A stretch of DNA of 64,000 nt from NCBI GenBank assembly GCA_900315705.1, contig ONAB01000012.1, forward strand, positions 24,332 through 88,331, written 5' to 3'. The translations under genes were made by a program, and so were the position numbers. Positions 1 through 64,000 of this stretch are shown here, in pieces; position 1 is the first letter of the stretch, and each line of letters starts with the position of its first letter. The notes below the pieces were generated by a model, which worked only from the letters and a program-made list of their open reading frames with translations, searched no databases and had not been told where the DNA came from. Source of the stretch: an uncultured Bacteroidales bacterium. Its GTDB lineage: Bacteria > Bacteroidota > Bacteroidia > Bacteroidales > WCHB1-69.

Positions 1-240
1 GCCAAGCTGCACTACAACGAGCAGTACCAGTTCTGGGAAACCGACCTCTTCCTCAAGCAGGGACTGTTCAACTACCAGTACGTGCTCGTGCCCCAGAAGG
101 GCGGTCCCATCGACCCCAGCTACATCGAGGGCAACCATTACGAGACGCACAACGACTACGCCGTCTATATCTACTTCCGCGAAGAGGGCAGCCGCTACGA
201 CAAGCTCATCGGCGTGGAGTTCTTCACTGCGGGGAGATAA
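1..240 (+). CDS. C-terminal end of a T9SS plug-like protein (DUF5103 family), partial
   Basis: Open from the left edge in frame 1 to a TAA at 238-240, so only the last 79 residues are present. The segment is rich in aromatic residues and ends with a GNHYETHNDYAVYIYFR stretch followed by SRYDKLIG, which I recognise as the typical end of the DUF5103 family, now called the T9SS plug protein domain. Members are about 400 residues and are linked to the SprA translocon of the type IX secretion system. The assignment rests on this tail only. The next gene starts 128 bases downstream behind its own promoter. Confidence 0.6.
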   Translation, partial: AKLHYNEQYQFWETDLFLKQGLFNYQYVLVPQKGGPIDPSYIEGNHYETHNDYAVYIYFREEGSRYDKLIGVEFFTAGR

Positions 241-298
241 CACTCCGCACCCGCTTTTTTTCACTCAAAAAACATTTCTCCAGCCGTCTGTTTGCACG

Positions 299-329
299 TT
301 TGATTCACATCTATAAAATCGTATATTTG
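299..329 (+). promoter_or_regulatory. Bacteroidota-type promoter of the dipeptidyl peptidase gene
   Basis: TTTG at 299-302, a 19-base spacer, then TATATTTG at 322-329. This fits the TTTG-N19/20-TAnnTTTG consensus of the phylum. It leaves a leader of roughly 30 bases before the ATG at 368. Confidence 0.75.
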
Positions 330-367
330 CCGCCCGAATTAACGAAAATAATAAAACCACTTATAAT

Positions 368-2548
368 ATGAAAAAACTTTTACTTTCCTTCTTTATGCTG
401 GCCTTCGCGGTCATCGCCTTCGGCCAAGCCAAGAAAATCACCGTTGAAAAAATCTGGGACGACTTTTATTTCTATCCCCGCGGGGTGGCCGGCTACACCG
501 CAATGCCCAAGAGTGACTGCTACACGGTGGTGAAGCGCGGCGGCATCGAGCGCTACAGCTTCGCCTCCGGCGAACTCATTGATATGCTCCTCTCCAACGC
601 GGATCTGGAGCGTCTCAGCGGCGGCACGGTCGATATCAGCAAGGTCAGCGGCTACGAGTTCACCGCCGACGAGTCGAAGATTGTGCTGGCCATCGACGAG
701 GAGAGCATCTGGCGCCGCTCCACGCTCGCCTTCTACTACGTCTATGACATCGCCGCCAAGACGCTCACCTTGGTGGCCGACACCAACACCAAACTGCACT
801 TCGCCGTGCTCTCCGAGGACGGCACCAAGGTGCTCTTCGCCCGCGACTGCGACCTCTTCTACCAGGAGCTCGCCACCGGCAAGATCACCCAGATCACCCG
901 CGACGGCAAGCCCAACGCCATCCTCAACGGCTACGCCGACTGGGTGTATGAGGAGGAACTCGATATGTCGCGCGCCGCCTCCTGGTCGCCCGACGGCACC
1001 AAGATCGCCTTCCTGCGCTTCGACGAAAGCCGCGTCAAGGAGTACAACTTCGCCCTCTACGACGAACTCTACCCCACCGACTTCAAGTACAAATACCCCA
1101 AGGCCGGCGAGGACAACTCCTTGGTGGACGTCTATATCTACGACATCGCCGCCAAGAGTCTCACCAAGGTGGATTTGGGCGACAACAGCAACTGCTACTT
1201 CCCGCGCGTCTATTGGATGCCCAACAGCCAAGACGCCGTCATCCTCAAGCTCAACCGCCATCAAGACCGGCTTGACTTCATCCGCTACAACACCGCCACC
1301 AGACAACAGGACATTGTCTATACCGACCAGAACGACAAATGGCTGGACGTGACCGACAACTACTACTTCCTCTCCGACAACAACTCTATGATTGTCACCT
1401 CCGAGCGCAACGGCTTCAACCACATCTACAAAGTGACGTTTGGCGGAGAAATCAAGCAACTGACCAACGGCGATTGGGAAGTGAATGAAATCCAGTATGT
1501 GAACGAGAAAAAGAAGCTCATCTATTACCTCTCGAACGAATCCGGTGTGCTCAACCGCGACCTCTATGTCATCAACTTCGATGGCAAGAAGAAACAGCTT
1601 CTGACCAAAGGCGACGGTTGGGCGAGCACGGAATTCTGCCCGAACGGCAACTACTACCGCCTCCAGTACTCCGACCTAAACACCCTGCCCAAATACACCA
1701 TCAACGAAAAGAGCGGCAAGGAGTTGCGCGTGCTGAACGACAACAAGCACGTGAAGGAGACGATGGACAAATACGGTTTTGTGAACCGCGAGATCATCCA
1801 CTTCACCACGGAGGACGGCACCGAGCTGTACGGCTGGATGATGAAGCCCGCCAACTTCGACCCCAACAAGCGCTATCCGGTGATGATGAACTGCTACGGC
1901 GGTCCGGGCAGCCAGCAGGTGATGAACGCCTACAGCAGCGCGCAGGACCTCGCCTTCTACCAGATGCTGGCGCAACACGGCTACATCTCCGTGTGCGTGG
2001 ACGGGCGCGGCACCGCTACCCGGGGCGACGCCTTCAAGAAGGTCATCTACCAGCAGATGGGCAAATATGAGGCCATAGACCAGATTGCCGCCGCCAACTG
2101 GCTCAAGAAGCAGCCCTACGTGGACGGCGACCGCATCGGCATCTGGGGCTGGAGCTTCGGCGGCTACCTCTCCGCCCTCTCGCTCTTCCGCGGCGACGGC
2201 GCCTTCAAGATGGCCATCTCCGTGGCACCGGTCACCAACTGGCGCTACTACGACAACATCTACACCGAGCGCTTTATGCGCACACCGCAGGAGAACCCCG
2301 ACGGCTACGACCTCAACTCGCCCACCACTTACGCCAAGGACCTCAAGGGCAAATACTTCCTCATTCACGGTACCGCCGACGACAACGTGCACTTCCAGAA
2401 CGCTATGGAGTTGGTGAAGGCCCTCAACGAGGCCGGCGTGGAGTACGACCAGTTCTTCTTCCCCAACAAGAACCACTTCATAATGGGCGGCAACACCCGC
2501 ACCTACCTCTACAACAAGTTGGCGAAGTATATTCTGGAGAACCTGTAG
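368..2548 (+). CDS. Dipeptidyl peptidase IV, S9 family serine protease
   Basis: A 726-residue exported protease that removes Xaa-Pro or Xaa-Ala dipeptides from peptide N-termini. A Sec signal peptide covers about residues 1-20. An eight-bladed DPPIV_N propeller follows (about 100-450) and contains DWVYEEE at 191-197, the double-glutamate site that holds the substrate amino terminus. The C-terminal alpha/beta hydrolase has the nucleophile in GWSFGG (S596), the acid in GTADDN (D671 or D672) and the histidine in NKNHF (H703). Length and motif order match DPP IV of Porphyromonas and Bacteroides. Likely periplasmic or outer-membrane associated, acting in peptide scavenging. It has its own promoter, and the next gene starts 34 bases downstream. 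Confidence 0.95.
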   Translation: MKKLLLSFFMLAFAVIAFGQAKKITVEKIWDDFYFYPRGVAGYTAMPKSDCYTVVKRGGIERYSFASGELIDMLLSNADLERLSGGTVDISKVSGYEFTADESKIVLAIDEESIWRRSTLAFYYVYDIAAKTLTLVADTNTKLHFAVLSEDGTKVLFARDCDLFYQELATGKITQITRDGKPNAILNGYADWVYEEELDMSRAASWSPDGTKIAFLRFDESRVKEYNFALYDELYPTDFKYKYPKAGEDNSLVDVYIYDIAAKSLTKVDLGDNSNCYFPRVYWMPNSQDAVILKLNRHQDRLDFIRYNTATRQQDIVYTDQNDKWLDVTDNYYFLSDNNSMIVTSERNGFNHIYKVTFGGEIKQLTNGDWEVNEIQYVNEKKKLIYYLSNESGVLNRDLYVINFDGKKKQLLTKGDGWASTEFCPNGNYYRLQYSDLNTLPKYTINEKSGKELRVLNDNKHVKETMDKYGFVNREIIHFTTEDGTELYGWMMKPANFDPNKRYPVMMNCYGGPGSQQVMNAYSSAQDLAFYQMLAQHGYISVCVDGRGTATRGDAFKKVIYQQMGKYEAIDQIAAANWLKKQPYVDGDRIGIWGWSFGGYLSALSLFRGDGAFKMAISVAPVTNWRYYDNIYTERFMRTPQENPDGYDLNSPTTYAKDLKGKYFLIHGTADDNVHFQNAMELVKALNEAGVEYDQFFFPNKNHFIMGGNTRTYLYNKLAKYILENL

Positions 2549-2582
2549 GATCATCATTCAACACCTTGACAAATATTTTGTT

Positions 2583-4985
2583 ATGTGTAAAGAACGTCTT
2601 TCCTTGCATATTGCCCTTTTGTTTGTTCTGGCACAATGTGCTCCTTTTGTGGCTTTCGCACAAACCACGCTTGTCTTTTCCGGAAATGACAATCTCAACA
2701 ACTGGGCACAGCTCCATCACGTAACCATTACGAATCTCACACGCAACTGGTCAAATACCATTTATTATCCTGACACCACTTACACAATGTTTGGCGTGGG
2801 TATTCAAGAGCAGACCGCAACAGCCTCACCATTGGCCGTCTCGCAAAACACACCCAACCCGTTCTATGGCACCACTTCCGTAACAACAAGTTTATCCTCC
2901 ACCAGCACAGTTTTGATGGAGGTGATGGACTTGAGCGGCCGCATTATAGTCAGCACCAGGGAAAAACTATCCCCTGGCGCACACGTTTTCCGCATTGATT
3001 TGCAAAAACCTCAGACTTACCTTTTAAAAGTCAGCGCGGGACAGGAAAAAGCCGTGATAAAAATGATGAATGTGGGCGGCGCAGGCTCTGACAAGATTCA
3101 ATACAGAGGTGAAGGTGTCCCCACAAACATTAATCCCAAGTCATCAAAAGACTGTACGGATTACCCTTTCGAATCTGGCGACAGAATGATGTTTGTAGGG
3201 TATATGATGGATGACAGTCTTTATATTTCAAGCGACACCATAGAACAGATTCAGCTCGGCGACGAAGACATCCATTTGTTGTTCCGCCTATGGGAAGCAT
3301 CCTTGGAACCCCGGCATTACATTGACACTTCCGCACTCTTCATCCCTGACGGCGTAGAATGCAACAACAGTTGTTTTGCTGTTAAAACCATTATCGTCAA
3401 TGATTATGACGCAGGGGATATTGTCAGCAATGTGAATGATGTCAGATATGTTCGTCTTAAAATGGAGCATTCATACATTGGTGATTTGTATATCCGGTTA
3501 ACTTGTCCCAACGGACAGCACACTTCTCTTATGAAAAAGAGGGGCCTACCATACACATCCGACTGTTGGGGACAAATACCCTCTTCCGATTTCGGATGGC
3601 AAGACGCATCAGCAAGCGGCTATGCCTATTTCGGATGGCATAACAAAACCGATGCCAATGGCAATTGCGACCCCACTCTCAATCCACAAGGCAACGGGTG
3701 GAACTATTGCTGGTCTTGTGACGCTTCCAGCGGCTATCAATACGCTTGTGGCAATGGTTTCGTTTACAATTCGTGCAATCACGTTCAATCGGCCAATCCA
3801 TTTTATATGACTTCTTCCAATTATGTTGACTCCACAAATATGACCAATATGACCAATGTTTATAGGCCAGATATGTCCTTCAGCAGTTTGGCGGGTTGTC
3901 CTTTGAACGGAGTTTGGTCGATAGATATTTTGGACGCCAATTCTTATGACAACGGATATCTTTACGATTTCGAATTAGTGTTGAAAGAGGATACGGTCTA
4001 CCACTACAATCCCACATATTATACCACGCCCTCCGTGAGCACCTTATGGATCACTCCCAACAACACGCATTCCGTCATCTGCAACGGCAACGTGACAGAC
4101 GAAGGTGATATGCCTGTTACAAGACGAGGTATCTGCTGGAGTGTATCACAACAGCCAACCATTAACGACCACTATGCCGATGGGGGACAGGGAACAGGAT
4201 TGTTTTCGGCTCTCATCAATAACCTGACTGGCAATACCAGATATTACTTGCGGGCTTACGCCATCAACGACATTGGCATAGCGTACGGTCAGCAGATATC
4301 CTTCTTGTTCTCAACCGACACCGCGTGCGTGACTCCCGTTGTGGATATTGATGGCAATGTTTACAATGTGGTTAAAATTGGCAATCAATGTTGGATGCGC
4401 GAAAATATGAAAGCGACCCATTTTCCAGACGGCACTTACATCCCCGAATTCACGACTACCATCCCGTACACTTGGGCTCCAGGGCGTTGCACACTCCGCG
4501 ATGTAAACATCTTCGGATACCACTATACTTGGCCCGCCGCCAAATACGGCGCTTCCATTGAGGATTCAGTAATGGTGCAGGGTCTTTGTCCCGACGGGTG
4601 GCATCTTCCCGCTAAATATGAGTGGGACAGGATGATCCAATACGTGCAAAGCCAGCCCCAATTCCAATGTTACGGAACACCGGCCTATATTGCAAAAGCA
4701 ATCGCCTCGACAGAATATTGGATGTATGCCCCTGAAACGTGTTCCATCGGCGACAATACTGCTCTGAACAATGCTTCCGGTTTTTCCATCCTCCCAGCCG
4801 GAGAACTAGGCCTCACAAACAATACCACCACTAGTTTTTGGTCATCAACCTACGTAGGATTATCCTCAAATGGCGTCTTTCACAAGACCCCCGTCTTTCG
4901 TCTTAACTATTTTTCAAGCGCACCGGAATACATATTGGAGAGCCACAATAGTGTTTTGAGCATTAGATGTTTGAGAGACAATTAG
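2583..4985 (+). CDS. Secreted FISUMP protein with T9SS-like sorting module and P-domain
   Basis: An 800-residue exported protein of unknown role. Modules in order: signal peptide (1-27); a short beta-rich segment; a T9SS type A sorting-like domain at about 85-165, recognised by the NTPNPF motif, MDLSGR and GAHVFRIDL, placed near the N-terminus instead of at the end; a proprotein convertase P-domain (about 255-465); an Ig/fibronectin-like segment (about 480-575); and a Fibrobacter succinogenes major paralogous (FISUMP) domain (about 585-800, with CWMRENM near residue 603). FISUMP proteins are common surface proteins of uncultured Bacteroidales. A damaged paralogue follows directly. Confidence 0.75.
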   Translation: MCKERLSLHIALLFVLAQCAPFVAFAQTTLVFSGNDNLNNWAQLHHVTITNLTRNWSNTIYYPDTTYTMFGVGIQEQTATASPLAVSQNTPNPFYGTTSVTTSLSSTSTVLMEVMDLSGRIIVSTREKLSPGAHVFRIDLQKPQTYLLKVSAGQEKAVIKMMNVGGAGSDKIQYRGEGVPTNINPKSSKDCTDYPFESGDRMMFVGYMMDDSLYISSDTIEQIQLGDEDIHLLFRLWEASLEPRHYIDTSALFIPDGVECNNSCFAVKTIIVNDYDAGDIVSNVNDVRYVRLKMEHSYIGDLYIRLTCPNGQHTSLMKKRGLPYTSDCWGQIPSSDFGWQDASASGYAYFGWHNKTDANGNCDPTLNPQGNGWNYCWSCDASSGYQYACGNGFVYNSCNHVQSANPFYMTSSNYVDSTNMTNMTNVYRPDMSFSSLAGCPLNGVWSIDILDANSYDNGYLYDFELVLKEDTVYHYNPTYYTTPSVSTLWITPNNTHSVICNGNVTDEGDMPVTRRGICWSVSQQPTINDHYADGGQGTGLFSALINNLTGNTRYYLRAYAINDIGIAYGQQISFLFSTDTACVTPVVDIDGNVYNVVKIGNQCWMRENMKATHFPDGTYIPEFTTTIPYTWAPGRCTLRDVNIFGYHYTWPAAKYGASIEDSVMVQGLCPDGWHLPAKYEWDRMIQYVQSQPQFQCYGTPAYIAKAIASTEYWMYAPETCSIGDNTALNNASGFSILPAGELGLTNNTTTSFWSSTYVGLSSNGVFHKTPVFRLNYFSSAPEYILESHNSVLSIRCLRDN

Positions 4986-5103
4986 CGCGGCCGTTTCCAC
5001 ACACACTCGCTACGCTTCAAATGGGGTTACATATAAGAGAGCTTCTGTGTGTCCGTCTTATCTGTAACAATTCGGCTTTTTTCTGCATCATATTAATAGA
5101 TAA

Positions 5104-5205
5104 AGTTGTTATCGTTGCAGCGTCCTGTCTTCCAGTTCTGTTTAACGGACCTCGCAGAACCTGGGGATGTGGCACGAAAATTGGAAAAACAGAGGTTCCG
5201 AAAAA
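5104..5205 (+). promoter_or_regulatory. Promoter-leader repeat, copy 1 (structured 5' leader)
   Basis: About 100 bases that align with 22690-22795. Both copies hold a -7 box (TATCGTTG here at 5110-5117) about 95 bases before the start codon. Both then hold a stem-loop: here the arms are 5128-5140 and 5155-5167 around a conserved AACGGAyCTCG loop. It lies immediately upstream of the FISUMP paralogue. Confidence 0.55.
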
Positions 5206-5210
5206 TTGTT

Positions 5211-6788
5211 ATGTGTAAAGAACGTCTTTCCTTGCATATTGCCCTTTTGTTTATTCTGGCACAATGTGCTCCTTCTGTGGCTTTCGCACAAACCACGCTT
5301 GTCTTTTCCGGAAATGACAATCTCAACAACTGGGTACCGCTCCATCACGTAACCATTACGAATCTCACACGCAACTGGTCAGATACCATTTATTATCCTG
5401 ACACCACTTACACAATGTATGGCGTGGGTATTCAGGAGCAGACCGCAACTTCCTCTCCATTGGTTGTCTCGCAGAATATACCCAATCCGTTCAATGGCAC
5501 CACCTCTGTTACAACAAGTTTATCCTCCACCAATACAGTTCTGATGGAGGTGATGGACTTGAGCGGCCGCATCATAGTTAGTTCCAGAGAAAAACTATCC
5601 CCTGGCGCACACGTTTTCCGCATTGATTTGCAGAAACCTCAGACTTACCTTTTGAAAGTCAGCGCGGGACAGGAAAAAGCCGTGATAAAAATGATGAATA
5701 TGGGCGGCGCCGGCTCTGACAAGATTCAATACAGAGGTGAAAGTGTCCCCACAAGCACAAACCTTAAATCATCAACAAATTGTACGGATTATCCTTTTGA
5801 AGCTGGCGACAGAATGATGTTTGTAGGGTATATGATGGATGGCAGTCTTTGTATCTCAAGCGACACCATAGAACAGATTCAACAAGGCAACGAAGATATC
5901 CGTTTGTCATTCCGCTTATGGGACGCATCTTGGGAGCCCAGGCATTACATCGACACTACCGCACTTCTCATCCCCGACGGCGTGGAATGCAACAACAATT
6001 GTTTTGCTGTTAAAACCCTTCTTATCAATGATTACCCGGGAGAGATTGTCACCAATGTGAATGATATCAGATATGTTCGTCTGAATATGGAGCATTCACA
6101 CATTGGGGATTTGTATATCCGGTTAACTTGTCCCAACGGACTGACTGCCACGCTTATGAAGAAATATGGCCAACCAGACACCATCGGCTGTACCTACGGC
6201 TTTATCTTCCCTGAGGATTTCGGATGGCAAGTCGCATCTGCAACCGATGATGCCTATTTCGGATGGCATAACGGAAACGATGTGCCAGGCAACTGCGATC
6301 CTGTCCTCAACCCACAGGGCATCGGATGGAACTATTGCTGGTCTTGTGACACTTCCAGCGGCTATCAATACGCTTGCGGCAGCGGTCTCATTTACGATTT
6401 GTGCAGTCGCGTTCAATCGGACAATCCATTTTTCGGGAATTCTTACAATTATGTTGACTCCACCAATATGGCCGCTATGACCAACGTTTATCGGCCAGAT
6501 ATGTCGTTCAACAGTTTTATTGGTTGCCCTTTAAACGGAATTTGGTCAATCAATGTTATGGATGCCGATTCAACTAACAACGGATATCTGTACGATTTCG
6601 AATTGGTGTTAAAAGAGGATTCGGTCTATCATTACAATCCCACATATTGTGCCACCTCCTCCGCGAGCAATTCTGAAATCACACCCGACAACACGCAATA
6701 CAAATCCCGTCATCCGCAATGGCAACTTGCAAGACGATGGAAATATGCCAGTTACAAGACAAAGTATCCGCTGAAACGCTTCCATTGA
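5211..6788 (+). pseudogene. Truncated, frameshifted duplicate of the FISUMP surface protein
   Basis: Closely matches the preceding gene from its ATG at 5211 (same MCKERLSLHI start) through the signal peptide, sorting-like module and P-domain. I chose 5211 because it matches the paralogue start; an in-frame ATG at 5106 lies in the leader. Near 6693 the frame shifts: another frame continues the homology (PVIRNGNLQDDGNMPVTR) and then stops. At about 6776 the sequence jumps to bases matching 4549 onward of copy 1 (CGCTTCCATTGAGGA). About 400 bases have therefore been lost and the FISUMP domain is gone. The 525-residue product may still be exported with a scrambled C-terminus. Confidence 0.8.
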
Positions 6789-6805
6789 GGATCCATTTTA
6801 AACTA

Positions 6806-6971
6806 AAGACTTAAGACCGAAGACCATAGATCTTAGACCTTAGACCCTAATGATTATAGTCATAGTTCATTGCCAATGGCTAACGACTAATAGCTAATAG
6901 CTAACGGCTAATGGCTAATGGCTAACGGCTAATGGCTAATGGCTAACGGCTAATAGCAAAAAGCCAACAGC
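6806..6971. repeat. Degenerate heptanucleotide tandem arrays
   Basis: Two successive 7-bp families. From 6806 come units such as AAGACTT, AAGACCG, TAGATCT, TAGACCT and TAGACCC. From about 6874 come more than a dozen units of the AAYGGCT type (AATGGCT/AACGGCT/AATAGCT). The array ends two bases before the stop of the minus-strand gene at 6973. It is probably the 3' flank of both converging genes. Confidence 0.85.
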
Positions 6972-6972
6972 A

Positions 6973-7497
6973 CTACTCCTTCTTCGGCAGTCTTTCGCGA
7001 ACTTCTGCGAGGAATTCTTCCGCGTCGATGCCGATAGCCTTGGCTTCCTGCACGAGGAATGCCTCCTCTTCGGGAGTGATGACACCATCTTCGAGAATGG
7101 CCGCTACCTTGGTGTCCAGGTCGTGGAGCAATTCCACCTTGTCCTTGGGAGCATTTGCCGATTCCTGAAGCTTCTTGCCAGCCTTAATCAGTACGGGAAG
7201 TTTGGCCAAAGTGCCGAGTTTCTCGAGCATTTCGCCCGTCCAATTTTTCGTCTTTCCGACAACATTCCCGGCCACGTCACCGATTTTCTCCGCAAATTCA
7301 CTCTCCTTGATATCCTCTATCACATCTTTGGCCTTATCGCGGACATTGCCAGCCACATCGGCTACCTTTTCGCCGAATTCCGAGTTCTTGATATCCTCTA
7401 TTTTCTTGGAGACTTCATTCTTAGTGCTTTCGAATTTGTCTTTAATCTCCTGGGTAAGATCTCTCTGATCCGCTTTGGGTTCTTGATTTTCTGCCAT
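6973..7497 (-). CDS. Small charged helical protein, LEA/apolipoprotein-like, unknown function
   Basis: 174 residues, no signal peptide or membrane segment, very rich in Lys, Glu and Ala. Two near-copies of a module of about 28 residues (IEDIKnSEFgEKvaDVAGNV, about 37-95) predict amphipathic helices like those of LEA or apolipoprotein-type repeats. The C-terminal third has an EF-hand/TerB-like DGVITPEEEAFL stretch. I do not recognise a named family. A -7 box (TATTTTTG, 7526-7533 on the minus strand) precedes it. It is a single gene bracketed by heptanucleotide arrays on both sides. A stress-related or membrane-surface role is only a guess. Confidence 0.6.
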   Translation of the reverse strand: MAENQEPKADQRDLTQEIKDKFESTKNEVSKKIEDIKNSEFGEKVADVAGNVRDKAKDVIEDIKESEFAEKIGDVAGNVVGKTKNWTGEMLEKLGTLAKLPVLIKAGKKLQESANAPKDKVELLHDLDTKVAAILEDGVITPEEEAFLVQEAKAIGIDAEEFLAEVRERLPKKE

Positions 7498-7580
7498 AAT
7501 AAAAAGGTTTTAAAATTAGAAAAAGCAAAAATACATTTTTAATTTAACAATGACATTTAAAAATTGATTTTTAATACAAA

Positions 7581-7657
7581 GACTAGAGACTTAAGACTTT
7601 AGACCGAAGACCTTATAGTTCTTCGTTCTCAGTTCTTAATTCTCAGTTCACAACTGT
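7581..7657. repeat. Heptanucleotide tandem array
   Basis: Eleven consecutive 7-bp units: GACTAGA, GACTTAA, GACTTTA, GACCGAA, GACCTTA, then TAGTTCT, TCGTTCT, CAGTTCT, TAATTCT, CAGTTCA, CAACTGT. It fills most of the gap between the helical protein gene and the transporter gene and ends 10 bases before the transporter stop. The first units resemble those at 6806. Confidence 0.8.
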
Positions 7658-7667
7658 CCGCCAACAC

Positions 7668-9020
7668 TCACATCGCCCACACCAGCAGGCCGCCGCAGAT
7701 GATGAGGCCGCTGACCACCAAATCGATGAGGCAGAACCCCATTATGTCCTTGGCGTTGAGTTTGGCAAGGGCCAGCGCCGGGATGGCCCAGAAGGGCTGT
7801 ATGAGGTTGGTCCAGGCGTCGCCCCAGGCGATGGCCGTGCCGGTAAGGCCGGGATCCACGCCAAGGTTGGCGCCCGCCGCGAACATAATGGGCGCCTGAA
7901 TGGCCCAGTGGCCGCCACCCGACGGCACGAAGATGTTGAGCACGGCGGCGCAGAGGAACGTCAACAACGGGTAGGTGGTCGGTGTGGATATCGAGATGCA
8001 GGCGTCGCTGATGACCGTGCCAAAGCAGATGCCCGAATGGCCCACTCCCGTGATGATGCCCATAATGCCTGCATAGAACGGGAACTGCAGCAGGATGCCC
8101 GCCGCACCGGAGGCCGCCTTCCCGAAGGCGCGCACATAGGCCAACGGGGTGCGGTGCAGGATAATGCCCACGAACAAAAAGAGCATAATCACCGCATTCA
8201 GATCCAACGAACCGCCTCTGACAAAGAGCTTGATCACTAAGAATCCCAACCCCAACAGGGCCACCAGCCAACTGAGCAGCACACTCTGCTCCATCTTCTC
8301 GGCAGGCGTGTCGGGCGTGGCCGCCACGGGAGCCTCCTCCTCTTTCAACAAGGCCGGGTCCACCGTAACAGCCAGTCCCTTCTTGGGATGCATCAGGGCA
8401 TTGACCCCCACCAAAGCCGCAATGACGAGCAGCACCATCACCAGGTTGTGCGGATCGAGGATGGTCTGCGACACGGGCACGGGCGCGGTAAGCACTCCGT
8501 TGGTGGCGGTGGCAAGCGCCTCGCCCGGCGTGGCCATCGTCAGCGGAATGGAGCCGGAGAGACCGGCGTGCCACACCACAAAGCCGCTGTAGGCCGACGC
8601 GATGAGCAGCCGGTAGTCCACCCCCTGCAGCTTGCGGGCCACCTCCTTGGCGAAGATGACCCCCACTATGAGGCCAAATCCCCAGTTGAGCCAGCAGGCG
8701 ACGGCAGAGATGCCCGTCACCAACGCGATAGCCCCCACCGGGGTCTTGGGCAATGACGCTAACGCGCTGATGCCCCTTTTGACCACAGGGGCCGCGGCCA
8801 GGGTGGAACCGCACACCAGCACCAGGGCCATCTGCATCGCAAAGGCCAGCAGGTTCCATACCCCGTTGCCCCAATGCTCCACCACCTCTATAGGAGTCTG
8901 ACGGCAAATGGGCATCGCCAGCAAGGCGGCCACGAAGGTGAGGATAATGGCAAAAATGAAGGGCTCGGGCAGGAAACGCTGCACAAAGCGCACGCAGGCG
9001 TTGATGATTCGTTGGAACAT
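7668..9020 (-). CDS. atoE: Short-chain fatty acid transporter, AtoE family
   Basis: A 450-residue polytopic inner-membrane protein with about ten to twelve hydrophobic segments. The N-terminal FLPEPFIFAIILTF, the WLNWGFGLIVG segment and the PSGGGHWAIQAP loop near the C-terminus are typical of the AtoE/TIGR00366 family. The family is thought to import short-chain fatty acids such as acetoacetate or butyrate. It starts 15 bases after the upstream dehydrogenase gene, so the two are probably one operon moving and oxidising small organic acids. Substrate not determinable from sequence. Confidence 0.85.
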   Translation of the reverse strand: MFQRIINACVRFVQRFLPEPFIFAIILTFVAALLAMPICRQTPIEVVEHWGNGVWNLLAFAMQMALVLVCGSTLAAAPVVKRGISALASLPKTPVGAIALVTGISAVACWLNWGFGLIVGVIFAKEVARKLQGVDYRLLIASAYSGFVVWHAGLSGSIPLTMATPGEALATATNGVLTAPVPVSQTILDPHNLVMVLLVIAALVGVNALMHPKKGLAVTVDPALLKEEEAPVAATPDTPAEKMEQSVLLSWLVALLGLGFLVIKLFVRGGSLDLNAVIMLFLFVGIILHRTPLAYVRAFGKAASGAAGILLQFPFYAGIMGIITGVGHSGICFGTVISDACISISTPTTYPLLTFLCAAVLNIFVPSGGGHWAIQAPIMFAAGANLGVDPGLTGTAIAWGDAWTNLIQPFWAIPALALAKLNAKDIMGFCLIDLVVSGLIICGGLLVWAM

Positions 9021-9035
9021 ACGGGAATTGGCGTT

Positions 9036-9950
9036 TTATATGTGACTGAGTACGATATCGATGCGGTCGTCAAAGGCCTCGCGGGTGGCATAGCCCACGT
9101 GGGGCACCAGCACACAGTTGGGCACTCTGAGCAGCGTGTGGTCGGCGGGCAGGGGCGGCTCCTTCTCGAACACGTCGATGCCAGCGCCGGCGAGCTTGCC
9201 CTGACAGAGCAGGTCGGCCAAAGCGTCAATATCCACCACATTGCCCCGCGCCGTGTTGATGAGAATGGCCGTGGGCTTGCACATCTCCAGCAGCTCCCGG
9301 CTGATCAGATGATGCGTTTCCGCCGTCAGCGGCACGTGCAAGGAGATGATATCGCTGGTTTTCATCAGTTCCTCCAAAGGAAGATAGGCGATGCCCTGGG
9401 CCTTGACCTCATCGTATTGGGTGCGGCTCCAGGCCACCACCTCGCAGCCGAAGCATTGCAGCAACTGCGCCGTGCGGCGTCCAATGGCACCCGTGCCCAC
9501 AATACCCACGCGCTTGCCACGCAACTCGCGACCTAAGAAGTTGTCGCGCGTGCCGCCGTTGTGTACCTTCGCGTCCAAAGCGGTGATGCGGCGATATACA
9601 TCCAGCATCAGCCCGATAGCCAGCTCCGCCACACCCTCCGTGGCATAGCCCGAGGCGTTCACCACCTCAATGCCGTGCTCCCGACAATAGGCCAGGTCAA
9701 TATGGTCAAGCCCTGTGAAGGCGACGTTGAGTTTCTTCAATTTCGGACACTGCGACAATATGTCGCTGCCAATTTTAATGTTGGAGACAATGACCTCCTC
9801 CGCCTCCTTCATCCGCTCGATGAGGGTGGCGGCATCCTCTTTGCGGTCACGGTAACAGACAAATTCGTGGCCCTTGGCGGCCAATTCAGAGGTAATGTTA
9901 GCGGCACGCTCTTCGCTGATGCCGATAGGTTCTACTGCTACAATTTTCAT
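9036..9950 (-). CDS. NAD-dependent D-2-hydroxyacid dehydrogenase
   Basis: 304 residues of the D-isomer 2-hydroxyacid dehydrogenase family, which interconverts 2-keto acids and D-2-hydroxyacids. The Rossmann glycine motif is VGTGAIG (151-157). The catalytic triad is R235 (NTARGN), E264 (FEKEPP) and H284 (PHVGYA). It is slightly shorter at the C-terminus than glycerate or phosphoglycerate dehydrogenases. The true substrate is unclear. It is first gene of a pair with the fatty acid transporter. Confidence 0.88.
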   Translation of the reverse strand: MKIVAVEPIGISEERAANITSELAAKGHEFVCYRDRKEDAATLIERMKEAEEVIVSNIKIGSDILSQCPKLKKLNVAFTGLDHIDLAYCREHGIEVVNASGYATEGVAELAIGLMLDVYRRITALDAKVHNGGTRDNFLGRELRGKRVGIVGTGAIGRRTAQLLQCFGCEVVAWSRTQYDEVKAQGIAYLPLEELMKTSDIISLHVPLTAETHHLISRELLEMCKPTAILINTARGNVVDIDALADLLCQGKLAGAGIDVFEKEPPLPADHTLLRVPNCVLVPHVGYATREAFDDRIDIVLSHI

Positions 9951-9982
9951 AGTATATCTTTCTTTATATTTTTAAACAAATA

Positions 9983-10001
9983 AGAGCGCTTAAAGCGCTC
10001 T
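9983..10001 (-). terminator. Hairpin after the Omp28-like gene
   Basis: Perfect 8-bp stem AGAGCGCT/AGCGCTCT with a 3-base loop. On the minus strand it is followed by TTATTTGTTT. It lies between the Omp28-like stop at 10013 and the dehydrogenase start at 9950. Confidence 0.6.
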
Positions 10002-10012
10002 GTTGTATCAAG

Positions 10013-10858
10013 TTATGGCAATACAGGAAGTGTCTCCACTTGCAGCACCTTGCCATTGGTGCGGTCGTACAGGATAGCCACCACGGTGCAATTTGCGGCG
10101 TTCCAGTCGTGTTCCAGGAAACTGATGCTGCAGCCGTAGGTGTAGGCATTGTCTTTCTCCAGCAAGCCGTCGGTCGTCAGATAGGCGCCGTACGTGCCGT
10201 TGAGGGCGGCGCGCAGCACGTGGTTGTGCGTGTACTCCGGAATCATTGTCATCCCGCTGAGCTGCGGTTGCACAATGCCGTCCTCAATGAGGAAGAGCGA
10301 GAGATAGAGCGGGTGCTCGTATTCCTCCAGCATCGTCACCTTGGCGTTGACCTTCAGGGAAGCGGCAGAGGCATTATACTCGTTGATGAGCTGGATGGCG
10401 GCGGGCACCGAGGAGCGGTCCATCTCACGAAGCTTGCCCATCCACTCGTCCTTGCCCAAACCGCCCGGGTGGTCGTTCTCGCGGTTGAAGACGGCCGCCG
10501 GAATGGCGTTGATGCCGAAATCATTGGCCAACTGGTCACCCACTTCCGTGCGGAAATCGTACGGATAATCAAGATTGGTGGCTGCCAGAGAGGTGGCGTG
10601 GATGCCCACAATGACCAGGGTGTCACCATAGACAGAATGCAACTGGTCAAGCATCTGGTGGGCGGCGGGACAGTTAGAGCAACGGTGACCCGTGTACTCC
10701 TCCATCAGCACTTTGCGATAAACCTCATCAGGGTTCAAATCGGGGAACACCACCGTGACATCCTCACGTTCGGACAGGTTCATATAAGGTCCTTCGATGA
10801 CATCGCATCCCACAAGCGTCAGGGCGACCGTTATTATCAATAAAGCTATTTTTTTCAT
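10013..10858 (-). CDS. Omp28-related outer membrane lipoprotein with thioredoxin-like CxxC
   Basis: 281 residues. Lipobox LVGC (C18) gives a lipidated mature protein. A thioredoxin-like fold carries CSNC at 60-63 just after EEYTGHR, the signature of the Omp28 family first described in Porphyromonas gingivalis. The role is unproven; a thiol-disulfide or adhesin function at the outer membrane has been suggested. It sits in a run of exported redox-type genes (TlpA, thioredoxin-like) on the same strand, 18 bases after the DUF6029 gene. Confidence 0.8.
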   Translation of the reverse strand: MKKIALLIITVALTLVGCDVIEGPYMNLSEREDVTVVFPDLNPDEVYRKVLMEEYTGHRCSNCPAAHQMLDQLHSVYGDTLVIVGIHATSLAATNLDYPYDFRTEVGDQLANDFGINAIPAAVFNRENDHPGGLGKDEWMGKLREMDRSSVPAAIQLINEYNASAASLKVNAKVTMLEEYEHPLYLSLFLIEDGIVQPQLSGMTMIPEYTHNHVLRAALNGTYGAYLTTDGLLEKDNAYTYGCSISFLEHDWNAANCTVVAILYDRTNGKVLQVETLPVLP

Positions 10859-10876
10859 CTGATTGTCGTTTTTAGG

Positions 10877-12598
10877 TTAGAAGGATGTGGTTACGGAAAG
10901 GCCGACGCCATAGGAGGCGGGCACGGCACGGCACACACCGCCCACGCAGAGGATGCCCTCCTGCGTCTTGCCGAAGTTGAGAGCAATGCGAGTGGTGTTC
11001 CAGACGTATGCGGCGGAAATGTTATAATAATGCACGCGTTTGTTCGGGTCGGGGTTGCCGTAGTTCCAATCGTCACCCACGGACACGAACCAGTGAGGGC
11101 TCACCGAGTACTCCAGCATCGCATACGCACTGCTGCCATCGTCATCCTTGGTGTAGAGATGCTGCGCCTCCAGACGGAGCGCGTGCTTGTTGTTGATCTT
11201 GTACTGCAGGTCGGCGGCGACCAGATGGCCGCGCATCATCCCGGGATGGCCCTGCAACTCCGCAATATTATATGTAATGTAGTTGTAAGCCAATATCAGC
11301 TTCCAATGCTTGGTGAAACGGCGACTGATCTCAAGGCCAATGTCTTGATAGAGCAAATCGGGACCGAACTTGAAGAAGGAGGAGGTATAGCCCTCCGTGC
11401 CTGTGGGCGTGCCGTTCGCGACGGCTTCCGCCACCGGCTGCTTGTCAATGTTGTGGAAACGGGAGTAGTTGAAGGTAAGGTCTGTACCGTACTTGCCGCC
11501 AATCTTGCTCTTCTTGGGTATCTGATAGTTGATTTGCAACTGGGCCCCGATTTGGCCGTTGGGCTGAGAGGCGTAGCTATAGTTGCCAATCAGCTGATAA
11601 GAGTATTGACGGTTGATGGCCGGGATGTTGTTGATGAAGAGCAACGAGTTGGAGTACTCCATCCTCTGGCTGCGAAACTCCATATTGTCGGCCCGGATGA
11701 AGGAAGCTGCCACGCCAAAGCCCTTCATCGCGTAAGTGGCCGAGAGGAAAAGGGCTTCACCCGGCTTGTAGATATGAAAGTTGCTGACATTCGGGTCGTT
11801 GATTTTGCGGGCGTATTCCGCTTCCAGACGGAAGTCTTTGTATCCAAACGTCATACGAGTGGCCCAAGCCAGCACATTCTCAGGAATCTTGTCACCGGGA
11901 ATGTAGGCCTCTGCCGTCGAGTCGGGGCCGGGATAGATGTTGAAAATGTAATCACCAGAGCCCTTCTCGAACTTGCTCACGATATTGGCACCCACACGGG
12001 CCACGAAGCCCTTGTCTTGAATTACAGGGAATATCTCGCCGAAAGAAATCTCGGCATCGGCGCCGCGCACAAAATCCTTCCGTCCGATATAGCTGTCGAA
12101 ATTGCGCCGTTCCACGCCCCAGACACCCTTCAAATAGATGCCCTTGTAAGGGGTAAGCTTGACACGTGCGCCCAGCAAGCTGTTGTCAATGCCCAGCTGT
12201 CGGTCCTCGTATGCCCTCAAGGTCAAGCCATTACCGAATTGCTCATAGAAATTACCCGCGGTGACCTGGATAAACTTGTTCTTGTAATCTGCAAAGAAGT
12301 ACTTGATACCCTGGCCTTTGTAGTCAATCTTTTCAAAATCTATCAAAGGAAACTGATAGTACTCGTAGCGCACGCCGGCCGAGAAACCACCGTTGGAGTA
12401 GAGCAGGTTGATGAAGGCGTTGGCGCGCACCTTCGAGTCCACCTTCTCGGCTCCGATGATCGAATCGGGAATATAGTACATCCCGTTAAAACCAAAATCG
12501 CCGCTGATGCGGCTGTTCCCAAACTCGTGCTGCGCCTTGACGGTGGATACCGACAACAATAGCAGCAGTATGGATGCAAGACGTAAAAATTTACTCAT
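10877..12598 (-). CDS. DUF6029 family outer-membrane beta-barrel protein
   Basis: 573 residues from the ATG at 12598. This start is preferred to an upstream in-frame ATG because a Sec signal (MSKFLRLASILLLLLSV) begins here. The rest is alternating aromatic/hydrophobic strands typical of an outer-membrane barrel, with an early FGNSRISGDFGFNGMYYIPD stretch matching Bacteroidota DUF6029 proteins. No function is established. Neighbours on both sides are exported thioredoxin-like proteins, and members of this family often sit next to Omp28 lipoproteins. Confidence 0.75.
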   Translation of the reverse strand: MSKFLRLASILLLLLSVSTVKAQHEFGNSRISGDFGFNGMYYIPDSIIGAEKVDSKVRANAFINLLYSNGGFSAGVRYEYYQFPLIDFEKIDYKGQGIKYFFADYKNKFIQVTAGNFYEQFGNGLTLRAYEDRQLGIDNSLLGARVKLTPYKGIYLKGVWGVERRNFDSYIGRKDFVRGADAEISFGEIFPVIQDKGFVARVGANIVSKFEKGSGDYIFNIYPGPDSTAEAYIPGDKIPENVLAWATRMTFGYKDFRLEAEYARKINDPNVSNFHIYKPGEALFLSATYAMKGFGVAASFIRADNMEFRSQRMEYSNSLLFINNIPAINRQYSYQLIGNYSYASQPNGQIGAQLQINYQIPKKSKIGGKYGTDLTFNYSRFHNIDKQPVAEAVANGTPTGTEGYTSSFFKFGPDLLYQDIGLEISRRFTKHWKLILAYNYITYNIAELQGHPGMMRGHLVAADLQYKINNKHALRLEAQHLYTKDDDGSSAYAMLEYSVSPHWFVSVGDDWNYGNPDPNKRVHYYNISAAYVWNTTRIALNFGKTQEGILCVGGVCRAVPASYGVGLSVTTSF

Positions 12599-12612
12599 AT
12601 AAGAAAAATTGG

Positions 12613-12640
12613 GTTTGCAGGCGGTTCGCCGCCTGCAAAC
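12613..12640 (-). promoter_or_regulatory. Perfect 12-bp hairpin at the start of the DUF6029 transcript
   Basis: GTTTGCAGGCGG and its exact complement around a tetraloop (CGAA on the minus strand). It lies between a TACTTTTG -7 box (12647-12654) and the start codon at 12598. It may be a 5' stabilising stem-loop, or an attenuator for the upstream tlpA transcript because CCCAATTTTTC follows. Confidence 0.6.
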
Positions 12641-12646
12641 GTTAAA

Positions 12647-12654
12647 CAAAAGTA
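12647..12654 (-). promoter_or_regulatory. -7 box of the DUF6029 gene
   Basis: TACTTTTG on the minus strand, matching TAnnTTTG. The predicted start of transcription falls at or next to the hairpin at 12613-12640. Confidence 0.5.
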
Positions 12655-12670
12655 GTATTCTTTCCGAAAA

Positions 12671-13195
12671 TTATTTCTCGGCGGCGAGTCTCTTGACCAC
12701 CTCATACACCTCCTGCTCGCTGCCCGGGGCATACGACGTGTGCTGCCACACAATCTCGCCCTTGCCGTTGAGGATGCACATATAAGGAACGTCGTTCACG
12801 TTCATCGCGCGCTTGAAGTCGGAGTTCACATCCAACAACACGGTGTAATCCCAACCTTTGCCCTTGACAAAGGGGGCCACACGGGCTGAGGTCTTCGCGT
12901 CATCGATGGAAACTGCGTAAAGCTTCACGCCAGTCTCTTCCACCCAGTCCTCGTACTCGTCGGCAATGGCGAGCAACTCGGCGATGCAGGGCTTGCACCA
13001 GGTGGCCCACAAACTGACGATGACAGGCTTGCCGTCGTTCTGGATCTCGCTGGTGTTGAACACCTTGCCATCAATAGTCTGGATATCGACGGCAGGCAAC
13101 TTGGCCAAATGCCGGTCTTGTGCAGGTTTGTCGGTTTGCGCGCCCAAAGAGAGACACAACGCAAGGACAATCGTTAACATAAAAGGGGTTTTCAT
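12671..13195 (-). CDS. TlpA-family periplasmic thioredoxin
   Basis: 174 residues with a signal peptide (1-20) and a thioredoxin fold. The active site is WCKPC (C67 and C70) inside SLWATWCKPCIAE. TlpA/ResA-like proteins reduce disulfides in periplasmic clients, for example during cytochrome maturation. The gene is 18 bases downstream of another thioredoxin-like gene and 72 bases upstream of the DUF6029 gene, which points to one exported redox operon. Confidence 0.88.
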   Translation of the reverse strand: MKTPFMLTIVLALCLSLGAQTDKPAQDRHLAKLPAVDIQTIDGKVFNTSEIQNDGKPVIVSLWATWCKPCIAELLAIADEYEDWVEETGVKLYAVSIDDAKTSARVAPFVKGKGWDYTVLLDVNSDFKRAMNVNDVPYMCILNGKGEIVWQHTSYAPGSEQEVYEVVKRLAAEK

Positions 13196-13213
13196 AACTA
13201 TAGGTATTTAAAG

Positions 13214-14656
13214 TTAATTTCTGAATAAAGGATTCTGGGGCTGTTCTTCTTCCTTGTCGAATCGCAACATAAGGTAGTCGGAAAGGCCGAACTCCGGGGC
13301 CGGCGGATAACGCTGCAGCAGCTGTCCCTGCGCGTTGATGATGAGATAGTCGGGAAGCGTCTCCACCCCGTTCTCCAACAGCCAGTCGTAGTTGCCGTCG
13401 AAATAGAGGATGGGCCACTCGAACATCTCCCCGTACGCCTTGCAGAAACGGTTGTAATCCTCCCTGTCGGGGTCAATGTTGAGGCTGACAAACTGTATTT
13501 TCTCGCCATATCTTTTGTTGAATTCCTTGATGAGCATCATCTCCCGAATGCAATCCAAACAATCGCTTTGGAAGACCTGCACATAGATGTCTTTTCCTTC
13601 AAATTGTTTAATGGGGGATTTCTTCCCCTTCTCATTCCGGAACACCAAGGACTGCGACGGCGCATCGGCTCTGGATATACGGGCCAACGCATTGTCGATA
13701 AAGACGATATGCTCGGGAAAATGGGTGGACACCTTGATGTATTTCAGCAATTTGACGATATTGCCGGCATCGAACTCCTCGTTGCCGTGGAACTCAATCA
13801 GGTTGAGGATGATGACCAGTTCGCGCAGACGCTCGTTGGTCAGCATCGGGTCGCGGCCCGCCTCGTTGAAAAGTGTCAGATAGTCGGGTTCCTCATTGAT
13901 GGTGCGGCCCAGCAACTCCTTCGAGATGTGACGCGAGTTGTACAGATAGCCGCTATAACTCTCCCGGAAAAGCGACATATAGGCGGGATTGTTATACAAG
14001 ATGTAATCGTTGTCGTAAAACTTCCGGTAAAAGGTCATCTGCTCCTTCGAGAAACAGACCCGGTCGAGCTGTCCGCAAGTGTAGTAGATATAAGATTGAT
14101 AAAAATTCAGCGGATTATACTGGATGCCAAAACGGTCGTTCAGCAATGTCGTCAATGTGTCGTAGGCATTCCGATCCTTGTCCACGGTGATGCGGAAGGC
14201 GTAATGGTTCATCGCCCGACTGAAAAAGTTGCTGAAACGGTTGATCTTATAGTTCAGGTCGCTGGTGTCAGCCAACGCATTGGTAATCTGCAAATAACCG
14301 CCGTATTTTTCCGGGTTGACAAGTTTGAAGAGGGTCGTGTCAACGGAAATCTGGAACTGGTAGGTATGGTCGGGCACGATGAAGAACTCGGCCTTGGAGG
14401 TGCGGATGGCCAGCTGCACGAGTTTGATCTGGTTGGTGGAGCAGGTGAGCTTGAAGTGCCCGTTCTTGTCAATCTGGTCGGTGGCCGCCACCGTGGGCAC
14501 ATAGTTGAGCAGGTCATCGAATACCAGCAGGCGTATCTCCTCGTTTTTGGCGAAAGGGGCCTCGCCCGTGATGGTCACCGGACGTTGCGCAATGCCCGCT
14601 GTGACAATCCACAGCAGCAAGGCGACAAGCAACGGGCAACAGACAAAACGGGACAT
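13214..14656 (-). CDS. Exported thioredoxin-like protein with large N-terminal domain
   Basis: 480 residues: signal peptide (1-23), a long uncharacterised beta/alpha region (about 25-340) and a C-terminal thioredoxin-like domain with CLDC (C366, C369) followed by FVSLNIDPDREDYNRF. The layout resembles Bacteroidota proteins with an N-terminal DUF4369-like region and a TlpA-like end, but the N-terminal part is only loosely recognisable. First gene of the presumed redox cluster, next to tlpA. Confidence 0.7.
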   Translation of the reverse strand: MSRFVCCPLLVALLLWIVTAGIAQRPVTITGEAPFAKNEEIRLLVFDDLLNYVPTVAATDQIDKNGHFKLTCSTNQIKLVQLAIRTSKAEFFIVPDHTYQFQISVDTTLFKLVNPEKYGGYLQITNALADTSDLNYKINRFSNFFSRAMNHYAFRITVDKDRNAYDTLTTLLNDRFGIQYNPLNFYQSYIYYTCGQLDRVCFSKEQMTFYRKFYDNDYILYNNPAYMSLFRESYSGYLYNSRHISKELLGRTINEEPDYLTLFNEAGRDPMLTNERLRELVIILNLIEFHGNEEFDAGNIVKLLKYIKVSTHFPEHIVFIDNALARISRADAPSQSLVFRNEKGKKSPIKQFEGKDIYVQVFQSDCLDCIREMMLIKEFNKRYGEKIQFVSLNIDPDREDYNRFCKAYGEMFEWPILYFDGNYDWLLENGVETLPDYLIINAQGQLLQRYPPAPEFGLSDYLMLRFDKEEEQPQNPLFRN

Positions 14657-14662
14657 ACTTTT

Positions 14663-14711
14663 GAATTAAGAATTGAGAATTAAGAATGAAGAATTGAGAG
14701 TTGAGAGTTAG
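14663..14711. repeat. Heptanucleotide array (GAATTAA type)
   Basis: Seven consecutive units GAATTAA, GAATTGA, GAATTAA, GAATGAA, GAATTGA, GAGTTGA, GAGTTAG fill the gap between coaD and the thioredoxin-like gene. The complementary family (TTAATTC) recurs at 38383. Confidence 0.8.
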
Positions 14712-14728
14712 AGATTGTTTATTAGGGA

Positions 14729-15202
14729 TTAACGGGGGGTGCCGAGGTCAACACCTTCGGGAACAAAATTGCGATAGGCATCGGAGCCGAGCGACCAGAG
14801 TTCGCGCACGAGCGACGACGACACGGCGGCCCACTCGGGAGAGGCAGGGATGAAGAGCGTCTCCACCTCGGGGCAAAGCATCCGGTTGGCAAGGCGCATC
14901 TCCTCCTCCACGGCGTAATCGGCGGCATTGCGGATGCCACGCACCAGATACTGCGCGTGCATCTCACGACAGAGGTCCACCGTAAGTCCCTGGTAGGCCT
15001 CCACCGCCACCTTCGGTTCATTTTTGTATAGCTGCCGGATCCAATCCATACGCTGTTCAACGGAAAAGAGGTCTTTTTTATTGTAATTGTGCCCGATGGC
15101 GATGATGAGGCGGTCGAACAGGGGCAGCGACTTCCTGACAATATCCTCGTGGCCTTTGGTGAAGGGGCAGAACGAGCCCGCGTAAACGGCGATAGCACTC
15201 AT
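14729..15202 (-). CDS. coaD: Phosphopantetheine adenylyltransferase (CoaD)
   Basis: 157 residues, the usual length. It catalyses the fourth step of coenzyme A synthesis, 4'-phosphopantetheine plus ATP to dephospho-CoA. The nucleotidyltransferase (T/H)xGH motif appears as TKGH (15-18) in GSFCPFTKGH. Family features YLVRGIRNAADY and SSSLVREL are present. Cys12 replaces the more common Asp of GSFDP. It follows the Sua5 gene by 4 bases, so the two are cotranscribed. Confidence 0.95.
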   Translation of the reverse strand: MSAIAVYAGSFCPFTKGHEDIVRKSLPLFDRLIIAIGHNYNKKDLFSVEQRMDWIRQLYKNEPKVAVEAYQGLTVDLCREMHAQYLVRGIRNAADYAVEEEMRLANRMLCPEVETLFIPASPEWAAVSSSLVRELWSLGSDAYRNFVPEGVDLGTPR

Positions 15203-15206
15203 AGGG

Positions 15207-15770
15207 TTAGTCTCTTAGGATAGTGAAATTATAGTCGTCGATAAACTTGATGAGCCGGGAGGGCTTGAAATCCACGGAGGTGGCAAACTCCTGCGGCACC
15301 ACATAATCCATCTGGGCAATGATCTCCTTGGAGATGTCGGGGAAGGTCCTCGGCGTGGGCTCGTCGGCGATGTTGGCGGAAGTGGAAATGATGGGGCGGC
15401 CCAAGGCACGGACAAGCTTCTTGCAGAAGTCGTTGCTCGTGACGCGGATGGCGATGGTCCCGTCGCTGTGGACAAGATTCTTGGGCAGGTTCTGGGCCGT
15501 GGGGTACACGAACGTGGTGGGACGGGAGACGTGAGAGAGGAGGTCCCAGGCAATCAAGGGGATTTTCTTCACATACATCGGGAGCCGTTCCGCGGAATCG
15601 AGAAGGATAATCATACTTTTCCGCTCGTTGCGCTGCTTGATGCGGTAAATGCGGGACACGGCCTCTTCATTGGTCGCGTCGCAACCGATACCCCACACTG
15701 TATCAGTAGGATAGGCAATGACTTTACCCTCCAGGAGCAGCTTTGCGCATTTTTGAATTTCCTGTTCCAT
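15207..15770 (-). CDS. L-threonylcarbamoyladenylate synthase, Sua5/YciO/YrdC family
   Basis: 187 residues from the ATG at 15770. An upstream in-frame ATG at 15800 would lie in the promoter, so it is rejected. The enzyme forms threonylcarbamoyl-AMP for the t6A37 modification of tRNAs reading ANN codons. Seen: GKVIAYPTDTVWGIGCDA, the RIKQRNERKS basic loop and ISTSANI. It is a single-domain YrdC type, lacking the extra Sua5 domain. First gene of the pair with coaD. Confidence 0.9.
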   Translation of the reverse strand: MEQEIQKCAKLLLEGKVIAYPTDTVWGIGCDATNEEAVSRIYRIKQRNERKSMIILLDSAERLPMYVKKIPLIAWDLLSHVSRPTTFVYPTAQNLPKNLVHSDGTIAIRVTSNDFCKKLVRALGRPIISTSANIADEPTPRTFPDISKEIIAQMDYVVPQEFATSVDFKPSRLIKFIDDYNFTILRD

Positions 15771-15789
15771 AAGTCGCAATTTTAGCCCG

Positions 15790-15797
15790 CAAAAATA
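15790..15797 (-). promoter_or_regulatory. -7 box of the Sua5-coaD operon
   Basis: TATTTTTG on the minus strand, 20 bases before the chosen ATG at 15770, which supports that start. Confidence 0.55.
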
Positions 15798-15903
15798 CAA
15801 AAAAGATATTCATCATAAACTTGTGGCGCACAATTCAAAAAGTATGTTAAAAAAGGCAAATTCCAATAATAAAAAACCGACAAGTCCGTTTGAGTTTTTT
15901 TTA

Positions 15904-15911
15904 TATCTTTG
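15904..15911 (+). promoter_or_regulatory. -7 box of the C25 protease gene
   Basis: TATCTTTG followed by CCCCTC, 55 bases before the ATG at 15966. The leader is AT-rich. No convincing TTTG at the usual distance. Confidence 0.55.
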
Positions 15912-15965
15912 CCCCTCTTTATGCAGAAAAAAATATAAATATAAATAACTTAAAATAAGAGATTT

Positions 15966-18900
15966 ATGACAAGAATCGTCACCACAGTGGTCCTGATTTT
16001 CTCTATGCTGGCCACTTGTTTCGCACAACAATTCCAAGTCACCCGCAACGACTACGAGCGGGTGGACATCTCCTTCACCGCACCGGAAATCACATCTTCG
16101 GTGGTGAAGACGCCCCAGGGCTTTTTCACCCAGATTTCTATGGATGAGTTCTATCCCTCTGTTATTGTGGGTCAGCCGCAACTGCCCGTGATGGTGAAGT
16201 TGCTTGAGATTCCCGTCTGCGACTCTGTGGTGGCCACGGTCAAGAACGCGCAGTATGTGGAGGTGGATGCCTCAACACTAGGCATCCAGTACCCGCTCTA
16301 TCCGGCGCAGCCCTCCTACGCCAAGTCCTACCGCGGGGAGCGCCCGTTTGTGCGCGACCAGCAGACCTATAGCCGCGACGCCTTCTACGCCGAGCCCCTG
16401 GTGCGTGTGGAGAAGACGGGTACGATGCGCGACATCACCCTCGCCAACCTGTACATCTCGCCCGTCTCCTACAACCCCGTGACCGGCAAGGTGCGCATCT
16501 GCCGTTCAATGGACATTGAGGTCTCCTATGTGAACGCCAACCTGCCCGCCACCTACGAGTTGAAGACCAGATACGGCAGCCCGATGTTCCAGAACGCCGC
16601 CAATGCGGTGGCCAACCCGATGCCCCGCACCCGCGAGGAGTTCAACGCCTCCCCCATCCGCTACCTCATCATCGCCAACTCTATGTTCCGCAACAACGAC
16701 AACCTCGAACTCTTCGTCAACTGGAAAAAGAGACTCGGATACATCGTGGACGTGGTTTACACCGGTGACGCCAACGTCGGCACCACCACAACTTCCATCA
16801 AAAATTACATTTTGAGCCAATACAACAGTGCCACGGCTTCCAACCCGGCCCCCACCTTCCTGCTTTTCGTGGGCGACCACGGGCAGGTGCCCGCCTTCAG
16901 CAGCACGGAGCAGAACAGCCACGTCACGGACCTCTACTACGCTTGCTGGACCTCCGGCGACAATATCCCCGACTGCTACTATGGCCGTTTCTCGGCCCAG
17001 AACGCAAGCCAGCTGGCTCCCCAAATCACCAAGACGCTGCAATATGAGCAGTACACGATGCCCGATCCCTCCTATCTGGGCAAGGCCGTGTTGATTGCCG
17101 GCACCGACAACAGCTGGTCAGACACCCACGCCGACGGCCAAATCAACTACATCTACAACAACTACATCAACACAACCAGCACCACCCATCAATATTCGAC
17201 CGTATATAAGCACAACTACAACTGCTCTTCACAGGCTGCCACCATCCGCAGCGAGATCGGCGCGGGCGTGGGCTGGGCCAACTACACGGCTCACGGCGAC
17301 GTGACCGAATGGTACGACCCCTCCTTCACCACCAGCCACATCCCCTCGATGAACAACCTCGACAAGTATGGCGTGATGATTGGCAACTGCTGTCTCACCG
17401 GCAAGTTCAATGAGGAGTGCTTCGGCGAAATGCTGCTCCGCACCGACAAGAAAGGTGCAATGGCCTATATCGGTGCCTCCGAGGTGAGTTACTGGGACGA
17501 GGATGTCTATTGGTCTGTGGGCAAACGCAGCTCCATCACCGCCAATATGACCTACCAGGCTAACAATCTGGGCGCCTACGACAGGATTTTCCACACCCAC
17601 AATGAGAGCCACGACGTATGGGCCACCACCCTGGGCGGTTTCCTGACCGCTGGCAATCTCGCCGTCCAATCCTCCTCTTCCAGCCGGAAGAAATACTATT
17701 GGGAAATCTACCACATCTTCGGCGACCCCTCCATCAGACCTTATTTGGGTATGCCTTCCCAGATGAACGTCAGCGCGCTGCCCGCCGTGCCTATGGGCAC
17801 CCTGAGCTACAATGTGAGCGCCGCCCCGTATGCCTACGTGGCCCTCACCACTGGCGGCAACATCGTGACCGCCACCTTCGCCGACGCCTCCGGCAACGCC
17901 ACCCTTGACCTCAGCAATGTCACCACCCCCGGCGAATACGAACTTGCCATCGGAGCCCAGAACCACGTGCAGTATTTCCAGACCGTCAACATCATCGTGC
18001 CTTCCGGTCCCTATGTGGTGGCCAGCAATGTGAGCCTGCCCAACGACGTGTATCCCATCAACGGCACCTCGGTCAACTGGAACCTCGAACTCACCAACCT
18101 GGGTGTGGACAACGCCTCCAACGTGACGGCCCAGATGACCGCCCTTACCCCGGGATTCACGGTGACGCAAGGAACCGCCACTTTCAACACCCTTGTCCCC
18201 AACGCCATCCAGAGTATGCCCAACGCCTTCACGGTGAGCATCCCGGAAAATGCGGAAGACGGCACCCGTGCCACTTTCCGCGTGACCACCACCTGGCAAG
18301 GCGGCAACTCCACCAAAGATGTGAACCTCACGGTCATTGCACCCAAGCTGGCTGTCACCGAGACCAATATCCAAGGGCCCAGCACGGCCGCTGCCCTGGA
18401 GCCGGGTGACGCCGCCACCGCCACCATTACCATCTCCAACTCCGGACACGCCCCCGCCTCCGACATCCTCATCGACCTCACCTGCAACTACTCCGGCGTG
18501 ACCGTGACCTCCCCGTCACAAATCGTCGCCTGGATCGGCGCTGGCGAAAGCATCTCCCACACCTTCAACCTCCAGATTGCCAACAGCGTGCCCAACCTCT
18601 CCATCGTGCCCCTCTATTTCCACACCATCAAGGGCGACAAACACGTCATCGACACCCTCTCTATCTCCATCGGCAAGGCAACAGAAGACTTTGAAACCGG
18701 CGATTTCTCCCGTTTCAACTGGGTGCAGAACCAGAACCCGTGGACCATCACCAACCAAGCCCCCTACGCCGGCAACTATTGCGCCCGTTCCAAAGAGAAC
18801 CTGGACAACGGCAGCTGGTACAACGTGTCTCGTTCCTCTTTCAGCATCACCGTGAACTGCTTGATGGAGGCGCCCGTCTCCTACTTCCGTAAAGTCTCTT

Positions 18901-19397
18901 CCGAGGCTAATTACGACAAGTTCAAATTCTATATTGACAATAACGAGACCGACAATGCCTCTGGCAACGAGGGCTGGACTCAGAAGAGTTTCCCCGTCTC
19001 CGCCGGACAACATACCTTTATGTTCGCCTATGAAAAGGATTACAGCACCACTTCCGGCAGCGACTGTGCCTGGGTGGACAACATCGTCCTTCCCGGCTTG
19101 GGCAACCTTGTGACCGAGGACATCAACGACCCCGTCGGCATCGAGAGCCACTCCCGCGACGCCTTCTCCATCGTCCTCTATCCCAACCCGACCTCCGGCA
19201 ACCTGCAACTCCGCAGCTCCGAACTCCCGCTGGCCAAGGTGCAAGTCTTCGACCTCTTCGGCAAAATGCTGACGGAACAAGACCTCAACGACCTCAACGG
19301 CTCTGTCAGTCTGTCTGGCCTGGCCTCCGGCGTGTATGTGGTCAAAGTCTTTGCTGAAAACCAAACCGTCATCACCCGTAAAGTCGTGAAACAATAA
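15966..19397 (+). CDS. Gingipain-like C25 cysteine protease with T9SS type A sorting domain
   Basis: 1143 residues. Signal peptide (1-20), a C25 propeptide region (about 30-215), and a C25 caspase-like catalytic domain (about 225-600). The likely dyad is H443 in TAHGD and C476 in the NCCLTGKF stretch, placed as in arginine gingipain. Ig-like and CARDB-type beta domains follow, then a carbohydrate-binding-like jelly roll (about 900-1040). The end is a T9SS type A domain (YPNPTSGNLQL to KVVKQ). It should be exported through T9SS to the surface and degrade host or dietary protein. Many Bacteroidota relatives (PorU) also process T9SS cargo, but the C-terminal sorting domain here suggests cargo. 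Its stop overlaps the next start (TAATG). Confidence 0.88.
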   Translation: MTRIVTTVVLIFSMLATCFAQQFQVTRNDYERVDISFTAPEITSSVVKTPQGFFTQISMDEFYPSVIVGQPQLPVMVKLLEIPVCDSVVATVKNAQYVEVDASTLGIQYPLYPAQPSYAKSYRGERPFVRDQQTYSRDAFYAEPLVRVEKTGTMRDITLANLYISPVSYNPVTGKVRICRSMDIEVSYVNANLPATYELKTRYGSPMFQNAANAVANPMPRTREEFNASPIRYLIIANSMFRNNDNLELFVNWKKRLGYIVDVVYTGDANVGTTTTSIKNYILSQYNSATASNPAPTFLLFVGDHGQVPAFSSTEQNSHVTDLYYACWTSGDNIPDCYYGRFSAQNASQLAPQITKTLQYEQYTMPDPSYLGKAVLIAGTDNSWSDTHADGQINYIYNNYINTTSTTHQYSTVYKHNYNCSSQAATIRSEIGAGVGWANYTAHGDVTEWYDPSFTTSHIPSMNNLDKYGVMIGNCCLTGKFNEECFGEMLLRTDKKGAMAYIGASEVSYWDEDVYWSVGKRSSITANMTYQANNLGAYDRIFHTHNESHDVWATTLGGFLTAGNLAVQSSSSSRKKYYWEIYHIFGDPSIRPYLGMPSQMNVSALPAVPMGTLSYNVSAAPYAYVALTTGGNIVTATFADASGNATLDLSNVTTPGEYELAIGAQNHVQYFQTVNIIVPSGPYVVASNVSLPNDVYPINGTSVNWNLELTNLGVDNASNVTAQMTALTPGFTVTQGTATFNTLVPNAIQSMPNAFTVSIPENAEDGTRATFRVTTTWQGGNSTKDVNLTVIAPKLAVTETNIQGPSTAAALEPGDAATATITISNSGHAPASDILIDLTCNYSGVTVTSPSQIVAWIGAGESISHTFNLQIANSVPNLSIVPLYFHTIKGDKHVIDTLSISIGKATEDFETGDFSRFNWVQNQNPWTITNQAPYAGNYCARSKENLDNGSWYNVSRSSFSITVNCLMEAPVSYFRKVSSEANYDKFKFYIDNNETDNASGNEGWTQKSFPVSAGQHTFMFAYEKDYSTTSGSDCAWVDNIVLPGLGNLVTEDINDPVGIESHSRDAFSIVLYPNPTSGNLQLRSSELPLAKVQVFDLFGKMLTEQDLNDLNGSVSLSGLASGVYVVKVFAENQTVITRKVVKQ

Positions 19398-19954
19398 TGG
19401 CCAACACATCAGAACAATACGACATCGTCATCCAACAGTGCCTGGACATCTTCGCCAAGAAGGCGATGGACTATGGCACGGCGTGGCGCATCCTGCGCAC
19501 CTCCTCGCTCACCGACCAGATCTACATCAAGGCCAACCGCATCCGCAGCATCCAGGAAAAGGGCGAGGCCAAAATCGCTGAAGGCATCATCCCCGAGTTC
19601 ATCGGCATTGTCAACTACTCGGTGATGGCCCTCATCCAACTGGAGATGGGTGCGGCCTCCGGCGCCGACGATCTGGAGATGGATTCCAAACTCGCCACGG
19701 AACTGTACAACAAATACATCCACGCCGCCAAGAGTCTTATGATGGACAAAAACCACGACTATGACGAGGCGTGGCGGCAGATGCGCATCAGCTCGCTCGA
19801 TGACATCATCCTGATGAAACTCTTCCGCATCAAGTCCATCGAGGACCACCAAGGCAACACCATCGTCTCCGAAGGACTCGACGCCAATTACTACGACATC
19901 ATCAACTACGCTATGTTCGCCCTGATCCGCCTCGTGGTGGAGGGCGAAAAATAA
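19397..19954 (+). CDS. DUF1599 protein (nucleotide modification associated domain 1), duplicated
   Basis: 185 residues, cytoplasmic. It consists of two DUF1599 units, about 8-80 and 112-183, each with a DYgtAWR/DYDEAWR element, a SSLtDqI segment and a hydrophobic INYxxxALI end. PF07659 is annotated as a nucleotide-modification-associated domain because of phage contexts; no reaction is proven. The start codon shares its A with the stop of the protease gene, so translation is probably coupled, though no functional link is evident. Confidence 0.85.
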   Translation: MANTSEQYDIVIQQCLDIFAKKAMDYGTAWRILRTSSLTDQIYIKANRIRSIQEKGEAKIAEGIIPEFIGIVNYSVMALIQLEMGAASGADDLEMDSKLATELYNKYIHAAKSLMMDKNHDYDEAWRQMRISSLDDIILMKLFRIKSIEDHQGNTIVSEGLDANYYDIINYAMFALIRLVVEGEK

Positions 19955-19982
19955 TAATTGATAACCCCAAAAACACCTGAAT

Positions 19983-21152
19983 ATGTCACAAAAAGAACCC
20001 ATTTGGCTGAAAATACTGAGAATAGCACTCGGTTTGCTGTTCCTCTTCTCCTCCATCAGCAAAGCCGTTGACCCTGTCAACTTCGGCATCACAATGAACG
20101 ACTACTTCGTCTCCTTCGGACTGCCGTTCCTGAAACCTGTCGCCCTGTTGGCCGGCGTTTGCGCCATCACCTGCGAGTTTGTACTCGGCTGTATGATGCT
20201 GTTCGGGGTGAAAACCCTTTTGGCCGCGTGGGGCTACCTGCTCTTTATGGTCTTCTTCTTCTTCCTCACCCTCTGGCTCGCCGTGGCCGAATATATGGAA
20301 ATCAAAGGCATCCATTACTTCGGCGTGGTGCACGACTGCGGCTGCTTCGGTCAAGTGGTGAAGATGAGCAATATGACCACCTTCCTCAAGAATGTCGTCA
20401 TCATCATCCCCACCATCATCGTCTTTGCCAAACGCAAAAAGCTCAAAGACGTGCGGCTCACCGAACTGGGCAAATGGTGCTGCATCCTGCTGTTCATCGC
20501 CATAGCCGTGCTGTTCCAGGTGCACTGCATCCGCCATCTCCCCGCCATCGACTTCTCCGACTGGAAGAAGGGCGACAACGTGGAGAAGACCTTCATTGAA
20601 CGTCCCGCCCAAAAAGAGTCCCTCTTCATCTATCGCAACAACGCCGACCAGACTGAGGTGCAACTCACCGAAGAGGAGTTGATGAACCAAGAGGAGAGCT
20701 TCTATGAGCAATATGAATATGTGGACCGCAAGGACAAGGTGGTTGCCAAAGCCAAGAAGGCTGAAATCGACGGGTTCAATATGTTGGACGAAAAGGGTGC
20801 CGACCACGCTTACGAATACATCAACGCCGACAGCAAGACCTACCTGCTCTTCCTCCACGACCTGATGGATACGAAAGACGAAGGCGTGAAGAAAGCCATT
20901 GCGCTGGCTGCCAGCTGCGCCGAGAAGGATATTCCCTTCGTGGCCGTGACCAACAGCGAAGAGGACGAAATCAGTGTCTTTGTGGAAGAGCACGGCATTG
21001 AATTCCCCATTTACCGCAATCCCATCGACCCTGCCCACGGTCCCTTTATGGTGCGCGACGCCATCCGCTCCAACCCCGGCCTCATTGTCATTGACAAGGG
21101 CGTGGTGACTGGCAAATGGGCTTGGCGCGATATGCCCCAGAAGGCTGAATAA
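19983..21152 (+). CDS. BT_3928-like membrane protein: DoxX/MauE N-terminus, thioredoxin-like C-terminus
   Basis: 389 residues. The first 190 hold about four or five membrane helices of the DoxX/MauE type (LRIALGLLFLFSSISKAVDP) with HDCGCFGQ in a loop, a pattern seen in membrane partners of thiol-disulfide proteins. The remainder is soluble with a thioredoxin-like fold but no CxxC. This matches proteins annotated as BT_3928 family in Bacteroides. It lies 28 bases after the DUF1599 gene, a pairing I believe is conserved in Bacteroidota. Confidence 0.75.
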   Translation: MSQKEPIWLKILRIALGLLFLFSSISKAVDPVNFGITMNDYFVSFGLPFLKPVALLAGVCAITCEFVLGCMMLFGVKTLLAAWGYLLFMVFFFFLTLWLAVAEYMEIKGIHYFGVVHDCGCFGQVVKMSNMTTFLKNVVIIIPTIIVFAKRKKLKDVRLTELGKWCCILLFIAIAVLFQVHCIRHLPAIDFSDWKKGDNVEKTFIERPAQKESLFIYRNNADQTEVQLTEEELMNQEESFYEQYEYVDRKDKVVAKAKKAEIDGFNMLDEKGADHAYEYINADSKTYLLFLHDLMDTKDEGVKKAIALAASCAEKDIPFVAVTNSEEDEISVFVEEHGIEFPIYRNPIDPAHGPFMVRDAIRSNPGLIVIDKGVVTGKWAWRDMPQKAE

Positions 21153-21179
21153 CAACGCCTTCGATCTACCCTGTCACGT

Positions 21180-22034
21180 ATGACCATACGTTCATTTTAC
21201 CATACCATTTTTGATGCTTTGCAGCCGCTTTACGATTCACACGAGGCGGCTGCAATTGCAAAATTGTACCTGCAGACCCGGCTTTCGATGCAGGCGCACG
21301 AACTCTTCCTGCGCGGGGAAGAGGAGATAACAGAATCGCAGGAGCAACTTTTCCGCGGCGAACTGGCCGATATGGCGCAAGGCAAGCCTGTGCAGTATGT
21401 GTTAGGCGAAACCGAGTTCTATGGCCTCCGGTTTGAGGTGTCGCCCGCCGTGCTCATTCCCCGGCCGGAGACGGAAGAGCTGGTGCTGCGGGTAGTGGAG
21501 ACTTTCGCGCAGCACCCTGCCCCAAGAATATGGGATGTGGGCACCGGCAGCGGATGCATCGCCGTGACGCTGGCCAAGCAACTGCTCAAGGCAAGGATCT
21601 TTGCCAGTGACATCTCCGAGGAGGCCCTGGCTGTAGCCCGCGCCAACGCCCGCGCCCAGGAGGTGCCCGTGACCTTCGCCCGCCACGATATGCGCGATGC
21701 CGGCAACCTCCCCTTCCCCGCCGAGTCCTTCGACGCCATCGTGAGCAATCCCCCCTACATACCGGAAGCCGTGCGCCCCTCACTGCACCGCAATGTCATC
21801 GACCACGAGCCCGCCACTGCCCTGTTCGTGCCCGACGACAGGCCTCTGGTATTCTACGAAGCACTGGCCCATATCGGGAAAAAATGCCTTTACTCCGGCG
21901 GGATGCTGCTGATGGAAACATTTGAGGATTATCACCAGGAACTGCAAAATATGCTCCGGCAACAAGGCTACCGCCAAATACAATCCATCACCGACCTCAA
22001 CGGGAAAAAGCGGTTTTGCAGCGCTGTTTTATAA
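21180..22034 (+). CDS. prmC: Release factor glutamine methyltransferase (PrmC/HemK)
   Basis: 284 residues. It N5-methylates the glutamine of the GGQ motif in release factors RF1 and RF2 using S-adenosylmethionine. Seen: the helical N-terminal domain (1-85), LIPRPETEELV, the SAM site DVGTGSGCIAVTLA, and the catalytic NPPY at 190-193. It starts 27 bases after the BT_3928-like gene and ends at a strong hairpin shared with the convergent hsp20 gene. Confidence 0.95.
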   Translation: MTIRSFYHTIFDALQPLYDSHEAAAIAKLYLQTRLSMQAHELFLRGEEEITESQEQLFRGELADMAQGKPVQYVLGETEFYGLRFEVSPAVLIPRPETEELVLRVVETFAQHPAPRIWDVGTGSGCIAVTLAKQLLKARIFASDISEEALAVARANARAQEVPVTFARHDMRDAGNLPFPAESFDAIVSNPPYIPEAVRPSLHRNVIDHEPATALFVPDDRPLVFYEALAHIGKKCLYSGGMLLMETFEDYHQELQNMLRQQGYRQIQSITDLNGKKRFCSAVL

Positions 22035-22043
22035 ACATTATGG

Positions 22044-22078
22044 CACAAAAAAAGCCGCATCCTTGCGAATGCGGCTTT
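22044..22078 (-). terminator. Terminator between convergent prmC and hsp20
   Basis: Perfect 10-bp stem AAAGCCGCAT (22051-22060) and ATGCGGCTTT (22069-22078). On the minus strand it runs into seven T, giving a strong intrinsic terminator for hsp20. It can also serve prmC, less strongly. Confidence 0.9.
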
Positions 22079-22103
22079 AAGTCTTGGAGTGTCGTTTTAA
22101 AGA

Positions 22104-22529
22104 TTAGCCGATAGTGATGGAACGAGACAATTTCTGCTCCTCTTTCTGCACTCTCGGCAGGGTAATCGTCAGGATGCCGTGCTCCACCTTGGCCTCGATG
22201 TGCTCCTTGTCCACATCCTCGGGCAGTGTGTAGTTCTGCTCGTAGTTGGTGTAGGAAAACTCGCGGCGCAGATAGTGGTGTTTCTTTTCGTTCTCCTTGT
22301 GCTCCATCTTGTTCTCGATGGCCACACAAAGATTGCCGTCATCGTTGATGCTCACGCGACAGAACTCTTTCTTGATGCCGGGCGCGGCCACTTCCATCGT
22401 GTAGGCCTTCTCATCCTCTCTCACATTGACTGCCGGTGCTGTAGTATAGGCACGAGGCATAATGTCACTGTTCAAGAAATCCTCAAATACGGTAGGAAAC
22501 CAACTGTTTTTAAACATTACAGGTAACAT
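22104..22529 (-). CDS. Small heat shock protein, Hsp20/alpha-crystallin family
   Basis: 141 residues from the ATG at 22529, chosen because an AAGGAGGT sequence sits 5 bases before it; an earlier in-frame ATG at 22625 has none. The alpha-crystallin domain covers about 35-135, with the APGIKKE and GILTITLPR elements that define the family. It acts as an ATP-independent holdase for unfolding proteins in the cytoplasm. Monocistronic, between a terminator and a divergent outer-membrane gene. Confidence 0.95.
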   Translation of the reverse strand: MLPVMFKNSWFPTVFEDFLNSDIMPRAYTTAPAVNVREDEKAYTMEVAAPGIKKEFCRVSINDDGNLCVAIENKMEHKENEKKHHYLRREFSYTNYEQNYTLPEDVDKEHIEAKVEHGILTITLPRVQKEEQKLSRSITIG

Positions 22530-22532
22530 AAT

Positions 22533-22542
22533 AACCTCCTTT
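22533..22542 (-). promoter_or_regulatory. Strong Shine-Dalgarno site of hsp20
   Basis: AAAGGAGGTT on the minus strand, 5 bases before ATG. It is a near-perfect anti-SD match, unusual here because Bacteroidota genes mostly lack SD sequences, and it decides the start. Confidence 0.8.
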
Positions 22543-22689
22543 TTAATAGTTAGACATTTTTTATTTCCGGCCGCCTCCGCTTTCGCTTCAGCGAACCGCT
22601 TATCATTATGCAAAGGGTGTGCCAAAGCCGATTATGGACTATTTGTCACCTGAAATTGCCAATTTGTCACTTTTTACGAAAATTCAAGA

Positions 22690-22795
22690 CAAAATTGCTA
22701 TTTTTGCCGCGTCATATCTTCAGATTCTGTGGAACGGATCTCGCAGAGTTTTGGAAGATGTGTCACAAATGGTAATAACTGAGGTCCGCCCTACT
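22690..22795 (+). promoter_or_regulatory. Promoter-leader repeat, copy 2 (structured 5' leader)
   Basis: Aligns with 5104-5205 over about 100 bases. It has a -7 box TATTTTTG at 22699-22706, then a stem of about 14 bp (22716-22729 with 22744-22759, one small bulge) closing a loop with AACGGATCTCG. The ATG of the next gene lies 96 bases after the box, versus 94 in copy 1. One pair is A-U here and G-C in copy 1. Confidence 0.55.
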
Positions 22796-22801
22796 ATAAT
22801 T

Positions 22802-23422
22802 ATGAAAAAAGCCCTCCTTATTGCGTGTTCACTATTCTTGTGCCTGGCATCGCAGCCTGTTCAGGCGCAGAAGCCTCACAGCGACCTGCACAATGAAATC
22901 GGGGTCGGCGCAGGTCCCTTCTCCTTTTTCGGGGGATTCATCATTGGCACAGCCGACTTCTTCGGAGCCCTCGGCAACTCATTGAGTCACAGGGCTTACA
23001 GCTCAAACTATTACGGACTTTACGACGTACACTATTACTACCAGATCAACCACTGGTGCCAGGTGGGCGTGAAATTCACCGTGGAGGGCAGTCGCACAAC
23101 CATCTACACCGACACGCTGCGCACAGCGGTCAGCAGCATCAACAGGGACCTCATCTTCACGCTGATGCCTAGCGTCAGGTTCACCTACTTCAACCGGCCG
23201 TGGGTGCGCCTCTATGCGGGCGCGGATCTGGGCGTGGGGTACCTGTTCTCCCACACACAGGATTATGCCAAAGACGACCCTGAAAGCAAGGGCAGCAATT
23301 TCTTCCCTGCGTTCAACGTCACCGCCTTCGGCGTGAACGTAGGCAAAAGATTCTACGGGCTTTTCGAGCTGAACGCCGGCTTCGACTCTTTTGTCAAGTT
23401 CGGCATTGGGGCACGATGGTGA
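22802..23422 (+). CDS. Small outer-membrane beta-barrel protein, unknown function
   Basis: 206 residues from the ATG at 22802 (MKKALLIACSLFLCLA). Earlier in-frame codons lie in the leader. Signal peptide to about residue 24 (VQAQ), then alternating strands ending in FGIGARW, an aromatic C-terminal residue as expected for BAM-inserted barrels. The strands IEVGAGPFSFFG-like and RLYAGADLGVGYLF resemble PorT/OmpW-like eight-strand barrels, but I cannot name a family. Preceded by the structured leader repeat and followed by the 325-bp structured element. Confidence 0.65.
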   Translation: MKKALLIACSLFLCLASQPVQAQKPHSDLHNEIGVGAGPFSFFGGFIIGTADFFGALGNSLSHRAYSSNYYGLYDVHYYYQINHWCQVGVKFTVEGSRTTIYTDTLRTAVSSINRDLIFTLMPSVRFTYFNRPWVRLYAGADLGVGYLFSHTQDYAKDDPESKGSNFFPAFNVTAFGVNVGKRFYGLFELNAGFDSFVKFGIGARW

Positions 23423-23434
23423 CAGAGGGGAGAT

Positions 23435-23759
23435 GCCTCCCTTTCGCGGCGAGCACGTCATATGCATTGTGGAAAGTCATTTCCGCGCCGCGAGATGAGA
23501 CGCGGATCTCCGTCATCCCCCCACACCTTCGCTCCTTTCAGTCGCTCGATGTGGGGTTACAGAGAAGGATGTTCCTTCGGAACACGTTCAAATGGAAAGT
23601 AACGTACTATGTGGCATCGGCCTCGGAGAGGCCTTCTTTTCTGTAACACCACACGAAGCGCGGCGAGTGTGGTGACGGGATGCGCGGCGGACACTCATCG
23701 CACCGCTGGTGTCGCTCGCCCCGAAGCACCGCACCTTCACGGTGCGAAAAGGAGGCACT
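23435..23759 (+). repeat. Multi-hairpin interspersed element, copy A
   Basis: Non-coding, about 325 bases, closely alike to 46782-47103. It fills most of the 493-base gap before ppdK. Hairpins seen: CCCCACA/TGTGGGG (about 23518-23554); GAAGGA/TCCTTC overlapping GTTCC/GGAAC (23564-23583); GGCCTC/GAGGCC (23619-23633); CACCACAC/GTGTGGTG (23647-23674); CACC/GGTG; GCACCG/CGGTGC (23726-23745). Arms are kept and loops vary between the copies. Confidence 0.85.
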
Positions 23760-23830
23760 GGAGAAGAGACATCTAGAAAAAACTTGATATTAGCGCTGCA
23801 AATATACATTTTTAAAATACATAATTGTAA

Positions 23831-23858
23831 AAAAACGCTTACATCCGTAAGCGTTTTT
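23831..23858 (+). terminator. Hairpin terminator upstream of ppdK
   Basis: Perfect 12-bp stem AAAAACGCTTAC/GTAAGCGTTTTT with ATCC loop, followed by more T. It closes transcription from the upstream gene or the repeat element. Confidence 0.85.
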
Positions 23859-23862
23859 TTGT

Positions 23863-23870
23863 TATCTTTG
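23863..23870 (+). promoter_or_regulatory. -7 box of ppdK
   Basis: TATCTTTG directly after the terminator, followed by CGCCTC. The start codon is at 23916, so the leader is about 40 bases. Confidence 0.65.
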
Positions 23871-23915
23871 CGCCTCTTAAAAGAAAATAGTTCTAATCAA
23901 TCTAAAACATTAAGT

Positions 23916-26633
23916 ATGAGTAATGTAAAGTATGTTTACACCTTTGGAGGAAAGACTGCCGAAGGTAAAGCCGATATGAAGAACCTTCTGGGCGGCAAAG
24001 GTGCCAACCTCGCCGAGATGTGTCTGCTCAAACTGCCCGTACCGGCTGGCCTGACCATCACCACCGAATGCTGCACCGCCTATTATCAGAACAACTGCCA
24101 GCTTCCCGCCGGCCTGATGGACGAGGTGCACGCAGGTATGAAGAATATGGAGAACATTATGGGTATGAAATACGGCGACCCCGAGAACCCGCTGCTCGTC
24201 AGCTGCCGCTCCGGCGCCCGCAAGTCTATGCCCGGTATGATGGACACCGTGCTCAACATCGGTCTCTGCTCCAAGACCATCCCCGGCCTCATCAAGAAGA
24301 CCAACAACCCCCGTTTCGTGTATGACTCCTATCGCCGTCTCATTATGATGTACGCTGACGTCGTGATGGAAAAGGCCGAGGGCATCGAGCCCGCCGACGG
24401 CAAGAGCATCCGCAAACAACTCGACGATATGCTTGACGCCTATAAAGAGAAAATGGGCTACAAGAGCGACACCGAACTGAAGGCTGAAGAACTCCAGCAA
24501 CTGGCTGAGGACTTCAAGGTGCGCATCAAAGAGGTGCTCGGCACCGAGTTCCCCGATGACGCCGAGGCCCAACTCGAAGGCGGCATCAAGGCCGTGTTCA
24601 AGAGCTGGAACGGCAAAAAGGCCATCTCCTACCGCCGCATTGAAGGTATCCCCGATGACTGGGGCACCGCTGTCAACGTGCAGACGATGGTGTTCGGCAA
24701 TATGGGCGACGGCTCCGCTACCGGCGTGGCATTCACCCGTAACCCCGCCACCGGTGACAACCAGTTCTACGGCGAATGGCTCATCAACGCCCAGGGCGAA
24801 GATGTGGTGGCCGGTATCCGCACCCCCAACCCGCTGAACGACGACACCAAGAACGAGCAGAACAAGCATATGCATTCTATGCAGGAGCTGATGCCCGAAA
24901 CCTATAAGGAACTCTGCGAGGTGCGCCGCATCCTTGAAGAGAACTACCACGATATGCTCGACATCGAGTTCACCATCCAAGACGGCAAACTCTATATGCT
25001 GCAGTGCCGCGTGGGCAAACGCACCGGCGTGGCCGCTCTCACGATGGCCCTCGATATGCTGAAGGAAGGCCTCATCGACGAAAAGGAAGTCGTGATGCGC
25101 CTCACTCCCGAGCAACTCGACGAGCTGCTCCACCCGATTCTCGACGCCGCTGACGAGAAGAAGCACACCGTCATCGCCAAGGGTCTGCCCGCAGGTCCTG
25201 GTGGTGCCGTGGGTAAAATCGCCCTCACCAGCGAGAAAGCCAAAGAGTATCGCGCCGCCAAGGTGGCCAACGTCCTGGTCCGCGAGGAAACCAACCCCGA
25301 AGACGTCGAGGGTATGCGCGCCGCCGACGGCATCCTGACCGCCCGTGGCGGTATGACCTCCCACGCCGCCCTCGTGGCCCGTGGTTGGGGCAAGTGCTGC
25401 ATCGTGGGCTGCGACGCCGTGAAGATCGACCTCGAGAACGGCATCGTCAAGATCGGCGACCAGCAGTTCAAGGAGGGTGACACCATCAGCTTGAACGGCT
25501 CCAAGGGCTGGGTCTATGCCGAGCCCGTGGGTATGATCAACGCCACCGAAAACCCGCTCTTCCAGCAGTTTATGGCGCTGGTTGACAAATACCGCAAGAT
25601 GGGTGTCCGCACCAACGCCGACAACCCCGAAGATGCCCAGAACGCCGTCAACTTCGGCGCCGAGGGTATCGGTCTATTCCGTATCGAGCATATGTTCTAC
25701 GGCAAGAACAGCGAAGAGCCCCTTGCCAAGCTGCGCAATATGATCCTCGCCAACACCACTGAGGAGCGCGTGGCCGCCCTCAACGAGTTGGAGCCGTACA
25801 TCAAGAACTCTGCCAAGGGCACACTGAAGGTTTTGGACGGCAAGCCGCTGACCTTCCGCTTGATGGACCCGCCTTTGCACGAGTTCGTGCCTCACACTGA
25901 GGAGAAGCAGCGCGCCCTCGCCCAGGAGCGTGGCATCAGCTTCGAGGAGATCAAGAAGCGCATCGACGCCCTCAACGAAGTGAACCCGATGATGGGTCTG
26001 CGCGGTGTGCGTCTCGGCATCGTCTATCCCGAAATCACCGAAACCCAATTCCGCGCCTTGTTCCAGGCTACCGCTGAGTTGATGACGGAAGGTTTCGACC
26101 CGCATCTTGAGATTATGGTCCCGCTCACCATCAACGTCAAGGAGCTTGAGCATCAGAAGGCCATCGCCGACCGCGTGAAAGCAGAGGTGGAAGCCAAGTT
26201 CAACGTGAAGATCGAGTACCTCTACGGCACGATGATCGAGATTCCGCGCGCCACCCTCGTGGCCGACCAGATCGCCAGCGTGGCCCAGTTCTTCAGTTTC
26301 GGCACCAACGACCTGACGCAAATGACGTTCGGCTTCAGCCGCGACGATGTGAACGCTATCGTGAAGGACTACATCGAGGAGAAGATCATCCCCGCCGATC
26401 CGTTCAACACCCTTGACCAGGAAGGCGTCGGCCAACTGGTGAAACTCGGTGTGGAGCGTGGTCGTGGCCAACGCGCCAACCTCAAGTGCGGTGTCTGCGG
26501 TGAACACGGCGGCGACCCTGCTTCCGTGCATTTCTTCTACAAGGCCGGTTTGAACTACGTCAGCTGCTCGCCGTTCCGCGTGCCCGTTGCACGTCTGGCT
26601 GCAGCCCAAGCCGCCATCGAGGAAGAAAGATAA
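23916..26633 (+). CDS. ppdK: Pyruvate, phosphate dikinase
   Basis: 905 residues from the ATG at 23916, the family's standard length; longer upstream starts cross the terminator and are rejected. It reversibly converts pyruvate, ATP and phosphate to phosphoenolpyruvate, AMP and pyrophosphate, a central step in anaerobic Bacteroidota glycolysis. N-terminal ATP-grasp domain (GGKGANLAEM), swivelling domain with the phosphorylated histidine in GGMTSHAALVARG (H483), and C-terminal PEP-binding barrel with C861 in GVCGEHGGDP. Codon use is strongly biased (AAC, GAC, CGC), consistent with high expression. Monocistronic between terminators. Confidence 0.98.
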   Translation: MSNVKYVYTFGGKTAEGKADMKNLLGGKGANLAEMCLLKLPVPAGLTITTECCTAYYQNNCQLPAGLMDEVHAGMKNMENIMGMKYGDPENPLLVSCRSGARKSMPGMMDTVLNIGLCSKTIPGLIKKTNNPRFVYDSYRRLIMMYADVVMEKAEGIEPADGKSIRKQLDDMLDAYKEKMGYKSDTELKAEELQQLAEDFKVRIKEVLGTEFPDDAEAQLEGGIKAVFKSWNGKKAISYRRIEGIPDDWGTAVNVQTMVFGNMGDGSATGVAFTRNPATGDNQFYGEWLINAQGEDVVAGIRTPNPLNDDTKNEQNKHMHSMQELMPETYKELCEVRRILEENYHDMLDIEFTIQDGKLYMLQCRVGKRTGVAALTMALDMLKEGLIDEKEVVMRLTPEQLDELLHPILDAADEKKHTVIAKGLPAGPGGAVGKIALTSEKAKEYRAAKVANVLVREETNPEDVEGMRAADGILTARGGMTSHAALVARGWGKCCIVGCDAVKIDLENGIVKIGDQQFKEGDTISLNGSKGWVYAEPVGMINATENPLFQQFMALVDKYRKMGVRTNADNPEDAQNAVNFGAEGIGLFRIEHMFYGKNSEEPLAKLRNMILANTTEERVAALNELEPYIKNSAKGTLKVLDGKPLTFRLMDPPLHEFVPHTEEKQRALAQERGISFEEIKKRIDALNEVNPMMGLRGVRLGIVYPEITETQFRALFQATAELMTEGFDPHLEIMVPLTINVKELEHQKAIADRVKAEVEAKFNVKIEYLYGTMIEIPRATLVADQIASVAQFFSFGTNDLTQMTFGFSRDDVNAIVKDYIEEKIIPADPFNTLDQEGVGQLVKLGVERGRGQRANLKCGVCGEHGGDPASVHFFYKAGLNYVSCSPFRVPVARLAAAQAAIEEER

Positions 26634-26663
26634 TCCTTGGATTAGATAATCCCGTAATATATT

Positions 26664-26724
26664 GTAGAGATGCGGCGCGCCGCGTCTCTACTTTTTTTAT
26701 GGCGCGCCGCGTCTCTACTTTTTT
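26664..26724. terminator. Bidirectional GTAG-headed palindrome terminator, partly duplicated
   Basis: A 28-bp palindrome from GTAGAGA to TCTCTAC (26664-26691) with a GCGGCGCGCCGC core, followed by seven T. The right half plus T-run is repeated at 26701-26724. It separates convergent ppdK and the Sel1 gene. Its GTAGAG...CTCTAC ends match the REP palindromes near 35-38 kb. Confidence 0.8.
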
Positions 26725-26748
26725 ATGGTGATATTAATTAGATTGGGT

Positions 26749-28095
26749 CTAATGATTGCAAAGATGTGGCGACAATTCATTCATCTCTTGTCGGATATCC
26801 TGAACGGTGACTTTCGCTTTTTCATCCCCGTTCTCTGCCGCTTTATTGGCCCACTCCAAGGCTTTAACGAGGTCTTTTTCCACACCGAACCCTTTTTGGT
26901 AGCATCTGGCAAGATTGTTTTGAGCCATAGTAAACCCTTGCTCTGCCGATTTTGTGTACCATTCTATAGCTCTTACAAGGTCAACATCAACACCTCTACC
27001 ATAATAATAACACAAGGCAAGGCCAAATTGGGCACCTGCATCTCCAAAATAAGCACCTAATTTGTACCATTCCACTGCTTTCTTAAGGTCTTTCTTTACA
27101 CCTTTCCCTCTCTCATAAATTACACCAAGATTATTAAAAGCTAACCTTATGCCATTTGCAACAGCTTTTTTATACAACTCAATGGCTTTAACTCGGTTTT
27201 TCCTCACTCCCTCTCCTTCATCATAGCACAAAGCAAGATTATATTCGGCAGGACCATATCCTTGTTCCGCTGACTTGACATACCATTTTATGGCCATTTT
27301 GGGATCTTTTTCGACTCCATCCCCGTTTCCATAGCACACCGCCAAATTGTATTGCGCTTCCATATGCCCTTGCTCTGCAGCCCTTTTAAACCATTCAACA
27401 GCTTTTTCCATATCTTTATCCACCCCATACTCGCTATCATAACACACCGCAAGGCTAAATTGAGCTTTCGCATAACCTTGTTCCGCTGACTTTGAATACC
27501 ATTTCACAGCCTTTACGGCATCTATTTCAACACCTATTCCCTCTCTATAACACTCGCCAAGTTTGAATTGGGAACAGGCCTCTCCCTGATCTGCAGCCTT
27601 AGAAAACCACTCAAAAGCCTTTTGATAGTTCTTTTTAACCCCATCTCCACGTTCATAACAAAGAGCCAGATTGTGTTGTGCATTCCAATCTCCCCGTTCA
27701 GCGGCCTTTGTTAACAAATCTGCTGCTTTTTTATAACTCTTTCTAATGCCTTCCCCTAACAGATAGCACACTGCGAGAGAGTTTTGAGCATCCGAATATC
27801 CTTGCTCTGCCGATTTTGTCCACCATTCCACTGCTTTTTTGAGATCTCTTTCAACACCACATTCATTATAATAACAGGATGCAAGGTTGAATTGAGCCAC
27901 AGCGTTTCCTTGTACCGCTGACTTTGAGTACCATTTTACGGCTTTTTTGTAGTCTTTTTTAACATCCTTCCCATAACAATAGAGATTTGCAAAACTGTTT
28001 TGTGCTTTGGCATCTCCCTGTTCAGCCAATTCTTTCAACTCTTCGAGTGATAATTTCGAATACCGGATTTCCTTTTCTTGAGTTTTTTCTTCCAT
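26749..28095 (-). CDS. Sel1-like repeat protein
   Basis: 448 residues from the ATG at 28095; an upstream in-frame ATG at 28125 would overlap the preceding gene. It consists of eleven full 36-residue Sel1 repeats (pattern GxxxAQxNLAxCYxxGxGVxKDxxKAxxWYxKSAEQ) plus a partial twelfth. Sel1 solenoids are protein-protein scaffolds. No signal peptide, so cytoplasmic. AT-rich. It starts 4 bases after the deiminase-like gene as the last gene of a three-gene operon. Confidence 0.93.
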   Translation of the reverse strand: MEEKTQEKEIRYSKLSLEELKELAEQGDAKAQNSFANLYCYGKDVKKDYKKAVKWYSKSAVQGNAVAQFNLASCYYNECGVERDLKKAVEWWTKSAEQGYSDAQNSLAVCYLLGEGIRKSYKKAADLLTKAAERGDWNAQHNLALCYERGDGVKKNYQKAFEWFSKAADQGEACSQFKLGECYREGIGVEIDAVKAVKWYSKSAEQGYAKAQFSLAVCYDSEYGVDKDMEKAVEWFKRAAEQGHMEAQYNLAVCYGNGDGVEKDPKMAIKWYVKSAEQGYGPAEYNLALCYDEGEGVRKNRVKAIELYKKAVANGIRLAFNNLGVIYERGKGVKKDLKKAVEWYKLGAYFGDAGAQFGLALCYYYGRGVDVDLVRAIEWYTKSAEQGFTMAQNNLARCYQKGFGVEKDLVKALEWANKAAENGDEKAKVTVQDIRQEMNELSPHLCNH

Positions 28096-28099
28096 AGTT

Positions 28100-28942
28100 T
28101 TAATTATTGATATTCCACGAAACACAATTTAACGCACCGCCTCTTTTGACGGCTTCTAAAGAGGGTATGCCGACCACTTCGCATTTGGGATAGGCTTTAG
28201 AGATTTGTTCCAGAGCTTGATGGTCTTCATCTATGCCCAATTGCGGTACAAGAATCAAATTGCCGACTTGCAGAAAATTGATGTAGCACCAACTGTATTT
28301 ATTATGCTTTTCCACATTGAATTTCAACGGAATGATTTCAAACCGTTTTTCCAAAATCTCATAAAAAAGCTTGTAATACTTCGTTGAGAAATCATCATAA
28401 TTGGTCAGAAGAACCTTCCCGTCGCCGACATAATGAACAATACCGTCACTATGTCCATATATGTCGCATTTTTCCCTCGGGAGAAAAAGAATGTCGCACT
28501 GGAAAGCATCGCGTAGCATCTTTTCCACCTCATCGCGAGATTTATCTTGGTTTTCCTCAAACACCTTCTCTGTCATCACAACGGTATCGCCGCATTTCAC
28601 CACGTTGCCGCCGTCCAAAACGAGATCGATGCTGATGCTTCCGGGTAGCAGTTGCTGCAAACGGTTCGCCTCCGATTGGAACACATCGTCAGGATTGGTT
28701 TGAACGCTTTGGCCGTACGTGTCCTTCAGATAATTGGGCGTGTATTTATAGAAAACGAAACGCTCATTCTCAATCTGAACAGGCATATAATCGCGACACC
28801 AGATGTCCTTGGTCCCCGACAGGTAAGCATACGGGATCCCGCATTCCTGCAACACTTTTGTGATACGCACGTTGAGGATTGGGCACTCCTTCGGGAGCAG
28901 GCCAGAAAAGTATACGGTGTTGGTGTGGTTGTCGGTGATCAT
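28100..28942 (-). CDS. Agmatine deiminase-like protein (porphyromonas-type PAD family)
   Basis: 280 residues, no signal peptide. Guanidino-modifying enzymes of this fold convert agmatine, or peptidyl-arginine in PPAD, to the citrulline-type product. Catalytic positions seen: WCRDYMP (R50, D51), DGGN (D109), GHSDG (H163, D165) and the nucleophile in GGALNC (C273). It is shorter than standard AguA (about 350-370), so the substrate may differ. It overlaps the upstream gene by 4 bases (ATGA). Confidence 0.85.
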   Translation of the reverse strand: MITDNHTNTVYFSGLLPKECPILNVRITKVLQECGIPYAYLSGTKDIWCRDYMPVQIENERFVFYKYTPNYLKDTYGQSVQTNPDDVFQSEANRLQQLLPGSISIDLVLDGGNVVKCGDTVVMTEKVFEENQDKSRDEVEKMLRDAFQCDILFLPREKCDIYGHSDGIVHYVGDGKVLLTNYDDFSTKYYKLFYEILEKRFEIIPLKFNVEKHNKYSWCYINFLQVGNLILVPQLGIDEDHQALEQISKAYPKCEVVGIPSLEAVKRGGALNCVSWNINN

Positions 28943-29631
28943 TTATTTTTTATTTCTGAAGGTACATAACCTAATTTGTCTTTTGCGTAAACAATAGACC
29001 GTTCTTTTGTTTCATTTTTCAAAAAATCGGTAATCATTCTTTCTTTAGCAGGATATTTAGTCTCTCTAAATAAATCATCACATAAGACAGCACGTAGTTC
29101 ATAATTAATGTATTCTTTTGCGTTTTCACCAAGATTTATTCTTTTTGAAAATAAAACATCTTTTGAAACATCATCAGCGACTAACTCGACCATATTTGCT
29201 TCTAATTCATCATACGAAGAAAAACCACAGGCATTTTGTATAGCTTTTAATACTTTGTTTGGACCAACAACTGGTCTTCCGTTATTAACAACCGCACTTC
29301 TTATCAAATATGAATGATAAATGTTTTCGTTGTCACTTACAACAAAATCTAATCCGGCACGATTTCCACCTTTGTAAGAATCTGATTTTTTCAAACCATA
29401 TCTATGCACATAAAAATGATTCTTATTGTTTTTTTGCAATTCATTTCTATGAACCGAAGAATCTTTAAAATCACCAGTTTCCTCATAACAATACACTTCT
29501 ATTTCCGTAGGTTTAATAGGTATACCTTTCAACATTAATTTAAAACCTGTTAAAAATTGTTTGGATTCATTTTGAAGTCTTTCAACAGTCCTTAATTTGT
29601 CACTCTTAAAAAAATCATTTTTTTCTTCCAT
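28939..29631 (-). CDS. Uncharacterised protein with 3-methyladenine glycosylase (MPG)-like motif order
   Basis: 230 residues, AT-rich, no signal peptide. No family recognised with certainty. The order of motifs resembles MPG/AAG DNA glycosylases: IEVYCYEETGDFKDSSVH (like the ETEAY...D..H stretch with the catalytic Glu), HFYVHRYG (like the YVYxxYG strand), YLIRSAV (like LIRALEP) and GPNKVLKAI (like GPGKLCQAL). This is pattern matching, not homology proof. First gene of a three-gene operon behind a consensus promoter. Confidence 0.4.
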   Translation of the reverse strand: MEEKNDFFKSDKLRTVERLQNESKQFLTGFKLMLKGIPIKPTEIEVYCYEETGDFKDSSVHRNELQKNNKNHFYVHRYGLKKSDSYKGGNRAGLDFVVSDNENIYHSYLIRSAVVNNGRPVVGPNKVLKAIQNACGFSSYDELEANMVELVADDVSKDVLFSKRINLGENAKEYINYELRAVLCDDLFRETKYPAKERMITDFLKNETKERSIVYAKDKLGYVPSEIKNK

Positions 29632-29672
29632 AATTTCTTGTTTTTATTGTTTTACATCTAACTTTCAGGGTG

Positions 29673-29704
29673 CAAAGGTAAAGCGGAAAAATGGAACCGC
29701 CAAA
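29673..29704 (-). promoter_or_regulatory. Consensus promoter of the AT-rich three-gene operon
   Basis: On the minus strand TTTG (29701-29704), a 20-base spacer and TACCTTTG (29673-29680). It is 42 bases before the ATG at 29631. Confidence 0.75.
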
Positions 29705-29839
29705 CTTTTTTTGTTAATTTCTGTTAAGATTTCCGAAGAGTTATTTATTAAACTGATATAATAGGATTATCAGCAAAATAATTATGGATTTCCAACACTC
29801 CCTGATTCCGTTGTCCACACATAAGTGCGGACGCACCAA

Positions 29840-29957
29840 AACTCCCCTTCTATTGTAGAAGGGGTGGCCGTAGGCCGGGGTAGTAATATAAGGAATTATA
29901 ATCCATATTAACTACCCTGCCCTTCGGGCACCCCTTCTGAGAATCAGAAGGGGAGTT
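29840..29957. repeat. Palindromic MITE-like element with 46-bp inverted repeats
   Basis: Left arm starting AACTCCCCTTCT (29840-29885) and right arm ending AGAAGGGGAGTT (29911-29957) are imperfect inverted repeats around a 25-base AT-rich centre. Each arm itself holds CCCCTTCT/AGAAGGGG and a GGCC/GCCC hairpin. No coding capacity. It occupies the 387-base gap between the AT-rich operon and the LolA-like gene. Confidence 0.8.
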
Positions 29958-30018
29958 GGCGCCTCGCGGCACTGCCGTGCCACGGGTAAGGAAGTGACTA
30001 TACAAGCGACCGGAGTGA

Positions 30019-30666
30019 TTACCTCATATCGTTGACCTCAACCCCCGGATACTTGCTTTTGTCGAAGGTGAAATAGTTGTCGGGGAAGGTCGCGTTCGAG
30101 TTGAACTGCTCGATATAATAGGTGTAAATCGTGTTGTCCTTTTCATAGAGGGCAATCCTGACAATCTGCTTGTTCGATTTGTTGATGAACAACCGGATCC
30201 GGTAAAATGACTGCGCCGCCTTGGGCGTCAGGTCCACCAAAGAGACAGAGGCATTGTTGATGAACTCGTCGCGGATAAACTTGGCGCGGAACTGCTTCTC
30301 CCAGTTCTTCAGCAGCCGCTGAGGATTCATCATATTCTCGTCGTCCTCAGGGTCGTATTCGTAAATGGAGACCTCGTTGGTGGATTTCTGATAGTTCCAA
30401 ATGGACTCGCCGTCGCAATAGAACTCCTGGCCATTGTAAGTGGCTCGGTACTTGCTCCCATTCAGGGCAAAATCGCCCTGCGACGAACTCAAAGTCTTGC
30501 TGTCTTTGGTGACTTTCAAGGTATAGTGAAACTTCATTGCACTGAAGCCCTGATATTTGGAAGACACCGCGCGCATCAGCTCCGTGGCACCGCCATCGGT
30601 ATTCTGGGCAAAACCAATGCAGCAAAAGCACAAAAGAATCGACGTGAAAAAGAGTCTGGTTTTCAT
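30019..30666 (-). CDS. LolA-like outer membrane lipoprotein carrier
   Basis: 215 residues from the ATG at 30666 (MKTRLFFTSILLCFCC), which gives a proper signal peptide (to about 20, GFAQ). The remainder follows the LolA/LolB half-barrel: KVTKDSKTLSSSQGDFAL, YNGQEFYCDG and IRLFINKSNKQIVRI. LolA-type proteins shuttle lipoproteins across the periplasm. It follows ftsK by 71 bases on the same strand, an arrangement I recall as common in Bacteroidales. Confidence 0.8.
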   Translation of the reverse strand: MKTRLFFTSILLCFCCIGFAQNTDGGATELMRAVSSKYQGFSAMKFHYTLKVTKDSKTLSSSQGDFALNGSKYRATYNGQEFYCDGESIWNYQKSTNEVSIYEYDPEDDENMMNPQRLLKNWEKQFRAKFIRDEFINNASVSLVDLTPKAAQSFYRIRLFINKSNKQIVRIALYEKDNTIYTYYIEQFNSNATFPDNYFTFDKSKYPGVEVNDMR

Positions 30667-30737
30667 ATCCGTTGAATTATTCAGCAAAAAAACGGTTGAT
30701 AGAACGTAATATTGCGTCAAAGTTTAAGCAATAGTCC

Positions 30738-33371
30738 CTACAACATTCCCTTGTCAGCCAACAGCTGTCGCAACTGCGTCTCGGTCTTGATGATGACCTC
30801 GCGGGGTTTGCTGCCCTTGGCGGGACCCACGATGCCGAACTCCTCCAGTTGGTCCATTATGCGGCCGGCACGGTTGTAGCCGAGCTTCATCCGGCGCTGG
30901 ATATTGGAGGTGGAGCCCTGCTGGGTCTGCACGGTCAGCACGGCGGCATCCACAAAGAGCGGGTCGATTTCGCCCGAGGAGGGCTCGTCGTCGAAGTTGG
31001 TGTCGCCACTGTCGCTGCCGGGCTCAGGCACATCAGGCAGCTCGTAGGGATCGAGCAGCGGTGAGAGTTCCGACCTTTCCTCGATGTAGGTGGCGATTTT
31101 CTCCACCTCCGGGGTATCGACAAAGGCGCACTGGAGGCGCACCACGTCACTGCCGGTGGAGATGAGCATATCGCCCTTGCCGATGAGCTGGTTGGCGCCA
31201 GTGTTGTCAAGGATAGTGCGGGAGTCCACGCTCGACTGCACACGGAAGGCGATACGGGCGGGGAAGTTGGCCTTGATACTGCCGGTGATGATGTTGACGG
31301 AGGGACGCTGCGTGGCGATGACCAGATGGATGCCGATAGCACGGGCCAACTGGGCCAGACGAGCCAGCGGCTGTTCCACCTCGCGCCCCGCGGTCATAAT
31401 CAGATCACCGAACTCATCGATGATCAGCACAATGTAGGGCAGGTAACGGTGTCCCATCGCGGGAGAAAGCTCGCGGGCGCAGAACTTGGCGTTGTACTCC
31501 TTGATGTTGCGCATCTTGGCCATTTTCAGCAGGTCGTAGCGATCGTCCATCTCCTTGCAGAGGGAGTTGAGCGTGCGCACCACCTTCTTCGTGTCGGTGA
31601 TGATAGCGTCGCCGTTGTCGGGCAACTTGGCCAGGTAGTAGTTCTCGATGACGGAGTAGAGCGTGAACTCCACCTTCTTGGGGTCCACCAGCACGAACTT
31701 CATCTCGCAAGGATGCTTGGTATAGAGCAGTGAGGTGATGATAGCGTTGAGACCCACGGACTTACCCTGACCGGTGGCGCCTGCCACCAGCAGGTGCGGC
31801 ATCTTGGCTAAATCCACCACGAAAGGCTCGTTGCTGATGGTGCGGCCCAATCCGATGGGCAGGGCGTAATTGTTGTTCTGGAACTTGTCGGAGGTAATGA
31901 TCTCCTTCATCGAGACGATGTTGGCGTTCTTGTTGGGCACCTCGATGCCGATGGTGCCGCGGCCAGGGATGGGCGCGATGATACGGATGCCAAGCGCCGC
32001 GAGGCTCAGGGCGATATCGTCCTCCAGATTCTTGATTTTGCTGATGCGCACGCCCTCGGCGGGCACAATCTCGTACAGGGTGACCGTCGGGCCCACAGTG
32101 GCGCTGATACGGCGGATGGGGATGCTGAAACTGTTCAGCGTGGATTCAATGCGCTTTTTGTTGTCCAGCAGCTCGCGCTTCATCAGCTCCTCGTTGGCCT
32201 CCTTGGCGGGATAGTCGTTCAGCAGGTCGATGGGCGGGAACTCGTAGGTGGAGAGCTCGGCGCGAGGGTCGAAGGGTGGCAGGTTGCGCACCTCCTCGGG
32301 TGTGAGGGTGCGGGGCTCATCCGACAATCCCACCGTATTTCCGGCTTCCGGGTCTTCGGACACCTTTTCGGGTTCGGGAAGGCTGTTCTCCTTTTGGCTC
32401 ACCCACTCGAACGGCACCTCTTCCGGCTCAGTCTCAGATACCTCTGGCGTCGGTTTTGTCGGGGACTCCATCTTGCGGGCCTGCTCGATCTCCCACGTAG
32501 TCGTCTTGCTGCCGAACTCCTTGCTCAGACAGCCGTGGTCGGAGATATAGAGGTCGTCGAGATCCTCCCGCTGGGTGGTCTCGGAGTCATCGGCCGCCTC
32601 TTTCTTGGAGCGGCGTTTCTTGCGCTCGGCGGCCACTTCCGCATCAGGGTCACGCTGCGAAAGGTTGACAATGGACTGCTGCAGTTGGTCGAAAGCGGCG
32701 CGAACCGGGAACTTATAGCAAAGGATGAGAATGAGCACAAAGAGGACCAGGACCACCAGCACGGCCACCAGCGGGCTTATGCACCACAGGCCTTCGGCCA
32801 CATAGTTGCCGAACAGGCCGGAGACAAACGTGTTGTCGCCCTTGTAGAAAAAGAGGCCGAGGAAAATGGAAAACCACGCCATTGTCAGCACCACATCGAT
32901 GGTGGTCAGTAACAGCGGGAGGGGCGACTTGCCGAAGGTCATTCGGAAGCCGTAGAGGAAGAAGAGGAAGGCAAAGCCGATGGAGAAAACACCGAAGAGC
33001 TGGTTGACGAAAAAGTAGGCGAGGTAGGCGCCCCAGCTGAGGGCGATGTTCTCTGGGGCAACGGCCTGGTTGTCGCCGAGCACATAGGTGATGTTGTTGT
33101 GAGCGTGGAAATAGAAGGAGACAATGGAGAGTGCCAGCAGGATGGCGAAGGCCATAATGACCACGCCGTATCCCTGGATGGCTGCCGGGCTGGTGATAGC
33201 CTTCCAGAAGCCTCCGCCCGATTTCTTGGGCTTGCTTTTGGCTGCGCTCTTGGCCTTTTTCTTGGATTTCGTGGCCACGGCTTTCTGCTGCACCTGCGCG
33301 TGCTTCCTCAAGGTGGAAGTCTGGCTTTTCCGATGTGATTTGCTTGATATAACGTTATTTGTAACTCTCAT
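30738..33371 (-). CDS. ftsK: FtsK/SpoIIIE DNA translocase
   Basis: 877 residues from the ATG at 33371. This start is preferred because the -7 box lies just upstream at 33416-33423, and the earlier ATG at 33428 would fall before it. A basic N-terminus is followed by four membrane helices (about 65-230), an acidic/proline linker, the RecA-like motor with Walker A GATGQGKS and Walker B IVLIIDEFGD, and a C-terminal winged-helix gamma domain (about 815-877) that reads polarity sequences. It pumps DNA at the septum and aids dimer resolution. First gene of a unit with lolA, divergent from exbB. Confidence 0.95.
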   Translation of the reverse strand: MRVTNNVISSKSHRKSQTSTLRKHAQVQQKAVATKSKKKAKSAAKSKPKKSGGGFWKAITSPAAIQGYGVVIMAFAILLALSIVSFYFHAHNNITYVLGDNQAVAPENIALSWGAYLAYFFVNQLFGVFSIGFAFLFFLYGFRMTFGKSPLPLLLTTIDVVLTMAWFSIFLGLFFYKGDNTFVSGLFGNYVAEGLWCISPLVAVLVVLVLFVLILILCYKFPVRAAFDQLQQSIVNLSQRDPDAEVAAERKKRRSKKEAADDSETTQREDLDDLYISDHGCLSKEFGSKTTTWEIEQARKMESPTKPTPEVSETEPEEVPFEWVSQKENSLPEPEKVSEDPEAGNTVGLSDEPRTLTPEEVRNLPPFDPRAELSTYEFPPIDLLNDYPAKEANEELMKRELLDNKKRIESTLNSFSIPIRRISATVGPTVTLYEIVPAEGVRISKIKNLEDDIALSLAALGIRIIAPIPGRGTIGIEVPNKNANIVSMKEIITSDKFQNNNYALPIGLGRTISNEPFVVDLAKMPHLLVAGATGQGKSVGLNAIITSLLYTKHPCEMKFVLVDPKKVEFTLYSVIENYYLAKLPDNGDAIITDTKKVVRTLNSLCKEMDDRYDLLKMAKMRNIKEYNAKFCARELSPAMGHRYLPYIVLIIDEFGDLIMTAGREVEQPLARLAQLARAIGIHLVIATQRPSVNIITGSIKANFPARIAFRVQSSVDSRTILDNTGANQLIGKGDMLISTGSDVVRLQCAFVDTPEVEKIATYIEERSELSPLLDPYELPDVPEPGSDSGDTNFDDEPSSGEIDPLFVDAAVLTVQTQQGSTSNIQRRMKLGYNRAGRIMDQLEEFGIVGPAKGSKPREVIIKTETQLRQLLADKGML

Positions 33372-33415
33372 TGGAGAAAATATATGGAAAAAGGGGATTT
33401 TTTGCTTACGAAGCA

Positions 33416-33423
33416 CAAAAATA
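33416..33423 (-). promoter_or_regulatory. -7 box of ftsK
   Basis: TATTTTTG on the minus strand, 45 bases before the ATG at 33371. Confidence 0.55.
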
Positions 33424-33475
33424 TACAATTTTCAGGGTTCGTTTGCGTTAGTCAAAAAAAGAATATAAACAATGC

Positions 33476-33505
33476 CTTGTTAGAAAAAAAGGGCGTATAT
33501 GTTTG
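33476..33505 (+). promoter_or_regulatory. Promoter of the exbB-exbD-tonB operon
   Basis: CTTG at 33476-33479, an 18-base spacer and TATGTTTG at 33498-33505, 47 bases before the ATG at 33552. Confidence 0.55.
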
Positions 33506-33551
33506 TCATATCTTGAAATAGATACTATTTTTGCTGAAATTTTTTTGTATT

Positions 33552-34253
33552 ATGAATCATTTAGTTTTATTGCAGGCCGCAGCAGCCGAAACGATGCCTG
33601 TCGTGGCCAACACGGCCCCCCAAGTGGAAGAGACCTCCTATTTCAAATTGGTCTTCGCTCTCAACAGCTTATGGATTATGATTCCGCTCTTTTTGATGCT
33701 GGGATTTGCCATTTATCTTTTCATCAAAAAGCTTTTAGTGCTCAGCAGGGCCTCGCGGGAGGAGTATAATTTTATGAACAACATCCGCGATTTCGTCCAC
33801 GACGGCAAGCTGGATTCGGCCGTGGCACTCTGCAAGGGCACGGAGAACCCCTCCGCCCGTCTGATTGAGAAGGGACTTTCGCGCATCGGCCGCCCGCTGG
33901 ATGACATCCGCACGGCCGTGGAGAACGAGGGCAACATCGAGGTGGGCCGTCTCGAGAAAGGCGTCTCCGCCCTGGCCACCATCGCCGCCATCGCCCCGAT
34001 GATGGGCTTCCTCGGCACCGTCGTGGGTATGGTCTCCGCCTTCCACAATATGGCCGCCGACCCCAACAATTTCAACATCGGCACCCTCTCCTCCGGCATC
34101 TACACGGCTATGATCACCACCGTGGCCGGTCTTATCGTCGGCGTGCTGGCACTCGTGTTCCACAACCTCATCGTCGCCAAGATCTCCAACGTGATGTACA
34201 CCCTCGAGATCCGCACCACGGAGTTTATGGACCTGCTTCACGAAAACGTCTAA
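33552..34253 (+). CDS. exbB: MotA/TolQ/ExbB proton channel family protein
   Basis: 233 residues from the ATG at 33552. Three membrane helices (about 35-60, 140-165, 180-205) and the family's SALATIAAIAPMMGFLGTVVGM stretch, which lines the proton channel. With ExbD it uses the proton motive force to energise TonB (or Tol) at the outer membrane. First of three genes; the exbD start is 19 bases downstream. Confidence 0.92.
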   Translation: MNHLVLLQAAAAETMPVVANTAPQVEETSYFKLVFALNSLWIMIPLFLMLGFAIYLFIKKLLVLSRASREEYNFMNNIRDFVHDGKLDSAVALCKGTENPSARLIEKGLSRIGRPLDDIRTAVENEGNIEVGRLEKGVSALATIAAIAPMMGFLGTVVGMVSAFHNMAADPNNFNIGTLSSGIYTAMITTVAGLIVGVLALVFHNLIVAKISNVMYTLEIRTTEFMDLLHENV

Positions 34254-34271
34254 CCCCTAACGTCCGGCATT

Positions 34272-34712
34272 ATGGCTATCAAAATGCAAAACAAGATCGA
34301 CACGACCTTCAGCGCCACGTCTATGTCGGACCTGGTGTTCCTGCTGTTGATCTTCTTTATGTTGACCTCAACGATGGTCTCTCCGAACGCCATCAACCTG
34401 GTGTTGCCGAAGAGCGACTCCGACAAGCAGCTGGTGTCCAAGAACATCGAAGTCTATATCAACGAAGACCTGCTCTATTTCGTCAATCCCGAGGGCTCCA
34501 ACGCACAGCCCATCCCATACGAGGAGCTGTTACCCGCCCTGCAGGACGCGGCCGCCCGCGACGACTCCGGTATGAAATCCATCATCCTGCGCGCCGACAA
34601 GAGCGTGCCTGTGGAGAACGTGGTGGCCCTGATGGACGTACTCAACCAACTCAACGAAGCATTCCCCGAAGAGGAACGTTATAAAATGGTACTTGCCACT
34701 GAAGGAAAATGA
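34272..34712 (+). CDS. exbD: Biopolymer transport protein ExbD/TolR family
   Basis: 146 residues: short cytoplasmic start, one membrane helix (LVFLLLIFFMLTS, about 18-35) preceded by the conserved aspartate in MSDLVF, and a periplasmic domain with the RADKSVPVENVVALMD pattern. It partners ExbB. Its end overlaps the next ATG by 4 bases (ATGA), so translation of the TonB-like gene is coupled. Confidence 0.92.
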   Translation: MAIKMQNKIDTTFSATSMSDLVFLLLIFFMLTSTMVSPNAINLVLPKSDSDKQLVSKNIEVYINEDLLYFVNPEGSNAQPIPYEELLPALQDAAARDDSGMKSIILRADKSVPVENVVALMDVLNQLNEAFPEEERYKMVLATEGK

Positions 34713-35416
34713 AACAAGAACTCGACCATAATACAAAGGACGACCTGATCGCGAGCGGTTCCACTATTGCGGCACTGGTACTCATCATCGTGCTGCTGCT
34801 CGCCTTCGGACTGAAGTCCATCATCCCCCCGCCTCCGCCGAAGAAGACCTTCTACGTGGATATCGCAGAGTATGCGGGCGGCGGCGGTGGCGGCGGCACC
34901 CCCGACCCTACCCCCAGCACGTCGCGCCAACCCTCCGGTCAGACCTACGCCACCCAGAACGCGCAATCCGCACCCTCCGTGGCACAGTCCGACAAGCCCT
35001 CCACCACCAACAGCCAACCCGCAGTCTCCACCCCTAAACCCGACCAGTCGGCGATGTACAAGGGACGTGGCGGCACCGGTTCTGGCGGCGGCTCAGGCTC
35101 CGGCATCGGCTCTGGCACCGGCTCCGGCCTCGGCCCTGGCGAGGGCGGCGGCCACGGCGGCGGTTATGGATTTGGCACTGGAAACAGAGGAATGAAGACA
35201 AAGCCAAAATTAGAAATCACTGAGGACCACGGGACTGTATGCGTAGAAGTATTTATAGAAGAAGATGGTACAGTTTCTAAAGCTCAGTTAGTACCAAATA
35301 AAACCAGTATAACGAACACTTCTATTCAACAAGCATGTATCCAAAAGGCCAAAAAAATCATATATGATAAAGGTAAGAAAGAACGTCGTTATGTTGTTTT
35401 TGGCACAGATAATTAG
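34709..35416 (+). CDS. TonB-like energy transducer with replaced C-terminal segment
   Basis: 235 residues. One N-terminal membrane anchor (about 18-36), then PPPPPKK, a Ser/Pro/Gln linker, a Gly-rich block (about 112-158, repeated SGSG) and a C-terminal beta/alpha domain typical of Bacteroidota TonB proteins. Up to about base 35185 the DNA is GC-rich; from GMKTKP (about residue 160) it is AT-rich with different codon use. A GC-rich version of the missing end survives downstream (35473-35572). The C-terminal contact domain therefore appears swapped. Third gene of the exbB operon. Confidence 0.8.
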   Translation: MKQELDHNTKDDLIASGSTIAALVLIIVLLLAFGLKSIIPPPPPKKTFYVDIAEYAGGGGGGGTPDPTPSTSRQPSGQTYATQNAQSAPSVAQSDKPSTTNSQPAVSTPKPDQSAMYKGRGGTGSGGGSGSGIGSGTGSGLGPGEGGGHGGGYGFGTGNRGMKTKPKLEITEDHGTVCVEVFIEEDGTVSKAQLVPNKTSITNTSIQQACIQKAKKIIYDKGKKERRYVVFGTDN

Positions 35417-35444
35417 ATAAACTATAAACAACTGACCGCCATAT

Positions 35445-35473
35445 GTAGAGCCGCCACAATGTGACGGCTCTAC
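35445..35473. repeat. REP palindrome (GTAG-headed)
   Basis: GTAGAGCCGCCACA followed by its near-complement TGTGACGGCTCTAC, 29 bases. Its right end abuts the displaced 3' end of the tonB gene. Confidence 0.85.
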
Positions 35474-35672
35474 TAACAGCGCCATCCAGGCCCAGTGCAT
35501 CGCACAGGCCAAACAGGCCCGCTACAAGGCAGGGAAAGAGGAATTACGCGTTATTATTTTCCATTAGGATATCCCAACAGAGCCTCCACACAATGTAGAG
35601 CCGCCACATCGCAACGTAGAGTAGAGCCGCCACAATGTGACGGCTCTACGGAGGAATTGCAACATCGCGACG
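35473..35672 (+). pseudogene. Displaced 3' end of a tonB-like gene
   Basis: 200 bases about 98% identical (four differences) to 36623-36822. It encodes the last 31 residues (from SNSAIQAQC to VIIFH) of the GC-rich TonB-type C-terminus, the stop, and the downstream REP region. No start or upstream frame is attached. Confidence 0.85.
35621..35649. repeat. REP palindrome
   Basis: Same 29-base GTAGAGCCGCCACA/TGTGACGGCTCTAC palindrome. A half-copy (GTAGAGCCGCCACATCGC) precedes it at 35595. Confidence 0.85.
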
Positions 35673-35756
35673 ACTCTACCACATTCAGCCTTAATGAGAC
35701 GTTTTGCACGAAGATCTGTTAACAGGATACAAGATATATGCATAAAGAAAAAAACG

Positions 35757-35764
35757 TATATTTG
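35757..35764 (+). promoter_or_regulatory. -7 box of the chimeric secreted gene
   Basis: TATATTTG followed by CGGC, 30 bases before the ATG at 35794. Confidence 0.6.
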
Positions 35765-35793
35765 CGGCTCAAAACTCCAAATACACATTCAAG

Positions 35794-36717
35794 ATGAAAC
35801 ATTATCTTAGTCTTTTGGTTTTCATTTTTATTGTTTGGGATTGTTTCCCCCAACTGAACGTTATTGACTCAAAAGCCACAACACCCAAAGCAACAACAAG
35901 CCAATCCCAAATCATATCGGTAAAACTCCCTTTCACCGCATTTGAAGGCAACAACAATCTTGTAGACAACTATCTATGCTACAACGGAGAGCAGTATTAT
36001 ATTTTAGCAAAGAAAACCAGCAGTCCATCTGTCAAGAATGTTTCTTTTGTATTAGGAACAACTAAAGAATCTTCTATTAAAACGCTCCGTGATTTACAAG
36101 ATTGGATGTCTAATAATTCTATAAAAACTTCCATTACGGTAAATATGGGAGGGAAAAAGCACACTATAACTAAAACAGATGAAGATATCTTATCCTTTAC
36201 CTCACCCGACAATACTGTCAACTGGATGTTAGATAGCCATCAAATCACAAAAAGTATCAACCACTTGTCCAGCAATGGGTTCTCCAATACAGATCCATCC
36301 GGTATGTATAAAGGCCGCAGCGGTGCAGGCTCTGGCGGTGGTTCCGGAAGTGGCATCGGCTCCGGCACAGGTCATGGTATAGGTTATGGTACAGGCAGTG
36401 GCTCGGGCAGCGGTTCCGGCTATGGCTCTGGCATCGGTCCTGGCGAGGGCAGTGGTTCTGGCGGCGGCATCGACTACGGCACCGGCTCCCGCGGGATGAT
36501 CAACAACATCAACACCACCGTCAACGAAGAGGGACAGGTCTGTGTGGAGGTGCACGTCACCGCCGAGGGCAACGTCATCAGCGCCCGCGTCATCAACACC
36601 GCCAAATTCAAGACCACCATCTCTAACAGCGCCATCCAGGCCCAGTGCATCGCACAGGCCAAACAGGCCCGCTACAAGGCTGGGAAAGAGGAATTGCGCG
36701 TTATTATTTTCCATTAG
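35794..36717 (+). CDS. Chimeric secreted protein with TonB-type Gly-rich and C-terminal domain
   Basis: 307 residues. Signal peptide (about 1-20), an AT-rich domain of unknown family (about 21-165, no cysteine pair or known motif), then from GMYKGRSG (about 169) a GC-rich Gly/Ser block (to about 230) and a TonB-like C-terminal domain. The second half parallels the TonB gene upstream (MYKGRgGtGSGGGSGSGIGS). It lacks the N-terminal anchor of TonB, so it is probably exported free into the periplasm. Base composition changes abruptly at the fusion point near 36300. Function unknown. Confidence 0.65.
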   Translation: MKHYLSLLVFIFIVWDCFPQLNVIDSKATTPKATTSQSQIISVKLPFTAFEGNNNLVDNYLCYNGEQYYILAKKTSSPSVKNVSFVLGTTKESSIKTLRDLQDWMSNNSIKTSITVNMGGKKHTITKTDEDILSFTSPDNTVNWMLDSHQITKSINHLSSNGFSNTDPSGMYKGRSGAGSGGGSGSGIGSGTGHGIGYGTGSGSGSGSGYGSGIGPGEGSGSGGGIDYGTGSRGMINNINTTVNEEGQVCVEVHVTAEGNVISARVINTAKFKTTISNSAIQAQCIAQAKQARYKAGKEELRVIIFH

Positions 36718-36770
36718 GATATCCCAACAGAGCCGCCACACAATGTAGAGCCGCCACATCGCAACGTAGA

Positions 36771-36799
36771 GTAGAGCCGCCACAATGTGACGGCTCTAC
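36771..36799. repeat. REP palindrome at the 3' side of the transposase
   Basis: 29-base GTAG-headed palindrome identical to 35621-35649, 27 bases beyond the transposase stop. Confidence 0.85.
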
Positions 36800-36825
36800 G
36801 GAGGAATTGCAACATCGCAACGAAC

Positions 36826-37500
36826 TTACACGGGATTTTCATCAGAATCAATTCCCCATTTCGCCACATTATCATCAATATATTGTACTATATTTTTCAT
36901 CTCCTCCTGATTCCGTATAATTCTATCATAGAAACGAGTTTGCCAAGCAAATGTGATTGAATTCAAATTTGCGAAGCGAGTAACGGCATATTTGAATCTC
37001 GAAATAATGTGGGATAGTCTTCCACAACGTCTGGCAACAACACGCATTTTTGTATCACCTTGACATTGTGGCACAGTAGAGCCGTCACATTGTGGCGGCT
37101 CCACAAAAGAATCGTCACATTGTGGCGGCTCCACAGAAGAATCGTCACATTGTGGCGGCTCCACAGAAGAATCGTCACATTGTGGCGGTTCTTCTGTGGA
37201 TGACAATATTTCCGAGGCTTCCTTTATCTCATCAACTATCACAACCAAATGTATGTGATCTGGCATAACAACATATACCGGCACAAACACACCATTATGC
37301 AACGATTCAATTTGTCCTATACAGGTACTAGCATATTCCCCTACAACCGAAAGATGCATTTCTCCATCAGTTATTTCTCCAAAATAATGCTCCCTCCCAT
37401 TCGTACATATGGTAATGAAATACCTTCCAGTATTGTAATTGTGCCAACGAGCACGAACAGTGGCTATTCTGTATTTATTTAAAAATCTGTCCTCTGACAT
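36826..37500 (-). CDS. REP-associated tyrosine transposase (Y1/IS200-like, RAYT)
   Basis: 224 residues. Y1 HUH endonuclease fold: RWHNYNTGRYFITICTNGR at the start, the metal-binding HUH motif in MPDHIHLVV (about 80-88), and the likely catalytic tyrosine in ISRFKYAVTRF (about 168-178). RAYTs are domesticated single-copy relatives of IS200 that act on REP palindromes. Between HUH and the tyrosine the protein has four 10-residue repeats (VEPPQCDDSS) encoded by a REP array. The gene is flanked by REPs on both sides. Confidence 0.85.
   Translation of the reverse strand: MSEDRFLNKYRIATVRARWHNYNTGRYFITICTNGREHYFGEITDGEMHLSVVGEYASTCIGQIESLHNGVFVPVYVVMPDHIHLVVIVDEIKEASEILSSTEEPPQCDDSSVEPPQCDDSSVEPPQCDDSFVEPPQCDGSTVPQCQGDTKMRVVARRCGRLSHIISRFKYAVTRFANLNSITFAWQTRFYDRIIRNQEEMKNIVQYIDDNVAKWGIDSDENPV
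37076..37199. repeat. REP tandem array inside the transposase gene
   Basis: Four 30-bp units, the first beginning GTAGAGCCGTCACATTGTGG and later ones AGAATCGTCACATTGTGG, in frame with the transposase. Ends in CTTCTGTGG. Confidence 0.9.
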
Positions 37501-37594
37501 ATCATTCTTATTTAATTGTTATCTTTTTGCAAAAATACAATTATTATAAATACAACACAAACATAGCCGTCAAATAATATAGGACCACCACACA

Positions 37595-37713
37595 GTAGAG
37601 CCGTCACATTGTGGCGGCTCGATAGAAAAATCGTCACATTGTGGCGGCTCGATAGAAAAATCGTCACATTGTGGCGGTTCCACAAAAGAATCGTCACATT
37701 GTGGCGGCTCTAC
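37595..37713. repeat. REP tandem array upstream of the transposase
   Basis: Four 30-bp units (core TCGTCACATTGTGGCGGCTC), beginning GTAGAG and ending CTCTAC, so the ends are inverted. It lies in the 238-base gap between the transposase and DUF4159 genes. The rest of that gap is AT-rich. Confidence 0.9.
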
Positions 37714-37738
37714 TTATTAATACCGAAAGAATTAATTA

Positions 37739-38386
37739 TTAATTGGTGAAAACATACTGCAGGATGTTCGCACCCATCTGAAGCGCCTTGGTACGGGTGG
37801 CTTCCGAATCCTTGTGAACCACAAAGTCCTCCCAGCCGTCACCCAGGTCGCACTCGTATGTGAAGAGGAAAACCATCCGCCCTTCATAGAACAGGGCAAA
37901 AGCTTGCGGCGGCTTGTTGTCGTGCTCGTGAATCTTGGGCAGACCGTTCGGAAAATTGTATTTCTGATGGAAGATAGGATGATTGAACGGCAGCTCCACC
38001 AACTCCAGTTCAGGAAAGACCTTTTTCATCTCGCGACGGATAAAGTCGGAGAGGCCATAGTTATCGTCGGCGTGCAGGAAACCGCCTGAAATCAAGTACA
38101 TCCGCAGGTTATATGCTTCCGCTTCGGTGAAGAGCACGTTGCCGTGGCCCGTCATATGTACAAAGGGATACTGGAACAGGTCGGCACTGCCCACCTCCAC
38201 CGTGGCCGGCTTGGGGTCGAGCGACATCCCCAGGTTGGCATTGCAAAACTTGATCAGGTTGGGCAGCGACGTAGGGTTCGCATACCAGTCACCCCCGCCG
38301 TTGTACTTCAGCAAGGCAATCTTCTGCGCCGGCGCCACCATCGCAACCGCGATTATGAGTAATGTCAATATGATTCTTTTCATCAA
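37739..38386 (-). CDS. DUF4159 domain protein, exported
   Basis: 215 residues: signal peptide (about 1-20), then the DUF4159 domain with YNGGGDWYANPTSLPNL, HMTGHGN and GGFLHADDNYG, an N-terminal glutamine-amidotransferase-like fold of unknown activity. In Bacteroidota it usually accompanies VWA/Bat-type membrane proteins, as here: the VWA gene lies 32 bases upstream. No enzyme activity is established. Confidence 0.85.
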   Translation of the reverse strand: MMKRIILTLLIIAVAMVAPAQKIALLKYNGGGDWYANPTSLPNLIKFCNANLGMSLDPKPATVEVGSADLFQYPFVHMTGHGNVLFTEAEAYNLRMYLISGGFLHADDNYGLSDFIRREMKKVFPELELVELPFNHPIFHQKYNFPNGLPKIHEHDNKPPQAFALFYEGRMVFLFTYECDLGDGWEDFVVHKDSEATRTKALQMGANILQYVFTN

Positions 38387-38417
38387 TTCTCCATTCTTAA
38401 TTCTTAATTCTCAATTC
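38383..38417. repeat. Heptanucleotide array (TTAATTC type)
   Basis: Five consecutive units TCAATTC, TCCATTC, TTAATTC, TTAATTC, TCAATTC in the short gap between the DUF4159 start and the VWA stop. Complement of the family at 14663. Confidence 0.75.
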
Positions 38418-38418
38418 T

Positions 38419-40515
38419 CTAATACCCTCCGTTCCACTTCCTCAAAAACCACTCAATGCCGAGCAGCAGCACGATGGCGGCAAGGTACCACGGCGAGTTG
38501 AGCATCATTGCATATTTCTTCTGATAGGAAGCTATCGGTTTAATATTGTCGTTTTTCTGAATGGCCTTGGCCACATCGGCGATGTGATCTTTGTCGAAAT
38601 ACTGGCCGCCAGTCACCTTGGCCATACTCTTGAGCAGGTCGTGGTCGGCCACGAGGTTGGCGGTTTCCAGCATCACAGCCTGCACGGCAAAGCGGCCGCT
38701 CTTCTCGAAGCGCTGCTTGCCCACCTGCGTGGTGGCGGTCCAGGTATAGTTGCCCAACGGCAGCTCGCCCATATTGAGGTAATAGCTGTTGTTCTGCTTG
38801 GAGAACTGCGCCTCGTAGGTCGTGTCGCCACCACCTTTGAGCACCATCTTGATGTCAGGTTCGTTGATCAGCTCATAGCTTTCATTATACAGCTCGGCGC
38901 TGAACTCCACCGGAGCATTCTCGGCAAAAACACCCTCGTGCTGCACGCGGAAGCGACTCTTGTCGCCCTTGGCGGCCAGATAAAGAACCGTTTTGCCCAC
39001 AAGTTCATTGAAAGCGTCGTGGTTCTCGGCGTGCATAAAGTTGTAGATTTTCCACGACCAGAGGCCCGTACCGGTAATCACGCCTGTGCGGGTACCGTTC
39101 TGCTCGTTGAAGACCACCAAGGGATATTTGGTGTCCACACCACTGACCTTCTGGTACAAGAAGATGTTGGCGGCCACGCTGGTCTTGTAACTGGCAAACG
39201 GCGTCTGGACCGGCGAATACAGGGGCAGCATCCGCCGCGCCTCTTCCGAGAAGGTGAAGGAGGTGAAGTTATCATTGTACAACGGCGTGGCGTTGTTGGT
39301 CATCGCCTTGGTCTGGTTGATGGTCACGCCCGTGTTCTGGGCATTGAAGGCCGACAGGTTGGTCTGCTGGCCCACAATATACAGGGCGGAGGTGCCGCTC
39401 TGCCGGATCTGCGACAGCAGGCTGGAAGCGGAGTTGGCGGCAGAGGGCAGCTGGTGCAGTATCACCAGACTGTAGTCGGAGGGATTGCCCCGGAATTCGG
39501 AGACGGGAAACACCTCCACATCGTAGTTGTCGGTACCTTCGAGGGCCTCGCGCAGGGCTGCCACATCGGGATGCGGCGAGTTATAGACAATGGCCACCTT
39601 GTCGCGAGATTCGACAACCTCCACGAAGAAGGCGCTATGGTTGTTCTTGTGCGTCACCTCACCGTCCAGTTCCGTGAGGTCCACGCGATAATGGTGCACT
39701 CCCTTGCTTTTGGCCTCCACGCTGAACTTCACCGTCTCAAAATAGCGGTTACCACTAAGGGTGAGCTGCTTGCGGTAAATTTCCGTTTCTCCCTCCTTGA
39801 CCGTCAGCTCGGCCTGCTTGCCCGACAGCTTGTAGGCTACCACCTTGACTTCCACAGGGAAGAAGTTGCCCTTGAGGGTCTGCCGGTTGTGGAGGATATC
39901 TGAAATGAAGAGGTCGGTGGCCAACTCGGAGCTGCCAAGCCCGACCGCATAGACGGGACAACCGGCCTTTTCGGCTTTGTAATATGGACTGGCACCCGTG
40001 TTGAAAATGCCGTCGGTGAGCATCACCACGGCCCCCACATTCTGGTTGGCATAGAGCATATCCACCTGGTCGAACAGGGAGGAGAGGTTGGTAGATTTGT
40101 CGGAAAAATCTATATCGAGGGTCTCCTTGTCTCCGATCAGGTGGTCTTCGTCGCCCACAAGATAGGTTTTCACCACGTAGGAGTCGCCCAACTCAGAAAT
40201 CAGCTTGGCCACCTGGCCGGGATACTCCTTGGCATAGAAGGCGGAATCCTTGTTGGATTTCACAGACTCGCTGTTGTCGATGGCCACCAGCACGATGGGT
40301 TTGTCGGTCTGCTTCACCGTGAGTTTCACCATCGGGGCAAGCAGCAGGAAGGCGATCAGGGCCACGGCCAGACCGCGCAGCGACGCCATCGCGATGCGCA
40401 TCGGCTTCTCAAAGATGACGTTGTTGTTCTTGTAGTAGAGATACAAGGCATACCCCACGCCCAGCAAAAGGGCGAAAATGACAAGCCAAAGGGGATATTG
40501 TGTCAGCAGTTTCAT
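38419..40515 (-). CDS. VWA-domain inner-membrane protein (Bat-like)
   Basis: 698 residues. Two N-terminal membrane helices (about 10-28 and 46-62), a von Willebrand A domain with the MIDAS DxSxS at 80-84 (AIDNSES) and VVMLTDG, a long periplasmic region with CARDB-like strands, and a final membrane helix (about 675-692). Bat-type proteins are tied to aerotolerance or envelope stress in Bacteroides, but the function is not proven. It sits between trpS (12 bases) and DUF4159 in one unit. Confidence 0.8.
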   Translation of the reverse strand: MKLLTQYPLWLVIFALLLGVGYALYLYYKNNNVIFEKPMRIAMASLRGLAVALIAFLLLAPMVKLTVKQTDKPIVLVAIDNSESVKSNKDSAFYAKEYPGQVAKLISELGDSYVVKTYLVGDEDHLIGDKETLDIDFSDKSTNLSSLFDQVDMLYANQNVGAVVMLTDGIFNTGASPYYKAEKAGCPVYAVGLGSSELATDLFISDILHNRQTLKGNFFPVEVKVVAYKLSGKQAELTVKEGETEIYRKQLTLSGNRYFETVKFSVEAKSKGVHHYRVDLTELDGEVTHKNNHSAFFVEVVESRDKVAIVYNSPHPDVAALREALEGTDNYDVEVFPVSEFRGNPSDYSLVILHQLPSAANSASSLLSQIRQSGTSALYIVGQQTNLSAFNAQNTGVTINQTKAMTNNATPLYNDNFTSFTFSEEARRMLPLYSPVQTPFASYKTSVAANIFLYQKVSGVDTKYPLVVFNEQNGTRTGVITGTGLWSWKIYNFMHAENHDAFNELVGKTVLYLAAKGDKSRFRVQHEGVFAENAPVEFSAELYNESYELINEPDIKMVLKGGGDTTYEAQFSKQNNSYYLNMGELPLGNYTWTATTQVGKQRFEKSGRFAVQAVMLETANLVADHDLLKSMAKVTGGQYFDKDHIADVAKAIQKNDNIKPIASYQKKYAMMLNSPWYLAAIVLLLGIEWFLRKWNGGY

Positions 40516-40527
40516 ACAAACTGAGGA

Positions 40528-41523
40528 CTAAAGGGCTTTGAAACCAATAATCTCGCGCACATCGCGCACCGTTTTGGAGGCACTTTCGCGGGCCTTCTCG
40601 GCACCCTCGCGCGCCACCTTGCTGATATAGTCGCTCTTGGAGCGGAGTTCCAAAATACGCTCGTAAATAGGCTGCAGGAAGGCAATCATATCGTTGGCCA
40701 GCTGCTTTTTCATATCACCATAGCGGATTTGGCAGGCTTGGTACTGGTCCTCGAAATACTGTACGGTGTCAGGGGTGGAGACGGCCTTCATCAGCAAGAA
40801 GAGGTTCTCCACAGCCTGCGACTTGGGTTGTCCCGGCTCAGTGGGACCGCTGTCGGAGACAGCGCGCATCACCTTCTTGCGCACCACCTCAGGCGCGTCG
40901 GAGAGATAGATGCAAGAGGCCTCGTTATCGGACTTGGACATCTTGGTGGAGCCGTCCAGTCCCGGTATCTTGACCAGCTCGTTGCCGAAGTTGTAGGCCA
41001 CGGGCAGTTTGAAATACTCCTGCTGATAAATATGATTGAAGCGTTGCGCAAAGTCGCGGGTCATCTCGAGGTGCTGTTCCTGGTCCTTGCCCACGGGCAC
41101 CTTGTCGGCGCGGTGCAGGAGGATGTCAGCAGCCATCAGCACAGGGTAGTTGAGCAAGCCGGCGTTGACGTTATTGGGCTGGCGGCGCACCTTCTCCTTG
41201 AAGGAGGCCACACGCTGCAGCTCGCCCACATAGACGTTCATCGACAACAGGAGACTCAACTCGCACACTTGGGGCACATCACTCTGCACATAGATGGTGG
41301 CCTTCTCGGGGTCGAGACCGGCGGCGATGTAGTCGATGAGCACATTGCGCACATTCGTCTGCAGGTCAGACGGATGAGGATGCGTGGTCAACGAATGGTA
41401 ATCAGCGATGAAGAAGAAGCACTTGTTCTCGTTCTGCATCTTGATGAAGTTCCTCAAGGCACCGAAATAGTTGCCGAGGTGAAGGAAACCGGTGGGGCGA
41501 ATGCCGCTTGCTACAATATCCAT
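40528..41523 (-). CDS. trpS: Tryptophanyl-tRNA synthetase
   Basis: 331 residues, typical length. A class I synthetase charging tRNA-Trp. HIGH-type signature in TGFLHLGNY (11-19) and KMSKS in STKMSKSD (about 191-198). Starts at 41523 behind a -7 box and leads the unit trpS-VWA-DUF4159. Confidence 0.97.
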   Translation of the reverse strand: MDIVASGIRPTGFLHLGNYFGALRNFIKMQNENKCFFFIADYHSLTTHPHPSDLQTNVRNVLIDYIAAGLDPEKATIYVQSDVPQVCELSLLLSMNVYVGELQRVASFKEKVRRQPNNVNAGLLNYPVLMAADILLHRADKVPVGKDQEQHLEMTRDFAQRFNHIYQQEYFKLPVAYNFGNELVKIPGLDGSTKMSKSDNEASCIYLSDAPEVVRKKVMRAVSDSGPTEPGQPKSQAVENLFLLMKAVSTPDTVQYFEDQYQACQIRYGDMKKQLANDMIAFLQPIYERILELRSKSDYISKVAREGAEKARESASKTVRDVREIIGFKAL

Positions 41524-41543
41524 AGTTCAAAAATTCAAGGGTG

Positions 41544-41551
41544 CAAAAATA
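41544..41551 (-). promoter_or_regulatory. -7 box of trpS
   Basis: TATTTTTG on the minus strand, 20 bases before the trpS ATG at 41523. It is divergent from the DUF721 promoter 33 bases away. Confidence 0.55.
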
Positions 41552-41584
41552 CAAAAAATAGCGGAAGGAAACCGATTTTTTGTG

Positions 41585-41592
41585 TATGTTTG
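41585..41592 (+). promoter_or_regulatory. -7 box of the DUF721 gene
   Basis: TATGTTTG followed by CACTCC, 21 bases before the ATG at 41614. Confidence 0.6.
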
Positions 41593-41613
41593 CACTCCCC
41601 ATCACACAATGCT

Positions 41614-41904
41614 ATGGAATCTGGAAAAGAGTTGTTACTGAAAGACTTAATTTACAACTTCGTGAACAAAAACGGCAAGCAGCAGTTGTTCTCGGAGCGG
41701 GTAGTGATGCAGCGATGGCCCGAATATGTGGGCGAGATGTGCGCCCAACACTCCACGTGCGTCTCCTTCAAAAAGGGCGTGCTGAAGGTCAAGGTTACCA
41801 ACGCCGCGCTGCGCTTCGAGCTGGCGGGGCGCAAGTCGCTCATTATGGAGCGCATCAACGCAGACTACACCATTCCTGTGGTCAACAACATTATCTTCTG
41901 CTAA
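41614..41904 (+). CDS. DUF721 family protein (DciA-related)
   Basis: 96 residues from the ATG at 41614. It has the DUF721 pattern: an N-terminal helix, QRWPEYVGEMCAQHS, the KKGVLKVKVTNAALRFEL strand pair and a final INADYTIPVVNNIIF segment. DUF721 includes DciA, the helicase loader of many bacteria; short Bacteroidota members are less studied. The last 14 bases overlap the end of the convergent aroE gene. Confidence 0.85.
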   Translation: MESGKELLLKDLIYNFVNKNGKQQLFSERVVMQRWPEYVGEMCAQHSTCVSFKKGVLKVKVTNAALRFELAGRKSLIMERINADYTIPVVNNIIFC

Positions 41905-42637
41905 GGTTCCAAATTTCCCAGGCGGCATCGGCCTGCAGGTGCAGCATCGTCAACCCGTTTTGCGTCAATGCCCCGCGCTCACGCCCACGCTTCAAAAACA
42001 GCGTCTCTTCGGGATTGTACACCAGATCATAAAGGAAATTATGCTCCGACAACGCCTCGTAAGGCAAAGGCGGGCAAGTGTTTTCATCCGGACACATCCC
42101 GACCGGCGTGCAGTTGATGAGCCAAGGCCACTCTCTCAGCAGCGCAGGTGTAATCTCCCCGTAGCCCAGCTGCCCCTCCGACGGGTTTCGCGACACCATC
42201 TTGTACTCCACGCCCCATTGCCGCAGGACGTAGGTGACCGCGGCGGCGGCGCCACCCGTGCCCAGCACCAAAGCGCGACGCGGCAGAGGATGCCCTGCCA
42301 AGGAGCGGCGGAACCCTTCTACATCAGTGTTGTAACCGGCCAACCTCAGCTTTCCATCTTCGCGCCACACCCGAACAGTGTTCACCGCGCCCACAGCCTC
42401 GGCTTCCGGGTCCAATTCGTCCAACAACGGCATCACCGCCTGCTTGTATGGGATGGTCACATTCAAGCCCATAAGGTCAGGAACGGCATCCACAAACTCG
42501 CGGAAACCGTCCAACGAAGGAAGTTCAAACAGATTGTACCGGCAGTCAAAACGCCCAAGCGTGGCAAATTTCTCCTCAAAATAGCGTTGCGAGAAACTGT
42601 GCCCCAGTCTCTTCCCTATGAGTCCGTATTGTCTCAT
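41891..42637 (-). CDS. aroE: Shikimate dehydrogenase
   Basis: 248 residues. NADPH-dependent reduction of 3-dehydroshikimate in aromatic amino acid synthesis. Substrate site S14/S16 in GHSFSQ, catalytic K65 (TIPYK) and D105 (NTD), then the nucleotide-binding LGTGGAAAAV. Slightly shorter than E. coli AroE (272). Its start overlaps the stop of dedA by 3 bases (ATGA). Confidence 0.95.
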   Translation of the reverse strand: MRQYGLIGKRLGHSFSQRYFEEKFATLGRFDCRYNLFELPSLDGFREFVDAVPDLMGLNVTIPYKQAVMPLLDELDPEAEAVGAVNTVRVWREDGKLRLAGYNTDVEGFRRSLAGHPLPRRALVLGTGGAAAAVTYVLRQWGVEYKMVSRNPSEGQLGYGEITPALLREWPWLINCTPVGMCPDENTCPPLPYEALSEHNFLYDLVYNPEETLFLKRGRERGALTQNGLTMLHLQADAAWEIWNLSRR

Positions 42638-43425
42638 TCAGCCGGCGTCTCCGAATTGTCAGAAGAGGTGTCTTTCTTTGAGGCACGCGCACTACGCACA
42701 CCCTTCACTACCAAATAGGCGACAAAAGCAAAGCAAAGTCCCCACAGGAGGAATTTCAACTCGTGGTTATACTTGTCAATCAGGTCTTTCTGTCCGTGAG
42801 CCAGATAGCCGAGGAAGGCCAATATCGTGTTCCACAAGCCAGCGCCAAGGGCCGTGAAGAGGACAAACACCCCTATGTTCATCTTCGACAAACCGGCGGG
42901 GATGGATATCAGCTGGCGCACGGCGGGAATCAGGCGGCCGATAAGCGTGGAGCTTTTGCCATTGTCGATGAAATATTTCTCGGCCTTCTGCACCTTTTCA
43001 CCACTCAGCAACAGGAGATGTCCCACCTTGCTGTCGGCGAACCAATAGACGATAGGACGCCCCAGCACCAGGGCAAGCACATAGTTGATGATGGCACCTA
43101 TGAGCGCGCCCAGCGTGGCGAACAATATTACGAAGACAACATTCAGAAACTTGTAGTCGGTCTTATACAGCGCGGGATTGTCGCTGTTGCACGCCTGATA
43201 GGCAGCGGGCGGCACAATCACCTCGGAGGGGAAGGGAATGAACGAACTCTCCACCGCCATCAGCAGCGTAACCGTGCCGTAGTTCAAGTGCCCGTTGTAC
43301 CAATTAATGACCCTGTCGGTCAAAGACTCCTTTTCTTGCACGGCAAGGGTGTCTTGCGCAACAGTTTGGGCCATAATACTAAAAGAGAGGCAAGTGAGCA
43401 GCAGACAAACAATTGTTTTTTTCAT
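42634..43425 (-). CDS. DedA/VTT-domain inner-membrane protein
   Basis: 263 residues: an N-terminal signal or first helix, then four to five hydrophobic segments with the family's GALIGAIINYVLALVLGRP and GRLIPAVRQLISIPAGLSKM. DedA proteins are flippases for undecaprenyl phosphate or phospholipids, needed for envelope integrity. Translationally coupled to aroE; the preceding TPR gene ends 18 bases upstream. Confidence 0.9.
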   Translation of the reverse strand: MKKTIVCLLLTCLSFSIMAQTVAQDTLAVQEKESLTDRVINWYNGHLNYGTVTLLMAVESSFIPFPSEVIVPPAAYQACNSDNPALYKTDYKFLNVVFVILFATLGALIGAIINYVLALVLGRPIVYWFADSKVGHLLLLSGEKVQKAEKYFIDNGKSSTLIGRLIPAVRQLISIPAGLSKMNIGVFVLFTALGAGLWNTILAFLGYLAHGQKDLIDKYNHELKFLLWGLCFAFVAYLVVKGVRSARASKKDTSSDNSETPAE

Positions 43426-43443
43426 AAAGAGGGGAAATATCGG

Positions 43444-44886
43444 TTAATACGGGAACTCAGAGTCGCTTTTATTGTCATCTCCACAATAGATTCTCAGCAG
43501 TCGCGCCACCTCGGGCACGTCGGCAAACGAGGGGTCGAGCTCCTCAAAGTCGGCATAACAGTCCGTGGGGGCCGCCATCAGTGCGTCTTCCAGGTACTCG
43601 CAGGCGTGCTGGATGTGTCCCTTCTTGAGGTAAAACGCCGCAGTGGAGTAGAGCACCATAGAGGTCAGGTCGGGGTCGTCCTCATACTCGGCACAAACTT
43701 CGATGCCAAGGTCGTAGGCGCCGCTTTCGCAGCAATACACCACAAAACTATGCAGGAAAGCATATTTGGGATAATCCTCATTGTGCATCCCCATAAAGCA
43801 GATGTCGCGAATCTCATCGGCATCTTTGGCAGGATCCAGCAGGTAAATCAACTCTTCGAGGGCGTCCATATTCTGCGGGTTTTCCTTAATCAGATTGCGA
43901 AGGAAAGCCCTTGCCTCGTCAAATTTCCCTTGCGCTTTGAAGGTCTTCACGATATCAACGGTGGCGAAATCATACACAAGTCCCTGATCCTGCATCTGCA
44001 GGAATGAGGCCATCGCGGCATCGTAATCGCCGAGTTGGAAATAGCATCTTCCGATTTGCAAAGGCAGATGCGGGATATCGCTTTTCTCCATCGCCACATT
44101 GTAGTTACGGACAGCGCTGTGATAGTCGCCCGACGCGAATTGGGCGTCGCCGAGGTTGACGTATGCAACAGCATTTTCCTCATCCAAGGAGAGTTGGAAC
44201 TGAAATGCTTCTATGGCACGGTCATAGTCGTTGTTGTTCATATAGGCAAGTCCCAAGCCGCCCCACAGAGTGGCGTACATCGGGAACTCCTCGGTAAGAC
44301 GGCTGAAGAAATCCGTGATCAGCTGCTTGTTGGGAAGCAGGAAGGGAAGGAAGTCCATCGTCATCATACTGAGGTCGTCGGCAGAGAGGTTGTCGAGTTG
44401 GATGGCGCGTACGGCGTGCTCCACGGCCTTGTCGAGGTTCCGGTCAATCAGATACTCCTGCGACAGGAGGAGATGCGCCTCCGGGAGGCGCTCGTCCATT
44501 GACAGGGCCTTGTTCAGGGCACCGATGGCATCGATGGGCTGGTTGAGGGCGTGGCAAACCAGGACCTTTTCCACAAACAACTCCGGAAGGGGCTCGAAAT
44601 TGCGCTCCACATACTCCAACTTCTTCTGGGCCTCGGCAAAATTCATCATCAAAGAGTGGTACTTGGCGTGCAACAAATGGAAATAGGCATCGCTGGGGTA
44701 GGCTTTGATGGCCGCCTTGATGGCCGCCTCCGCATACTCCATCTCACGCATATCCAGCAGGTAGTTGATGACATCTTCGTAGTCGTCGCCGTTCATAAAA
44801 GTCGAGCGCCCTTCGTCCACGTCGCGCATAAACTGCTCCGCAAGTTCTTCTATTTCATCATCTTCTCTATCGTCGTACACACTCAT
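43444..44886 (-). CDS. Tetratricopeptide repeat protein
   Basis: 480 residues from the ATG at 44886, chosen because the -7 box TACTTTTG (44910-44917) lies 24 bases ahead and the earlier in-frame ATG at 44997 would be upstream of it. An acidic N-terminus (DDREDDEIEELAEQF) is followed by ten or more TPR-like helical pairs (for example YAAIEAFQFQLSLDEENAVAYVNLG-like units around 240-280). No signal peptide; cytoplasmic scaffold of unknown partner. Confidence 0.85.
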   Translation of the reverse strand: MSVYDDREDDEIEELAEQFMRDVDEGRSTFMNGDDYEDVINYLLDMREMEYAEAAIKAAIKAYPSDAYFHLLHAKYHSLMMNFAEAQKKLEYVERNFEPLPELFVEKVLVCHALNQPIDAIGALNKALSMDERLPEAHLLLSQEYLIDRNLDKAVEHAVRAIQLDNLSADDLSMMTMDFLPFLLPNKQLITDFFSRLTEEFPMYATLWGGLGLAYMNNNDYDRAIEAFQFQLSLDEENAVAYVNLGDAQFASGDYHSAVRNYNVAMEKSDIPHLPLQIGRCYFQLGDYDAAMASFLQMQDQGLVYDFATVDIVKTFKAQGKFDEARAFLRNLIKENPQNMDALEELIYLLDPAKDADEIRDICFMGMHNEDYPKYAFLHSFVVYCCESGAYDLGIEVCAEYEDDPDLTSMVLYSTAAFYLKKGHIQHACEYLEDALMAAPTDCYADFEELDPSFADVPEVARLLRIYCGDDNKSDSEFPY

Positions 44887-44909
44887 ATTCGTTCTTTTAA
44901 TAAAGGGCG

Positions 44910-44917
44910 CAAAAGTA
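44910..44917 (-). promoter_or_regulatory. -7 box of the TPR gene
   Basis: TACTTTTG on the minus strand, 24 bases before the ATG at 44886. Confidence 0.5.
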
Positions 44918-44935
44918 CAAAAAAATGCAGTAGGT

Positions 44936-46678
44936 TTATCTGCGCCGCCTCCATATAAACACAAGTGTCCCCACCCCCAGCGCAACGGCCGCCGCAAGGG
45001 CTATCCACCATCCCGCATTACTCCTCACCGGACGTGACTCGCCGTTGTATTCGCCGACAACTTCCAGCCACGCGCGCCGCACCTCATCACCCCGATGTCG
45101 CCAGTAGCGTCTTTGCTGCCGAACCGCCTGCCGCCAGGAGCGAGTGTTTTTCGGGAATCCGAAACGCTTCGACTGGCAGGGTATCTCCGACTTGAGGGAT
45201 GCGGCCATCTGCTCAAAAATCTCCCTGTTCTCACGCGACGCAAACGAAAACAGACGATGGAACTCATCGAGTCGTTTCACGAAAAACGCCCTGTAACCCG
45301 GATTCTGCATCAATCGGCGCAACAGCAGGGTGGCCTCCTCGCTGGTGGGCCAGGTCTTGTCGCCGCCCTCATACAAGGCGTTCCCCACGCAATCAAAATA
45401 TTGGGTACGGATGGCATCCCCGTCAAAGAAAATGAACTGCCACGGGGAGCCGTCGTCCGACCAGCAGCGCATATTGTTGGCCGGCCAGTCCCGGTTTCCA
45501 ATGAAGGTCTCGAACAAAACATAGTCGGTGAAGGAGGCGATATCGACCATCTTCGTGAGCTGCTCATACTGCTTGTCATCGGAAAGGTTGGCCGTGCGCA
45601 GCCACTCCATCATCGCGACAAAAGCGGAATCGATGTCCCCGTCGCCGTTATGACCAGCCCAGTCCTCCACCAAGGAGACGCTGTTCCTGTCCACTCCAAA
45701 ATGGTCTTCCAGATAACGTTCGTCGGGTTTCTCCTCCAGGAAATAGATGCCCCAGTATTCGCCGTTGAGGAAAAGCACCACCGGACGTGACTCGAGCGAG
45801 CCGAACGTGTTGAACTGTCCCGCCAGCTGCTGACAGAAGCAATCCTGGAATCCCATCGGGGTCCAGGCGCAGGCAAAAGGTTTCAGCACCAAGCGTTTGG
45901 CTTCAAAATCATCATCACCGAACACAGGACCGAACCGCTTTTCGCCATACTCTTTTCTGGCATACAGCGACAAGCCTTTCTGGGCAAAGCGCCGGCTCCG
46001 GTTGCCGTGTGTCCTGACACCGCAAGACTGGGCAAACGCCATTGGCCCGTCTATGAATTCCAGATATCCCTCCTTCTCATTGTCGCGTCCTCTCAAGTAG
46101 TAGTTGCCCGTGGCATCGGGCCGGGCCGGGTCAAACGAGTTGCCGGGCACAAAAATGCCCTTGTCCGGGTCAAACAGATCAAAGGAATCCACACACAGCG
46201 ACAGGACCGGCAGCTCGATCTTGCGGCCCAATAACGGGGCAATGAGGTAAGAGGCGGTAATCACGTCGGAACAGCGCTCCCCTTCTGCATTGAAGGCCGC
46301 GGCACGCACCACGATTATATGCTCCACCTCACCGGGAACGGGAACAGCGTATTTCGGTATCGTATTGGGTATCTTGTAGAAATTTGAAGACGAATAGAGC
46401 GTGCGGTCCATCGCAAGAGGATGCTTGTAAAGCAAGCTGTTGGCCGTGGGGACTGCCCCATTGAGGGTGTAGCGTATTTGCAGGGGAGCATCCCCGCCGT
46501 TTCCCGCCTCAATGGACAACGTGAAGGTCTCCGGATAGAAACCGCCGGGTTTGGAAAAGGCAATGGCCACCTGCGCGGCAACCGGAGAACAATTCAACAG
46601 AAAAAAGCAGGTCAGCAATTGGATTAAAAAAACTCCCGTGAGAGGATGCTTTTGACAATATGGTTGGCAGCGGTTCAT
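44936..46678 (-). CDS. CotH-kinase family surface protein with C-terminal membrane helix
   Basis: 580 residues from the ATG at 46678. Signal peptide (to about 40), a chitobiase-like beta domain (about 45-140, IRYTLNGAVPT), and a CotH kinase domain (about 170-510) with RTHGNRSRRF, the ATP-linked EEKPDERY and the HRD-like GNRDWPANNM and FFDGDA motifs. A membrane helix and basic tail (WWIALAAAVALGVGTLVFIW, RRRR) end it. CotH-type kinases phosphorylate proteins in spores or envelope; the exported location here suggests an envelope substrate. Confidence 0.85.
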   Translation of the reverse strand: MNRCQPYCQKHPLTGVFLIQLLTCFFLLNCSPVAAQVAIAFSKPGGFYPETFTLSIEAGNGGDAPLQIRYTLNGAVPTANSLLYKHPLAMDRTLYSSSNFYKIPNTIPKYAVPVPGEVEHIIVVRAAAFNAEGERCSDVITASYLIAPLLGRKIELPVLSLCVDSFDLFDPDKGIFVPGNSFDPARPDATGNYYLRGRDNEKEGYLEFIDGPMAFAQSCGVRTHGNRSRRFAQKGLSLYARKEYGEKRFGPVFGDDDFEAKRLVLKPFACAWTPMGFQDCFCQQLAGQFNTFGSLESRPVVLFLNGEYWGIYFLEEKPDERYLEDHFGVDRNSVSLVEDWAGHNGDGDIDSAFVAMMEWLRTANLSDDKQYEQLTKMVDIASFTDYVLFETFIGNRDWPANNMRCWSDDGSPWQFIFFDGDAIRTQYFDCVGNALYEGGDKTWPTSEEATLLLRRLMQNPGYRAFFVKRLDEFHRLFSFASRENREIFEQMAASLKSEIPCQSKRFGFPKNTRSWRQAVRQQRRYWRHRGDEVRRAWLEVVGEYNGESRPVRSNAGWWIALAAAVALGVGTLVFIWRRRR

Positions 46679-46781
46679 CGGCGGTGTTTTTGAAGGTGGC
46701 GAAAATACGAAAAAAATGGTGATGACACACATTATAGCATAATTCTGTTTTCAAAGTTTATTTGTGCAGTATTTTTCCTGC

Positions 46782-47103
46782 GCCTCCCTTTCGCGGCGGG
46801 CACTTCATAGGCATTGTGGGAAGTCTCTCCTGCGCCGCGAAGGCTTATAACGCGCCGTCACTTCCCCACACCATCGCTCCTTTCAGTCGCTCGATGTGGG
46901 GTTACAGAGAAGGATGTTCCTTCGGAACACGTCTGAATGGGGAACGACAATGTGATAGAATCGGCCTCGAAGAGGCCTTCCTTTTTGTAACACCACACGA
47001 AGCGTAGCAAGTGTGGTGATGGGATGCGCGGCGACTACTCATCGCACCGCAGGTGTCGCTTGCCCCGAAGCACTGCGCCTTCACGGTGCGAAATGGAGGC
47101 ACT
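46782..47103 (+). repeat. Multi-hairpin interspersed element, copy B
   Basis: About 322 bases matching 23435-23759, non-coding. The same stems are kept: CCCCACA/TGTGGGG, GAAGGA/TCCTTC with GTTCC/GGAAC, GGCCTC/GAGGCC, CACCACAC/GTGTGGTG, and GCACTG/CGGTGC, where C-G became a G-U pair. It occupies the 509-base gap between divergent CotH and the small secreted gene. Confidence 0.85.
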
Positions 47104-47187
47104 CTGTAATATGTCATCAGTTTTCACCCTCAAGTATATCATTGCCATTTTTTTATTATCTTCGCAACCTCCAAAAACATTTGTTTT

Positions 47188-47682
47188 ATGAGAAGAATAT
47201 TATTGTTTCTATTCATTTTTGTTCTTGTCATAACAAGCTTTGCCTTTTCACAAGACAGGAGTTATTACTCGGTCCGTTTTTCAAATCAGGATGAGTTTTA
47301 CCTCCAGGTTCTATATTTAAGAAACGATAATACATACATTTACTATTCTCTATTCCGCAATAAAGATGGCGATTGGAGACAAATAGATTCAAGTGGCGGT
47401 GTGTGGTCTGCTATAGGCAGGCATAAAATCGAGCTTAAAACACTTCAGTACATTGAAGCGGATAATGAAGCTAAAAAATTGTTGCGCGTTTTAAGTGGCC
47501 CCGACTATATGACATTTTCGTATTTAACCTTAAGAATGCATAATCATACTATCATAAACAAAGAATATTCTGCAAAACCAATGGTCTGTTGGAGAAGATT
47601 ATCCTTAAACAAACAGTATAGATGTGACATAGAATATTATTTGATAAATGCATTAGGATTCCCTTCTTCTTCTTTCAATTGA
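47188..47682 (+). CDS. Small exported protein, unknown function
   Basis: 164 residues, AT-rich. Signal peptide of about 22 (MRRILLFLFIFVLVITSFAFS), then a beta-rich domain with many Tyr and no recognised motif. A TATCTTCG -7-like box lies about 25 bases upstream. Its convergent neighbour is the U32 peptidase. Base use differs from its GC-rich surroundings, so it may be a recent arrival. Confidence 0.65.
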   Translation: MRRILLFLFIFVLVITSFAFSQDRSYYSVRFSNQDEFYLQVLYLRNDNTYIYYSLFRNKDGDWRQIDSSGGVWSAIGRHKIELKTLQYIEADNEAKKLLRVLSGPDYMTFSYLTLRMHNHTIINKEYSAKPMVCWRRLSLNKQYRCDIEYYLINALGFPSSSFN

Positions 47683-47725
47683 AGGAAGGATTTATAGTTG
47701 CATCTTCAATTCAATAAAAAACAGC

Positions 47726-49534
47726 CTACAGCACCACCTTCATCACGCAGTTCTGGCAGTCGAAATCCAGGCGGAAGCGGTGGTGGTCGTTCTGGAGATA
47801 GAGCGGCAGGGCCAGCTCTCCCCCACCCTTCTGCTTGCTGCAGACGCCCATCTCGTAGCGGATGCAATATTTGCAAACCATCACCTCTTTGTTTTTGAAA
47901 TCCAAGGTTTTGTCAAGGCCATACTCCACCTTTGCCGCTCCGAAGTCCTCGTAAACGGCACGATGCAGCTCATTGGTGATGTTGCGCTTGTAATCTGCTT
48001 CCCCGAAAAGGGGCTCGGGACGATACTCGCGGACATCGTCTTCCGGACGGAAACGCTCCATCCGGGTCTCCATCAGCCGCTCCACCGCCTCGCCGCGCAT
48101 TTGGTTCACCACAGCGGCCTGCAGGAAACAGGGCGCCATTTCGATGGTCAGCCGGCGCAGCCCAAACGGCGTGTCTCCCAACTTGGAAAGGGAGGTCCTC
48201 AGCTGGCGCTCGGCAACCTCCGGCTTCTGGGCCGGAACCTTGTCCATTTTTCTCTCCACACACGCCTCGCACCCATCCTCATCGCGAAGCGACAGCGCAA
48301 AACCATCCTTCGTTTCTGCAAACTGCATATCCAGGGCAATCTTCCGCTCGGCACTCTTCTCGGAGAGCATCTTCTCGAACTGTTTGTCCACGTTGCGGTA
48401 CACCTCCACCCTGCGGAACACCGACACGGGCTTGTGGGGCTGCACGCGACCGTTGGAGATACCGTTGACGAAGAATCCCTCCAACTCGCCCACCTCGTTA
48501 ATAAAACACAATCCGTCACCGTTGACCAGCTTGGCGTCCCCTTCATAAAAGAGGCGGCCGTCGCGGTCCTGGCGCAAATGTCCGATAGACTTTCCCATCG
48601 CTTTCGGAGTGTCAAAAGTGGCCATCTTGCGGCGCTGCCCATCAATGAAATAGGGCGTATAACCACGATTGAAACTCCTCTCGGGGTCGGGTTGGAAGTG
48701 CAGTGTGGTGCGGCCGCTGCCCAACCGCGAGAAGGGATTGTCGCTCTCCAATATGGCATCCAGCTGCTGGCGATAGTATCCGGTGATGTTCTTGACGTAG
48801 GTCTCATCCTTGAGACGGCCCTCCACCTTGAGGGATATGACTCCGGCCTTCAGGATTTCGGCCAGATACATCGCACGGTTCATATCGCGCAGGGAGAGAA
48901 GGTGCTTGTCGTGCAGGAGCGTGCGCCCGCGGGCATCCGTCAGGTCAAAGGCGGTACGGCAAATCTGGGCGCACTCGCCCCTGTTGCCGCTACGGCCAGT
49001 CATCATCCGACTGATATAGCACTGGCCGCTATAACAGACACATAGCGCCCCGTGAATGAAAGTTTCCAACTCGATATCACTTTCCTGATGGATGTGGCGG
49101 ATGGTGTCCAAATCCATCTCGCGCGCCAATATGGCCCTGCGAAAGCCCAGCTTTTCCAGAAACTGAATGCGTTCAAGGGAATTGTTGTGACATTGCGTGC
49201 TGGCGTGGAGACGGATGGGGGGCAGGTCCATTTTCAGCAAGCCCAAATCCTGCATAATGATGGCGTCGGCGCCCAACTCGTACAATTGTCCAATCAACTT
49301 GCGGGCATCCTCCAATTCGTTGTCGTACAACAACGTATTGACAGTCACATAGAGTTTGGAGCCATACAGATGGGCGTAGCGAGCCAGCTGTTCCAAATCT
49401 TCCAGCCGATTGCCGGCGGCTTGTCGGGCACCGAAACGGGGCGCACCAATGTACAGGGCATCCGCCCCGTGGTTGATGGCAATCTTGCCACAATGCAAAT
49501 CCTTGGCCGGTATGAGCAGTTCTATTTTAGTCAT
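47726..49534 (-). CDS. U32 family peptidase-like protein, RlhA/YdcP type
   Basis: 602 residues. Named after collagenase-like peptidase U32, but members YdcP (RlhA) and YegQ (TrhP) hydroxylate rRNA or tRNA pyrimidines using an iron-sulfur centre and prephenate. TIM-barrel start (IELLIPAKDLHCGKIAI), the cysteine cluster CVCYSGQC with GRSGNRGECAQICR (about 167-200), and a C-terminal DUF3656-like region with KxCxRYEMGVCSKQ. The length (RlhA is about 650, TrhP about 450) favours the RlhA type. Its start overlaps the upstream gene by 8 bases. Confidence 0.85.
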   Translation of the reverse strand: MTKIELLIPAKDLHCGKIAINHGADALYIGAPRFGARQAAGNRLEDLEQLARYAHLYGSKLYVTVNTLLYDNELEDARKLIGQLYELGADAIIMQDLGLLKMDLPPIRLHASTQCHNNSLERIQFLEKLGFRRAILAREMDLDTIRHIHQESDIELETFIHGALCVCYSGQCYISRMMTGRSGNRGECAQICRTAFDLTDARGRTLLHDKHLLSLRDMNRAMYLAEILKAGVISLKVEGRLKDETYVKNITGYYRQQLDAILESDNPFSRLGSGRTTLHFQPDPERSFNRGYTPYFIDGQRRKMATFDTPKAMGKSIGHLRQDRDGRLFYEGDAKLVNGDGLCFINEVGELEGFFVNGISNGRVQPHKPVSVFRRVEVYRNVDKQFEKMLSEKSAERKIALDMQFAETKDGFALSLRDEDGCEACVERKMDKVPAQKPEVAERQLRTSLSKLGDTPFGLRRLTIEMAPCFLQAAVVNQMRGEAVERLMETRMERFRPEDDVREYRPEPLFGEADYKRNITNELHRAVYEDFGAAKVEYGLDKTLDFKNKEVMVCKYCIRYEMGVCSKQKGGGELALPLYLQNDHHRFRLDFDCQNCVMKVVL

Positions 49535-50687
49535 TCACAAAGGATTGGGACTGGATAGGGAACTCCTTGGCCAACTCACCCGAGAAATAGAAATCGTTGC
49601 CGATACGTCCGAAGGTGTAAACCCTGCCATTGGCCTCGATATGGGAGCCGCCGCATTGAGGGTTGTCGCTGGGCTTGGAAGCCCCGAATCCCAAGTTGAA
49701 AAGCGTGAAAAGAATGTCAGGTCTGTTGGAGATGTCATATCCCGACCGTTTCCACTGCAACATCGTCTGCCGCAGGATACATCCCGTGTAGATGTAGGAG
49801 TAGAGGTGATTGTGGTAGTTGGTAAGCCGCTGATAGCGCTCAGTGGCGTGGTCGGCCGTGTTGAAGTCGAGGATATGCTCATAGGCCTTGCCCATATAGA
49901 AGATGGAGGCCGTGTCCTTGAGGTTGCGCTCCACCTGCTGGGCCGTGAAGTCCTTGATGCCGTTGACGCCAAAGGAGAACTGCGACTGCACGGAGAGCAC
50001 CTTGACCGGACCGAGATACTGCTTGTACATCTCGCGCTTGGAGTTGAACAGACGGATTTGCTCGCCCACCAGGCAGCCGACAATCAGACGCGGCTCCACA
50101 CCGGTCAGGCGGGCGGCCTCCTCAATGACGGCACGGTCTTTCAGGATGGCGGCTTTCAGCGAGGGCCACGCCCCTTCGTTCATCCAAGGCACCAGATTGG
50201 CCGTGTCGCGCGCCGTGGGGTACTTGTCCAGCACCGCATTCAGTTCTTTCAGCAGCTGGCGGTACTGCGTCCCCGACTCCTCTTCCATCAAATACATATT
50301 GGCAGCATAAATCATCTGGTCCATACCATCCTGCCGGTCTGAATAACGGGCTGCATCAATCATAAGATGCGCATTGAGAGGATAGAACTTGCTGAGGGCC
50401 ACCAGATTCAGATAGTTGTGCATTTGGTTTTCAAAAATCTTGGAGGAGTCAGTCTTCACAAGATTGTTCTTGTAATCGGCCAAATAGCGGTTGTTCTCGT
50501 CCACCCCACCCTTGTCGTTGGTAAAGCCCAGTTGATAGAAACCCCAGGCCCCGATGATGGCCAAGCCCGCCAAAGCGAAGAGATGCACGAATATTTGATA
50601 GAACTTGGAACGCAATTTCAGCGTTTTCCAAGACTTGAAAAAACTCTTTTTTACTTGATTTTCAGCGTTTTCCACAGTTATTTTCAC
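49527..50687 (-). CDS. Membrane-anchored protein of unknown function, possibly lysozyme-like
   Basis: 386 residues with one N-terminal membrane helix (about 33-53) and the rest periplasmic, mostly helical. I cannot name the family. The order GVEPRLIVGCLVGEQIRLF, then QSQFSFGVNGIKDFTAQQVERNLKD recalls lysozyme-like transglycosylases (catalytic Glu near GEQ, FSxGVxGIK element); inference only. A -7 box TATATTTG (50704-50711) precedes it. It overlaps the U32 gene by 8 bases. Confidence 0.55.
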   Translation of the reverse strand: MKITVENAENQVKKSFFKSWKTLKLRSKFYQIFVHLFALAGLAIIGAWGFYQLGFTNDKGGVDENNRYLADYKNNLVKTDSSKIFENQMHNYLNLVALSKFYPLNAHLMIDAARYSDRQDGMDQMIYAANMYLMEEESGTQYRQLLKELNAVLDKYPTARDTANLVPWMNEGAWPSLKAAILKDRAVIEEAARLTGVEPRLIVGCLVGEQIRLFNSKREMYKQYLGPVKVLSVQSQFSFGVNGIKDFTAQQVERNLKDTASIFYMGKAYEHILDFNTADHATERYQRLTNYHNHLYSYIYTGCILRQTMLQWKRSGYDISNRPDILFTLFNLGFGASKPSDNPQCGGSHIEANGRVYTFGRIGNDFYFSGELAKEFPIQSQSFVND

Positions 50688-50703
50688 TTTTAGTAAAACG
50701 CGG

Positions 50704-50711
50704 CAAATATA
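50704..50711 (-). promoter_or_regulatory. -7 box of the membrane-anchored gene and U32 pair
   Basis: TATATTTG on the minus strand, 17 bases before the ATG at 50687. Confidence 0.55.
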
Positions 50712-50716
50712 TAAAA

Positions 50717-53700
50717 TTACCTGATTAGCATCACATTACCCTTAATTTCATTTGTCTGCCCTCCGACACAGATGCCTTTAAAGTAGAAATCATACACTCC
50801 ATTCTGGCAAGGCTGACCTTGGAAAGTGCCGTCCCAACCCTCGTCAAAGCGTGTGGTTTCAAACACCTTCTGTCCCCAGCGGCTATACACAGCAAAATAG
50901 AAGGATTCAAGGATGCGGCTCCGCACATAGAGCACATCATTCAATCCATCGCCATTCGGAGAAAAGGCGTTCGGAATGAAAATATAGGGATCATCGCATA
51001 TCAGTTCGTTGACTTTAATGAATACCGTGTCCGACATCACGCAACCGAACGTGTCGGTAACCGCAACGGTATAAACCATATCCTGCAGGGGCGCCACAAT
51101 AGTGTTCGCCGCATTCGGGGTCGTCATATCTTCGGTAACCGGTTCCCATTGGTAATGATAGCCATTGCCATAATCCGTGGAGAAGAGGATGGTGGAATCC
51201 GCTTGGGTAATCACGCAAATCTCGCACCACGCCGAGAACGGTGTCGGGAAGGTGCCTGTTCTTTTCACGATATTTCCCGTGGCGGAGGCAGAGCATCCAT
51301 ACGCATTGGTCACGGTGATGGAATAGGAGGTGGACGCCGCCGGGCTGACGAAAGGCGACTCGCCGGCGTATGCGCTGCCGTCACCCAAAACCCACTGGTA
51401 CTGGCAATCAACACAATCCGTGGCCACAGCGAGTTGGGTGCTGTCCTCAAAGCAGATCAGCACCTCGGGCAACGGGGCCAGATGGACCTCCGACACGGTC
51501 ACGGTGACAGACTCCATATAGACGCACACCCGCTCCACAACCCGCACATAATAGGTGGTAGTCTGCGCGGGACTCACCTCCAAAGCCAGCTGGTTTTGCG
51601 CTATAACCTGAGAAAAGTCCGGCGACAGCGACCAGGTGATCGAGACATAGTCCGACACTCCCGACAACGCCAGATGGGCAGCGTCGCCACGGCAGATGGT
51701 GGTATCGGACGACAACAGGGCAAACGAAGTGTCAACATTCACCCGCTGGTAGAAGGTGTCGGTGCAGTGCTGCGTGGTGGCCACCAGCCGGTACAGGGTG
51801 GATTGCACAGGCGCAGCTATCGGGTTGGAAACAGCGGAATTGCTCAAAGAGGTGCCCGGCGACCAGTGGTAGTCCACCCCAACGGAGGGAGGAATGCCGA
51901 TTTGCACAAAGTCGCCGTAACAAATGTTGGCATCGGACAAGGTGTCCACCATATTGGCCAGCACCAGAATCATTTTGGTCAGCGTGTCAGCGAAATTGCA
52001 ACTGCCGAGGTCCTGCACAATCAACGTGACGTTGTAGTAGCCCGAGTGGGCGTAATAGTGCGAGGGGGCAATCTGCGTGGAGGTCGTTCCGTCGCCGAAG
52101 TCCCAGAAATAGGATGTGCTGTTGCCTATCGTTTGTGACTGGTTTACAAAAGACACCGTATCTGGGAGGCAGACAGTACTGGGCATCCGGAAGTCGGCCA
52201 CCACCACGGGAAGGCTGAAGTCCATCTTGATGACACCGAGGTTGCAGTTGGTGCTGCCGTTGGTGGTGGACCAAGCGCCGGGAGTGGTCGGGAAAGAGCT
52301 TTGCCCGCCGCAACCCGCGCACACGGCCTGATAGATGCGGCCCTTTCGGTCAAAGCGGCTGGTGCCTCCGTCCACGTGCTCGCGCGCGGAGTATGCCGCC
52401 CCACCAAAGAAGGAGCCGTACACCAGCTGCGACACATCATCGCTGAGACAGATGAAATAGTAGTCGCTGCCGTCGGTCGTGCTCTGGAAAGCGTCCTGCG
52501 TGATGGGAAGGCCGTTCGTGCCGCCAAACCCGTTGAGCTGGAAGGAGCCCCACCCCGACATATAGATATTGCTGCAGTAATCCACCAAAAGCGCCGTGGG
52601 CGAGATGTCGGGGCCTCCGAGTCCGCTGCCAAAAACGGTGGACCATTCCACCGCATTCAACGAAGGTGCGAGCTTGGTCAGGAACTGGCCGCCTCCGGAC
52701 GTATAATATTGTGCATTCTGCACCCAAGTCGTCCCACTGGCCGATGTCTGGCCAAAGATATGAGGCACCGAAAGGCGGTCGCCCTTGATCAAATAGGCTT
52801 GGTCGTAATCCGGGGAACCCAAATACGTGCTACTCATCAGATAGTCCCCATTAGGAGAAAGGTGCGAGACAAAACCATCCGCATCCCCGGCAAGTGCGGG
52901 CTGTAAAGCTCCCGCGACAACAGGAAAAGATTGTGAACTGGTGCCGCCGCAGATATAGACACTCTCATCATTGGCCAGCATCATACTGTAACCAGCATCG
53001 TTCCCCGAACCGCCCAAAAAGGTGCTCCAAATCATCTGCGAAAGGTCATAACTCATCTTGAAGACACAAACATCCTGATAACCGTTGTAGGTGGTGTCGT
53101 ATGCATTAGGGGTGACTGGAAAATCTGGCGAATAGGTGGAGGTGACCACATATACATTGCTGTTCACATCCATCAAAATCTCGCCTCTATTGTCGTCGGC
53201 ATAATTCTTCCGCAATTCAACGGCGGTATTGACGCCATCATTGCCACTACCTCCCACAAATGTGGAAGAGAGCAACTGCCGGCCATTCGCGCTGAAACGG
53301 GCCACGAAGACATCCGCACCCAAGGGAAAGGCCAGCGACGTGGATAAAGTGACAGGAGTGCCGTGGTTGAACGAGGTATCAAAAGCATCCGGCGTCACAG
53401 GAAAATCGGGCGATGCCGTGGTGCCGAAAACATACAACTCGTCATTGTCGTTCACATAAAGGCTATGGGGAATATCGACGTATGAACCACCAAGATAAGT
53501 GGAATAGAATATGTTGGTGCCGGCAGAGTCGAATTTAGTAATAGCCACATCGGTGGTAGTGCCAGAAGCACTGGTACAGAATTGAGTCTGATAGGCACCG
53601 AAAGTGATTGGATATCCCGTACCGAACGCAATGCCTCCGCCATACAAATTGCCGTGTGCGTCGTAAGTGGCCGTGTAACCCCAATTATCGGCTGTGGAGC

Positions 53701-54469
53701 CGCTATATGAAGAAAACACCACCACTGGATCAATAACCAACGGAAGAGAATGGTCATATCTTCCTAAAGAGAAGGAGACGACGTTTTTATCCAATTTATA
53801 GTGGCATTCCACAGAAAGAGTATCGCCTTGAGGGGAAATCTGATAGGCATAGGGCGCCAACTCCACCACGCGGGCAATATGGTTGTCGATGACAAGATGA
53901 TTGGAAGATAAAGTCAGGGAACGTACCCCCTCATAACGCATCCGAATGAGGGAAGGATCTGCATCGGGTGCAATATGGAACTCATATTTGACATAACCTT
54001 CAGATTGGGAAACAGTAAAATCCACACCTGGATAAAGGGATGGACGATGCAGGGCAGGATAGACTGGGACGCCAGAACGCCACGCAGAGACGTCAGAAGA
54101 GAGGTAATAGTTATAATAGTGCGGGAATGCCTCCCCGAGGGGAAAATAATGCGAGAGCGCATCTGAGGCCTCAAAAACGACACGATAGGCTGCGGCACGT
54201 ATGGGACGGCTTACAGGTGAAGTACCATTAGACAAAGCAGGATGGAAATCCGCCATAGCCTGTGGGTCCAGCATATTGACCACATAGCCACTCTTGTCAA
54301 AGAAAACAGCAGCGTATGGCAATGATGCGCGGAACTGGAAAGGCTCACCCCATTGGCCCAAATTAGGAACAAACTCAAGACGGCTCGCGGAGAGAGTATC
54401 CACGGGCTTGGCCAAAAGACAGGACGAGGCCAACACAAGGGTGCACAACAAGAAGACGAGTCGTCTCAT
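50717..54469 (-). CDS. SBBP/PKD-repeat surface protein with T9SS type B (gliding-type) sorting domain
   Basis: 1250 residues from the ATG at 54469 (MRRLVFLLCTLVLASS). Signal peptide, an N-terminal VPNLGQW domain (DUF7948-like, about 30-220), a series of SBBP beta-propeller repeats (about 240-740, TYLGGSY, TFVGGSGND, TFLGGSGNDAG), a PKD domain (about 770-850, YFWDFGDGTT), further Ig-like units (to about 1150) and the type B end (FIPNAFSPNGDGLNDV, YSRWGQKVFET, NEIKGNVMLIR). Cargo of T9SS destined for the cell surface. Confidence 0.9.
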   Translation of the reverse strand: MRRLVFLLCTLVLASSCLLAKPVDTLSASRLEFVPNLGQWGEPFQFRASLPYAAVFFDKSGYVVNMLDPQAMADFHPALSNGTSPVSRPIRAAAYRVVFEASDALSHYFPLGEAFPHYYNYYLSSDVSAWRSGVPVYPALHRPSLYPGVDFTVSQSEGYVKYEFHIAPDADPSLIRMRYEGVRSLTLSSNHLVIDNHIARVVELAPYAYQISPQGDTLSVECHYKLDKNVVSFSLGRYDHSLPLVIDPVVVFSSYSGSTADNWGYTATYDAHGNLYGGGIAFGTGYPITFGAYQTQFCTSASGTTTDVAITKFDSAGTNIFYSTYLGGSYVDIPHSLYVNDNDELYVFGTTASPDFPVTPDAFDTSFNHGTPVTLSTSLAFPLGADVFVARFSANGRQLLSSTFVGGSGNDGVNTAVELRKNYADDNRGEILMDVNSNVYVVTSTYSPDFPVTPNAYDTTYNGYQDVCVFKMSYDLSQMIWSTFLGGSGNDAGYSMMLANDESVYICGGTSSQSFPVVAGALQPALAGDADGFVSHLSPNGDYLMSSTYLGSPDYDQAYLIKGDRLSVPHIFGQTSASGTTWVQNAQYYTSGGGQFLTKLAPSLNAVEWSTVFGSGLGGPDISPTALLVDYCSNIYMSGWGSFQLNGFGGTNGLPITQDAFQSTTDGSDYYFICLSDDVSQLVYGSFFGGAAYSAREHVDGGTSRFDRKGRIYQAVCAGCGGQSSFPTTPGAWSTTNGSTNCNLGVIKMDFSLPVVVADFRMPSTVCLPDTVSFVNQSQTIGNSTSYFWDFGDGTTSTQIAPSHYYAHSGYYNVTLIVQDLGSCNFADTLTKMILVLANMVDTLSDANICYGDFVQIGIPPSVGVDYHWSPGTSLSNSAVSNPIAAPVQSTLYRLVATTQHCTDTFYQRVNVDTSFALLSSDTTICRGDAAHLALSGVSDYVSITWSLSPDFSQVIAQNQLALEVSPAQTTTYYVRVVERVCVYMESVTVTVSEVHLAPLPEVLICFEDSTQLAVATDCVDCQYQWVLGDGSAYAGESPFVSPAASTSYSITVTNAYGCSASATGNIVKRTGTFPTPFSAWCEICVITQADSTILFSTDYGNGYHYQWEPVTEDMTTPNAANTIVAPLQDMVYTVAVTDTFGCVMSDTVFIKVNELICDDPYIFIPNAFSPNGDGLNDVLYVRSRILESFYFAVYSRWGQKVFETTRFDEGWDGTFQGQPCQNGVYDFYFKGICVGGQTNEIKGNVMLIR

Positions 54470-54488
54470 ATACTGCAAAATGAGATTG

Positions 54489-54496
54489 CAAAAATA
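54489..54496 (-). promoter_or_regulatory. -7 box of the type B surface protein
   Basis: TATTTTTG on the minus strand, 19 bases before the ATG at 54469. Confidence 0.55.
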
Positions 54497-54514
54497 CAGG
54501 ATTTTTTGAAACAA

Positions 54515-54551
54515 ACATAAAAAAAAGGGATCACCATTCGGTAATCCCTTT
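54515..54551 (-). terminator. Terminator of the OmpA-family gene
   Basis: Stem AAAGGGAT/ATCCCTTT extended by ACC/GGT with an ATTC loop; on the minus strand it runs into a long T tract. It closes the OmpA gene ahead of the SBBP gene promoter. Confidence 0.85.
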
Positions 54552-54573
54552 CCCTAAACGTAAATAATAATAA

Positions 54574-56097
54574 TTATCTTTTGACGATTCTGAAAATTGC
54601 AGCTCTGTGTTCTTCACGGGCAGGATCCTGAATGTTTTGTCTGTTCTGAGGATCGTTGACCGTATAGGAAGCAGTCTCAATCTGAGAGGCAGGAACGCCC
54701 TTCTGGATGAAGATGTCTCTGACAGCGTTAGCACGTCTTTGAGCGAGGTCGCGGTTGTGCTGTTCCGTACCGAGGTCACAGGTGTAACCTTCAACAATGA
54801 GCTTCAGGGACGGGTTCTTCTTGAGGATAGAGACCGTTCTGTTGATATTGTCATTCTGATCGGCAATCTTAGGAATGTCTTTGTCAAGGTCGAAGAGGAT
54901 CTTGGTCTTGGAAAGGACTTCGCTCAGTTCGCGAATAGCTTCCTTGTCTTCAGGAGTAAGGCTCTCATCGTCATTGTCAAGCTGATCACAAATAGGAACA
55001 ATGTAGATGTACTGAGGATCTTGCTTGATAATGATAGGCTCATTAGCTTTCTTCTTGAGTTCGTCAAGAATCTCTTTCTCAAGTTGCTTACGGGATTTTT
55101 CAACAGGGTTAGCACAAGCCTTGATGTGGAAACCGAGTTTCAGACCGATTTGGAGTTGATCCCATTTCGTGCGAATCTTTTCATAGCCAGCGTGGTTGCC
55201 GTCGAAGTTATTCTTGTACATAGAAAGAATGTTGGAACCAAGCGTACCATTGAAAGTAGGAATGTTATCCAGATCATTGGTGAAGAGATTCAGCTTGTTC
55301 TCATCCTTCGGGAGGATGTCAAGGAAGTTGAACTTAGTGAAAGCACCAATGTAGAAATCAGCAATACGAGAGATACGGACAACACCACCGAAATCAGCTT
55401 CGATACCGAAAGAGCATCTGAGTTTCGTGCGACGGTCTTGACCATTGTAGTTACCCTCATAGAAGTGATTGGTCATAGGATAGTCAACGTTGTAGTCCTG
55501 ACCATAAGGCTCTTCAACACCGAAAGTGCTGATTTCACCTTCGCCTTTATACTTGTTGACGCCCTTCACGATAGGGAAGTAACCATAGAGGCCCAAGCCA
55601 GCGTAGATACCGCTGCGACCGTCAAATTTCCATTCGAATTGAGCTTGAAGGGGAACTTCAAGAGCCCAGATGGATTGTCTTTCAACGAGGCCGTGTGCAT
55701 CATACCAAAGGTCGTAATAGGTCACATCATTATTGAAAGCAGGGTCATTGTATTGAGGAATCACACCCTTAGCGGAGATAGCAGCTTTGGCACCCACGTG
55801 GTTAGCTTCAACACCAAGGCTGAGGCCCCAATGCTCATTGAAGAAATAAGCATAGTGGAGAGAAATCAACTCACTCTGGGAGTAGTACTGCTTGAAGTCG
55901 ATTCTTCTATAGATATTGTTCGTAAAGCCGGCACCGAGATAAGTCTTAATCCGATGAGGACAGAACGAGGAGGATTCAACGTTTTCTGTATTCACAGTAG
56001 CGTTGTCATTGGTATTTTCGGTTTGTACCTCTTGCGCAAAGGCAGCCGTGGTACACATAGCGAAAATAAGACTGATTACTAATAAATTCTTTTTCAT
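54574..56097 (-). CDS. OmpA-family outer-membrane protein
   Basis: 507 residues from the ATG at 56097 (MKKNLLVISLIFAMC). Signal peptide to about residue 20 (AFAQ), a beta-barrel region (about 45-330), a charged linker, and a C-terminal OmpA peptidoglycan-binding domain (about 390-507) with VEGYTCDLGTEQHNRDLAQRRANAV. Anchors outer membrane to cell wall. Codons are strongly biased toward GGT, GCT, GTT and AAC, as in highly expressed genes. It follows the giant surface gene by 85 bases, with a hairpin between them. Confidence 0.9.
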   Translation of the reverse strand: MKKNLLVISLIFAMCTTAAFAQEVQTENTNDNATVNTENVESSSFCPHRIKTYLGAGFTNNIYRRIDFKQYYSQSELISLHYAYFFNEHWGLSLGVEANHVGAKAAISAKGVIPQYNDPAFNNDVTYYDLWYDAHGLVERQSIWALEVPLQAQFEWKFDGRSGIYAGLGLYGYFPIVKGVNKYKGEGEISTFGVEEPYGQDYNVDYPMTNHFYEGNYNGQDRRTKLRCSFGIEADFGGVVRISRIADFYIGAFTKFNFLDILPKDENKLNLFTNDLDNIPTFNGTLGSNILSMYKNNFDGNHAGYEKIRTKWDQLQIGLKLGFHIKACANPVEKSRKQLEKEILDELKKKANEPIIIKQDPQYIYIVPICDQLDNDDESLTPEDKEAIRELSEVLSKTKILFDLDKDIPKIADQNDNINRTVSILKKNPSLKLIVEGYTCDLGTEQHNRDLAQRRANAVRDIFIQKGVPASQIETASYTVNDPQNRQNIQDPAREEHRAAIFRIVKR

Positions 56098-56140
56098 AAT
56101 ATACTCTTTTTTCTTTTTTACCATTATAGATTAATGAAAT

Positions 56141-56174
56141 CCCTGGGCGGTGGCTCAAGGCCACCACCCGTGGG
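56141..56174 (-). terminator. Hairpin after the giant Ig-repeat gene
   Basis: A GC-rich stem CCCTGGGCGGTGGC with GCCACCACCCGTGGG, 5-base loop, one wobble and a small bulge. No T run follows directly, so it may be a partial terminator or processing site. Confidence 0.5.
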
Positions 56175-56182
56175 TTTTCAAA

Positions 56183-59100
56183 TTATTTTACGATAACGAA
56201 TTTAACAGTCTTGATTTCATTTGTACCAGTGATGATACGTCCGAAGTAAGTACCTTGAGCCTTGAAGCCGGCAACTCTGGTGACGGGTTTCAGATCAGTG
56301 ATGTGGTTGATCAGCTTACCCGTAGCATCGAAGATGTCGAGGACAGCGCCATTGAGTTCTTCAGCAGTCATATCAAGTTCGACGGTGACAACCTGCTCAA
56401 CATTTGCAGGAACAGGATAGACCTTCATACCAGACACGGTGTTGAAGAGACGAGGACAGGTGATGAAGGTAAGGGTCTCACCAGTCTGAGTGTCAATGAC
56501 AGTAAGCTCAACAGAGTAGTAACCGTTCAGGCCACCGATCTCTTGGTAATTCTTATAGATAGCGCCAGGGATAAGGACATTATTCTTGTACCACTGGAAT
56601 CCAACGATGTTGTAACGAGGATTAGCGTTCAGGTTGATAATGACCACATCGTCCCATCTGATCTCCATAAGGTTGTTACCGAAGATGCCGGAGGTTTCGG
56701 AGTTGACAGGAATCACAACCGTGATATCGAAGGAGCAACCATCGATAACCAGTGTCAGGTGATGTGTACCTTCGCTCAACAGGCCATCAGGAATGATCAC
56801 TTGGTTAGCAACCACAGTACCGCTGGCGATAGCCGTACCATTTTCGTAGATGACATAGTTGGCGTTCTGGTTACCAGAGATGATGTTGAAGCCGATAACG
56901 ACATCGTCACCGCAGTTGACCGGCATAAAGGTAGTCTCAACGAATTCAACGGAGACAACGTTCACAGTAACCTCGCTGGTGGAAGCCATAGAGATTTGGT
57001 TATTCTGGCAGTAAGCGTTAGCCAGCATAATGATTCTGTAACGAGTCGTAACATCCGGAGAGACGTAGAATCTGAACGTATCGGTCAGGGAGACGTGATA
57101 CGGCAGGATTTCACCAGTCATCATATTCTCGATGTCGAAGGTGTAAGGAGCACCACCAGTGAAGGCGATGGTCAGCTCAACAGAAGCATCAGGATCGTTA
57201 GCGCAGATGGTAGAACCATCACCCGTGACAAATGCAGCAGTCGGGATCTCGTGGACGAGGACAGGCTGTTGAACAGCAGCAGTGTTGGTCAGCTGACAGC
57301 CGCTACCCATATTGCCAACATAGGTCGGAGTGTAAATGTAGTTACCAGCAACGGTAGGAATGTCATAGGTCGTACCACCCTGGCCGCCGGAGACGTTAGA
57401 GGTGACACCATTATAGGTGACAGTCCACTGGATGTAACCGTTGGTATTGCCAGTGTAGTCAGCAACGCCACCCACGATATTGGCAATGAGGTTCACTTGA
57501 TCACCAACGCACACATCAGGATAATAGACGTGGACGTCGTTCCAAGTAGGATCATTAGCAACGCTCACAGTAACAACACCGGAAGCAGTGGGTTGACAAG
57601 CGTAACCAGAAGGAGTCACGATGACGGAGTAATCGAAGTTACCAACCGTATTCAGCGTCTGAGTGTACTGGTCGGTACCAGCGTTAACATTCGGATGGAG
57701 TTGGACAGTGTTACCTGCAGAAGTCCAGTTGTAGGTCATCGGACCATAGATGGAGCTGTTGAGAACACCACCAACAGTATTACCATAGTTGTCAACCACA
57801 GCATTCAGATCAATCGTACCACCTTCGCAGATGTTAAGACCATCGAGGTTGTACAGAGTGACAGAAGGTTGTTCAGCAACCTGAACCGTAACAGGAGCAG
57901 ACCATTCGGAGACACAACCGAGAGCGTCGTTTTGAGTGAGTCTCAGAGTGTACACATAGGTACCGGCAGCGTTGAGGGTCTGGTTGAAGGTGTTGTTGAC
58001 AGCACCAGGAATCTCGTGACCATTTTCAGCCCATTGATAGCTGTAGTTGGTCGGGATGTTGTTGTTAGCGGTAATATTGTTGATGCTGAGCGTGGTGGTA
58101 CCACCGGCACACATAGTAGTGTGGTTAGCGGCGATGGTCACGACAGGATCAGCAACGACCTGGACAGGAACAGAGATGGTAGCTGTGGTGGAGCAAGAAA
58201 CAAGGTTGTTGTTGGCACCCACAGTAACCGTAGCGGTAACAGGACCAGCAGTGTTCACCGTGGTGGTGACAGAAGGCTGGTTGGAGAAATCAGCATTACC
58301 ATTGATTGTCCAAGCGTAGTTGTAGTTACCGGCAGGAGTAACATTAGCCGTGAAGGTAACGTCACCACCCTGGCAGATATAACCGCGGTCAGCAGTCACA
58401 ACGACAGTAGGAACTGCGAACACATCGAGCTCGTGAGCGGCGGAGGTAGCATCGCAACCAGAGGTGCCAACAGGATTGATGGTAACTCTGAAGTAGTAAT
58501 GGTTAGCACCGTCGTTAGCCGGGAGGTTCGGCGTGTAGTAAGGAACAGCAGTCGTAGCAGAACCGGTGGAAGCACCAGTCCAAGTCCAAGTGTAGGTATA
58601 CTGGACACCAGGAATACCACCAGTCACAGTAGCATTGAGTTGCAACTGACCTTGCTCGCAAACAGCGTGAGCGCCGTTGATGACAACCGTAGGATCGGCA
58701 ATCACATTAGCAGTGTAGCTGTCGGAGTTGTTGGAGCAACCAGAGATACCGCTGGTAACCTGGACATAGTATTCATACTGACCTGCAGTGAGCAGAGGTT
58801 CAGTCGTGTAAACTGCATTGTTAGCATTAGCAATAGGAGCTGCAACACCATTCTCGGAAACTCTGTACCATTGATAGGTAAGAACATCGCCAGCGAGAAC
58901 GCCCGTGACAGCAGAGGTCAGGGTGACAGTACCGCCAACGCAAGTGTTCTGGTTACCGCTAACAGTGATGGAGTACGGAGCAACAACCGTGAACGGGTTC
59001 ACAGTGTTGGTGGAGACAGCCTCACAATCCACACCAGTTTGAGTGACCTTAACAGTGTACACGAAGTTGTTGTTCGTGACGTTGTTCAGGACAAGCGTCT

Positions 59101-62100
59101 GGTTAGTTTCACCAAGCATCGGGAGACCGTTGGAGTACCACTGATAAGAAGGAGTACCGTAACCGCCAGTGACGTTGGCAACGAGCATCGTGCTACCGTT
59201 CTCACAAATCGTAGCGTCATAACCGGCAGCAACAGCAACCGTGACAGTAGGATCTTGGACAACGGAGAGGTTCACGACATTGGAAGTGGTTTGGCAACCA
59301 TAAGGAGAGGTAACAACCACAGTGTAAGCATAGAGACCGGCAGTAGCGTTGTTCACGGTGAAGGTCGGAGTCGTAGCAACAGGAGTGGTGTTATTGGTAT
59401 TGCTGTACCAAGCGAAGGTGTAACCGTTCAAACCGTTGACATTGTCAATGCCACCGTCAACAGTCACAGACAGAGTAGCCTGACCGCCTTCGCAAATAAC
59501 ATTGTTATCAACAGAAGCAACCACAACAGGATCAGCAACCACAACGATAGGAGTTACAGTGGAGAGAGCCTCACAACCAGGAGCACCGGAAACGAGAACT
59601 TGATACTCGTAAGCGGATTCGCGGGCGTTGAGCGTCACAGTCAGAGCGTTCGTATCGGAGTTGGCGATAGCAACGTTGTTGAGGAACCATTGATAAGTGT
59701 AAGGATAGCCAGCAGGATTGATAGCAGGATTCACATTAGCCGTGAGCGTGGTGGTACCACCGTCGCAGAGGATATTGTTGTTACCATTGGTAAGTTCAAC
59801 AACAACCGTCGGGATAGCGTTGACCGTCACAACGATCGGCTCGGAAATAGCGGTGTTACAACCAGAGTTCGGGTATTCAACAACCACATTGTAGGAGTGG
59901 ATACCAACAGTCGGGGTGATCGTAACAGTAGTATGGTTACCAGCCATCATAACACCATTGTCGAACCAAGTGATGGTAGGATTACCATAGTTGACAGTGT
60001 TGGTGTCAGTCATAGTCAGGGTGACCTGAGCGCCTTCGCAAACGATAGAGTGGTTAGCGTTGACAGACATCACAGGAGCACCAGGACCAGCATTGACGTG
60101 GATGGTGATAGAATCAACAGCGGTACAACCGGAAGTGGACTGAGAAGCCGTCACGTAGAAGGTGTAGTCACCAGCAAATGCAGGAGTGAAGGTGAAGGAA
60201 GAACCTTGATAACCATTGCTCCAGTTGTAGTTGACATCGGCAACATTCCAGCCAGTAGCTTCGGCGGAGATAACCGTAGTACCATATTGACAGATGGTGG
60301 ATTCAGTAGCAGTGAGCTGCAACTGAGGAGCTTCGTTGACGTTCACGTTGACGGCGTCAGAAGTGGTGGTACAACCATTGGTCGTAACATCAACCTTATA
60401 AGAACCAGCAACAGCAACAGTCAGGAAGTAACCGTTAGCACCAGTAATAGGAGAATTGTTGAGATACCATTGATAGGTAGCACCAGCAACGTTAGGAGTA
60501 ACATTTGCATAGAGAGTGGTAGTACCACCGTTGCAAATCTCAAGGTTACCGGAGATCACAACAGCATCAGGAGCAGCGTTGACAACAACGGCAACAGGAT
60601 CAGAAGCCTCAGCAGAGACACAACCCTGATCGTTGATAGCCTTAGCAGCGAAGGTGTAGGTGCCTTCGGTCGGGAAGTTCACCGTAATCACATTCATATG
60701 CTCGCCAATGATCTCAAGACCATTCTGGTACCAAATATAGGTATAAGTAGAATCGTACGGAGTAGCCGTGAAGGTGACTTGGTCGCCCTCACAAACGGAA
60801 TCAGCAGAAGCGTTGACCGTGAGCTTAACAGGAAGCGGAGTCACAACGATGGTAACTTCACCAGTAGCCTGGCAAGTACCATTGGTGGAATTAACCGTAG
60901 CAGTCACATTGTAAGTGGTCGTGGTAGCAGGAGCAACATCAACAGTGTTAGCAGTGCTGTTGTTAGCATTAGCATCCCATTGATAGGTCACATTGCCAGC
61001 CCAACCATCTTGGTTAGCATACAGAGTGGTGTGTTCACCAGCGCAGATGTGCGTCTCGCTTGCAGAGACAAGCAGGTCAGTACCGAGAGCCTCAACCGTG
61101 AACGGATCAGAAGTCATTTCACAACCTTGAGGAGTGGTAACGGTGACAGTGTAAACACCAGCAGGAACCGTGATGGAAGGAGTATGTTCACCAGTAGACC
61201 AAGTAATAGTACCAGTAACATCGCTGTAAACAGTCAAAGTAGTAGAGTCGTTCTCGCAAATCACATTGTTACCAGTAATAGAGACAACCGTAGGAGCAGG
61301 AGTAACAGTCACCGTAGCGGGCAGAGAAGCCTGAGCGGAGACACAACCCTGATCGTTGATAGCCTTAGCAGCGAAGGTGTAAGTACCATAATCCGGGAAG
61401 TTGATCGTGATGACAGCTTGGTTCTCACCAGCAATCTCAACACCATTCTGATACCAGATGTAACCAGTGATGTTGGTGTCGGTGGTGGAAGCGGTCAGAG
61501 TAGCCTGTTGCGTCTGGCAAATCGTGGTGTCGCCAGTGACAACGAGTTGGACAGGAAGCGGAGTCACAACGATAGTAACCTCACCAGCAGCGGTACAAGT
61601 ACCATTGGTGGAGTTCACCGTAGCAGTCACGTGGTAAGTCGTGGTCACTTCAGGAGCAACGTCAACCGTGGTAGCCGTGCTGTTGTCAGCATTAGCATCC
61701 CATTGATAAGTCACATTGCCAGCCCAACCGTCTTGGTTGACATAGAGCGTGGTGTGTTCACCAGCGCAAATACTGGTTTCAGTAGCGGAAACAAGCAGGT
61801 CGGTACCGAGAGCCTCAACCGTGAACGGATCAGAGGTCTTCTCACAACCTTCCGGAGTAGTAACAGTAACAGTGTAAACACCAGCAGGAACCGTGATGGA
61901 AGGAGTATGTTCACCAGTAGACCAGGTGATTGTACCTTCAACGTCAGAGTAAACCGTCAGAGTCGTGCTGTCATTCTCGCAAATCACATTGTTACCAGAG
62001 ATGGTGACAGTGGTAGGAGCAGGATTGATGACGACAGTAGCAGTAGGAACGGAAATCTCAGAGACACAACCAGAAGCCGGGAGTTCAACCTTAACAGTAT

Positions 62101-64000
62101 AGACATTGACAGTCACGTGATTGTCAGTGGTGTAAACATTCTCACTGAACGTGCTCTGGTTAGCACCAGGAATTTCAATGCCATTTCTGTACCAAGTATA
62201 GACAGCACCCTGAGCATCAGCAGGAGTGATAGTGCAAGCGAGGTCAACCTGAGCGCCGTCGCAAACAGTATCAATATGCAGATTGTTCACAGTAACATCG
62301 GTCACAACAGGGATAGGATTGACAGTGATGACAATCTCGTCAAACTCATTACACATAGAGTGCGTTTGGATGACGTTGACACCCATCGTGATGGTGTGAT
62401 CATAGATAGCTGTGTAAGTATTAGAGTTAGCACCAGGAATATCATAACGGTAAGCAACAGGATAAGTGGTGTAAACCAGGTTGCCAGCGGCATCGTAACC
62501 GGTAGCAAAGCTGTCAACACGATTTCTGATTTCATACCATTGATAAATCATATTCTGCTGGTTAGGATCAACCAAGTTAGCCGTCAAAGTAACCTCACCG
62601 CCTTCGCAGATTTCAGTCTCGGTAGCAGTAATGTTAACGATAGGACGAGGATAGACATAAACAAGGAACTCTTGAGAAGTAGCGGTACAAGCGGCAGGGA
62701 CACCTTCTCTCTCAACTTGGACAGTGAATCTGTACGGTTCAGTGCGCGGGTACCAGTACTCATTGTAGAATTGGTTGTCGCCGAGGCTGTAAGCCATATT
62801 GTCTCTGATCATACCGCTCTCGTACCAAGTGTAGTGAAGAGTACCAACATTTGCACCGATAGTATCAACATTAGCAATCAAGAAGATAGAGTCGGTTTCG
62901 CAAATGTGCTGGTCACCAGTAATCACAACAGTAGGATTCGGGTAGATGGTAAGAGCAGCAGAAGCAACAGGCAGAGACGTACAACCAGAAGGAGTTCTGG
63001 TCACAACAGCCGTGTAAATGAATTGTTGCGTGTTATTGTCAACAGTAACAGGAGAATCATAGATGGTCTGAGCCGTAGCACCAGGCATCAAAACGCCATT
63101 TCTGTACCAAGTGTAGATATCGTCGGTGGAAGGAACATAGTTGCCAGCATTAGCAGTGATGGCAATCTGAGCACCTTGGCAAACGATGGTATCAGACATA
63201 GAGACGTTAGCGATGATAGGATCAGGAATAACATTCACAGTAAGAGCATTGCTCGTAGCAAAACAATGAGAATTCAATTGTTCAGCAGTGAAGGTATAAA
63301 CATGAGTGTTCAGCTCAGGAGCAACCGTGTAGGTAAGAGAGGTAGCACCAGGAATGAGCGTACCATTATCATACCAATGGAATTCCATATTGGGTTGGTT
63401 CCAGTTGTTCAGGTTAGCAGTGAGGGTAATTTCACCACCGATGCAGATGAGGTTCTCAGTAACTTCAATGTTGATCACAGGAACAGTGTCAACGTAGATC
63501 TGAGTCTCAGCCGTAGCCTGGCAACCATATTCGTTAACCAAGGAAATGCTGAAGTTGTAAGGATAATCTCTGTACTCTCTGGTAAGAATAATCGTGTCGA
63601 GGTGAGCACCAGTAGCACCAGTGATAACAGCGTTGTCCTCATACCAAGTGAAGGTGTAAGGAGTGGTGGGCTCAGGATAAACGTGAGCAACCATCATAAC
63701 GTTGTTGGCATCATTACGACAAACGATAGGATCTGCCTCGATAGCAAGCGTCGGGTTCGGATTCACCGTCACAGAATCTGCGAAGTAAACAGTGGACTCA
63801 CAACCGGAAGCGGTTTGCTTAACAGAAACCTCATACACATAAATCGTAGGATAATCGCTGATAGCGTGAGGAGTCTCCGTGAAGATGGAGTCAACAGCAT
63901 CAGGAATAACTTCACCATTTCTGTACCAAGTGTAAACCTCACCACCAGTGACACCACCAGCAACGTGAGCGTGGAAGGTCACAGAGCGACCGTCGCACAG
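56183..64000 (-). CDS. Giant Ig-repeat surface protein with T9SS type A sorting domain, 5' end outside
   Basis: At least 2605 residues, still open at the right edge. Composed of about 26 Ig/PKD-like modules of 80-100 residues. Each starts with an hxCxGxxxxL motif (for example VICENDSTTL, EICEGGEVTL) and contains YxWYxNGxxI and a second Cys late in the module, likely forming one disulfide each. The C-terminal 80 residues are a T9SS type A domain (VYPVPANVEQ to KFVIVK). SprB-like adhesins of Bacteroidota have this plan. Codon bias toward GGT/GCT/ACT suggests high expression. Expected to be secreted by T9SS and held on the surface. Confidence 0.88.
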   Translation of the reverse strand: MCDGRSVTFHAHVAGGVTGGEVYTWYRNGEVIPDAVDSIFTETPHAISDYPTIYVYEVSVKQTASGCESTVYFADSVTVNPNPTLAIEADPIVCRNDANNVMMVAHVYPEPTTPYTFTWYEDNAVITGATGAHLDTIILTREYRDYPYNFSISLVNEYGCQATAETQIYVDTVPVINIEVTENLICIGGEITLTANLNNWNQPNMEFHWYDNGTLIPGATSLTYTVAPELNTHVYTFTAEQLNSHCFATSNALTVNVIPDPIIANVSMSDTIVCQGAQIAITANAGNYVPSTDDIYTWYRNGVLMPGATAQTIYDSPVTVDNNTQQFIYTAVVTRTPSGCTSLPVASAALTIYPNPTVVITGDQHICETDSIFLIANVDTIGANVGTLHYTWYESGMIRDNMAYSLGDNQFYNEYWYPRTEPYRFTVQVEREGVPAACTATSQEFLVYVYPRPIVNITATETEICEGGEVTLTANLVDPNQQNMIYQWYEIRNRVDSFATGYDAAGNLVYTTYPVAYRYDIPGANSNTYTAIYDHTITMGVNVIQTHSMCNEFDEIVITVNPIPVVTDVTVNNLHIDTVCDGAQVDLACTITPADAQGAVYTWYRNGIEIPGANQSTFSENVYTTDNHVTVNVYTVKVELPASGCVSEISVPTATVVINPAPTTVTISGNNVICENDSTTLTVYSDVEGTITWSTGEHTPSITVPAGVYTVTVTTPEGCEKTSDPFTVEALGTDLLVSATETSICAGEHTTLYVNQDGWAGNVTYQWDANADNSTATTVDVAPEVTTTYHVTATVNSTNGTCTAAGEVTIVVTPLPVQLVVTGDTTICQTQQATLTASTTDTNITGYIWYQNGVEIAGENQAVITINFPDYGTYTFAAKAINDQGCVSAQASLPATVTVTPAPTVVSITGNNVICENDSTTLTVYSDVTGTITWSTGEHTPSITVPAGVYTVTVTTPQGCEMTSDPFTVEALGTDLLVSASETHICAGEHTTLYANQDGWAGNVTYQWDANANNSTANTVDVAPATTTTYNVTATVNSTNGTCQATGEVTIVVTPLPVKLTVNASADSVCEGDQVTFTATPYDSTYTYIWYQNGLEIIGEHMNVITVNFPTEGTYTFAAKAINDQGCVSAEASDPVAVVVNAAPDAVVISGNLEICNGGTTTLYANVTPNVAGATYQWYLNNSPITGANGYFLTVAVAGSYKVDVTTNGCTTTSDAVNVNVNEAPQLQLTATESTICQYGTTVISAEATGWNVADVNYNWSNGYQGSSFTFTPAFAGDYTFYVTASQSTSGCTAVDSITIHVNAGPGAPVMSVNANHSIVCEGAQVTLTMTDTNTVNYGNPTITWFDNGVMMAGNHTTVTITPTVGIHSYNVVVEYPNSGCNTAISEPIVVTVNAIPTVVVELTNGNNNILCDGGTTTLTANVNPAINPAGYPYTYQWFLNNVAIANSDTNALTVTLNARESAYEYQVLVSGAPGCEALSTVTPIVVVADPVVVASVDNNVICEGGQATLSVTVDGGIDNVNGLNGYTFAWYSNTNNTTPVATTPTFTVNNATAGLYAYTVVVTSPYGCQTTSNVVNLSVVQDPTVTVAVAAGYDATICENGSTMLVANVTGGYGTPSYQWYSNGLPMLGETNQTLVLNNVTNNNFVYTVKVTQTGVDCEAVSTNTVNPFTVVAPYSITVSGNQNTCVGGTVTLTSAVTGVLAGDVLTYQWYRVSENGVAAPIANANNAVYTTEPLLTAGQYEYYVQVTSGISGCSNNSDSYTANVIADPTVVINGAHAVCEQGQLQLNATVTGGIPGVQYTYTWTWTGASTGSATTAVPYYTPNLPANDGANHYYFRVTINPVGTSGCDATSAAHELDVFAVPTVVVTADRGYICQGGDVTFTANVTPAGNYNYAWTINGNADFSNQPSVTTTVNTAGPVTATVTVGANNNLVSCSTTATISVPVQVVADPVVTIAANHTTMCAGGTTTLSINNITANNNIPTNYSYQWAENGHEIPGAVNNTFNQTLNAAGTYVYTLRLTQNDALGCVSEWSAPVTVQVAEQPSVTLYNLDGLNICEGGTIDLNAVVDNYGNTVGGVLNSSIYGPMTYNWTSAGNTVQLHPNVNAGTDQYTQTLNTVGNFDYSVIVTPSGYACQPTASGVVTVSVANDPTWNDVHVYYPDVCVGDQVNLIANIVGGVADYTGNTNGYIQWTVTYNGVTSNVSGGQGGTTYDIPTVAGNYIYTPTYVGNMGSGCQLTNTAAVQQPVLVHEIPTAAFVTGDGSTICANDPDASVELTIAFTGGAPYTFDIENMMTGEILPYHVSLTDTFRFYVSPDVTTRYRIIMLANAYCQNNQISMASTSEVTVNVVSVEFVETTFMPVNCGDDVVIGFNIISGNQNANYVIYENGTAIASGTVVANQVIIPDGLLSEGTHHLTLVIDGCSFDITVVIPVNSETSGIFGNNLMEIRWDDVVIINLNANPRYNIVGFQWYKNNVLIPGAIYKNYQEIGGLNGYYSVELTVIDTQTGETLTFITCPRLFNTVSGMKVYPVPANVEQVVTVELDMTAEELNGAVLDIFDATGKLINHITDLKPVTRVAGFKAQGTYFGRIITGTNEIKTVKFVIVK

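Follow-up and report, generated by a model that had tools for sequence, protein, structure and literature searches.

An in-frame array of REP palindromes inside a RAYT gene of an uncultured Bacteroidales bacterium

How does a transposase gene come to carry, inside its own reading frame, copies of the palindromes that surround it, and do these copies serve the gene that holds them? This question is raised by a RAYT (TnpA-REP, a Y1 transposase of the HUH type) gene found on the minus strand at 36826-37500 of the stretch of DNA analysed here, which is referred to as the window (64,000 nucleotides of an uncultured Bacteroidales bacterium, contig ONAB01000012.1 of assembly GCA_900315705.1). In-gene REPs in RAYTs are a kind already known, because in-frame REP insertions between HuH and the tyrosine were published in 2018 by Quentin et al., in whose main text they are a unique feature of TnpA-REP subclass 2.4 (PMC6006769), and the window gene is a clear new example. 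The in-frame array is thus not as unusual as a preliminary description of the locus had held; tandem arrays are also present in 29 of the 102 homologous hinges surveyed below.

The RAYT gene and the REPs of its locus

The listed open reading frame codes for a protein of 224 aa, in which the HUH motif reads PDHIH (residues 80-84, codons at 37249-37263), WQ occupies residues 186-187 (AWQ at 36940-36948) and Y207 and N211 form the Y---N pair (inside 36868-36885), so that the initial identification of a Y1 (HUH) transposase at this place stands. H82, H84, WQ, Y207 and N211 are invariant in an alignment of 22 rows. HUH and a single tyrosine in a Y---N context, by which class 2 TnpA-Y1 proteins are recognized, are therefore present, but the P of the published class-2 Y---NP context is absent from the window sequence (YIDDNV); in the alignment the residue after the N is P in L053, L056, L057, L062, L064, L066 and L071 and V in the other 15. 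The NCBIfam model REP_Tyr_transpos matches the protein in two stretches, the best at residues 162-216 (E 1.4e-11; 44.4 bits, under the cut-off of 80 of that model), and neither a Pfam search nor a phmmer search against PDB chains returned a match at 0.001. An AlphaFold model computed on the 22-row alignment has a mean pLDDT of 74.6, with a confident core (111 of the 224 residues at 90 or more) and values below 50 at residues 102-104, 106-112, 117-120 and 123-148, between the strand 82-89 and a helix starting at 149.

The in-gene REP array (37076-37200, no strand assigned) consists of four 30-bp units in the hinge between HUH and the tyrosine and is translated, from residue 104 onward, as four 10-residue repeats (EPPQCDDSS-VEPPQCDDSS-VEPPQCDDSF-VEPPQCDGST). 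It thus falls in the low-confidence loop of the model, which is in line with the published view of the insert as peripheral (PMC6006769). A second array of four 30-bp units (37595-37713), with GTAG and CTAC at its ends, lies about 95 bp before the start codon; over 124 nt its identity with the in-gene array is 91%, and it remains open as a 47-aa frame, whose peptide is nearly that of the in-gene array. A single double-foot REP (GTAG...CTAC) is placed directly past the stop codon, at 36771-36799. TRF reports a period of 30 at 37602-37710 (3.6 copies) and at 37072-37188 (3.9 copies), in agreement with the REP, the two arrays and the 10-residue repeats as they had been described, although the family extends further than the range given then, with REPs also at 35445-35473 and 35621-35649. 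In the direction of the gene, the order is the upstream array (37713-37595), a promoter-like site, the start codon (37500), HUH, the in-gene array (37200-37076), WQ and the tyrosine, the stop codon and the single REP (36799-36771). The promoter-like site, on the minus strand at 37561-37530, reads TTTG-N20-TATTTTTG; its pattern, TTTG-N(18-21)-TANNTTTG, which we take to be the Bacteroidota promoter consensus, is matched 4 times in the window, where shuffles predict 0.75.

A 19-nt REP core (up to 3 mismatches) has 16 matches in the window, several of them being both strands of one palindrome, and none in 100 shuffles. A chance or low-complexity repeat is ruled out by these shuffles and by the reversed pattern, which has no match in the host genome, and the in-gene repeat is thus not the unrelated low-complexity sequence that the preliminary description had named as the finding that would overturn it. 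Its label of GTAG-headed palindromes holds for the single REP and for array ends, but within the gene the unit at 37076 alone has GTAG, on the plus strand; read on the minus strand, three units begin with GTGG and the fourth with neither GTAG nor GTGG. Folded as a single strand, the REP at 36771-36799 is a strong hairpin (minus strand, -12.1 kcal/mol, z -7.91). Both end units of the in-gene array also fold well, with energies of -9.6 and -16.7 kcal/mol, and the one interior unit that was folded (37106-37134) is a weak hairpin (-3.0 kcal/mol, z -0.89). In this array 37160-37200 is a 41-nt palindrome, and 37076-37104 retains a GTAG foot. Taken whole, both arrays are more stable than their shuffles (z -6.26 for the upstream array, -5.09 for that in the gene).

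The main text of Quentin et al. equates subclass 2.4 with RAYT group 4, places it in Cyanobacteria, Bacteroidetes and other phyla, gives its consensus motifs as NH[IFV]H, WQ and YIxNNP, and associates it with double-foot GT[AG]G...C[TC]AC REPs that flank the gene; short repeats are mentioned in its variable insertion (PMC6006769). Likened to it by features, the window RAYT can be described as working like subclass 2.4: an in-frame REP insertion, variable in length and sequence, follows the HuH strand, the REP at 36771-36799 has the double-foot form, and WQ agrees, whereas DHIH and YIDDNV differ from NH[IFV]H and YIxNNP. Relatives with NHIH or NP stand in the same alignment and tree as the window protein. 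Compared with that main text, the window gene differs in its four-unit tandem array and matching upstream array, of which the supplementary figures S6 and S10 may show examples. The REPtrons of E. coli (group 2) and of S. maltophilia and Marinomonas (group 3) also combine an HUH-Y1 enzyme with GTAG-tagged hairpins beside its gene, but bear GTAG on one side of the hairpin, and their enzymes have been assayed, whereas that of the window is known from its sequence (PMC8266576). According to the passages of that paper on enzyme activity, CT is the cleavage site of the E. coli and S. maltophilia TnpA-REP proteins on single-stranded REPs, and for the E. coli enzyme GTAG is crucial; CT is where the group 3 enzymes cut REPs, and the Marinomonas enzyme uses CA as well.

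Beside the gene there is a direct duplication of 201 bp (35473-35673 and 36623-36823, 98% identical), which contains a REP (that at 35621-35649 in one copy) and the 3' end of the gene at 35794-36717. The copy at 35473 starts on the final base of the REP at 35445-35473, and the junction there reads C|T. As C|T is the published cut site of other TnpA-REP enzymes, this may record a strand transfer linked to REPs, or may be due to chance. The genes at 34709-35416 and 35794-36717 contain glycine-rich 12/18-bp repeats and share a similar C-terminus that looks TonB-like by eye; genes resembling them also adjoin the sister RAYT discussed below (L052).

REPs in the hinges of related genes and across genomes

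Related loci were chosen by ranking matches to the window protein and keeping the best (up to 30 in one round and 80 of 494 in another), and 118 of the 153 loci were scanned, leaving out 35 loci of the host genome itself (REPs or partial matches). The 116 ORF hits yielded 104 genes with P[NDS]HxH, WQ and a unique hinge, and 102, the window gene included, after removal of L037 and L039, which are other RAYTs of the host genome. Gene starts were guessed, and near-copies (L053/L068, L058/L059 and L065/L066) were kept, so that the genes are not independent. The hinge was defined as the stretch from HUH to WQ and the flanks as up to 1.5 kb on each side. The hinge shares a 14-mer with its own flanks in 50 of the 102 genes, against a mean of 4.2 when flanks are swapped (maximum 9, 50 permutations) and of 0.65 when hinges are shuffled (maximum 3); the remaining 52 hinges have no 14-mer in common with their flanks. 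The 5' part of the same genes does so in 6 of 102, and some of these six may be real REPs; in L063 an in-frame repeat lies close to the N-terminus. Hairpins with a score of at least 9, an arbitrary threshold with an 18% background in shuffles, are found in 87 of the 102 hinges, in 27 of the 102 5' parts and in 54 of 306 shuffles. GT[AG]G stands near the foot in 41 of the 87 hairpin hinges, within the window set by the script, and GTAG occurs inside further printed stems.

Hinge arrays are subject to a frame constraint: the TRF periods (9 or more) are divisible by three in all 47 hinge rows, from 29 loci, and in 49 of 103 flank rows, part of which are themselves coding, although two of the 47 (L119 and L107) have a consensus length that is not a multiple of three. 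Some of these arrays are not REP-like, such as that of L057, with a unit of 9 bp. The preserved frame is also what speaks for a repeat peptide with a function of its own, resembling REPs by descent only, but we find this reading hardly credible, as the peptide is unrelated among homologues (VEPPQCDGST, CRDAINRVST, VETGHALSLQ, CRDVPWRVST) whereas many of them have a GTAG-type hairpin at the DNA level, the region is the low-confidence loop of the model, and the sister gene does without it.

A 17-nt core (up to 1 mismatch) is found at 39 places of the host genome (47 contigs, 3.0 Mb), where the reversed pattern gave 0 matches; by their coordinates, a spacing of 30 bp occurs among them only in the two arrays at the RAYT locus. 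REPs of this family thus adjoin the gene and are dispersed through the genome, and the same family lies inside, beside and around the gene. Since the in-gene array belongs to the family of the flanking and dispersed REPs, the gene would contain its own probable target, as had been suggested from the window letters. Twenty of 100 relatives have any match to the core, most of them in G028 (10), followed by G027 (7), and the reversed control across 101 genomes gave one match, in G053. The in-gene cores of four other genomes were matched across six genomes. That of G050 has 15 matches at home, which represent 14 sites (one was counted on both strands), and 0 in the five other genomes; that of G018 is matched 5 times in G018 and once in each of G000 and G050; the three sites of the G061 core all belong to the RAYT locus; and the core of G001 (up to 1 mismatch) is present in G001 as the in-gene copy alone, with three one-mismatch matches in G018. 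General dispersal of every in-gene core is therefore ruled out by G001 and G061.

Several REPs of the host genome (L001, L003, L004, L016, L019 and L022) form, by eye, a recurrent composite of a REP and a second partial REP nearby, which holds GTGGGGTCATCGTCGT or similar between its REPs and resembles a BIME or REPIN. A second subfamily (L154, L155, L157 and L158, same genome) has a GAGACGCC...GACGTCTC stem in place of GAGCCGCC...GACGGCTC, the inner part being common to both subfamilies. REP-related cores also lie inside two long ORFs of this genome (L021, 1187-2428, and L156, 623-1666), which we judge by eye to be Rhs-like.

It could be argued that REPs insert into genes of every kind and persist where they fall in loops, RAYT genes being struck only through the clustering of REPs around them. 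Passages of the literature describe intragenic GTAG and CGTC REPs in many unrelated genes, and Rickettsia palindromic elements that are translated in frame inside genes (PMC3733652); these are palindromic and translated in frame like the window array, but their hosts are unrelated genes, whereas the host in the window is the gene of the presumed own enzyme. Several mechanically called ORFs of the host genome likewise span REP cores, and two of them (413 aa in L021, 347 aa in L156) resemble real genes by eye. Across the 51 fetched loci considered, however, REP sites outside RAYTs strongly avoid other ORFs (14 of 110 lie within mechanically called ORFs of at least 150 aa, though such ORFs cover 82% of the DNA), and about half of the RAYT hinges hold a flank-shared element that the 5' part of the same genes seldom has, which makes insertion at merely permissive sites quite improbable.

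Unit number, paired substitutions and a sister gene

Two relatives, L053 (G006) and L068 (G021), differ by three substitutions and by 42 bp, that is, two whole 21-bp in-frame units, so that the number of units can indeed vary, as had been anticipated, at least between relatives.

The clade of the window gene has 16 members (support 97/88), and the in-gene hairpins of 11 of them could be set in register in one frame; rows were selected by a P-x-x-D motif, L050 was included manually, and the window gene was represented by whichever of its four units pairs best. In these rows 87.9% of cells pair against 78.6 in shuffles (0 of 500 as high), both sides of the pair have changed in 18 cells, where the shuffles average 5.8, none of 500 reaching this count, and slid controls give 0-4, and the covariation score is 0.373 against 0.173. 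In G019, one pair is altered on both sides with respect to G018 and G029, while a REP in its own flank retains the older form. These data argue for a hairpin maintained as a cis-element, with selection acting on the nucleic acid and not on the peptide: the RAYT would bind its own gene or mRNA and the upstream array, limiting expression, or the hairpin would be a donor copy that travels with the gene. The excess of hairpins in hinges over 5' parts and shuffles and the promoter-like site between upstream array and start codon point the same way. Nevertheless, weaker measures do not follow (5 pairs with two-sided changes against 3.0, with 20 of 500 shuffles as high, and 8 further pair types, fewer than the 9.7 of the shuffles, 497 of 500 being as high), and the four outer pairs are broken in 3-4 of the 10 distinct rows. 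The five remaining clade members misfit (L052, L085 and L087 lack a hairpin at the threshold, the hairpin of L096 has no GTAG and that of L106 is in another peptide frame), the G019 copy is paired at 11 of 14 positions with its outer pairs partly lost, and the interior unit of the window array that was folded makes a poor hairpin. Paired changes would also be expected if one REP copy had been replaced by another, and rows that are chosen by motif and related can beat shuffles without structure. The paired substitutions are thus suggestive of more than passive insertion, and not proof of it, because the rows were chosen as described and are related by descent; a maintained cis-element seems to us possible but rather unlikely.

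The sister gene L052 (in G028; 61% identity to the window protein, sister at 100/95 in the tree) has, by eye, two REPs of the window core beside its 3' end and none inside, and its flank contains a 57-bp tandem unit (3.1 copies) with a related core. The in-gene insert is therefore not needed for the association of a RAYT with its REPs and seems dispensable, provided that L052 is functional; this gene speaks against a required role for the in-gene REP, and an essential part for it is unsupported. Beside another RAYT locus, L051, a 26-bp REP-derived unit is repeated 10.8 times outside the gene.

Origin of the array and its significance

The explanation that we consider probable is that cognate REPs inserted themselves into a disordered loop, where they then grew or shrank in frame by slippage or recombination. 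The RAYT and its REPs would form a REPtron in which the enzyme acts on the double-foot GTAG...CTAC hairpin family, its putative substrate being single-stranded GTAGAGCCG... hairpins. Cognate REPs would have been copied into the loop of the transposase itself, between beta4 (which bears HUH) and alphaC, probably by the RAYT, near its own gene and on single-stranded DNA, and such inserts would survive because additional residues are tolerated in the loop, provided that the reading frame is preserved and no in-frame TAG arises. The repeat would gain or lose whole in-frame units by recombination or, as we presume, slippage, and the in-gene array may have been exchanged with the array upstream of the promoter-like site, both the exchange and its direction being conjectural. 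This origin by self-insertion is favoured by the presence of one REP family inside, beside and around the gene, by the frame constraint on hinge arrays together with the difference in unit number between two relatives, and by the location of the array in the low-confidence loop. It also accords with the 14-mers common to hinge and own flanks in 50 of 102 genes, the avoidance of other ORFs by REP sites, the restriction of the 30-bp spacing to this locus, the in-gene REPs published for subclass 2.4 and the cleavage of REPs by the E. coli and S. maltophilia enzymes. On the other side, the passages on enzyme activity mentioned above concern groups 2 and 3 only (PMC8266576), a 14-mer common to hinge and flanks is lacking in 52 of 102 genes and the cores of G001 and G061 are not dispersed, hinge arrays are not all REP-derived (L057) or of consensus lengths divisible by three (L119, L107), and the paired changes suggest more than passive insertion. 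A cognacy test with controls, a difference in unit number and paired changes were not found in the main texts of the RAYT literature consulted, whose supplements may hold some of them.

A bolder proposal, which we hold to be doubtful, is that the RAYT coding sequence is a selected cis-element, in which the hairpin and the upstream array are read as a donor copy or a brake. Enzyme and REP family would then evolve together as a unit, with the in-frame array serving as a contingency-like tuner, since a change in the number of units would alter both the loop of the enzyme and its dosage.

How RAYTs and REPs stay matched when the gene passes from one genome to another becomes a testable question with a gene that carries its own target, since gene and target would then travel together. 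A comparison set is provided by the paired substitutions, the arrays locked in frame and the sister gene without an internal REP, with which the in-gene copy may be weighed as cargo, donor or regulator.
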